IMG/VR virus record: IMGVR_UViG_3300025853_000411
Coordinates: 1 to 30,827 of that record
Source of the DNA: a virus
Direction: 5' to 3' (one strand)
DNA: 30,827 bases
This document shows positions 1-30,827 of this stretch, in pieces. Within the stretch, counting starts at the first letter, position 1. Each line of letters opens with the position of its first letter. Below the pieces are notes generated by a model, which made no database searches, was not told where the DNA came from, and saw nothing but the letters and a program-made list of their open reading frames with translations. The position numbers and the translations under genes are program-made.

Positions 1-2
1 CA

Positions 3-1871
3 GACACAAAAGGCGCAATGGAAAACATTATGTCTTTTGCTGGCCCGAAATTCACAATGTCAGTCAAGACAGGCACGACGCCATTCGCCAGAGGCCACGC
101 ATATTGGGAGCTGGAAGAGCCATGCCAGAACATGGACGCATGGAAGGAAGTGCAGAAGTCCATAGCCGCCAGCCTCCACACAGACCCAGCAGTCATCAAC
201 CCATCACGCATCATGCGCGTCGCTGGCACAGTCTCTTGGCCCAATAAAAAGAAGCAAGAAAAAGGCTACATCCCTGAACTCGTCACAATGCGTACAGAGT
301 TTACAAATGAACGCGAGCCGCAGCCTTTCGAGCGCCTCATGCGTGCATTTCCCAAAAAGGAAGTGCCTAACAATCAAGTTGGCGGCATAGAAATTGATCT
401 CGGCCAACAAGCAATGGACAGGCAGCTCACAGCGCAAAGCATCCTAGCAGGCGACGATTGGCACAACAATATTATCCGCCTAGTCGCCTCATATGTCAGC
501 AAAGGCCTGGCAGACGAAGAGATCCACGCCATCACAGACAGCTTCACAATGTCGGGCTACTCAGTTGATGACACAAGACGAGAAGTGCAGAAGGCAATAG
601 ATGGAGCCAGAGACAAAGGCTGGACGCCACCGCCAGACCCAGCAGCTGAACGCATCCAGCAGCAAAACCAAGCCCTAAACATAGCCACAGAGCCTACAGA
701 AGCCCACACAGACGACGAACCAGCCCAAAACTGGCCAACGCCCTACAATATGTTCAACGCGCTCACGCTGCCGCGCAGGGAGTGGGTCTACGGTTACGAC
801 TACATCAAGAAGTACATCAGCGTGACAGCCTCGGCAGGCGGCATAGGTAAAACAAGTGCAATCATTGTGGAAGCTCTGGCAATCGCAACAGGCAAGCCGC
901 TCCTCGGCGTAGACGTAAAGGAACAAACAAACGTCTGGATCATCAACCTTGAAGATCCAATTAGCGAAATGCAGATGCGCACAATCGCAGCCATGCAGCA
1001 TTACAACATCAAACCAGAAGACGTCAAAGGCCGACTGTTCATGGACGGCGAAGACACCATGCAGATTACGCTCGCGGCAGAAGGCAGGGACGGGCTGATC
1101 ACAAACAACGACATGCTGGCAGCCATGATCCGCGTCATCAAAGAAAACAACATCGGCGCAGTCATCCTTGATCCATTTGTCTCAGCGCACCTCGTCAACG
1201 AGAACAACAATGGATCAATCCAAGCAGTCGTTGCCATGCTGCGCAAACTGGCCCGCGACACAAACAGCTCAGTCCAGCTCGTGCATCACATAAGAAAAGG
1301 CAACGGGGACGATGCAACGATTGACAGTGTGCGCGGAGCAGGCAGCCTGATCGGGGCAGCCCGGGCAGCCAGAGTGATCAACAGGATAACTCCAGAAGAC
1401 GCAATGGCGCTCGGCGTAGACGAACACGAAGCACTCGGCATATTTAGAGTTGACGACGGCAAGGCAAACCTGGCGCCGCCATCAGACAAGGCAGTCTACA
1501 GGCGCATGCAGTCAGTAGAGATCGCCAACGGCGAACACATCGGGGTTGCCACGGAGTTCAAATTACCTGACCTGTTTGACGGCGTGACAGCCGACAATGC
1601 CAGAAACGTGCAGAAGCTCGTAAACGAAGCAGAGGCCAACCAAACGCCGTACAAGGCGAACGTGCAGGCCAAGCAGTATGTCGGGCATGCTGTCGCCGAA
1701 GAGCTAAACCTCGACATGGAGAAGCCCGGAGACAAGGCAAAGGTCAAGGCAATCGTTAAGCAGTGGCTGAAGACAAACGTCCTGAAGGCAGCAGAGATGT
1801 ACGACAAAAGACAGGGCAGAGATGTCCAGTGCGTGGTTGTCGGGGAGATGATTAAGTGGGACGAAGTGTAG
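3..1871 (+). CDS. Primase/RepA-like helicase (5' end cut by window edge)
   Basis: Replication protein combining a primase-like N-terminal part with a RecA-fold ATPase of the RepA/AAA_25 helicase type; it would unwind and possibly prime phage DNA in the cytoplasm. Numbering from the first ATG at 18: residues 25-80 resemble the end of RepB/prim-pol domains, with HAYWELEEP and then PSRIMRVAGT; the P-loop AGGIGKTS lies at about 273-280, Walker B AVILDP at about 381-386, and a helicase-type segment LVHHIRKGNG near 420. The reading frame is open from base 3 with no upstream stop, and the primase-like region begins abruptly, so the true start is probably outside the window. The gene is C-rich and A-rich on the + strand, unlike the G/T-rich genes after 2044. 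The ATPase is confident; primase activity is inferred. Confidence 0.85.
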   Translation, partial: DTKGAMENIMSFAGPKFTMSVKTGTTPFARGHAYWELEEPCQNMDAWKEVQKSIAASLHTDPAVINPSRIMRVAGTVSWPNKKKQEKGYIPELVTMRTEFTNEREPQPFERLMRAFPKKEVPNNQVGGIEIDLGQQAMDRQLTAQSILAGDDWHNNIIRLVASYVSKGLADEEIHAITDSFTMSGYSVDDTRREVQKAIDGARDKGWTPPPDPAAERIQQQNQALNIATEPTEAHTDDEPAQNWPTPYNMFNALTLPRREWVYGYDYIKKYISVTASAGGIGKTSAIIVEALAIATGKPLLGVDVKEQTNVWIINLEDPISEMQMRTIAAMQHYNIKPEDVKGRLFMDGEDTMQITLAAEGRDGLITNNDMLAAMIRVIKENNIGAVILDPFVSAHLVNENNNGSIQAVVAMLRKLARDTNSSVQLVHHIRKGNGDDATIDSVRGAGSLIGAARAARVINRITPEDAMALGVDEHEALGIFRVDDGKANLAPPSDKAVYRRMQSVEIANGEHIGVATEFKLPDLFDGVTADNARNVQKLVNEAEANQTPYKANVQAKQYVGHAVAEELNLDMEKPGDKAKVKAIVKQWLKTNVLKAAEMYDKRQGRDVQCVVVGEMIKWDEV

Positions 1872-1878
1872 CCAATCT

Positions 1879-1923
1879 CCTCACCTTCCTCACCTTAAAA
1901 TCCAAGGTGAGGAAGAGGTGAGG
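1879..1923. promoter_or_regulatory. Long bulged hairpin 1 in the GTGAGG array
   Basis: The left arm 1879-1896 pairs with 1904-1923 around a 7-base loop: 12 bp, a 2-base bulge, then 6 bp. It starts 8 bases after the helicase stop codon. No T-run follows, so it is not a standard intrinsic terminator. It could be an origin cruciform or an RNA structure at the helicase 3' end. Confidence 0.5.
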
Positions 1924-1952
1924 AAGTGAGGAAAAAAGCGCCTGAAATTCTT

Positions 1953-1993
1953 CCTCCTCACCTCCTCTATGTATATGCATAGAGGTGAGGAGG
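1953..1993. promoter_or_regulatory. Long bulged hairpin 2 in the GTGAGG array
   Basis: CTCTATG (1965-1971) pairs with CATAGAG (1978-1984) across a TATATG loop. After a 3-base bulge the stem continues for 9 bp (1953-1961 with 1985-1993). The AT-only loop region with GC-rich flanks resembles an unwinding or cruciform element, which fits an origin. The function is inferred. Confidence 0.5.
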
Positions 1994-2043
1994 GGAAGTG
2001 AGGGCTTCGGTTCAAGGTGAGGAAGATTAGTGAGGTGAGGAAG

Positions 2044-2610
2044 ATGAAGCAGACTAAAAGACAAAAGAAATCGGATCGCATATTGCATGGCAACCAAAGC
2101 AAAGATGCCATCATGTGTGATTATGCTCTGGCCCCAGTTGACAGGCTGGCAATCGAGATGGATCAGAAGTGGGGGATAGATCGGCTGCCTGAGTTGGTGG
2201 ATGTTGAGATGGCTCAGAAGTATGGCAGTGCGGTAGCCAAGATGAATGCGGCAGTTGAGGCAGGCGATGTAGAGGAATGCAGGAAACGCTGCGAAGTCGT
2301 CGTGCGGGGGTTGCAGGCAATGGATGCAGAAGCCGAGCGTGTGGGCGCTCAGAAGGCGTGTGCGGATGTCTGGGAGGTTGAGATAGACGGCAAGCTATTT
2401 GGCGTTATGAAGGATGGCAGAGGCTGGCGTGCGATCAAAGAGCAGCGGCCTGAGTTGGAGCTGTTGACGCTGCGTGAGGTTGCGCTGGCTTACAGATACT
2501 TTCGGGAGCATTGGATGGGTGAGCTAGAGAAGGCGGCCAAGCAATCATTCCCTGGCGCAGAGATGATCGACATCAAGGGGAAAACATTTGACGATCCTAT
2601 CCCGTTCTGA
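2044..2610 (+). CDS. Hypothetical protein (188 aa)
   Basis: I do not recognise a family. The product is soluble, mixed alpha/beta and charged, with a basic N-terminus (MKQTKRQKK), a helical stretch DVEMAQKYGSAVAKMNAAV, and a beta-like WEVEIDGKLFGVMKDGRGW segment in the second half. No signal peptide or membrane segment is visible. The frame can be extended to a GTG at 2017, but that start lies inside the GTGAGG array. ATG 2044 has GAGGTG about six bases upstream and is preferred. It is strongly G-rich on the + strand, the reverse of the helicase gene. A terminator follows it. Its position beside the helicase and possible origin suggests a replication or early role, unproven. Confidence 0.65.
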   Translation: MKQTKRQKKSDRILHGNQSKDAIMCDYALAPVDRLAIEMDQKWGIDRLPELVDVEMAQKYGSAVAKMNAAVEAGDVEECRKRCEVVVRGLQAMDAEAERVGAQKACADVWEVEIDGKLFGVMKDGRGWRAIKEQRPELELLTLREVALAYRYFREHWMGELEKAAKQSFPGAEMIDIKGKTFDDPIPF

Positions 2611-2677
2611 AATAGTGGCGGCACCTGATGGCGCAGAGCTTTACCCATTTCCTTCTGCGCAATCTGCCTCACTGAAC

Positions 2678-2708
2678 TGGCTCGGCATTGCGCCGGGCCA
2701 TTTTTGTT
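2678..2708 (+). terminator. Rho-independent terminator
   Basis: TGGCTCGGC (2678-2686) and GCCGGGCCA (2692-2700) form a 9-bp stem with one G-T wobble and a 5-base loop. TTTTT and then GTTT follow directly. It ends the transcript of the 2044-2610 gene and separates it from the small gene at 2723. Confidence 0.75.
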
Positions 2709-2722
2709 TGTAGCGTGTCGGC

Positions 2723-2914
2723 ATGAACACATTCGTTGTAGAATTTGATCCTAACATGGACGAGGACGAGATCAACGCAGAAGTCGCTGAGGTGCTGTGG
2801 CTAATCAATGAGCGCATCCTTGGTGGTAGCTGTAAGAAGGTTATGGCCGTGGCTCTGAGCCTAGCCATGAAAGAATACCTAGAGAACAGCGAAGCATTCG
2901 GCGTCCATCATTAA
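2723..2914 (+). CDS. Small acidic hypothetical protein (63 aa)
   Basis: No family recognised. The N-terminus is a short beta strand plus acidic stretch (MNTFVVEFDPNMDEDE) followed by two predicted helices, EINAEVAEVLWLINERIL and KKVMAVALSLAMKEYL. Amphipathic helices in a small acidic protein fit a DNA-mimic, inhibitor or regulator, but that is speculation. It lies between a terminator and the gene-free control region, so it needs its own promoter, and I cannot see a convincing one or a good Shine-Dalgarno. The amino-acid pattern looks coding, but a chance frame is not excluded. Confidence 0.5.
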   Translation: MNTFVVEFDPNMDEDEINAEVAEVLWLINERILGGSCKKVMAVALSLAMKEYLENSEAFGVHH

Positions 2915-2916
2915 CT

Positions 2917-2933
2917 CGCTGTGACACACAGCG
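2917..2933. promoter_or_regulatory. Perfect hairpin after the 63-aa gene
   Basis: CGCTGTG and CACAGCG are perfect complements around an ACA loop, two bases after the stop codon. No T-run follows. It may stabilise the mRNA 3' end or be a protein-binding dyad. Confidence 0.4.
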
Positions 2934-3041
2934 ACGTCTCCGCGCAGACGCGCGTGCGCGTAACTGAACGGGCGTTCATATTCAAGGCTGAAACACTACA
3001 TCTTGTGCCATTGCAGGATTTGCATAGCTTAAACTGCCAAA

Positions 3042-3055
3042 GCTTTGCGCAAAGC
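3042..3055. repeat. 14-bp perfect palindrome
   Basis: GCTTTGCGCAAAGC is a perfect uninterrupted palindrome in the control region. It has the form of an operator for a dimeric repressor. No T-run follows, and no partner regulator is visible in the window. Confidence 0.4.
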
Positions 3056-3107
3056 CCTTATTTATATGATGTATGCAAAAAGTGGAATTTAACATAATCG
3101 ACATTAT

Positions 3108-3129
3108 ACGCACGATCTATGCGTTTTTT
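3108..3129 (+). terminator. Weak terminator-like hairpin
   Basis: ACGCA (3108-3112) and TGCGT (3120-3124) pair across a 7-base loop, and a T-run follows at once. The stem is only 5 bp, so it is a weak candidate for ending the 63-aa gene transcript. Confidence 0.3.
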
Positions 3130-3200
3130 GCAACCCGGCCCGAAAATACCCCCCCCCGCCCCGCGACGAGACGGGGGCGTGCGTGTGTAGAAAAACGCAT
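3119..3200. repeat. Nested inverted repeats with a C9 tract
   Basis: ATGCGTTTTT (3119-3128) is matched by AAAAACGCAT (3191-3200). Inside lies a shorter stem, CGCCCC (3157-3162) with GGGGCG (3174-3179), preceded by a run of nine C. The left outer arm overlaps the weak terminator, so the two structures would be alternatives. Possible regulatory switch or cruciform. Confidence 0.35.
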
Positions 3201-3304
3201 TCACCTGTGCTATATATCTGCCAAGGCTGCCGCACTACCAACCCAGCCACGACGCCTCACCCTCCCTACACTGCGTCGTCACGCGGCAGCCCCCCCTCCC
3301 CCTA

Positions 3305-3333
3305 TTGCCAGAACTGCTAGCATCGTCTAAAAT
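3305..3333 (+). promoter_or_regulatory. Sigma70-like promoter for the late operon
   Basis: TTGCCA (3305-3310) and TAAAAT (3328-3333) are separated by exactly 17 bases, close to the TTGACA/TATAAT consensus. Transcription would begin near 3340, leaving a short leader with GAGG at 3352-3355 before the terminase ATG at 3360. Placement directly before the packaging genes supports a late promoter read by host RNA polymerase. Confidence 0.55.
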
Positions 3334-3359
3334 TTTAAAAATTCTGAAAGCGAGGCAAT

Positions 3360-3842
3360 ATGGCGGGAAAGCAGTTAAGAAACAGAATATTGCAGCATAT
3401 TGAGCAAAATGGTGGCGCTGAGTATGTGCATGAGATGGCGTCGAGCATGACGCTGAAGGCCTGGGCTGCCAAGGAATGGGAGTGCAGTCGTAACTACCTG
3501 AGCGAAACGATCCGCAGTGTTCCTGAGTATGCGCGTGCATTGGATCGCGCGCAGTCTGTCTTGGCTGACGCGATGATGGAGGAGAATGTTGAGATTGCTG
3601 ATGGTATTCCAGAAACGGCCACGACTGCTCAGATTGCCAAGGTTCGTGAGCAGATGAACGCGCGAAAGATGTTGGCGGCTGGGCTGAATAGGGATCGGTA
3701 CGGCTCGGGGCCAAAGACAGAGATTACGTTAAATCTGGGTGATTTGCATTTGGATGCGTTACGAAAGATCAGCTCGGATCGTCAGGCGTTGATGGCTGAG
3801 GATCGGGATCGAGAGATGAGGGTGATTGAGCATGACGAGTGA
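3360..3842 (+). CDS. terS: Terminase small subunit
   Basis: DNA-recognition subunit that selects phage DNA and hands it to the large subunit during packaging. The 160-aa length is normal for the family. An HTH-like segment lies at about residues 30-55 (TLKAWAAKEWECSRNYLSE). A central helical oligomerisation region follows, with the family-typical ADAMMEENVEIADGIPE, and then the conserved end of the core, QMNARKMLAAGLNRDRYG. The ATG has GAGG four bases upstream and a sigma70-like promoter just before it. The large-subunit gene overlaps its 3' end, as expected for a co-translated pair. Family assignment rests on motif resemblance and this neighbour. Confidence 0.85.
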   Translation: MAGKQLRNRILQHIEQNGGAEYVHEMASSMTLKAWAAKEWECSRNYLSETIRSVPEYARALDRAQSVLADAMMEENVEIADGIPETATTAQIAKVREQMNARKMLAAGLNRDRYGSGPKTEITLNLGDLHLDALRKISSDRQALMAEDRDREMRVIEHDE

Positions 3843-5235
3843 GAGCAATCCATTTGAGGATTTTACGCTGCAATACATGGATGATCCTGTATTGTTTGTG
3901 AAAGAGGTGTTAGGCGCGGAGCCTTTGGAATATCAGGCTGAGTTTTTGAATGCGATTGCGTCTGGCGAGCGTAAGATTTCAATTAGGTCGGGGCATGGTA
4001 CAGGGAAGTCTACGAGCGCGAGTTGGGCGATGCTGTGGTATTTGCTGATGCGTTTTCCGAATAAGGTTGTTGTGACTGCCCCGACGTCGGGTCAGTTGTT
4101 TGACGCGCTATTTGCGGAGTTGAAACGGTGGATTGGTGAGCTGCCGAAGCCTGTTCAGGATCTTTTGACGGTTAAGAGTGATCGTGTTGAGCTGTCGGCT
4201 GCGCCGTCTGAGATGTTTATATCGGCTCGGACGTCGCGTGCAGAGACGCCAGAGGCTTTGGCTGGGGTACACTCGGATAATGTGCTTTTGGTTGTTGACG
4301 AGGCTTCTGGTGTCCCTGAGAAGGTGTTTGAGGCGGCTGCTGGTAGTATGTCGGGTCACAATGCGACGACTGTGTTGCTGTCAAACCCTACGAGGTCGAG
4401 CGGTACGTTTTATGAGACACAGAACAGGATGTCTGACAGTTGGTGGACGCGGCGATGGAGCTGCGTAGAAAGTCCTTTGGTGTCGGATGAGTTTGTTGAC
4501 GAGATGCGTGAGCGTTATGGGGAGGAGAGCAATGCGTTTCGTATTCGTGTGTTGGGTGAGTTTCCTTTAGCTGATGATGACACGATTGTGCCGTTTCACT
4601 TGGTTGATGCGGCGATGAATAGGGATATTGAGGTTGATGCTGAAAGAGCGCCTGTTTGGGCGTTAGACCCGGCGCGATTTGGGACAGACAGAACGGCGTT
4701 TTGCAAGCGTGTTGGTAATGTTGTGACTGAGATTAAAAGCTGGCGCGGTTTGGATTTGATGCAGACTGTTGGGCGTGTGATGGCGGAATATGAGGCTTTG
4801 CCGCCAAGCCAGCGGCCCGGTGAGATCTTGGTTGATAGTATCGGTATTGGGTCGGGGGTTGTTGATCGAATGCGTGAGTTGGGTGCGCCTGTTCGTGGTG
4901 TTAATGTTGCTGAAAGCCCTAGCATGGGTGCGACGTATAATAATTTGCGCACTGAGCTGTGGTTTAAGACAAAGGCTTGGCTGGAGGATCGGTCTTGCAA
5001 GTTGCCGAAGGATGATGAGCTTTTGGCTGATCTAACGGGTATAAGGTATTCGTTTACGTCTTCTGGGAAGATGGCAGCTGAGGGTAAGGATCAGATGCGC
5101 AAGCGTGGGCTGCGTTCTCCTGACTTGGCGGATGCTGTTTGTTTGACGATGGCGTCTGACGCGGCGATGGCGCTGTCTGGGCCGTTGTCGTCTTGGAAGG
5201 GCGAAATAAGAAGAAATTTGCGCGGAATTGCGTAA
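3832..5235 (+). CDS. terL: Terminase large subunit
   Basis: Packaging motor: an ATPase that pumps DNA through the portal and a nuclease that cuts concatemers. From ATG 3832 (467 aa): Walker A GHGTGKS at 54-60, Walker B LLVVDEA at 152-158 with catalytic Glu157, and a coupling-type LLSNPT near 185. The C-terminal RNase H-like nuclease has acidic residues at Asp279 (ALDPARFG), Asp335 (LVDSIGIG) and Asp431/Asp434 (DLADAV). All expected catalytic groups are present. An upstream in-frame TTG at 3826 is possible, but ATG 3832 is preferred; it overlaps the small-subunit stop by 11 bases. Codons are strongly G/T-rich. Portal does not follow, which is unusual. Confidence 0.95.
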   Translation: MTSESNPFEDFTLQYMDDPVLFVKEVLGAEPLEYQAEFLNAIASGERKISIRSGHGTGKSTSASWAMLWYLLMRFPNKVVVTAPTSGQLFDALFAELKRWIGELPKPVQDLLTVKSDRVELSAAPSEMFISARTSRAETPEALAGVHSDNVLLVVDEASGVPEKVFEAAAGSMSGHNATTVLLSNPTRSSGTFYETQNRMSDSWWTRRWSCVESPLVSDEFVDEMRERYGEESNAFRIRVLGEFPLADDDTIVPFHLVDAAMNRDIEVDAERAPVWALDPARFGTDRTAFCKRVGNVVTEIKSWRGLDLMQTVGRVMAEYEALPPSQRPGEILVDSIGIGSGVVDRMRELGAPVRGVNVAESPSMGATYNNLRTELWFKTKAWLEDRSCKLPKDDELLADLTGIRYSFTSSGKMAAEGKDQMRKRGLRSPDLADAVCLTMASDAAMALSGPLSSWKGEIRRNLRGIA

Positions 5236-5268
5236 TGTGGTATGAGTTGACTAACATAGGAGACAGTT

Positions 5269-5373
5269 ATGGCTTACGGCAATAAAAAGAGCTTTTCACC
5301 CCCTAGAGGATGCCCGATGAAAGCTGCGTGCAAGCGTGCGGGTCAGTGCCTTGGTAAGAAGCATAGCAAGTAA
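5269..5373 (+). CDS. 34-aa cysteine-containing basic microprotein
   Basis: A short gene between terminase and the next protein. It has an excellent Shine-Dalgarno (AGGAGA, 5258-5263) five bases before ATG 5269. The product is rich in Lys/Arg, with cysteines at 15, 21 and 27 in C-x5-C-x5-C spacing and a His at 32, which could bind a metal or nucleic acid. No membrane segment. The second small basic protein, at 6161, also carries cysteines near its C-terminus. Similar tiny basic Cys proteins occur near head genes of marine phages, but I know of no assigned function. Confidence 0.7.
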   Translation: MAYGNKKSFSPPRGCPMKAACKRAGQCLGKKHSK

Positions 5374-5403
5374 TGCCGAGTAAAGGTTTAAGGGTAAAAA
5401 GTA

Positions 5404-6171
5404 ATGGCTAATCGTTTTAGAGACATTATGGATTTGATTGACGGCGGTGGCGCTGGGCAGATGGGCAGCCAGTTTGAGGGCGGTGGTTTGCTGTCTGTGA
5501 TTGCGAACCAAATTGCCAAGCCATATGCCTCTGTTGATGAAGAGCGGCGTCGTGCATTGATGCAGATGCGCGGTTTGCTTGATGAGGAGCCTAATGCTGG
5601 ATCTGCGCCTATGGGGACGTCTGGCGGCGGTGTTATTGGTGGCGGCGTTAACGCCCCGGCTGGTACTGGTGGTAGTGATTTGCCTAACACAGTTCCGAAT
5701 GTTTCTGGCATTATGGACGTTGCGCCATTGGGTGGGTCTAATCCGCGCGTTCAGGAAATTATACGTCAACGTCAGGCTGCAAATGCTCCCACCCCACCTT
5801 CTCCTCCAATCACGATGGGCGGCAATCATCCGGGGATGGGGCCGCTCGGCCCTGAGCTGATGCCTGCGTCGTCTAGCATGGCTTCTGGCGCTCCTCAGTC
5901 TAGTCCAATTGGAATGCCTCCTGTGACGCCTGCTGGCGGCCCTGCGATAGTTTCTCCAGATCGTGAACGGTTTCCAATGACGAGCGAGACAGGCGGTATT
6001 GCTAAATCTATGGATGAATATGAAGAATATATTGCTGAACTGATGGTTGACGTATATGGCGCGGAGGCAGAAAGTCGCATTAAGGCGCAAATGGACGCAG
6101 ACCCTAACTTTTGGCAGAATTCGTATAATAGCTATTTGCAAAGCCTTGGAGTGATGCCGAATGGCGGTTAA
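5404..6171 (+). CDS. Gly/Pro-rich hypothetical virion-associated protein (255 aa)
   Basis: Not recognised by family. The N-terminus is short and helical (MANRFRDIMDLIDGGG). The middle, about residues 60-195, is low complexity, rich in Gly, Pro, Ser and Met and probably disordered. The C-terminal 55 residues look folded and acidic (SMDEYEEYIAELMVDVYG ... NSYLQSLGVMPNGG). No signal or transmembrane segment. AAGGG lies about nine bases before ATG. It sits among head/packaging genes and overlaps the next gene by 11 bases, so it is probably a minor virion or internal protein. A protein-interaction role for the folded C-terminus is inference. Confidence 0.7.
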   Translation: MANRFRDIMDLIDGGGAGQMGSQFEGGGLLSVIANQIAKPYASVDEERRRALMQMRGLLDEEPNAGSAPMGTSGGGVIGGGVNAPAGTGGSDLPNTVPNVSGIMDVAPLGGSNPRVQEIIRQRQAANAPTPPSPPITMGGNHPGMGPLGPELMPASSSMASGAPQSSPIGMPPVTPAGGPAIVSPDRERFPMTSETGGIAKSMDEYEEYIAELMVDVYGAEAESRIKAQMDADPNFWQNSYNSYLQSLGVMPNGG

Positions 6172-6379
6172 GCGCAAGAAAGTCCCTGCGAGTAAGAAGT
6201 ACGCAGACGGCACCACCTACAAGGACAGCGAGGGTCGCACGCATAAGCGCATCTCCAAGCCGGGGACAAAGCGTGGCGATGCGTATTGTGCGCGGTCTAG
6301 CGGCCAGAAGAAGACTGCGAAGGTTAAAGTGCGCCGCAAGGCTTGGGGCTGCCAAGGAAAGAAATCTGTGAGTAGGTAG
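6161..6379 (+). CDS. Small basic protein (72 aa)
   Basis: Strongly basic: many Lys/Arg, with the block KVPASKKYADGTTYKDSEG, then a KRGDAYCARSSGQKK segment and a C-terminal RRKAWGCQGKK. Proteins of this pattern recur in marine podophages, where the segment between the two Cys blocks is often longer and has more cysteines; function unknown. The net charge suggests binding to packaged DNA or RNA. The start ATG 6161 lies inside the previous gene's end, with GGAG about nine bases upstream. The stop codon abuts the ATG of the next gene at 6380, indicating co-translation. Confidence 0.75.
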   Translation: MAVKRKKVPASKKYADGTTYKDSEGRTHKRISKPGTKRGDAYCARSSGQKKTAKVKVRRKAWGCQGKKSVSR

Positions 6380-7969
6380 ATGGCGACTGCTGAAGAGATA
6401 AGACGCGCAAGGGAAGAGACGAGCGTCTTTGCTCCATTGTTTGAGTATGCGCGGTCTAATAGGTCGCAACTTGCGTCAGAAGGTCGTCGGCCTGTTTTGG
6501 GTGGTTTGCTGTCAAAAGAGCCTGTGATGGGTACTGACACTCTGCGTTATGAAGGTGTTGGCTCATTGTTTGCAAATCTTCTTGACCCGATTGCTAGAGG
6601 CGTTGATGCGCCTCGTGCTGCGGCTCAGGACTTGATCCCACAAGAGGATATGGTTGGCGAGGCGTTTGGAACTGCTGGGACTGCTATGCTTGGCGGTGGA
6701 GCAGTTGCTAAGCCTGCGGGATCGTTGGGCATGAACGTGCTGCGAGATACTCCTTTAGAAGGCTTTGAGGGCTACTTGTCGCGCGTGAACCCAAGCGGCA
6801 AGAGGATTGCGGCAGAAGATCGGCCCAATCTGATGATGGGCGATATGTATGGTATGCTGCCGCGTAACTCTGATGTTATTGGTGAGAAGGGTGGTGTCAC
6901 ATTCTACCGCAGCCCAGACGGCGACTATTACGCGACTGCTTACAATCCTGATGTCGGTGAGCAAGACGTTGTTGGCTACATTACGGATCGAGGCGACAGC
7001 ACAGAATTGCAAGTCGTTGCTGAAATGCAAGGGCAGGGCATTGGCGGCGAATTGCAGTATTTATTCCGCAGCGAAAACCCTGATGCGCCTACAGGTGGAT
7101 TGACAGAAGCAGGCGAAAGGGCGCTTGAGCGCACATATGATCGTATGTTTGATGAGGGCTTGGTTTCCGCCAACGCTTCAAAAAGCGCTGGACTGTTATC
7201 AGTCGCATCAGACGTATCCGCACGCGGTGATCAGATATTGAACATGCTAAAGTCTGGCAGAGGTCCTGAAGTGACTGACGCGATGCTAGACATGGGCGAC
7301 AGCGTGAAAAATACTCAATTAAATCAGTACCTTGCGGCTAATTATGATTTACCTATGGATGAGGCAAGCCGATTGGCTCGTGCGCGTGAGATAGGGTTTA
7401 ATGTTGATGATGTTCAATATCATGGTACAGCTCCATCAATGTACTCAGATGATGATTTTTCTCCTGACATCACTGCTTTTATACCTGGCGTTAAAGGTCA
7501 GTTAGGGGCAGGTGTTTATGTCGCTCCTGACGTTAGGAAAGCTAATAAGTTTGCGAGTGCTGGTGAAGTCAATCGAGGCGACTTTGATCCTAATAAAGCT
7601 GTACCTAGAGGCGGCTCTGTACTCCCAGTTTATATAAGAAGTTCAAACCCAGCATCTTATGGCGAAATGAGAAACGCGCAGTATGGCTTAGAAAATGTTT
7701 CTGGATTTAATGATTTATCTATGAGGGGAACTCAGTCGCTATCAGATGAAGGTTTTACAGGTGTCAGAACTGGCAACGAGGAAAATGTTTTTGATCCCAA
7801 CAATATAAGATCAACAAATGCACGTTTTGACCCTCGTTTGTCTGAGTTGGAAAATATCATGGCAGCCAACGCTTCACCAATAAGTGGCCTTTTGGCGCAA
7901 TCTGGTGTATCAAGTGAGCAAGCGCAGAGAATAGAAGACTATCTCTTAAAGACAGGATTGTTACAGTAA
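6380..7969 (+). CDS. Large virion protein with GNAT-like and ADP-ribosyltransferase-like segments
   Basis: A 529-aa multi-domain protein. Residues 1-120 are helical, with a Gly/Ala-rich hydrophobic stretch (GTAGTAMLGGGAVAKP) of the type seen in ejected virion proteins. At about 145-250 there is a GNAT-like acetyl-CoA-binding motif, EMQGQGIGGEL (Q217-x-x-G220-x-G222). At about 345-490 there is an ART-PolyVal-like domain: YHGT at 347-350, GAGVYVAP at 376-383, PVYIRSSNPASYG, and the family-typical end EENVFDPNNIRS (467-478) followed by ARFDP. The C-terminus is LKTGLLQ. ART enzymes move ADP-ribose from NAD to host targets; an injected host modifier is the main inference. From about 7300 on, base composition becomes clearly more AT-rich, suggesting a grafted domain. 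Confidence 0.7.
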   Translation: MATAEEIRRAREETSVFAPLFEYARSNRSQLASEGRRPVLGGLLSKEPVMGTDTLRYEGVGSLFANLLDPIARGVDAPRAAAQDLIPQEDMVGEAFGTAGTAMLGGGAVAKPAGSLGMNVLRDTPLEGFEGYLSRVNPSGKRIAAEDRPNLMMGDMYGMLPRNSDVIGEKGGVTFYRSPDGDYYATAYNPDVGEQDVVGYITDRGDSTELQVVAEMQGQGIGGELQYLFRSENPDAPTGGLTEAGERALERTYDRMFDEGLVSANASKSAGLLSVASDVSARGDQILNMLKSGRGPEVTDAMLDMGDSVKNTQLNQYLAANYDLPMDEASRLARAREIGFNVDDVQYHGTAPSMYSDDDFSPDITAFIPGVKGQLGAGVYVAPDVRKANKFASAGEVNRGDFDPNKAVPRGGSVLPVYIRSSNPASYGEMRNAQYGLENVSGFNDLSMRGTQSLSDEGFTGVRTGNEENVFDPNNIRSTNARFDPRLSELENIMAANASPISGLLAQSGVSSEQAQRIEDYLLKTGLLQ

Positions 7970-8586
7970 TGGCTATTACAACCTACGCAGAACTAAAGAC
8001 AGCAATAGGCAACTGGCTAAACCGGGATGACCTAACGTCAATTATTCCTGATTTTATCAGTCTTGCCGAGGCTGACATGGATCGCAAAGTGCGCCACTGG
8101 CGCATGGAGCAGCGCAGTACGGCAGACATAGACGCGCGTTACACTCAGTTGCCACAGGGCTTTATGGAAGCTGTACGCTTTCACCTGGACGTTGACGAGC
8201 GCCCTATTGAGCTGGTTACGCCTTTATCGTTGCAGACATATCGGCGCAACAATGCAGACACGACAGGCCGCCCTCAATACTATTCAATAATCGCCGGGCA
8301 AATTGAGGTTTGGCCTACGCCAGATAGCGCTTACACAGGCGAGCTTTATTATTACGCTCGAAACGCGCCCCTTGATGACAGCAATACCTCAAACTGGATC
8401 TTGCAGTACTTCCCTGATGCGTATTTGTATGGCGCTCTAACACACTCAGCGCCTTACCTTGTTGACGATCAGCGCACGCAAGTGTGGGCGTCGTTGTACC
8501 AAAACGCAATCGATGGTATAAACGCTAACAACGAAAAAGCCAAGTTTGGCGGCTCGGGCTTGCGCATGCAGGTCAACACATTCTAG
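7969..8586 (+). CDS. Phage adaptor / head-tail connector protein
   Basis: Resembles adaptor proteins (P22 gp4 / SU10 adaptor type) that bind under the portal and receive the tail. The 205 aa include an N-terminal helical segment typical of the group (MAITTYAELKTAIGNWLNR, then IPDFISLAEADMDRKV). A beta-rich middle follows with LPQGFMEAVRF and IEVWPTPDSAYTGELYYYA, and then a helical end containing the YLYGALTHSAPYL segment. TAATG overlap with the preceding gene gives the start. It opens the tail gene block. The family call rests on pattern recognition of these segments, not on a search. Confidence 0.7.
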   Translation: MAITTYAELKTAIGNWLNRDDLTSIIPDFISLAEADMDRKVRHWRMEQRSTADIDARYTQLPQGFMEAVRFHLDVDERPIELVTPLSLQTYRRNNADTTGRPQYYSIIAGQIEVWPTPDSAYTGELYYYARNAPLDDSNTSNWILQYFPDAYLYGALTHSAPYLVDDQRTQVWASLYQNAIDGINANNEKAKFGGSGLRMQVNTF

Positions 8587-8595
8587 GAGAAAGAC

Positions 8596-8967
8596 ATGGC
8601 AACCATTTCAGATTATGTGCTAGACGCCGCACTGTCCAAGCTGGACTTAGAGGCAGATCGCATAGACATTTGCTCACAGGAGCCTACGACTTACACAGAG
8701 GCGACAAGCACCTACACGCTAGGCAATAGCACTTCAGTGTCGTTTGGTGCGCCAGAGGACGGCGACACGTCAGGCCGCAAGACAGCCTGCGCAGCGATCT
8801 CAGACGGCTCAGTAACAGGCTCAGGTACTGCAACGCACTACGCAATCACAGACGTATCTGAGAGCCGCCTGCTCTGCACAGGTTCGCTTACAACGTCGCA
8901 ATCTGTGGTTACAGGCAACACCTTTACCACCCAAGCGTTTGACGTAGAAATCCCTGATCCAGCATAA
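8596..8967 (+). CDS. Small tail/virion protein (123 aa)
   Basis: Beta-rich, Ser/Thr-rich protein starting [16 protein letters not shown]. It has a short helical N-terminus, then a chain of predicted strands ending [13 protein letters not shown] lies before the ATG. Similar short proteins accompany the adaptor and fibre genes of marine podophages, with no known enzymatic role. Position suggests a tail or fibre attachment component. It has no signal peptide or membrane helix. Confidence 0.65.
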
Positions 8968-8975
8968 GGTGCAGC

Positions 8976-9428
8976 ATGGTCGTACTAGCCAATCGCGTTA
9001 AAGTCTCAACGGCGACAACAGGCACAGGCACTGTAACGCTTGGCGCAGCCTCTACAGGCTATCAGACGTTTGCGGATGGCGGTGTAGCTGATGGCGATAC
9101 CGTGCGCTACACGATTGAGGATGGTAGCGATTGGGAAATTGGCTACGGTCTTTACAGCTCTGCTGGCCCAACTTTAACACGCACGCTAATGGAAAGCTCT
9201 ACAGGTTCGCTGTTGAACTTATCTGGCAGCGCAGAGTTGTTTATTACTGCGGGCGTTGAAGAAGTGTACGGCTACGTCACAAGCACATTGAATGCAGATC
9301 GCACGTTAGACAGTGGCGTTGAGTTTGACACGGGCAGCGGCTTTACCATTGCCAATGGTGTCACTTTGACCATCCCAGTAGACGCGCAGCTTGTGATTAA
9401 TGGATACACTGAGAAAAGGCCATTTTAG
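8976..9428 (+). CDS. Tail fibre-associated beta protein (150 aa)
   Basis: The N-terminal domain matches a common phage fibre or tail module: [20 protein letters not shown], then a Gly-rich [25 protein letters not shown] and a [13 protein letters not shown] strand. These modules are thought to anchor fibre proteins to the virion. The C-terminal 45 residues form a short beta-repeat, [19 protein letters not shown], as in trimeric fibre shafts. Probably a structural tail or fibre protein, co-transcribed with its neighbours. Confidence 0.7.
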
Positions 9429-9438
9429 GAGATAGGAA

Positions 9439-9909
9439 ATGCCCCTTAAAATTAACTCAACAAATGGCTCAGTAACGCTTACGCCAGAGGATGGTGTAGG
9501 CAATGTTGATATTACTGTTCCGCGTTCGCCGATTGTAGGGCAAGATCATGCGGGGGAGTTAGTTGTTGATAGCTACAACGAGCGATACGAGGCTGTTACA
9601 TCTACATCAAACGCAACTACTGTTGACTGCGAAAACGCAAACTCGTTTAGCCACACGCTGACTGAGAACACGACTTTCACGTTTAGCAACCCGCCAGCAA
9701 GCGGCACTGCATATACGTTTAGCATTGAGATCATTCAGGATGCGTCTGCGTCTGGTTACACGGTAACTTGGCCTGCGGCTGTTGATTGGCCCAGCGCAAC
9801 TGCACCTACGCTAACTGCAACGGCATCTGCGAAAGATTTGTTTGTATTTATGACGCGCGATGGCGGCACAACTTGGTATGGCTTCACGGCTGGTCAGGCA
9901 CTGGGGTAG
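9439..9909 (+). CDS. MPLK-type tail fibre protein, copy 1 (156 aa)
   Basis: A beta-rich fibre protein starting MPLKINSTNGSVTLTPEDG, then VPRSPIVG. Its C-terminal domain has the order TTVDCENANSFSHTL, TTFTFSNPPASG, YTVTWPAAVDWPS and DGGTTWYGFTAGQALG. This C-terminal pattern is repeated in the gene at 11707, so the two are paralogs; copy 2 has an extra shaft segment. The Trp/Tyr-rich end suggests a surface-binding tip. GGAGATAG precedes the ATG. Receptor-binding or decoration role is inferred. Confidence 0.7.
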   Translation: MPLKINSTNGSVTLTPEDGVGNVDITVPRSPIVGQDHAGELVVDSYNERYEAVTSTSNATTVDCENANSFSHTLTENTTFTFSNPPASGTAYTFSIEIIQDASASGYTVTWPAAVDWPSATAPTLTATASAKDLFVFMTRDGGTTWYGFTAGQALG

Positions 9910-9912
9910 GTT

Positions 9913-11220
9913 ATGGCGACTAAGAAAAAGCTATTACAGGTTAGCGGGGGTGGTGAAGATTACTGGATTGCCCTTTTAGGTGGTTCTAGTTCGGATACTG
10001 GATACGAAATATCCGCCGATTCAGGAAATAATATTATTGTAGTGGGAGTCACAGGTTCAGCTGGCGCAGGAAGTAATGACCTACTAACAGCTAAATATGA
10101 TGCGTCAGGAACATTACTCTGGAGTAAGGCTTACGGAAATACGGCCAGTGACAGTGCCTATAGAGTGGTGATAGATTCATCAGACAATATTATTTCTGCT
10201 GGAGCATACAATGATCTTTCAAGTACTGAAGGCATCGTTGTTAAATATAATTCTGCTGGCACACTTCAGTGGGCTAGGTCTTTAGGTAGATCAACTGGTG
10301 AAGTTTTTTATGGGGTAGCTGTAGACTCGTCTGATAATATTTATGCTACAGGATACACAAATCATGGAACAGCAGGCTATGAAGTTCTAGTCGCTAAGTA
10401 TAACTCATCAGGAACTCTGCAATGGCAACGTAAAATGGGTGCCTCAAGTAACGATTATGGTAGGTCTGCGTCTGTAGATTCGTCGGGAAACATTATTATA
10501 AGCGGATACACGACTTCATTTGGGCAGGGAGGAACTGAAGCTCTTTTAGTTAAGTTAAATTCTGGTGGTACAATATTGTGGGTTAGATCATTAGGTAACA
10601 CAAGTACTGATGCATTTTTTCATGCAACAGTAGACTCATCCGACAATATCATTGCAGTTGGTAGATCAATTCAAGACAGTTACTATGAAACTATAGTAGC
10701 AAAGTATAGTTCGTCAGGAAATTTGTTGTGGATTAAAGCTCTTAGTGACACAGGTACAGCAGCTGATTATGGCTACAATGTAGTTACAGATTCTTCCGAT
10801 AATATCTGCATTGTTGCATTTACAAGGGCCTATGATAGTGGTTTTAATGAGCCTATAATAGCTAAATTTAATTCTTCAGGTACGCTTTTGATGCAAAAAC
10901 GCTTGGGCGGCACTAATAACGATGCAGGGTATGGGATTGGCGTAGATTTAAACGACAATATTCTTGTAACTGGTTATACGCAATCAGATGGTGCGGGTAA
11001 TAATGATATTTTTGTTGCAAAGCTGCCGCCAGATGGCTCTGGTGATGGAACTTATGGAAGTCTTACTTATCAAGACGCCACTCTAACAGTTTCAACGCCT
11101 GGCGTCACCTCATCTGCTCAAACTATTACCTCTAATACAGCAAGTAACACAAGTTCATCTTTAAGCGTTACAGAAACAACTTTAGCACTTACTGAAGAAT
11201 TATTTGTAGTAACACCATAA
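9913..11220 (+). CDS. SBBP-repeat seven-bladed beta-propeller tail protein
   Basis: A 435-aa protein with seven tandem units of about 50 residues, residues ~16-365. Each carries a strand set like DSSDNIIVVG-YT, then AKY-SSGTLLW and a K-LG linker. Blades begin near D-GYEIS, D-AYRVV, VFYGVAVD, D-YGRSAS, D-FFHATVD, D-YGYNVV and D-AGYGIG. Seven blades are the expected number for a closed propeller (SBBP repeat family). The last 70 residues are a Ser/Thr-rich tail. The gene is clearly more AT-rich than its neighbours: the 60 bases from 10681 have 19 G/C. Probably a fibre tip or carbohydrate-binding decoration. No catalytic residues are evident, and acquisition from another source is likely. Confidence 0.8.
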   Translation: MATKKKLLQVSGGGEDYWIALLGGSSSDTGYEISADSGNNIIVVGVTGSAGAGSNDLLTAKYDASGTLLWSKAYGNTASDSAYRVVIDSSDNIISAGAYNDLSSTEGIVVKYNSAGTLQWARSLGRSTGEVFYGVAVDSSDNIYATGYTNHGTAGYEVLVAKYNSSGTLQWQRKMGASSNDYGRSASVDSSGNIIISGYTTSFGQGGTEALLVKLNSGGTILWVRSLGNTSTDAFFHATVDSSDNIIAVGRSIQDSYYETIVAKYSSSGNLLWIKALSDTGTAADYGYNVVTDSSDNICIVAFTRAYDSGFNEPIIAKFNSSGTLLMQKRLGGTNNDAGYGIGVDLNDNILVTGYTQSDGAGNNDIFVAKLPPDGSGDGTYGSLTYQDATLTVSTPGVTSSAQTITSNTASNTSSSLSVTETTLALTEELFVVTP

Positions 11221-11232
11221 GGATACACAACT

Positions 11233-11697
11233 ATGGCATATGTTAAAATTACAAGCGGCAGTGTAGACACATACCCTTATTCAGTAGGGCAGCTACGCCG
11301 CGACAACCCAAACACATCTTTTCCAAAGCAAGTTCCAGATAGCATTCTGGAGGAATATGGTGTTTACACTGTTTCTGTGTCGGACGCGCCAGACATTGAT
11401 GCACGCACCCAGACCGTCGCTCAAAACTCTGAACCGTCATTAGTTGATGGTGTCTGGACTTTAGGCTGGACAGTTTCAAGCAAAACCGCTGAAGAAATCC
11501 AAGAGTATGATGCAGCTATGGCGGCAAAGGCTAGATCAAAGCGCAACGAGCTTTTATCACAAACTGACTACTTTGCGCTGACTGACGTTACTATGGATGC
11601 CGCTATGACTAGCTACCGTCAGGCGTTGCGTGATATAACTACACATGCAAACTGGCCTTACTTGAATGACGAAGATTGGCCCACAAAGCCAGAATAG
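11233..11697 (+). CDS. Phage tail assembly chaperone-like protein (Phage_tail_APC type)
   Basis: A 154-aa protein whose C-terminal half matches the tail-assembly chaperone pattern: AAKARSKRNELLSQTDYFAL, then DAAMTSYRQALRDI, then WPYLNDEDWPTKPE. The N-terminal half is beta-rich (MAYVKITSGSVDTYPYS ... QLRRDNP). Such proteins usually lie beside fibre genes and help fibres fold or become part of them. It lies between the propeller and the second MPLK-type fibre, which fits that role. AAGGA precedes the ATG. Family call from the C-terminal motif set. Confidence 0.8.
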   Translation: MAYVKITSGSVDTYPYSVGQLRRDNPNTSFPKQVPDSILEEYGVYTVSVSDAPDIDARTQTVAQNSEPSLVDGVWTLGWTVSSKTAEEIQEYDAAMAAKARSKRNELLSQTDYFALTDVTMDAAMTSYRQALRDITTHANWPYLNDEDWPTKPE

Positions 11698-11706
11698 GGG
11701 CGCGAT

Positions 11707-12237
11707 ATGCCACTGAAGTTTAACACAGCAAACGGCGCAATCATTGTATCTGCGGAAGATGGCAGCGGTGACGCAGCGGTTACGTTTCCGCGATCTAACC
11801 CAGTTGGGGAGACACACACTGGCAACGTGAGCATTACTGGCGATTTAACAACGACAGGTGCGGTGGATATTACTGGTGATGCAGAGATAGATGGCACTTT
11901 TTATGCTAAGGTATATGAAGAAGCAGAAATAGCTTTAAGCCTTACGACGACGATTGACTGCTCAACGAGTAACTTTTTTAGGGGGTCTTTTAACGGTAAC
12001 ACAACTTATACATTTACAAATCCTCCAACAGAAGCTCTTAGAGCCTATAGCTTTACCCTACAGCTAAAGAACGCTGGCAGTGGATCAGCTACATTAACAT
12101 GGCCCACTTCGGTTAAATGGGCTGGCGGCACTGCACCTGACGCCCCTGCGGCTGGCGAAACAGATTATTTTGTATTTACAACGCATAACAACGGCACGGA
12201 TTGGTACGGCTTCCAAGCTGGGGATGCAATGTCATGA
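11707..12237 (+). CDS. MPLK-type tail fibre protein, copy 2 (176 aa)
   Basis: Paralog of the 9439 gene. It shares the start MPLKFNTANGAIIVSAEDG and PRSNPVG, and the C-terminal order TTIDCSTSNFF, TTYTFTNPPTEA, ATLTWPTSVKWAGG and NNGTDWYGFQAGDAMS. Between them it has a shaft-like insert, GNVSITGDLTTTGAVDITGD, with the alternating beta pattern of trimeric fibres. The copies flank the propeller and chaperone genes, so a duplication enclosing this module is likely. The stop overlaps the next ATG (ATGA), so the next gene is probably translated by re-initiation. Confidence 0.7.
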   Translation: MPLKFNTANGAIIVSAEDGSGDAAVTFPRSNPVGETHTGNVSITGDLTTTGAVDITGDAEIDGTFYAKVYEEAEIALSLTTTIDCSTSNFFRGSFNGNTTYTFTNPPTEALRAYSFTLQLKNAGSGSATLTWPTSVKWAGGTAPDAPAAGETDYFVFTTHNNGTDWYGFQAGDAMS

Positions 12238-12965
12238 GCATGACAGCTCGCAGAATGCAGATGGCTGCATCTGCTGGGGGTGCTGCGGCGGGCGAGGACT
12301 TATATAATGCATTCTACTCTGTGGCAGAGTTTCAAAATAATGACGGTGCAAGCGACACGAGTTCAAATTACAGCGTTAGCGAAGTCCAGCAGAATTATAG
12401 CGGAACGGGAAGGTTGTACTTAATTCACAAGGCCACTGGCGCTACATCATTTTATAATGATGTTCCAATCGCGTGTATCCAAGTCTTAAGCGCAAGCGGG
12501 ACATCAATAAATCAGCAGTGGTGGTTCGGCGCATCCAATAATGGCCAAGGGTGGACTACAAACACTGCTGAATATAACTTTGGGGCAATTGGCTCTGGGG
12601 TAAGCATAACACCTTCTCAAGCTGCATCATATTATACTTACACAACAAATGTAGTAAATGGCGCTACGGCTGATCGTTTTACTCTTGCAACCTCTACTGG
12701 TTCAAGTGCTACGGGCGCAGTTGATGGAATTGCGCAACCTAGTTCCCCTATGACCCTTGGCGAGAAAACAGTGTCCCAAAGTTCAAATACATATTATATG
12801 TATAGAGAAACGAGTGGCGGGCAAGTTCCCTTTTGTTGCCTTTGCAGAAGCCCCTCGCGCACTTGGACAGGCGGCGAAATAATTAGAATAGCGTATATCA
12901 TTGGCAACATTTCTACAGCGAACTACTACACGCCTGACGACACATTGTTTCTGGGAATACAGTAA
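12234..12965 (+). CDS. Beta-rich tail fibre/tip protein (243 aa)
   Basis: The N-terminus, MSMTARRMQMAASAGG, is short and basic, as in many marine phage fibre tips. The rest is an extended beta-sandwich-like region with many Ser, Thr, Tyr and Asn residues, ending TPDDTLFLGIQ. A CCLC pair lies near residue 205. An upstream GTG at 12201 would add 11 residues, but ATG 12234 forms a perfect ATGA overlap with the previous stop and is preferred; ATG 12240 is also possible. No enzyme motif recognised. A receptor-contact protein is inferred from its position. Confidence 0.65.
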   Translation: MSMTARRMQMAASAGGAAAGEDLYNAFYSVAEFQNNDGASDTSSNYSVSEVQQNYSGTGRLYLIHKATGATSFYNDVPIACIQVLSASGTSINQQWWFGASNNGQGWTTNTAEYNFGAIGSGVSITPSQAASYYTYTTNVVNGATADRFTLATSTGSSATGAVDGIAQPSSPMTLGEKTVSQSSNTYYMYRETSGGQVPFCCLCRSPSRTWTGGEIIRIAYIIGNISTANYYTPDDTLFLGIQ

Positions 12966-13657
12966 TGCTAGGTTTTAACGCACTCTCAAAAACACCTCTG
13001 GCAGATGATGGCCCTATAGTTACCCAGCAGCCAACGCCGGTTGATATTCGCGCGGGTGCGCCTGTTGTTGACGCTTTACCTCTCACGCAAAATCACGTTT
13101 TTGGCGCAGATAGCATTAGTGCGCAGCCAGTAGTTGACACGATAGCAACGCAAATTACATCTGTTTTCTCAGCAGATGACATTACAACAACACCAACTGT
13201 AGATGACCTCCCTCTCACACAAGACTACGTTCTTGCTGCTGACGAAATCACAACTGGCACACCTACGTTTGATGACGTTACCGCGTCAATCATATCAAAC
13301 TTTAATGCAGACGAAATTACACTTGCCGCGCCTACAGTAGACACCGCAACTGTCGCGGTTATCTCTAACTTCTTCCCAGTTGCGCTAGAGCCGCAGCCTG
13401 TCGTTGATACGCTACCATTCTTCCAAGAATACGCGCTGACAATGGTGGAGATTACTGCGGGCGTACCAACATTGCCCGCAAGGTTTGTTTGGGACTATCA
13501 GGAGCCGCCCACCGATAGTTGGACAGATCAGGCCGATGATGATAGTGTATGGACAACGCAGGCTGACAGTAGCGACACTTGGACGGAAGCTACAGAGCCA
13601 ACAGATATATGGACTGATGTTACTGACCCAACCGACACATGGTCAGAAGCTGCATAG
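12965..13657 (+). CDS. Tandem-repeat tail protein (230 aa)
   Basis: An acidic repeat protein. About five units alternate the pattern P-VD-LPLTQ-HVFGADSI with I-S-F-ADEITTGTP, between residues ~20 and 165. A second, shorter repeat at the C-terminus, from ~185, is rich in Trp and Thr (TDSWTDQAD, DSVWTTQAD, SDTWTEATE, TDIWTDVTD, TDTWSEAA). Regular beta repeats suit an elongated fibre shaft; the WT repeats may bind a partner or sugar. The TAATG overlap with the previous gene fixes the start. Similar repeats appear in marine phage genomes with no known function. Confidence 0.65.
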   Translation: MLGFNALSKTPLADDGPIVTQQPTPVDIRAGAPVVDALPLTQNHVFGADSISAQPVVDTIATQITSVFSADDITTTPTVDDLPLTQDYVLAADEITTGTPTFDDVTASIISNFNADEITLAAPTVDTATVAVISNFFPVALEPQPVVDTLPFFQEYALTMVEITAGVPTLPARFVWDYQEPPTDSWTDQADDDSVWTTQADSSDTWTEATEPTDIWTDVTDPTDTWSEAA

Positions 13658-13666
13658 GAGACTTAG

Positions 13667-14950
13667 ATGGCTGATACAACGACAACAACGTATGGTCTAA
13701 CCAAGCCAGAAGTGGGAGCTTCTGCCGATACTTGGGGTACGAAATTAAACACGAACCTAGACACCATTGATGATCTTCTTGATGGAACTACGCCTATTGC
13801 GCCAAACCTGACTGCGGGTTCTTGGGAGATTGGTGGCGTTGCGGTTACAGCAACTGCGGCTGAGTTGAATGAAGCGGGTGATTTTGCTGGGGCATTCACT
13901 TTGCCCACGACTGACGGAACAAACGGTCAAGTATTGCAGACAAATGGCTCTGGGGTGCTTACGTTTGCTGATAGTAGTGGGGGTATTAGTGGCACAGACA
14001 CGACAACTCGTTTAATTATCGGGCAAAATACTGGCTCCCCATCAACGGGGAATCAGGTGATTTATGGGCCATCTGCTGGCGCATCTATAACAACGGCAAC
14101 GGGCTGCACTCTAATTGGACGTTACGCGGGGACTTCTATTACAACAGGTGATCAATCAACCTTGGTTGGCGATGGCGCTGGTGACTCTATTACCACTGGA
14201 CTTTATAACACAGCCCTTGGGGTTGGGGCTTTGGGTAATGTCACCACGCAACAGCAAAATACAGCCTTAGGTTATGCGGCTATGAATAGCTCAACGGCTA
14301 CACAAAGCATTGGGATCGGCTACGCTGCACTAAACGCTAATTCTGGAACTCAGAACGTTGGCATCGGCTGGGCTGCGGCATCTAACAGCTCATCTGGTGG
14401 TTCTGATAATGTTGCAGTCGGTAGTGTAGCTGGGAATGGGGTTAGCGGCGATAACAATACTTGTATTGGATCATACTCAGGGGGAAATAGTTCCCCGTTT
14501 AATGTCGGATCAAATAGTAATCGCATAGTTCTGGGCGATAATTCTATTACTAACGCTTACGTTGCGGTCGCTTGGACTGTCACATCAGACGCACGCGACA
14601 AAACAGATGTAGCGCCCCTGCCATCTAGCCTAGACTTTGTTGATGCACTAAACCCTGTCACCTTTAAATGGGACAAGCGTTCAAAGTATTGGGTCAAGGA
14701 TGAAGATGACAACGTCATTGAGACACCTACGCCAGACGGAACGCATAAAGAGGATCGCCCATTCGCTGGTTTCCTTGCGCAAGAGGTGCAGCAAGTCATT
14801 GATGACCTTGGCTACGTTGACGATGTAATCGTAGATAACGAGCAGCCAGATTTGGTAAAAATTAAAGAAACCGCGTTAATCCCTGTACTGGTCAAAGCGG
14901 TGCAAGAATTAAGCGCGAAGGTTAAGGTGCTTGAAGCTGCGGCGGGGTAA
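13667..14950 (+). CDS. Tail fibre with C-terminal S74 self-cleaving chaperone
   Basis: A 427-aa fibre. The N-terminus TTTTYGLTKPEVGASADTWG with NTNLDTIDDLLDG is a common podophage virion-attachment domain. The middle, about 120-290, has repeats of the kind NTALGYAAMNS, as in left-handed beta-helical trimers. The C-terminus is an S74 endosialidase-type intramolecular chaperone from Ser307 (SDARDKTDV), then FVDALNPVTFKWDKRS, FAGFLAQEVQQVI and a coiled-coil end. Ser307 and Lys312 are the expected catalytic pair, so self-cleavage after trimer folding should work. GGAG precedes the ATG. The best receptor-fibre candidate of the window. Confidence 0.88.
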   Translation: MADTTTTTYGLTKPEVGASADTWGTKLNTNLDTIDDLLDGTTPIAPNLTAGSWEIGGVAVTATAAELNEAGDFAGAFTLPTTDGTNGQVLQTNGSGVLTFADSSGGISGTDTTTRLIIGQNTGSPSTGNQVIYGPSAGASITTATGCTLIGRYAGTSITTGDQSTLVGDGAGDSITTGLYNTALGVGALGNVTTQQQNTALGYAAMNSSTATQSIGIGYAALNANSGTQNVGIGWAAASNSSSGGSDNVAVGSVAGNGVSGDNNTCIGSYSGGNSSPFNVGSNSNRIVLGDNSITNAYVAVAWTVTSDARDKTDVAPLPSSLDFVDALNPVTFKWDKRSKYWVKDEDDNVIETPTPDGTHKEDRPFAGFLAQEVQQVIDDLGYVDDVIVDNEQPDLVKIKETALIPVLVKAVQELSAKVKVLEAAAG

Positions 14951-14955
14951 CATAA

Positions 14956-16449
14956 ATGCCACTCATACCTCTAAAGATACCAGCGGGGTTCTACAGAACA
15001 GGCACTGACCTTGATGCCGCAGGACGCTGGCGCGATGGATCGCTTGTGCGCTGGCGTAATAATTCGCTCAGACCGATTGGCGGCTGGACTGAAAACACGC
15101 TATTCGGCACAGATGGCGACTTAGGGATGACCAACGCACCGCGCGGCATGCACACTTGGCAGGCCATTGATGGAACGCGCTATATCGCGGCTGGGTCAAA
15201 CAATCAGCTTTATGCGGCACTTGCGTCAAACACAACGTATGACATTACCCCGTCTGGGCTGACAGCGGGGCAAGTTGATGCTGTGTTTGAGGATGGCTAT
15301 GGTTACGGCGCATATGGGCGCGAGACATACGGCACTGCGCGTACCACTGGGACACTCATTGAGGCTACAACGTGGAGCTTGGACAACTGGGGCGAATACC
15401 TCGTTGCCTGTTCATCTGCTGACGGCAAGTTGTACGAGTGGCAGCTAAATGGCGCAGTCGCAGCCGCGCAAATCTCAAACGCGCCAGTTGATAACCTTGG
15501 CCTAATCGTTACAGAGGAGCGCTTCCTGTTTGCACTTGGCGCGGGCGGCAACCCTCGCAAGGTGCAGTGGAGTGACCGCGAGGACAACACAACATGGACA
15601 CCAGCATCCACAAACGAGGCTGGCGACATTGAGTTACAATCGGCGGGCGAAATCCAAACAGCGATCCGAACACGCGGTCAAACGCTAATCCTAACCACAA
15701 CATCAGCGCATACGGCGCGATACATCGGCCCACCCTACGTTTACTCTGTGGAGCGTGTCGGAACGTCATGCGGTGTTATTTCGCGCCAAGCTGTGGCAGA
15801 CGTTGATGCAGGCACGTTCTGGATGGGCCAGCGTGGTTTCTTTGGTTTCAACGGTAATACTGTGACAGAGATACCTTGCGATGTTCACGATTACGTCTTT
15901 GGCGACATCAACACAAGCCAGATCAGCAAGACATGGGCCTTGGCAAATGGTCAGTTTGGCGAAATCTGGTGGTTCTACTGTTCATCAGGCTCTAACGAGA
16001 TTGATCGCTATGTGGCATACGATTACAAAGAGGGCCACTGGCTAATTGGCGATCTATCCCGCACATGCGGCGTTGAGCGCGGCGTGTTTACCTATCCCAT
16101 GCTGATTGATGGTAGTGCGGTAGTTTATGACCATGAGCGCGGCTTGGCGCACAGTGGTGGGACAGTCTACGCTGAAAGCGGGCCAATCAGCATTGGCAAC
16201 GGCGACAACATCATGCAAGTTACTGACCTCATCACTGACGAGCAGACGCAAGGCGATGTCAACGTAACGTTCAAAAGCCGTTTTTACCCGAATGACACTG
16301 AGTATACGCACGGGCCATACACTCCCTCAGACCCAACGTCTGTGCGGTTCTCAGGCCGTCAGGTGCGCATGAAAGTGGAAGGCCAGACACTGGCAAACTG
16401 GAAGGTCGGCACAATGCGCGTTGATGCTAAAGCGGGTGGGCGTAGGTAA
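14956..16449 (+). CDS. P22 gp10-like tail hub / DNA stabilisation protein
   Basis: A 497-aa protein of the Phage_stabilise (P22 gp10) type, the hub that closes the head and connects tail fibres or needle. Family features: PAGFYRTGTDLDAAGRWRDG at residues 9-28, then LVRWRNNSLRPIGGW, HTWQAIDGTRYIAAGSNNQL, a central EERFLFALGAGGNPRKVQWS with DNTTWTP, QTLILTTTSAHTARYIG and FWMGQRGFFGFNG. The C-terminus ends VGTMRVDAKAGGRR. Length and motif order fit the family. It overlaps the next gene through TAATG. High confidence from the whole motif order. Confidence 0.88.
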   Translation: MPLIPLKIPAGFYRTGTDLDAAGRWRDGSLVRWRNNSLRPIGGWTENTLFGTDGDLGMTNAPRGMHTWQAIDGTRYIAAGSNNQLYAALASNTTYDITPSGLTAGQVDAVFEDGYGYGAYGRETYGTARTTGTLIEATTWSLDNWGEYLVACSSADGKLYEWQLNGAVAAAQISNAPVDNLGLIVTEERFLFALGAGGNPRKVQWSDREDNTTWTPASTNEAGDIELQSAGEIQTAIRTRGQTLILTTTSAHTARYIGPPYVYSVERVGTSCGVISRQAVADVDAGTFWMGQRGFFGFNGNTVTEIPCDVHDYVFGDINTSQISKTWALANGQFGEIWWFYCSSGSNEIDRYVAYDYKEGHWLIGDLSRTCGVERGVFTYPMLIDGSAVVYDHERGLAHSGGTVYAESGPISIGNGDNIMQVTDLITDEQTQGDVNVTFKSRFYPNDTEYTHGPYTPSDPTSVRFSGRQVRMKVEGQTLANWKVGTMRVDAKAGGRR

Positions 16450-17102
16450 TGGCAGCACCCGTATTACCGCCAATCACGGACAACCTCAAAACGTGGGGTC
16501 GTGAGCTTACAACGTATTTGCAGCGTCAATTGCCGCGTTTGTACTTCAAAACGTCTACAGACAGCCCAGCGGAAAATGGCATTATTCTGTGGGACGAAAC
16601 GAACAAGTATCCTGTTGTGTCCAAGGATGGCGCGTTTGTGCAGATCGTCTTAGAGGATGGTCAATACGCTGGCGCAGTCACGACAGACCAGACAGCGGCA
16701 TCCACAAACACAGCGTATGCTTTAACGTACACCTCTAGCATTGCTGAGGGCGTAACAAATGGAACGCCTGCAAGTCGCATTGTGTTCGCTGAAGCTGGTC
16801 AATACATGATTAGCTTTTCTGCGCAGATTGCGTCAACGTCCAGCAGCACAGTGAACTTCTGGTTTTGGCCTCGTATCAACGGGGTAGATGTCACGGGATC
16901 AACGATGAAAAACGCGCTGCACCAAAACGGTTCGGTGCTGGTTGTGTCACGCTCTGCGATTTTTGATGTAAGTGCCAATGATTATTTAGAGGCTATGTGG
17001 GCAGTAGATAGCACAAGCGGGTTTTTAGATGCCACGGCTGCAACTGCATTTGCGCCTGCCGCGCCTGCGTCAACAATTGCAATTACGAGGTTGCACGGAT
17101 GA
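16449..17102 (+). CDS. Short tail fibre with C1q-like tip (217 aa)
   Basis: The N-terminus MAAPVLPPITDNLKTWGREL contains a helix that probably attaches to the hub or virion. From about residue 75 there is a C1q/TNF-like jelly-roll: TAYALTYTSSIAEGV, ASRIVFAEAGQYMISFSAQI, NFWFWPRINGVDV, AIFDVSANDYLEAMW and the end STIAITRLHG. This fold forms trimers and is common in phage receptor tips. It starts by TAATG overlap with the hub gene and ends by ATGA overlap with the next, so all three are translated together. Confidence 0.75.
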   Translation: MAAPVLPPITDNLKTWGRELTTYLQRQLPRLYFKTSTDSPAENGIILWDETNKYPVVSKDGAFVQIVLEDGQYAGAVTTDQTAASTNTAYALTYTSSIAEGVTNGTPASRIVFAEAGQYMISFSAQIASTSSSTVNFWFWPRINGVDVTGSTMKNALHQNGSVLVVSRSAIFDVSANDYLEAMWAVDSTSGFLDATAATAFAPAAPASTIAITRLHG

Positions 17103-17473
17103 ATGCGCACAATCCTATAAGTGAATTAGAGCGTTGCCGAGGGTGGATTGAAGCGGCACTTGATAAAAATGACAACCTAAACACTTGGGAAGAGGTTTTA
17201 GGTGGCATTGCTTCGGGTCATATGCAATTTTGGCCAAAACCAAAAGGATGTATTATAACGCAAGTTGTGATATATCACGACAGAAAGGCTCTGCATGTAT
17301 TTCTCGCCGGAGGTGAGTTGGATGCAATCACAGACATGACCGAAGAGGTTGTTGAGTGGGCCAAACGCCAAGGATGTTCATTTGCAACATTTGATGGTAG
17401 AATGGGCTGGAAGAAGCCGTTGAAAAAATTAGGATGGAAAGAAAAGTCCATCACAATGCAAATGGAGTTTTAA
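17099..17473 (+). CDS. GNAT-fold-like small phage protein (124 aa)
   Basis: A compact alpha/beta protein. It has an N-terminal helix, then CIITQVVIYHDRKALHVFLA strands, a MTEEVVEWAKRQGC helix, FATFDGRMGWKKPLKKLGW and a last strand MQMEF. This order resembles truncated GNAT-like proteins found near tail or ejection genes in many podophages, where enzymatic activity has not been shown. The classical acetyl-CoA-binding loop is not obvious, so it may be a structural fold only. It overlaps the fibre gene by ATGA. Confidence 0.6.
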   Translation: MNAHNPISELERCRGWIEAALDKNDNLNTWEEVLGGIASGHMQFWPKPKGCIITQVVIYHDRKALHVFLAGGELDAITDMTEEVVEWAKRQGCSFATFDGRMGWKKPLKKLGWKEKSITMQMEF

Positions 17474-17474
17474 T

Positions 17475-18155
17475 ATGCGCGGTAAGCAAGAAAAAACGCA
17501 AGAGCTTACGCCTGAAGCAAAAGAGCAATACCAATTAGCCAAGCAGTTGGGAGCAATTGGTACGCCAATGTATCGAGGGCCAGAGATCGCGGCGGTTAAT
17601 CAGGCTGAATTGGCGTCTCGAGGTAATGTTAATGAGATGGCTTCAGCTCTTGGCTTGCAGGGCGCAGGCTCTTTATCAATTGGCGCTCCAACAGCAACGC
17701 AAGGCGGCGTAACTGGTTACACGACATATCAAGGCGGCCAAGCTGCTTTGGACATGCTGAAGCGTTTTGAGCCTGGCAGATACAAAGCTCTAATGGACAT
17801 GATGATTGATCCAGTAACTGGAAAGATGCCTGACTTTGTGTCGGGATCAACGCCTGCTGCTCAGGCTGCTCCAGCGAGTTCTGGTGGTGGCGGCGGTGAT
17901 GATGGGCCAAACATGCGTGAGTTTATGGATCAAGCAAGAGAAAATGCGAGGAAGCCGAGTAGCGTACCCTACACTGGAGACTATCCAAATATGTCGTCTA
18001 TGCCTGCAATAGCGGGTTATACGACGCCAGCTACTCCAGCAGAAAGCACTTTCGCTTCTGATTTGTCACGTTCCTTAACCGACAGTTCATACGATCCTCC
18101 GGGAACTGTATTCTCTCGCACAGTAGACAAGTTAAAGACAGGATTGTTGGGGTAA
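17475..18155 (+). CDS. Hypothetical internal/virion protein (226 aa)
   Basis: No family recognised. Helical start rich in Glu/Lys/Gln (QELTPEAKEQYQLAKQLG), a Gly/Ala/Thr-rich middle with a GGGGGDDG linker, and the C-terminal sequence FSRTVDKLKTGLLG. The last segment is shared with the 529-aa protein at 6380, where the genes have 17 identical bases. It is the first gene of a run of Ala/Gln-rich candidate ejection proteins. No signal peptide or membrane helix is visible. Confidence 0.65.
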   Translation: MRGKQEKTQELTPEAKEQYQLAKQLGAIGTPMYRGPEIAAVNQAELASRGNVNEMASALGLQGAGSLSIGAPTATQGGVTGYTTYQGGQAALDMLKRFEPGRYKALMDMMIDPVTGKMPDFVSGSTPAAQAAPASSGGGGGDDGPNMREFMDQARENARKPSSVPYTGDYPNMSSMPAIAGYTTPATPAESTFASDLSRSLTDSSYDPPGTVFSRTVDKLKTGLLG

Positions 18156-18159
18156 GCAC

Positions 18160-19212
18160 ATGGGACAAGCAGCAGGACAGCCAACACAAGAATTTCCAAC
18201 AGGAGGGGATGTGTACACAAATTCAGCATTCCCGATTAAAAACGAACTTACAACAGGAGGCCCAAGACCAACCGATTTTGTTCCTCCTACTCCAACCCCA
18301 ATGGTGCAACCAACTGGGCCGAGTGTTTTTCAGCAATCTGCGGGGTATCTTGGCCAAGCAGGTCAGACTTATGGAAACTTGGCAAACTTCCAAGCGCCAA
18401 CGGCTCAAGCTGCGCAAATATCGCCAGCATCAACTATGCAGGGCGTGGGTCAGGCGGGTCAGCCAATCCAAGCGGGTCAGATCGCTCAAACCAACATCGG
18501 TCAATACATGTCACCTTATACGCAGCAAGTTATTGAGCGCGGTGAGGCAGACATTGCAAGGCAGCGTGAGAAAGCTCTAAACCAGCTAGGCGCATCCGCC
18601 ACTGCAGCAGGCGCATTTGGCGGATCTCGTCAAGGTTTGGCTGAGGGTGAAACGTATGGCCAGTATGGTCGTATGGCTGCCGACTTTGCGGCACAGCAGC
18701 GTCAAAATGCGTTCCAACAAGCTCAACAAGCTGCTCAGTTTGATATTGGCACAGGCATGCAGGCACAGCAGCTCAATCAGCGTGCGGCAGAGGCAGCGGC
18801 AGCGCGTGAGCAAGCAGCACGCTCAGGTAATATGGCGGCAGCTAACCAGTTTGCTATGCAGCAAGCACAGCTTGAGCAGCAAGCAAATTTGTCCAACCAG
18901 CAAGCATCTCTAGCAGGTGCAGGCGTGCAGCAAGCAGGCGCGGCAGGCCTTGGCGGCCTTGCTGGTCAGGCATTCGGTATGGGCCAATCTGCACAGCAAG
19001 CTGTTCAACAGCAAGCTATGCAACAGCGTATGCTAGAGCAGCAGATCCTTGACGCACAACGCGCTCAATATCAGTCTCAAGTGGGCGCACCTCTAGCTGG
19101 CCTCGGTCTGACAAGCTCAATCTTAGCAGGACTGCCTGCGAACCAAGGAACGTCGTACCGTCCTGGCTTGCTTGACTATGTAATGGCTGGCTCAAAGTTG
19201 CTGCCCTTTTAA
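18160..19212 (+). CDS. Gln/Ala-rich candidate internal ejection protein (350 aa)
   Basis: Residues ~105-330 are long helices rich in Gln and Ala, with marine-podophage-typical IGQYMSPYTQQVIERGEADI, then KALNQLGASATAAGAFGGSR and repeated AQQAAQ-like segments. A Gly-rich hydrophobic patch lies near 250-275. Such Ala/Gln-rich helical proteins are usually packed inside the head and leave with DNA to form a channel in the host envelope. Translation begins five bases after the preceding gene. The ejection role is inference from composition and position. Confidence 0.7.
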   Translation: MGQAAGQPTQEFPTGGDVYTNSAFPIKNELTTGGPRPTDFVPPTPTPMVQPTGPSVFQQSAGYLGQAGQTYGNLANFQAPTAQAAQISPASTMQGVGQAGQPIQAGQIAQTNIGQYMSPYTQQVIERGEADIARQREKALNQLGASATAAGAFGGSRQGLAEGETYGQYGRMAADFAAQQRQNAFQQAQQAAQFDIGTGMQAQQLNQRAAEAAAAREQAARSGNMAAANQFAMQQAQLEQQANLSNQQASLAGAGVQQAGAAGLGGLAGQAFGMGQSAQQAVQQQAMQQRMLEQQILDAQRAQYQSQVGAPLAGLGLTSSILAGLPANQGTSYRPGLLDYVMAGSKLLPF

Positions 19213-19225
19213 GTAGGAAGAGATA

Positions 19226-20515
19226 ATGTTTGGCATAAACGCAAACCCTAAAACAGACAGCCAATCAGCTAATCGCCCAGAATTTACTTTTGCTGAACGA
19301 TTGGGTCAGGCGGCTGCAATACTTAGCCCGCTCAATCCTGCGTCTGCGACTTACCTACAAGAAAGCGAAAGAGCTTTGGCGCGTCGTGAAAAAGATTTCA
19401 CGCGCAATCAATCAGTTGCCGAATTAAAACGCCGAGCAGATACTGGCGATACTCTTGCAGCTCGTTACCTGTCAGCCATTGAAACAGGCGCTGTAGAACC
19501 CGGCGCAGGCTTTGGATCGTACTTGCAAGAGCTTTCCCGCGAAGAGCAATTCAATCGTCAGCAGGGAGCCATTGCAGGCCGAGAGCAGGCGAAATTGGCT
19601 CGTGAGACAGAAATGCGCAATAAGACTGCCGAAATGCTTCGTGCGCAGGGTATGGAAGGTGCGGCATCTCTTGTTGAAGGTGGGCTATTTACAGGGCAAC
19701 AGGCGATTGAATTTGCGCGTAGCAATGAAAAGGCTGCATTAGCTGAACGAGCGGCTGCGGCGATCCAAGCTGGAAACAATCAAGAAGCTATGGCAATTTT
19801 AACCCAGCTATCCCCAGCGGCTATGGGGCAGCAGCTTGCGGTTCAGGCTGCTAAAACGCAAGAGCTAACAATGCCGCAGATCCTAGATCAAGGGGCTGTT
19901 ACAGTTACTTACCCAGATGGAGACATCAACAACCCTCAAGTCACTGTGAACGAAGAGGTTATAGCTGCACGAAATGCAGTGAAAGAGCAGACAAAAGAGC
20001 TGCCCAATAGATTGCAAGCTGAAGAGGAAACAGACTTTAATAATATCAGCACTGTAGACAACCTCAGCGCGGCTATACAAAATGTTGTTGATTTGTTTGG
20101 ATATGACGACAAGACTGGCCAATTTAAAGGGCCGCTAAAGCTGGGTGTGGACGCCTACGTCACAGGCAAATTGGGTGGTGTTGGATTAGGTGGAAAAGAA
20201 ACCTCAGAGTTAGCAAGCGCAAGATCTAGATACAGCGAGTTGCTCAACATTATCGTCAACGAGAGTTTGCGTCTTAATAAAGGCCCACAGACTGAGGGTG
20301 ACGCAATTCGGGCTGCAAATGAACTTCAAGCAGCTTCTGATGAAAGAACAGCTCTGGCAGCTCTTGAGAACTTGTTGAAAGTTAATGAGAGAAAAAGACA
20401 GCTTACAATACGGAAAATTATGAACCGCAGGGAGCGGTATGGAGTATCTACAGATGTTCCGATCCCAGAGCCAATTGAAATGCCTAAGCTAAATTGGAAG
20501 ATCGTAAAGCCATGA
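19226..20515 (+). CDS. Candidate internal virion protein (429 aa)
   Basis: A mostly helical protein. The N-terminal part has FAERLGQAAAILSPLNPAS, then long Arg/Gln/Glu-rich helices at ~45-215. The second half is more folded: KGPLKLGVDAYVTGKLGGVG, then SRYSELLNIIVNESLRLNKG and a helical end. AGGAAGAG precedes the ATG. Its ATGA overlap with the 20512 gene couples it to the large internal protein. Amphipathic helices and the operon position support a DNA-ejection component; no enzymatic motif is seen. Confidence 0.7.
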   Translation: MFGINANPKTDSQSANRPEFTFAERLGQAAAILSPLNPASATYLQESERALARREKDFTRNQSVAELKRRADTGDTLAARYLSAIETGAVEPGAGFGSYLQELSREEQFNRQQGAIAGREQAKLARETEMRNKTAEMLRAQGMEGAASLVEGGLFTGQQAIEFARSNEKAALAERAAAAIQAGNNQEAMAILTQLSPAAMGQQLAVQAAKTQELTMPQILDQGAVTVTYPDGDINNPQVTVNEEVIAARNAVKEQTKELPNRLQAEEETDFNNISTVDNLSAAIQNVVDLFGYDDKTGQFKGPLKLGVDAYVTGKLGGVGLGGKETSELASARSRYSELLNIIVNESLRLNKGPQTEGDAIRAANELQAASDERTALAALENLLKVNERKRQLTIRKIMNRRERYGVSTDVPIPEPIEMPKLNWKIVKP

Positions 20516-22557
20516 TAATTGAGATTGAAGGTATCGGCCTAGTTGAAGTAGATGACGCATTTGCTGAATTAACGCCTACGCAGCAAAATGAGTTCGTTAA
20601 TCAAATCCGACGCGAAGTAGAGTTGGGGGCGGGAACGAGCGAAGAAGCAAAAGAGCCAGCCGAAACGCAGAGAATTCGATCTATTGCTCAGGGCGCTACA
20701 CTCGGATTTGCTGATGAGCTAGAAGCAGCGCTTCGCAACCCAGCCTCCGCGCTGGGTTCGGCGCTTGGTTTGTCTGAAGGCAAAAACTACAAAGAAAACT
20801 TAGAAACAATTCGCAAGAAGCTAGAAAGTTACCGCAGCGAAAATCCGATTGAAGCATTGGCTTATGAAATGGGCGGGGCAGGCATAACAACATTGGGTCT
20901 AGGAGCGCTCACAGTAGGCACTGGAGGCGCTGCGGCTGGCGCGGCTACATCAGCTCGCCTTGCGCCATTGGCAGCTCGTGCGGCGGCTGTAGGGGCTGCT
21001 GAGGGCGGTTTAGCAGGCTTTGGTGCAGGTGAGGGCGGATTTCAGGAAAGGCTTAAATCTGCTGGGACAGGCGCACTGATCGGCGGCACAGTTGGCGCAG
21101 CAGCTCCGATTGCCGTACAGCAGGTTGGAAAGACAGGTCGTCGCGTAATGGATGCGCTAGGCGTAGGTGGCCAAAAGCGTGCAATGACATTTTCTGAGCG
21201 TAAAATGCTAGAGGCATTTGAGCGTGATGGGCTGACGCCAGAGCAGGCGATGCAGAAGCTAGAAGAAGCCCGTGGAATGGGCATTGAAGACATTACGCCT
21301 GCCGACTTAGGCGAAAACCTTGCAGGCGCTGGATGGCGTGCGCAGGCAACACCTAGCGGCGAGCGCAGTAAAGTCGCCGAGCAGTTTGTTGAGCGTCGTT
21401 CCCGCCAAGCAGAGCAAATTTCTGAGCAAGCGAAAGAAATGTCTGGCGCAGAGGGCGCGACGGGCATTGACTATTTGGACGATTTAGCCGCTAAAACGCA
21501 AGCCGAAGCGCAGCCTGCATATGCAAAAGCATACGAAGTTGAGTTAGATGCTCGGCCATTTCAAAACATGGCAAAAAGCAAAGTCATCCAAGATGCTTAC
21601 GACAAGGCGCTTAGAATTGCTGACATTGACCCAGATGTAGACGTATCTGGGATGCCGAAAGATTTGTCAAAATTCTTTGGCGAAGAGATGCAGGGCGGTG
21701 CGTATGTCGGTATGCCAACTGAGCTGGCGCATGAAATCAAAAAAGGTCTGGATGTTCTAATCGAGGGGCAAACTGATGCCGTGACAAATAAAGTCACTAA
21801 AGAAGGCCGGGCATTGGTTAACCTTAAAAACCGTTGGAATAGCGAAATCATTAATCAAAACGATGCTTACCGCGTTGCGAATGAGCAATTCGCAGACAAT
21901 GCGCGTTTGCGTGATGCATACACAGCAGGTTTTGACTTCACGAAAATATCAGAAAAAGAGCTTGTGAAGCGTGTTGGCAAGATGACGCCGCCAGAAAAAG
22001 AAGCACTGCGTGTCGGCCTAATAAGCCAAGTTGAAGAGCTTGCATCTAAGACCGGAGATGCCACAGACTTTGTAAATACAGTGTTTGGAACGCCAAGAAA
22101 GCGAGCTGCGTTGCGGTTAGCATTTGATGATCCTGCGCAGTTTGAGCAATTTGAGCGTTTTATGAAGTTCCAAGCTGAAAAAGTAAAAACAACGCGCAAA
22201 GTCATGGGTGGATCTGCTACAGCAGAGCGTATGATGCAGGCAGCCGACGCAGACATTGATCCATCATCAATATTCAGCATTACTGGTCAGCTTGCGACAG
22301 GCAATGTCCCCGGCGCATTACAGGCGGCAGGATCGCAGGCAGCGGCTCGTGCGGCAGGTATGAGCGAAAAGAGCGCAGCGGAAATGTCGCGCATGTTGTT
22401 TGAGACAGATCCAGCGGCACAACGCGCAATGGTCAATCGTTTGATGCAGCGTCAGGCGGCAGACGAGGCAGCTCGTCGTCAGATCTATAGACGTCCTGAA
22501 GCATATTCAGGTATTATTGGCGCAACAGGCGGCCTACTGGCCGGGCGTAGCGAGTAA
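20512..22557 (+). CDS. Large internal virion / ejection protein (681 aa)
   Basis: Begins MIIEIEGIGLVEVDDAFAEL, then LTPTQQNEFVNQIRREV, a lead that recurs in podophage internal proteins, followed by GATLGFADELEAALRNPASA. Residues ~125-215 are a Gly/Ala-rich hydrophobic region (GAGITTLGLGALTVGTGGAA and more), suited to entering a membrane. The rest is helical and charged. An upstream TTG at 20494 exists, but ATG 20512 overlaps the previous stop as ATGA and the family-like lead starts there. I see no lytic transglycosylase motif. Probably the main channel-forming ejection protein. Confidence 0.75.
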   Translation: MIIEIEGIGLVEVDDAFAELTPTQQNEFVNQIRREVELGAGTSEEAKEPAETQRIRSIAQGATLGFADELEAALRNPASALGSALGLSEGKNYKENLETIRKKLESYRSENPIEALAYEMGGAGITTLGLGALTVGTGGAAAGAATSARLAPLAARAAAVGAAEGGLAGFGAGEGGFQERLKSAGTGALIGGTVGAAAPIAVQQVGKTGRRVMDALGVGGQKRAMTFSERKMLEAFERDGLTPEQAMQKLEEARGMGIEDITPADLGENLAGAGWRAQATPSGERSKVAEQFVERRSRQAEQISEQAKEMSGAEGATGIDYLDDLAAKTQAEAQPAYAKAYEVELDARPFQNMAKSKVIQDAYDKALRIADIDPDVDVSGMPKDLSKFFGEEMQGGAYVGMPTELAHEIKKGLDVLIEGQTDAVTNKVTKEGRALVNLKNRWNSEIINQNDAYRVANEQFADNARLRDAYTAGFDFTKISEKELVKRVGKMTPPEKEALRVGLISQVEELASKTGDATDFVNTVFGTPRKRAALRLAFDDPAQFEQFERFMKFQAEKVKTTRKVMGGSATAERMMQAADADIDPSSIFSITGQLATGNVPGALQAAGSQAAARAAGMSEKSAAEMSRMLFETDPAAQRAMVNRLMQRQAADEAARRQIYRRPEAYSGIIGATGGLLAGRSE

Positions 22558-22567
22558 GGAATAAAAG

Positions 22568-24622
22568 ATGCAGCCAAAACCAAAGACAAGCACTGAAGTT
22601 GAAGCAATCTTACAAGACGCTATTGCCCAGGCAGTTGACTTTGTAGAGAGCGAAATCAGCCAAGACAGGATTGACGCTCAGAATGCGTTTGATGGCGAAA
22701 CTTCAATAGGCTTTGAAGAGGGCCGCAGTAAGGTTGTTGCAACGAAAGTGCGCGACACAATTCGTGCCGTTAAGCCAAGCCTAATGCGCGTGTTTATGTC
22801 TACCAGCAAGCCTGTTGAATATGTGCCACGCACGCCAGATCAGGTTCAGATGGCTGATCAGGCTACAGAATTCATGCACTATGTATTCAATCAGAATGAT
22901 GGATACAGAGTGATCAACGATGCGTTCCACGATGCGCTGGTTAAAAAGCAGGGCGTCGTGAAGGCATATTGGGAAACAAAGTACCGCGCTGAAATCTTCA
23001 CTTATACGGATCTATCAGAAGAAGAGATGACAATGCTCGTTTCTGATGATGACGTCACTGTTCTTGAACAGTCAATGGAAGCGTCAATGAGCGTTGACCA
23101 GTTTGGCGTTGAAATTGAGGTTCCAGTTTATTCAATTAAAATCAGCCGACAAATGCCAGAAGGCAAAATGCGCATTGAGAGCGTGCCTCCTGAAGAATTC
23201 TTTGTAAACTCACAGGCGAAGACAATTGACGACGCATACGTTGTTGCCCAGCGCACAGAGGTTCGTGTCGGTGACTTAGTCGAGATGGGATTTGCGTTTG
23301 AGGACGTTGTCGGCCTAGACGGATTGTACGGCGCGTCTGATATGTCTGAAGCTGAAGACATCGAGCGCCGAGGTTATTCACAGGACGATTATGAGGATCA
23401 AGAAGGCGATCCAGCAATGCGCAGCGTTGCGATTACAGAAGCCTACATGAAAATTGACGTAGACGGCACTGGCATTCCTGTCCTGCATAAATTCATCTGC
23501 GGCGGCACAAACTACAAGCTGCTAGACATGGAGCCGATTGATCGTGTCCCATTCGCCGTATTTGAGGTAGACAGAGAGCCTCACAGTTTTTATGGCCGCA
23601 GCTTAGCAGAATTGATTATGACTGATCAGGACGCCTCTACAGCGATCCTCAGAGGCATTCTGGACAACACTGCCCTAGTCAACAACCCACGGGTTGCCGC
23701 GACAGACGGCGTCAATTTAGAAGACTTGCTAAACAACGAGATTGGCGCAATCGTGCGCATGCGCCCTGGAGCTGTTATCCAGCCACTGACAACGCCATTC
23801 GTAGCAGGCCAGACGCTAAACGCGCTCAACTACATGGACAAGCTCGTTCAGGAGAAAACAGGCGTAACGCAAAACATGGCGCTGAACCCAGACGCCATGC
23901 AGTCTACAACCAAGGCAGCCGTGACAGCCACAGTAGAAGCGGCAGCCGGGCAGATTGAAGTCATGGTGCGCAATCTAGCAGAGGGCATGCGCGACTTGTT
24001 TGAAATCATGCTTGAGCTGCATGTAAAGAATGTAGACGAAGAGCAGCTCATGCGCCTGAATGGCAACTTTGTCGCAGTAGATCCGCGCGTCTGGGATGTA
24101 GACATGCACGTTGAAATCAACGTCGGTCTAGGCACTGGCCGTGAGGATGAAAAGCTGGGCGCGTTGCAGCAAGCATTCCAAGTTCAGCAACAGATCTACA
24201 TGCAGTATGGGCCATTCAATGGAATGGTCAGCTTGACGAACATCCGCAACACTTTGTCGGACATTTTGGCTGCGGCAGGCATCCGCAACTCAAACCGTTA
24301 CTTTGCGCCAATCACGCCTGAAATTGAGCAGCAGTTGTTACAGATGCAGCAGCAGGCGCAAGCTCAACAGGCTCAGGGGTCAGATCCAAATGCGGCATTC
24401 TTGCAGGCCGAGCAGATAAAAGCTCAGACCAAGATGCAGGCAGATATGGCGAAGTTGCAGCTTGAACAGCAAAAGCTGGCAATGGAAGATGATCTGAAGC
24501 GTGACCAGATGGATCAAGACTTGATCGTTGATGCAGCCAAGATATTTGGGCAGTATGGTGCGCAAGTTGACGTAGCTCAGGTGAAAGCCGAGCAGGATCG
24601 TCTGCGCAATATGGGGATCTAA
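22568..24622 (+). CDS. Portal protein
   Basis: The ring at the capsid vertex through which terminase packs DNA. At 684 aa it fits P22/SU10-like podophage portals. Features: helical VRDTIRAVKPSLMRVFMSTS near 60-80, DALVKKQGVVKAYWE near 120, the stem-region-like PFAVFEVDREPHSFYGRSLA at ~335, ILRGILDNTALVNNPRVAA, and the crown-side GVTQNMALNPDAMQSTTKAA at ~435. The last ~110 residues are Gln-rich coiled coil (QLLQMQQQAQAQQAQ), as in P22-like barrels. It lies after the ejection genes and before scaffold and capsid genes. Confidence 0.9.
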   Translation: MQPKPKTSTEVEAILQDAIAQAVDFVESEISQDRIDAQNAFDGETSIGFEEGRSKVVATKVRDTIRAVKPSLMRVFMSTSKPVEYVPRTPDQVQMADQATEFMHYVFNQNDGYRVINDAFHDALVKKQGVVKAYWETKYRAEIFTYTDLSEEEMTMLVSDDDVTVLEQSMEASMSVDQFGVEIEVPVYSIKISRQMPEGKMRIESVPPEEFFVNSQAKTIDDAYVVAQRTEVRVGDLVEMGFAFEDVVGLDGLYGASDMSEAEDIERRGYSQDDYEDQEGDPAMRSVAITEAYMKIDVDGTGIPVLHKFICGGTNYKLLDMEPIDRVPFAVFEVDREPHSFYGRSLAELIMTDQDASTAILRGILDNTALVNNPRVAATDGVNLEDLLNNEIGAIVRMRPGAVIQPLTTPFVAGQTLNALNYMDKLVQEKTGVTQNMALNPDAMQSTTKAAVTATVEAAAGQIEVMVRNLAEGMRDLFEIMLELHVKNVDEEQLMRLNGNFVAVDPRVWDVDMHVEINVGLGTGREDEKLGALQQAFQVQQQIYMQYGPFNGMVSLTNIRNTLSDILAAAGIRNSNRYFAPITPEIEQQLLQMQQQAQAQQAQGSDPNAAFLQAEQIKAQTKMQADMAKLQLEQQKLAMEDDLKRDQMDQDLIVDAAKIFGQYGAQVDVAQVKAEQDRLRNMGI

Positions 24623-24859
24623 ATGAGCGTAGATATACGCATACAGGCCAACGAGGCCAAAAGGTTAAAAGCCGACACTGCATTCCAGCAGTTCGTGCAA
24701 GTCGTTCGTGAAGACCAAATGCGGATCTTTGCAAACAGTGAGGCTTCAGACATTGAAGCCAGAGAAGAGGCGCACGCAATCATTCGTGCGTTAAACAAGA
24801 TTGAAGTTAGTCTCGACGCCGCAATTGGGGCAGAGACACTTTTAGATCGCAAACAGTAA
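24623..24859 (+). CDS. Small conserved phage protein between portal and scaffold (78 aa)
   Basis: An all-helical protein: DIRIQANEAKRLKADTAFQQ, a second helix from FVQVVREDQMRIFANSE, then REEAHAIIRALNKIEVSLDA. Short proteins of this plan commonly lie beside portal/scaffold genes in alphaproteobacterial podophages, with unknown role. The ATG follows the portal stop with no gap. A head-assembly accessory is inferred from location only. Confidence 0.75.
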   Translation: MSVDIRIQANEAKRLKADTAFQQFVQVVREDQMRIFANSEASDIEAREEAHAIIRALNKIEVSLDAAIGAETLLDRKQ

Positions 24860-24872
24860 AGGAGTTAGCACC

Positions 24873-25922
24873 GTGGATGCGACTAACTTAGAGAGCCTAG
24901 CAGAAAAGATGTTCGAAGGATCGGACACTGACGCCCCGGGGGCAGGGGAAGAAAATCTTCGTGAAGCAGCCGAAGAAATGGTTGAACCAACTCAGGACGC
25001 TGAGAGTGAAATCGTTGAAGAGGTTGAAGAGGACGAAGATGTCGTTGAGGCATCTGACGACGATGGCGAGAGCGCCGAATATGATGATGCAACTGAATAT
25101 GCTGACGAAGTAGAAGCCGTTGACGAAGCCGACAGCGAGCCTCTCTATGATGTAAAAGTCAATGGGAGGATGGAGCGTCGTACCCTGAGTGAACTAAAGC
25201 AAAACTACGCGGGTCAGAGCTATATTCAGCAGAAAATGCGTGAAAACGCTGAAGTTGCAAAACAGCTTGAAGAGCGTGAAGCTCTATCAGCTCAACAGCT
25301 TCAAGAGCGTGAAGCGCTATTAGCTCAACAGCAACAGCAAGTACTGAGCCTTTATGAGCAAATGCAGTCTGGAGAAATGTCGCCTCCCACTCCACCATCT
25401 AAAGAGCTTTTCCAAGATGATCCTATCGGATACATGCAAGCGAAGCTCGAATATGATGAAGCGAAGCAGGCGTATGATCAGAAAGCTGCACAAGTTCAGC
25501 AACTATCAGAGCATCAGAAAAGACAAGCACAAGCACAAGAGCAGCAGTATTTGCAGCAGCAAATGCAGCTACTACAAGAACGGATACCAGAATTCGCTGA
25601 CCCTCAGAAAGCTGAGAAAGTGAAATCTGATATTTTCCGGGGCGGTCAGGAATACTACGGCATTCCGCAAGAGGCTTTGGCAACTTTGAAAGATGCAGTT
25701 GAAGTAGAAATTTTGAACGATGCGATCAAATATCGTCGGATGTTAGCAAACAAAACGACGGCCAAAGCAAAAGTTCAGGATGCTAAACCTATGGTAAAAC
25801 CAGGGGCGAAGAAGGTTCAAAACGGCCAAGCTGTAACTCGCAAGAAGCAGTATGGAAAACTGCGGAAGTCAGGCGATCCGAATGATGCGATTGAACTGAT
25901 GATTGATAGTAATCTTAAATAG
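24873..25922 (+). CDS. Scaffolding protein
   Basis: The 349-aa protein has the classical scaffold layout: a very acidic N-terminus (residues ~1-90, many Glu/Asp), then a VKVNGRMERRTLSELKQNYA segment, a Gln/Glu-rich coiled coil ~125-240, and a basic C-terminal tail (KPGAKKVQNGQ, TRKKQYGKLRKSG) that would bind the capsid shell inner face. It directly precedes the major capsid gene. It starts at GTG 24873, with AGGAG eight bases upstream. Scaffold is present only during head assembly and then leaves or is cleaved. Confidence 0.85.
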   Translation: MDATNLESLAEKMFEGSDTDAPGAGEENLREAAEEMVEPTQDAESEIVEEVEEDEDVVEASDDDGESAEYDDATEYADEVEAVDEADSEPLYDVKVNGRMERRTLSELKQNYAGQSYIQQKMRENAEVAKQLEEREALSAQQLQEREALLAQQQQQVLSLYEQMQSGEMSPPTPPSKELFQDDPIGYMQAKLEYDEAKQAYDQKAAQVQQLSEHQKRQAQAQEQQYLQQQMQLLQERIPEFADPQKAEKVKSDIFRGGQEYYGIPQEALATLKDAVEVEILNDAIKYRRMLANKTTAKAKVQDAKPMVKPGAKKVQNGQAVTRKKQYGKLRKSGDPNDAIELMIDSNLK

Positions 25923-25940
25923 GCTTTAAGGAGAAAACCA

Positions 25941-26909
25941 ATGGCCCAACCAGCAAACACATTTGACAGTTACGATCAGGTCGGACTGAAAGAGGACGTC
26001 CATGATTTGATCTATATGGTGTCGCCTGAAGAGACACCATTCTTGACAAAATGTCGCAAGACAAAGGCGTCAAACACGTTCCATGAATGGCAGACCGATA
26101 GCTTGAGAGCGTCAAGCACAAGCAATGCCCACATCGAGGGTGATGCGACTGCAGCCGTAGCTCGTACAGCCACAACTCGGCTTGGATCGTACACGCAGAT
26201 CTTCAAGGACGCTATTACTGTGTCTGATACAGATGAAGGTCTTTCCAAATATGGAAGGGCCAAAGAAATGGCATATCAAGTTTTAAAGGCAGGGAAAGAA
26301 CAACGTCTCGATGTAGAAGCGACGATTTTTAACAACCAAGCTCGCGCTGCCGGGTCATCCTCAGCAGCTCGTAACTTGGCAGGCGCTCCTGCGTGGTTGA
26401 CTACAAACGTAGACTTCCAAACAGGTGGTTCACCATCATCAGGTGCAAACCCAACTGGTGACGGTACTGACGCTCGTACAGACGACAGCACAACAACTGC
26501 CTTCTCTCAAACAAAGTTTGACAGCATCATGCAGTCAATCTGGGAAAACGGCGGCAACCCTGACACATGCTACCTATCAGCGTATCAAATGAATATCGCT
26601 CTAGGTTTCACTGGTAACAACAACCAGCGTTCAGCAGTTCAGGCTGGTGACGAGCGTGTGATCAAATCACTAGCGGTGTACGTCACTCCGTGGGGGACCA
26701 TTTCGTTCCAGCCCAGTAGGGAGTGCAGAGGTCGTGATGTATGGATAATGCAAGACGACATGTGGGAAATCGCGCAGCTTCGTCCAGCGAAGTCAGTAGA
26801 ACTTGCCAAAAATGGCGATAATTCTACTAGACAGCTGGTGCAGGAGCTAACGCTAGTCTGTAAAAATGAGGCTGCATCTGGCCTTATCGCAGACAACTCA
26901 ACATCATAA
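25941..26909 (+). CDS. Major capsid protein (DUF5309 / SU10 type)
   Basis: HK97-fold shell protein, 322 aa, of the DUF5309/SU10 family. Diagnostic segments: MVSPEETPFLTKCRKTKASN at ~30-50, HEWQTDSLRASSTSNAHIEG, LGSYTQIFKDAITVSDTDEG, AYQVLKAGKEQRLDVEATIF, ARNLAGAPAWLTTN, then SIMQSIWENGGNPDTCYLSA and YVTPWGTISFQPSRECRGRD near the C-terminus. Strong Shine-Dalgarno AAGGAG. No cleavable N-terminal delta domain is evident, consistent with a separate scaffold. A UUCG hairpin follows the stop. Confidence 0.93.
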   Translation: MAQPANTFDSYDQVGLKEDVHDLIYMVSPEETPFLTKCRKTKASNTFHEWQTDSLRASSTSNAHIEGDATAAVARTATTRLGSYTQIFKDAITVSDTDEGLSKYGRAKEMAYQVLKAGKEQRLDVEATIFNNQARAAGSSSAARNLAGAPAWLTTNVDFQTGGSPSSGANPTGDGTDARTDDSTTTAFSQTKFDSIMQSIWENGGNPDTCYLSAYQMNIALGFTGNNNQRSAVQAGDERVIKSLAVYVTPWGTISFQPSRECRGRDVWIMQDDMWEIAQLRPAKSVELAKNGDNSTRQLVQELTLVCKNEAASGLIADNSTS

Positions 26910-26915
26910 AAATAA

Positions 26916-26937
26916 GTAGGGGGCTTCGGCCCCCTAC
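26916..26937 (+). terminator. UUCG-capped hairpin after the capsid gene
   Basis: GTAGGGGGC, TTCG and GCCCCCTAC make a perfect 9-bp stem capped by the very stable UUCG tetraloop, seven bases after the stop codon. No U-run follows, so full termination is unlikely. It may attenuate, or protect the capsid mRNA 3' end. Confidence 0.6.
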
Positions 26938-26951
26938 CTCACATGAGGTGA
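26936..26951 (+). promoter_or_regulatory. Possible ribosome-site-masking dyad before the 98-aa gene
   Basis: ACCTC(A) pairs with (T)GAGGT over a short spacer, and the second arm is the AGGTGA ribosome-binding site of ATG 26956. Folding would compete with the adjacent UUCG hairpin and could lower translation relative to the capsid protein. Inferred from sequence complementarity only. Confidence 0.35.
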
Positions 26952-26955
26952 AAGT

Positions 26956-27252
26956 ATGAAAGTACAGGTTACATTTCGCAGCATTTCAACAAGTGTCGGC
27001 ATCGTGAAAAATCATGACATAATTGATCTGCCAGCAGACGAAGTTAATAAAATTTTAGTTACAAAGCCACATGCATTAGTCGTTCTGGAAGAAGATCCAG
27101 CCCCGGCAGCCAAAAAGCCTGCGGCAAAGAAAAAAGCACCTGCCAAGAAATCTCCTGTTAAGCGCAAACGCGCACGCAACAGTGACGGTACACTAAAGGC
27201 AGATGACCCAAGTACACCAGACATCAACGAGGCCTGGGAAGATGGAAAGTAA
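26956..27252 (+). CDS. Small protein with histone-like Lys/Ala/Pro tail (98 aa)
   Basis: The first ~45 residues form a small beta-rich domain (MKVQVTFRSISTSVGIVKNH ... ILVTKPHALVVLEED). Then a strongly basic linker of AKK and PAKK repeats (~50-78) resembles histone H1 tails and would bind nucleic acid. The end is the acidic DDPSTPDINEAWEDGK, a sequence type frequent in marine phages right after capsid genes. It is possibly a head-completion or DNA-associated protein. The 3' end overlaps the next gene's start. Confidence 0.7.
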   Translation: MKVQVTFRSISTSVGIVKNHDIIDLPADEVNKILVTKPHALVVLEEDPAPAAKKPAAKKKAPAKKSPVKRKRARNSDGTLKADDPSTPDINEAWEDGK

Positions 27253-27544
27253 TAGCAGCAAAATCAGTCAGACGATTGATGTTGAACACGACACAATTGT
27301 CGTCAAGACAACTTACGACGCAACGCCAATGCTTGAAGACGTTAAGTATGCGCGTGAAGTTGCACCAGATAAATTCGGCTCTGACTATAAGCATGTCGGC
27401 AATGTGTCGATGGAGCTTGTAAATGTCTGGCTAAAAGAGGCTGGAGTGCAGTGGCACGATAGCAAAGCCGTTCAAGATGTGATAAAAAAGAAGTTAATGA
27501 ACGGTGAATTTAGCGACTTACGCAACTGGGAAGGCACTTGGTAA
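27242..27544 (+). CDS. Small conserved phage protein (100 aa)
   Basis: A soluble protein starting MESNSSKISQTIDVEHDTIV, with DATPMLEDVKYAREVAPDKF and VSMELVNVWLKEAGVQWHDS and ending LRNWEGTW. The order of DATPMLED and a terminal LR-W-G motif recurs in a group of short proteins near podophage capsid genes, with no defined function. ATG 27242 is preferred over the upstream in-frame codon at 27203, because the added residues lie inside the previous gene and look unrelated. Overlaps that gene by 11 bases. Confidence 0.75.
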   Translation: MESNSSKISQTIDVEHDTIVVKTTYDATPMLEDVKYAREVAPDKFGSDYKHVGNVSMELVNVWLKEAGVQWHDSKAVQDVIKKKLMNGEFSDLRNWEGTW

Positions 27545-27545
27545 G

Positions 27546-27782
27546 ATGGAAGTGAACTTTGAGATGATTAATGCTGTGATGCAGTGGATCGTTTTACCGA
27601 TTGCTGGGGTTGTTGTTTACATGTTCAACAAGCAAAATCAGCATCACACTGACATAGCAGTTCTCAAGTCACTTCAAGAGGCCACAAAAAGCTCACATGA
27701 TCGCGAGATGAAAGAGATGAAGCAAACCATTGGCGCGATATTTACGAAGCTCGACAATATAGAGCAAGCCTTGCGCAAATAA
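27546..27782 (+). CDS. Small membrane-anchored protein, lysis candidate (78 aa)
   Basis: A single N-terminal membrane segment (AVMQWIVLPIAGVVVYMF, residues ~10-27) is followed by a charged helical/coiled-coil domain (TDIAVLKSLQEATKSSHDRE ... TKLDNIEQALRK). The layout resembles inner-membrane spanin-like proteins or small holin-associated proteins. The in-frame upstream codon at 27504 lies in the previous gene and is less likely than ATG 27546. It begins the lysis-region cluster. Function is inferred from topology and neighbours. Confidence 0.7.
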   Translation: MEVNFEMINAVMQWIVLPIAGVVVYMFNKQNQHHTDIAVLKSLQEATKSSHDREMKEMKQTIGAIFTKLDNIEQALRK

Positions 27783-27941
27783 ATGCTCTTCGTCTTGACC
27801 TACATACTTTATGTGTGGGTCAACACTCCAAGCGGTGCAATGCCAATGGCACTATGCGTTTATAAAACCCCAGAAATAGAGTATACTTATCTTGTATTGC
27901 AGCCTGTATGGATGGGCTGCGCAGAATATGGGAATTTGTAA
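27783..27941 (+). CDS. 52-aa membrane or exported microprotein
   Basis: ATG 27783 follows the previous stop directly and the TAA overlaps the next ATG as TAATG, so it is tightly coupled on both sides. The product begins with a hydrophobic segment, MLFVLTYILYVWVN, possibly a signal or membrane anchor. It then has MALCVYKTPEIEYTYLVLQ and a WMGCAEYGNL end, with two cysteines. A periplasmic partner of the neighbouring membrane protein is possible, but no spanin lipobox is clear. No family recognised. Confidence 0.6.
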   Translation: MLFVLTYILYVWVNTPSGAMPMALCVYKTPEIEYTYLVLQPVWMGCAEYGNL

Positions 27942-28408
27942 TGGCTATTCTGGAGAGCATTGCGGCAGCCAACGCGGCCTACAGCGTCATAAAAACTGCG
28001 CTGGGCAACGGCAAAGAAACTGCTGGTGTCATTAGCTCTATCGGGAAATTTCTAGCAGCAGAAGAAGACATTAAAGAAGCTGTCAAAAAGAAAAAGACCA
28101 GCCCATTGACTGCAATTACTGGCGGTGAAGAAGGTGATTGGGAAGAGTTTCAAGCCCTTGAAAACATTAGACAAAAACGTGCTGAATTGGAAAGCTGGTG
28201 CAGACTATATGCGGAAAGTGGCACATGGGATCGCTGGGTAAAATGGGAAGCCGAAGCGCGCAAACAACGTCAAGAGGCTAAAAAAGCAGCGGCAAAAAAG
28301 CGTGAGGAGCTAATAGAGAAAATCCAAGTTGCTACTGGGATTGTTCTTGCGTTTACTGCTTGCGTCATTGGCATCTATTATCTTGGCGTATATTTGGATC
28401 GTTGGTAG
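27941..28408 (+). CDS. C-terminally membrane-anchored lysis-region protein (155 aa)
   Basis: The N-terminal half is small and helical (AILESIAAANAAYSVIKTAL, then VISSIGKFLAAEEDIKEAV). A tryptophan-rich middle (ESWCRLYAESGTWDRWVKW) follows, then a Lys/Ala/Arg helix and one C-terminal transmembrane segment, ~129-151 (VATGIVLAFTACVIGIYYLG). Start by TAATG overlap at 27941; an earlier in-frame codon at 27908 lies inside the upstream microprotein. Proteins of this plan occur next to endolysin in marine podophages, with unknown job. It could tether the lysis complex to the inner membrane. Confidence 0.7.
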   Translation: MAILESIAAANAAYSVIKTALGNGKETAGVISSIGKFLAAEEDIKEAVKKKKTSPLTAITGGEEGDWEEFQALENIRQKRAELESWCRLYAESGTWDRWVKWEAEARKQRQEAKKAAAKKREELIEKIQVATGIVLAFTACVIGIYYLGVYLDRW

Positions 28409-28666
28409 ATGCGTGATGAGTGGAAAGCGATTTTGGCGTATGTTTACGCTTTTATTTGTTTCTTTGATTTTGTGGTTGTTCCTAGTTGGATTGGTATAAA
28501 TCGGCCACCAATTGACGATCTAGCTTATCTCAACATAGAAAAGTTTAAGCAAGTTTGGCAGCATCACCAGCCGTTTACCTTACAAGGGGGCGGCATGTTT
28601 CATCTAGCATTTGGCGCACTTTTGACAGGTTCGGCATTAAATGGTTATGGAAGAAAAGGGCAATAA
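28409..28666 (+). CDS. Holin-like membrane protein (85 aa)
   Basis: Two likely membrane segments: AILAYVYAFICFFDFVVVPS (residues ~8-27) and FHLAFGALLTGSALNGY near 64-80, joined by a polar loop. The size and topology match class II holins, and the MRDEWKAILAY start is typical of a holin group in alphaproteobacterial phages. Its ATG follows the preceding stop with no gap. Expected to open the inner membrane for the endolysin. Other small membrane genes here could share that role. Confidence 0.7.
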   Translation: MRDEWKAILAYVYAFICFFDFVVVPSWIGINRPPIDDLAYLNIEKFKQVWQHHQPFTLQGGGMFHLAFGALLTGSALNGYGRKGQ

Positions 28667-28757
28667 GTACGTTGTATATGACAAAAGCGGAAAAGTCGTT
28701 ATAATCACCAGCAATAAACGAATAGCGGAGCATTACGATGGCAAGAACCTTCGTTGA
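28647..28757 (+). CDS. Overlapping 36-aa microprotein
   Basis: An open frame that begins in the end of the holin-like gene and ends inside the start of the 28738 gene. It is the only frame that fills the ~70-base gap between them. The product, MEEKGNKYVVYDKSGK then VVIITSNKRIAEHYDG, reads like a small folded beta/alpha protein, with similar short sequences in marine phages. The Shine-Dalgarno is weak, so translation would be coupled. Uncertain because of its size. Confidence 0.45.
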   Translation: MEEKGNKYVVYDKSGKVVIITSNKRIAEHYDGKNLR

Positions 28758-28938
28758 CGATTGGAAGATTATACCCCGGCTGATGATGCTGGCGGTTACG
28801 ATCCTGACATATCAATCTGTACACTGGTATATGTCACTGCCCGATCCGACAAACGGTCAGGCAGGCTTGGTGTCTGTCTGCATGGGCGCACTTACAGGAT
28901 GCTTCGGCATCTGGATGAATGGGGAGCAGAAAAAATGA
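28738..28938 (+). CDS. Small two-helix membrane protein, holin candidate (66 aa)
   Basis: Starts MARTFVDDWKIIPRLMMLAV. Two predicted membrane helices: RLMMLAVTILTYQSVHWYM (~14-32) and GLVSVCMGALTGCFGIWM (~43-60), ending in basic EQKK. This sequence type is well represented in marine phages, usually unnamed. The charge pattern and size are those of a small holin. The stop overlaps the next start as ATGA. Which of the three holin-like genes sets lysis time cannot be told from sequence. Confidence 0.7.
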   Translation: MARTFVDDWKIIPRLMMLAVTILTYQSVHWYMSLPDPTNGQAGLVSVCMGALTGCFGIWMNGEQKK

Positions 28939-29279
28939 TCGGCGGTATTGTACAAGCGTTAAGCGGTTTGGCGACATCATACATTGACGGCAAGACAGCA
29001 ATCCAGAAAGCCAATGCTGAGATTAAGTTAAAGCAGGCAACTGGCGAAATAGATTGGGAGCAGGCTGCAATTGAGGCCAGCAAAGACAGTTGGAAAGACG
29101 AGCTGTGGACAATTGTGTTCGTCATCATACTGGTTGCGAACTTCATTCCAGCTATGCAGGAAACGATGGCAGTCGGATTTGCTAATCTGGAGACAACACC
29201 ATTATGGGTTCAATGGGGAATGTATGCTTCCATAGCTGCGAGCTTCGGCATACGCACGATGAGAGGGTTGAAAAAATGA
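28935..29279 (+). CDS. 3TM/GTA-type holin-like protein (114 aa)
   Basis: Resembles the GTA_holin_3TM-type phage family: a helical N-terminus (MIGGIVQALSGLATSYIDGK with AIQKANAEIKLKQ), then DSWKDELWTIVFVIILVANF (first membrane helix ~57-74), GFANLETTPLWVQWG, and a second helix ~91-107 with the conserved ASFGIRTM end. The frame extends back to 28761, but that part lies within the previous gene; ATG 28935 gives a precise ATGA overlap. It directly precedes endolysin with another ATGA overlap, which fits its lysis role. Confidence 0.75.
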   Translation: MIGGIVQALSGLATSYIDGKTAIQKANAEIKLKQATGEIDWEQAAIEASKDSWKDELWTIVFVIILVANFIPAMQETMAVGFANLETTPLWVQWGMYASIAASFGIRTMRGLKK

Positions 29280-29893
29280 GCGAAGCAATGAAATGCTTAC
29301 AGGCAAAGTGTGGAGCTGTCGCAGACGGCGTATTCGGCAGAAACACTGCCAAAGCGATTATGAAGCACTATGACTTTACCCCACTACGAGCTGCCCACAT
29401 TCTGGGGCAGTGTTCGCACGAAAGTGCGGGGTTTAAGCGTACTAAAGAAAGTCTTTATTATAGTACTCCTGAGCGTATTCAAGCGGTCTGGCCTTCTCGC
29501 TTCCCGACAGTTGAGGATGCTGTGCCATACGCCAAGAACCCAGCGGGTCTGGCAGGCAAGGTCTACGCTGGGCGCATGGGCAATTCGACAGAGCAAGAAG
29601 CGGCAAAATTTTTGGGCAGAGGATTTATCCAGCTCACCGGGCATTTTAACTATAAAGAGTTTGCAAACGACATGCGCCTGCCTGACGTATTGCAAGACCC
29701 ATCACTCGTTGAAAATGAATACGCATTTGAGAGCGCAATCTGGTTCTTTGACAAAAACAATCTGTGGAAAATTGCAGACAAGGGAACAGATGTCGGGACA
29801 ATTGAAGACCTGACAAAGCGCATCAATGGGGGCAATCATGGGCTGTATGATCGGATTGAACAGACGCAGAAGATTTACGGCTGGCTGTCCTAA
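29276..29893 (+). CDS. GH19 chitinase-like endolysin
   Basis: Peptidoglycan hydrolase releasing progeny; acts on the cell wall after holin opens the membrane. Of the 205 aa, residues ~5-30 are a short peptidoglycan-binding-like helix set (CGAVADGVFGRNTAKAI). The GH19 domain follows: HILGQCSHESAGFKRTKESL with Glu49 and Glu58 as the likely catalytic pair, KVYAGRMGN, and GRGFIQLTGHFNY at 114-126. ATG 29276 overlaps the holin-like stop (ATGA); an earlier in-frame codon at 29204 lies within that gene. No signal peptide, so export depends on a holin. Its end overlaps the convergent minus-strand gene by two bases. Confidence 0.9.
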   Translation: MSEAMKCLQAKCGAVADGVFGRNTAKAIMKHYDFTPLRAAHILGQCSHESAGFKRTKESLYYSTPERIQAVWPSRFPTVEDAVPYAKNPAGLAGKVYAGRMGNSTEQEAAKFLGRGFIQLTGHFNYKEFANDMRLPDVLQDPSLVENEYAFESAIWFFDKNNLWKIADKGTDVGTIEDLTKRINGGNHGLYDRIEQTQKIYGWLS

Positions 29894-30090
29894 TCAATAT
29901 CCATAGCGTCAGATCCGCGCTGGATCATGTCGGCATGCATATTTGAACAGGTGTTCAATAACGCAATGTAGGCACGAACGAGTGCCTCTTGCTCTTTGTC
30001 GCCACGCATCCAACGATCCTGCGGCAAGCCGCGCTCGGCACGTTCAACGATCTTGTTGGCTATTATAAAATACTCTGGTAGATCACTCAT
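29890..30090 (-). CDS. Small hypothetical protein coupled to HNH (66 aa)
   Basis: A mostly helical soluble protein: MSDLPEYFIIANKIVERAER, then GLPQDRWMRGDKEQEALVRA and a C-terminal helix to AMDID. No family recognised. ATG at 30090 overlaps the HNH stop as ATGAGTGA with an AGGGAG site upstream; the longer frame to 30171 lies inside HNH coding sequence and is rejected. Its stop overlaps the endolysin end on the other strand. It belongs to the convergent minus-strand block, possibly early genes. Confidence 0.65.
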   Translation of the reverse strand: MSDLPEYFIIANKIVERAERGLPQDRWMRGDKEQEALVRAYIALLNTCSNMHADMIQRGSDAMDID

Positions 30091-30436
30091 CTTTTTCTCC
30101 CTCTCTTTCAGTCCAATGATAGATGCGATGGCAGTTGGCGCAAAGCGGAATGCATTTGTCGGCCTCTTCATATGCTTTCTTAAAGCTTCCCTGCTGTATT
30201 AACTTGCTAACCTTTGTGTCCCCAGACGTTTCGGGGTGATGGAAGTCTATAACTGCTGGGTGCTGCATGCCACAAAAAAAGCAGGCCAAGCCTGCTTTGT
30301 ATTCACTAAACTTTTGCCTCTCTCGTTTCTTTCGCAGGCTTGTCCGCGCAATTGTCTTCTCACGGTTCCGCTTATACCACGCCGCGCCATACTTTTTATT
30401 ATGCTCTGCTCGTTTCCCCTTGTCCTTGTATGGCAG
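30083..30436 (-). CDS. HNH endonuclease, apparent CTG start (117 aa)
   Basis: A small zinc-supported nuclease of the HNH group found in many phages, in packaging or as mobile homing-type enzymes. The full frame begins at 30436 with CTG followed by PYKDKGKR, at the place where relatives commonly start M-P-Y-K-D. GAGGAG lies six bases upstream. Then GAAWYKRNREKTIARTSLRK, zinc pairs CFFC and CANC, and the active-site histidines in DFHHPE and CHRIYHW. No ATG, GTG or TTG lies between the upstream stop (30458-30460) and a TTG at 30289 inside the core, so standard calling gives a truncated 68-aa version. It may be a real CTG start or a recent start-codon mutation. Confidence 0.75.
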   Translation of the reverse strand: MPYKDKGKRAEHNKKYGAAWYKRNREKTIARTSLRKKRERQKFSEYKAGLACFFCGMQHPAVIDFHHPETSGDTKVSKLIQQGSFKKAYEEADKCIPLCANCHRIYHWTEREGEKDE

Positions 30437-30492
30437 GGGTGGCTCCTCTTGTGTTGGCTACACAAGCAGATCATACCATAAAAATGTAACAC

Positions 30493-30714
30493 TTAAAAAT
30501 CCTTTGGGCGCAGCTTCGGCCTGATTGACTTAGCCATCACGCCAGTATCCAGGCACCACATATTAACGTCACCATCTGCGAAAAAGTATTGGTGCATATC
30601 TTCGTTGTCGCGGATGGCGATTTGGCAGGCCTCATAGCTGGGCAGGATCAAATAAGTTTCAATCTGTCTACCCTTAATCGCATACTCGATGTAGAGCGCG
30701 GTAAAAAATTCCAT
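30493..30714 (-). CDS. Hypothetical protein (73 aa)
   Basis: Small protein starting MEFFTALYIEYAIKGRQIET, with PSYEACQIAIRDNEDMHQYF and MWCLDTGVMAKSIRPKLRP. The two Cys and the terminal RPKLRP resemble small proteins seen in Rhodobacteraceae genomes and phages, which have no known function. GAGGA stands before the ATG at 30714, only eight bases beyond the end of the partial upstream gene. It probably shares the minus-strand transcript with HNH; the 56 bases between 30437 and 30492 hold the HNH ribosome site. Confidence 0.65.
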   Translation of the reverse strand: MEFFTALYIEYAIKGRQIETYLILPSYEACQIAIRDNEDMHQYFFADGDVNMWCLDTGVMAKSIRPKLRPKDF

Positions 30715-30721
30715 GTTGTCC

Positions 30722-30826
30722 TCATTGTTGGGTTATGGGGTATATCCAACCCCCTCTAACTTTGGCATGACCTTGTTCTGCAATTTCTTTTATATGGCGA
30801 GATATGCCTCTGTAACTTACGCCTGT
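30722..30826 (-). CDS. C-terminal end of a gene cut by the right edge
   Basis: An open minus-strand frame enters from the window edge and stops at 30722. The visible 34 residues (TGVSYRGISRHIKEIAEQGH, then AKVRGGWIYPITQQ) look like the end of a real protein, possibly a winged-helix/HTH-type DNA-binding tail from the helix-turn-strand pattern. The stop lies in the ribosome site of the next gene, as in a tight operon. The full gene lies outside this window. Confidence 0.5.
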   Translation of the reverse strand, partial: TGVSYRGISRHIKEIAEQGHAKVRGGWIYPITQQ

Positions 30827-30827
30827 T

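Follow-up and report, generated by a model that had tools for sequence, protein, structure and literature searches.

Constant ends and exchangeable enzyme-like modules in a probable compact polyvalent protein of a marine podophage

Most of what is known about phage polyvalent proteins comes from large and unwieldy sequences. In the account of Iyer et al. (2017, PMC5512222), a single chain of this kind unites several predicted effector domains, among them ADP-ribosyltransferase (ART) domains with GNAT, ParB-like and metallopeptidase domains, and the proteins are characterised by a late-gene context and domain shuffling. Two GNAT families are named there. In one GNAT family of these proteins, an ART domain is the typical neighbour in the same polypeptide, and the active-site residues of the polyvalent ART family are H, Y and D (PMC5512222). 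The packaging of phage ARTs has been argued (PMC9503650), and polymorphic toxins (Zhang et al. 2012, PMC3482391) join a constant part to recombining effector cassettes. The phage protein considered here contains a GNAT-like and an ART-like module and thus has at least two predicted effector domains in one polypeptide, as polyvalent proteins do. Because Iyer et al. (2017) describe it, the pairing of GNAT with ART, which an earlier note on this DNA did not recognise as described, is not new.

The gene is located in the window, the whole stretch of DNA that was analysed, which is a virus record of 30,827 bases. The gene and its neighbours are as follows:

3826..5235, + strand: large terminase; 30 of the 34 relatives with room for it have it upstream of the N-terminal region
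5404-6171: small Gly-rich ORF between the large terminase and the polyvalent ORF
6380..7969, + strand: coding sequence of the predicted polyvalent protein of 529 aa (P0001), ATG start
7969..8586, + strand: SU10-type adaptor, the next gene, directly downstream in 25 of the 48 relatives with room for it

The 529-aa reading frame is real and is under purifying selection. In comparisons with close relatives, where dS is unsaturated, dN/dS is 0.02-0.10 for the GNAT-like and ART-like modules; for the N-terminal part it is mostly 0.02-0.10, but 0.28 against L005. The TAA stop overlaps the ATG of the next gene (TAATG, 7967-7971), and genes for the portal, scaffold and major head protein are found beyond the adaptor. 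The earlier note had placed the gene beside head genes, and this is borne out: it belongs to the head/packaging cluster and, given the recurrence of its neighbours, is encoded with late/virion genes, like polyvalent proteins. It is most likely that the protein would be made late, alongside the head proteins. It could also be a host-takeover or anti-defence enzyme that the late operon supplies inside the infected cell and that is not packaged; no packaging signal is proven and co-transcription with the neighbours would suffice. This is quite improbable, however, since both the late-cluster position and the behaviour described for polyvalent proteins (PMC5512222) favour packaging, and an ART-like part is present in a solved podophage pre-ejectosome.

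Within the protein, the following parts were distinguished:

6380..6730, + strand: N-terminal constant region, residues 1-117, with a Gly/Ala-rich end, common to 77 IMG/VR loci
6730..7168, + strand: exchangeable cassette; DNA homology to L001, L003, L005 and L007 ends at 6729/6730 and restarts at 7169
6755..7165, + strand: GNAT-like module, residues 126-262 (family alignment, model, Pfam in relatives, profile match)
7028..7045, + strand: Q-x-x-G-x-G acyl-CoA-type loop, residues 217-222 (MQGQGIGGELQ), conserved
7169..7198, + strand: inter-module linker ANASKSAGLL, residues 264-273, modelled as disordered
7184..7405, + strand: helical stretch ahead of the ART core, residues 269-342, in which D327, R331 and R334 are invariant
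7406..7843, + strand: ART-like core, residues 343-488 (Pfam, model, fold match, conservation)
7421..7423, + strand: candidate catalytic H348, in 49 of 49 sequences
7517..7519, + strand: candidate catalytic Y380, in 41 of 49 sequences
7778..7795, + strand: stretch with the candidate acidic residue, E467 (32/49) or D472 (30/49)
7865..7894, + strand: second linker ANASPISGLL, residues 496-505, modelled as disordered
7895..7966, + strand: constant C-terminal tail ending in GLLQ, present in many relatives

Scans of IMG/VR yielded 39 whole-protein relatives, as well as 40 loci with the GNAT module, 275 with the ART module (80 kept) and the 77 with the N-terminal region, the contigs partly overlapping. 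Dozens of environmental phages have the N-terminal ~120 aa in common, many of them also the last ~35 aa, and the modules between these ends differ. The modules found behind the N-terminal region are GNAT-like, ART of several types, ParB-like, metallopeptidase-like and LPD23-like, the names being matches to self-chosen seeds, of which Pfam or PHROGs back only some. With gaps counted as different, 88 proteins display 62 module strings, which corresponds to the domain shuffling of polyvalent proteins. No named phage was retrieved when the N-terminal region alone was the query; in a local comparison, this region and gp6 (MW805364.1, 2752-4233) of a cultured relative, Octadecabacter Antarctic DB virus 2, shared 47% identity over 121 residues.

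In L001, the flanking DNA matches the window at 95-97% identity over 5.4 kb upstream, over 1.3 kb including the N-terminal part and over 1.5 kb downstream, and an ART-like module takes the place of the GNAT-like one between window positions 6730 and 7169. The same breakpoints, 6729/6730 and 7169, enclose other modules in L003 and L005, and in L007 (383 aa) the cassette between them is absent. An additional left junction at 6671 is common to L003 and L012. Thus, cassettes have been exchanged at this one locus with common breakpoints. Such phages, ~96% identical in flanking DNA and different in one cassette, together with the relative without a cassette, represent natural isogenic contrasts. If the protein is injected, they would make the role of each module and the loading signal directly testable.

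Constant ends with a swapped middle therefore suggest that the protein is probably one of the multi-enzyme proteins thought to be injected by phages, a known class, in a compact, interchangeable form. We favour, and consider probable, the reading that this marine podophage encodes a compact polyvalent effector, carried in the virion and injected, with exchangeable enzyme modules. The exchange also bears on another view of the gene, in which its product is part of the head-tail connector or ejection core, or helps to assemble it, with ART- and GNAT-like folds that serve as inactive scaffolds. A middle module that is swapped or absent in close relatives would hardly be tolerable in a structural part, and H348 is invariant and Y380 nearly so; the location in the head cluster, the variable acidic position of the ART-like module and its best fold match, which belongs to a solved podophage pre-ejectosome chain, speak for a scaffold. 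On balance, a scaffold seems distinctly unlikely.

Compared with the polyvalent proteins described (PMC5512222), the group is far shorter, at 306-904 aa in most relatives, and has a common N-terminal region, one syntenic locus and exchangeable cassettes. The window protein also contains no metallopeptidase, and its GNAT module had no match in 50,697 named phage records (E up to 1). Polymorphic toxins (PMC3482391) resemble it in joining a constant part to recombining cassettes, whereas here the gene is a late-cluster phage gene and the cassettes are internal, between two constant ends. No description of a compact frame with one-locus cassette exchange was found in a literature search that covered part of the literature, and virion proteomics for a near relative was not found in the literature either (the phiGT1 paper reports mass spectrometry).

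Judging by sequence and model, residues 126-262 are likely, although not proven, to be a reduced GNAT. The loop R/Q-x-x-G-x-G/A that follows strand 4 in GNATs is found at residues 217-222, and in the module family, 34 aligned sequences from viral contigs, Q217 is present in 33 and G218, G220 and G222 in all. The AlphaFold2 model (mean pLDDT 89.3) comprises five strands, the loop and then two helices, and in its C-lobe the final strands of a full GNAT are seemingly absent. The top five rows of a Foldseek search were MYST acetyltransferase domains, with probability 0.97-1.00 and E 0.013-0.035, the latter above 0.01, followed by metallo-beta-lactamases at lower probability. In a second structural comparison, the best 50 rows were all GNAT/MYST-type acetyltransferases with Z 5.8-7.4, values below 8 that may reflect chance or a common arrangement. 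Independently, Pfam Acetyltransf_7 reaches into this module in two relatives, L022 (E 0.001) and L026 (E 0.008), and a Pfam search with the window protein's own module gave no match. The module profile also aligned, loop and subsequent helices included, with a bona fide GNAT3 module from these phages (P 3e-4; two controls, P 0.39 and 0.41).

It is conceivable that the loop sits on an unrelated or repurposed alpha/beta fold and that the mid-module is no acetyltransferase, as the Foldseek E values, the incomplete C-lobe and the missing Pfam match in the window protein would allow. We consider this unlikely in view of the second comparison, in which the listed rows were all acetyltransferases, of the Acetyltransf_7 matches in two relatives and of the alignment with GNAT3. 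A pattern-limited scan of 84,980 species genomes gave no confirmed relative of the module; searched against PDB sequences, its profile matched one chance repeat protein only and the full 529-aa protein matched nothing.

The GNAT module also occurs outside the constant-end frame, in proteins of 220 to >2,500 aa, of which some also match ART-PolyVal strongly. In L030 (6858-10622), it is central (residues 484-618) in a 1255-aa protein that resembles a large internal virion protein and to which Pfam assigned no family. Polyvalent proteins of >1,700 aa with the module were found in L069 (695-8395), L071 (1-5331), L073 (2195-7450) and L075 (1094-6811), and those of L071 and L073 have strong ART-PolyVal matches too.

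The ART-like core is matched by Pfam ART-PolyVal (PF18760) at residues 343-488 with E 3.4e-4 and 21.8 bits; because the curated gathering cut-off is 31.2, the window protein is not filed as a formal member. Relatives with the same module reach 58-102 bits. The structure prediction proposed in the earlier note yielded nearly only ART/PARP rows for this segment and leading acetyltransferase rows for the preceding one, leaving the final GNAT strands unclear and the ART model middling (pLDDT 69.5; one row from a named phage record was left out of the ART input). Among the fold matches, chain B of the cyanophage A4 pre-ejectosome ranks first (9k3a_B; E 2.5e-4, Z 8.4 over 128 residues) and is part of a podophage ejection core; it is a 1071-residue chain, known here by its title and fold match, with 16% identity over the 128 residues. 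The rows after it are almost wholly PARPs, with other ARTs and the toxin MbcT among them, and Z is 5.8-8.4 among the listed rows. When the ART profile was compared with PDB sequences, 13 of 14 matches were ARTs, exotoxin A and PARPs, all weak (E 0.12-0.6). If the protein is injected, the GNAT/ART pair would be tied to the ART-like part of the podophage pre-ejectosome structure.

The candidate active-site residues H348 (strand 1), Y380 (strand 2) and E467 or D472 (strand 5) have the order expected for ART-PolyVal and for the H-Y-acidic clade, the acidic position varying within the family. R477 is invariant in all 49 aligned sequences. By its sequence, the module is of the H-Y-acidic (PARP/exotoxin-like) type and not R-S-E. 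The likeness to T4 Alt drawn in the earlier note may therefore concern deployment at most, as a packaged, injected ART, since Alt is an R-S-E ART (PMC5512222) and the window protein has conserved H, Y and E/D and a GNAT-like partner. Otherwise the motifs that it quoted are present, Q-x-x-G-x-G together with YHGT (347-350), GAGVYVAP (376-383) and FDPNNIRS (471-478), and they are beyond chance because residues within them (Q217, G218, G220 and G222; H348, Y380 and R477) are invariant or nearly so in the 34 GNAT-module and 49 ART-module sequences. The Gly/Ala-rich lead was recovered at about residues 93-117, the proposed domain edges (140-250 and 340-490) proved close to those found, and the succession of a GNAT-like and an ART-like segment in one protein is supported by models, fold rows and profiles, the GNAT being probably reduced.

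At module edges, the motif ANxS[K/P/R]xxGLL recurs, its core giving 72 matches in 66 proteins against 1.6 in shuffles, a count inflated by related sequences. Selection on the linkers at the DNA level was rejected, as their excess codon identity (0.33-0.67) did not exceed the level in control motifs from the same genes (0.35-0.63). Two linker copies stand head to tail in L180 (386-1399) and L185 (854-1867) (ANASKSAANASPL), which might be what the loss of a cassette between them leaves. The leader AxLRRQANIxRFGYDPN precedes two unrelated modules, an R-S-E-type ART and a GNAT, in L184 (1709-2701) and L060 (162-1898), and may therefore be a travelling module header.

Protein ends with GLL and at most three further residues were found in 17 of 45 non-redundant group members and in 1 of 195 further long ORFs at these loci; in the set from the ART scan, which partly overlaps the 45, 11 of 24 distinct ends were of this type. 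As the motif was picked after seeing the data and several ends are homologous, this enrichment is a lead only. GLL ends occur commonly in polyvalent proteins from these phages. The window encodes another Gly/Ala-rich protein (17475-18155), apparently unrelated, whose end is KTGLLG, to be compared with KTGLLQ of the polyvalent protein (GLLQ, 7955-7966).

According to the favoured reading, the constant N-terminal region, in many relatives together with the constant C-terminal tail, would flank one or more enzyme modules, in the window protein a reduced GNAT-like acetyltransferase and an H-Y-acidic ADP-ribosyltransferase. The protein would most likely travel inside the particle, close to the portal or ejection core, and enter the host together with the DNA, where the modules would alter host proteins early in infection in an acyl-CoA- and NAD-dependent manner. 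Modules would enter, leave and replace one another as cassettes bounded by flexible ANASxxxGLL linkers. A more far-reaching proposal, possible but rather doubtful, is a miniature polymorphic delivery system, in which a loading frame, made up of the constant N-terminal region and a C-terminal -GLL(x) end that is constant or convergent, brings any cassette between ANASxxxGLL linkers into the virion, and swaps at one locus track host defences. In such a frame, GLL would be a short motif by which the protein docks to the portal or ejection core.

Elsewhere in the window, two ORFs (9439-9909 and 11707-12237) match the same tail-fibre families (phrog_9017 and others), which suggests a duplicated fibre C-terminal domain flanking a fibre-assembly-like ORF.
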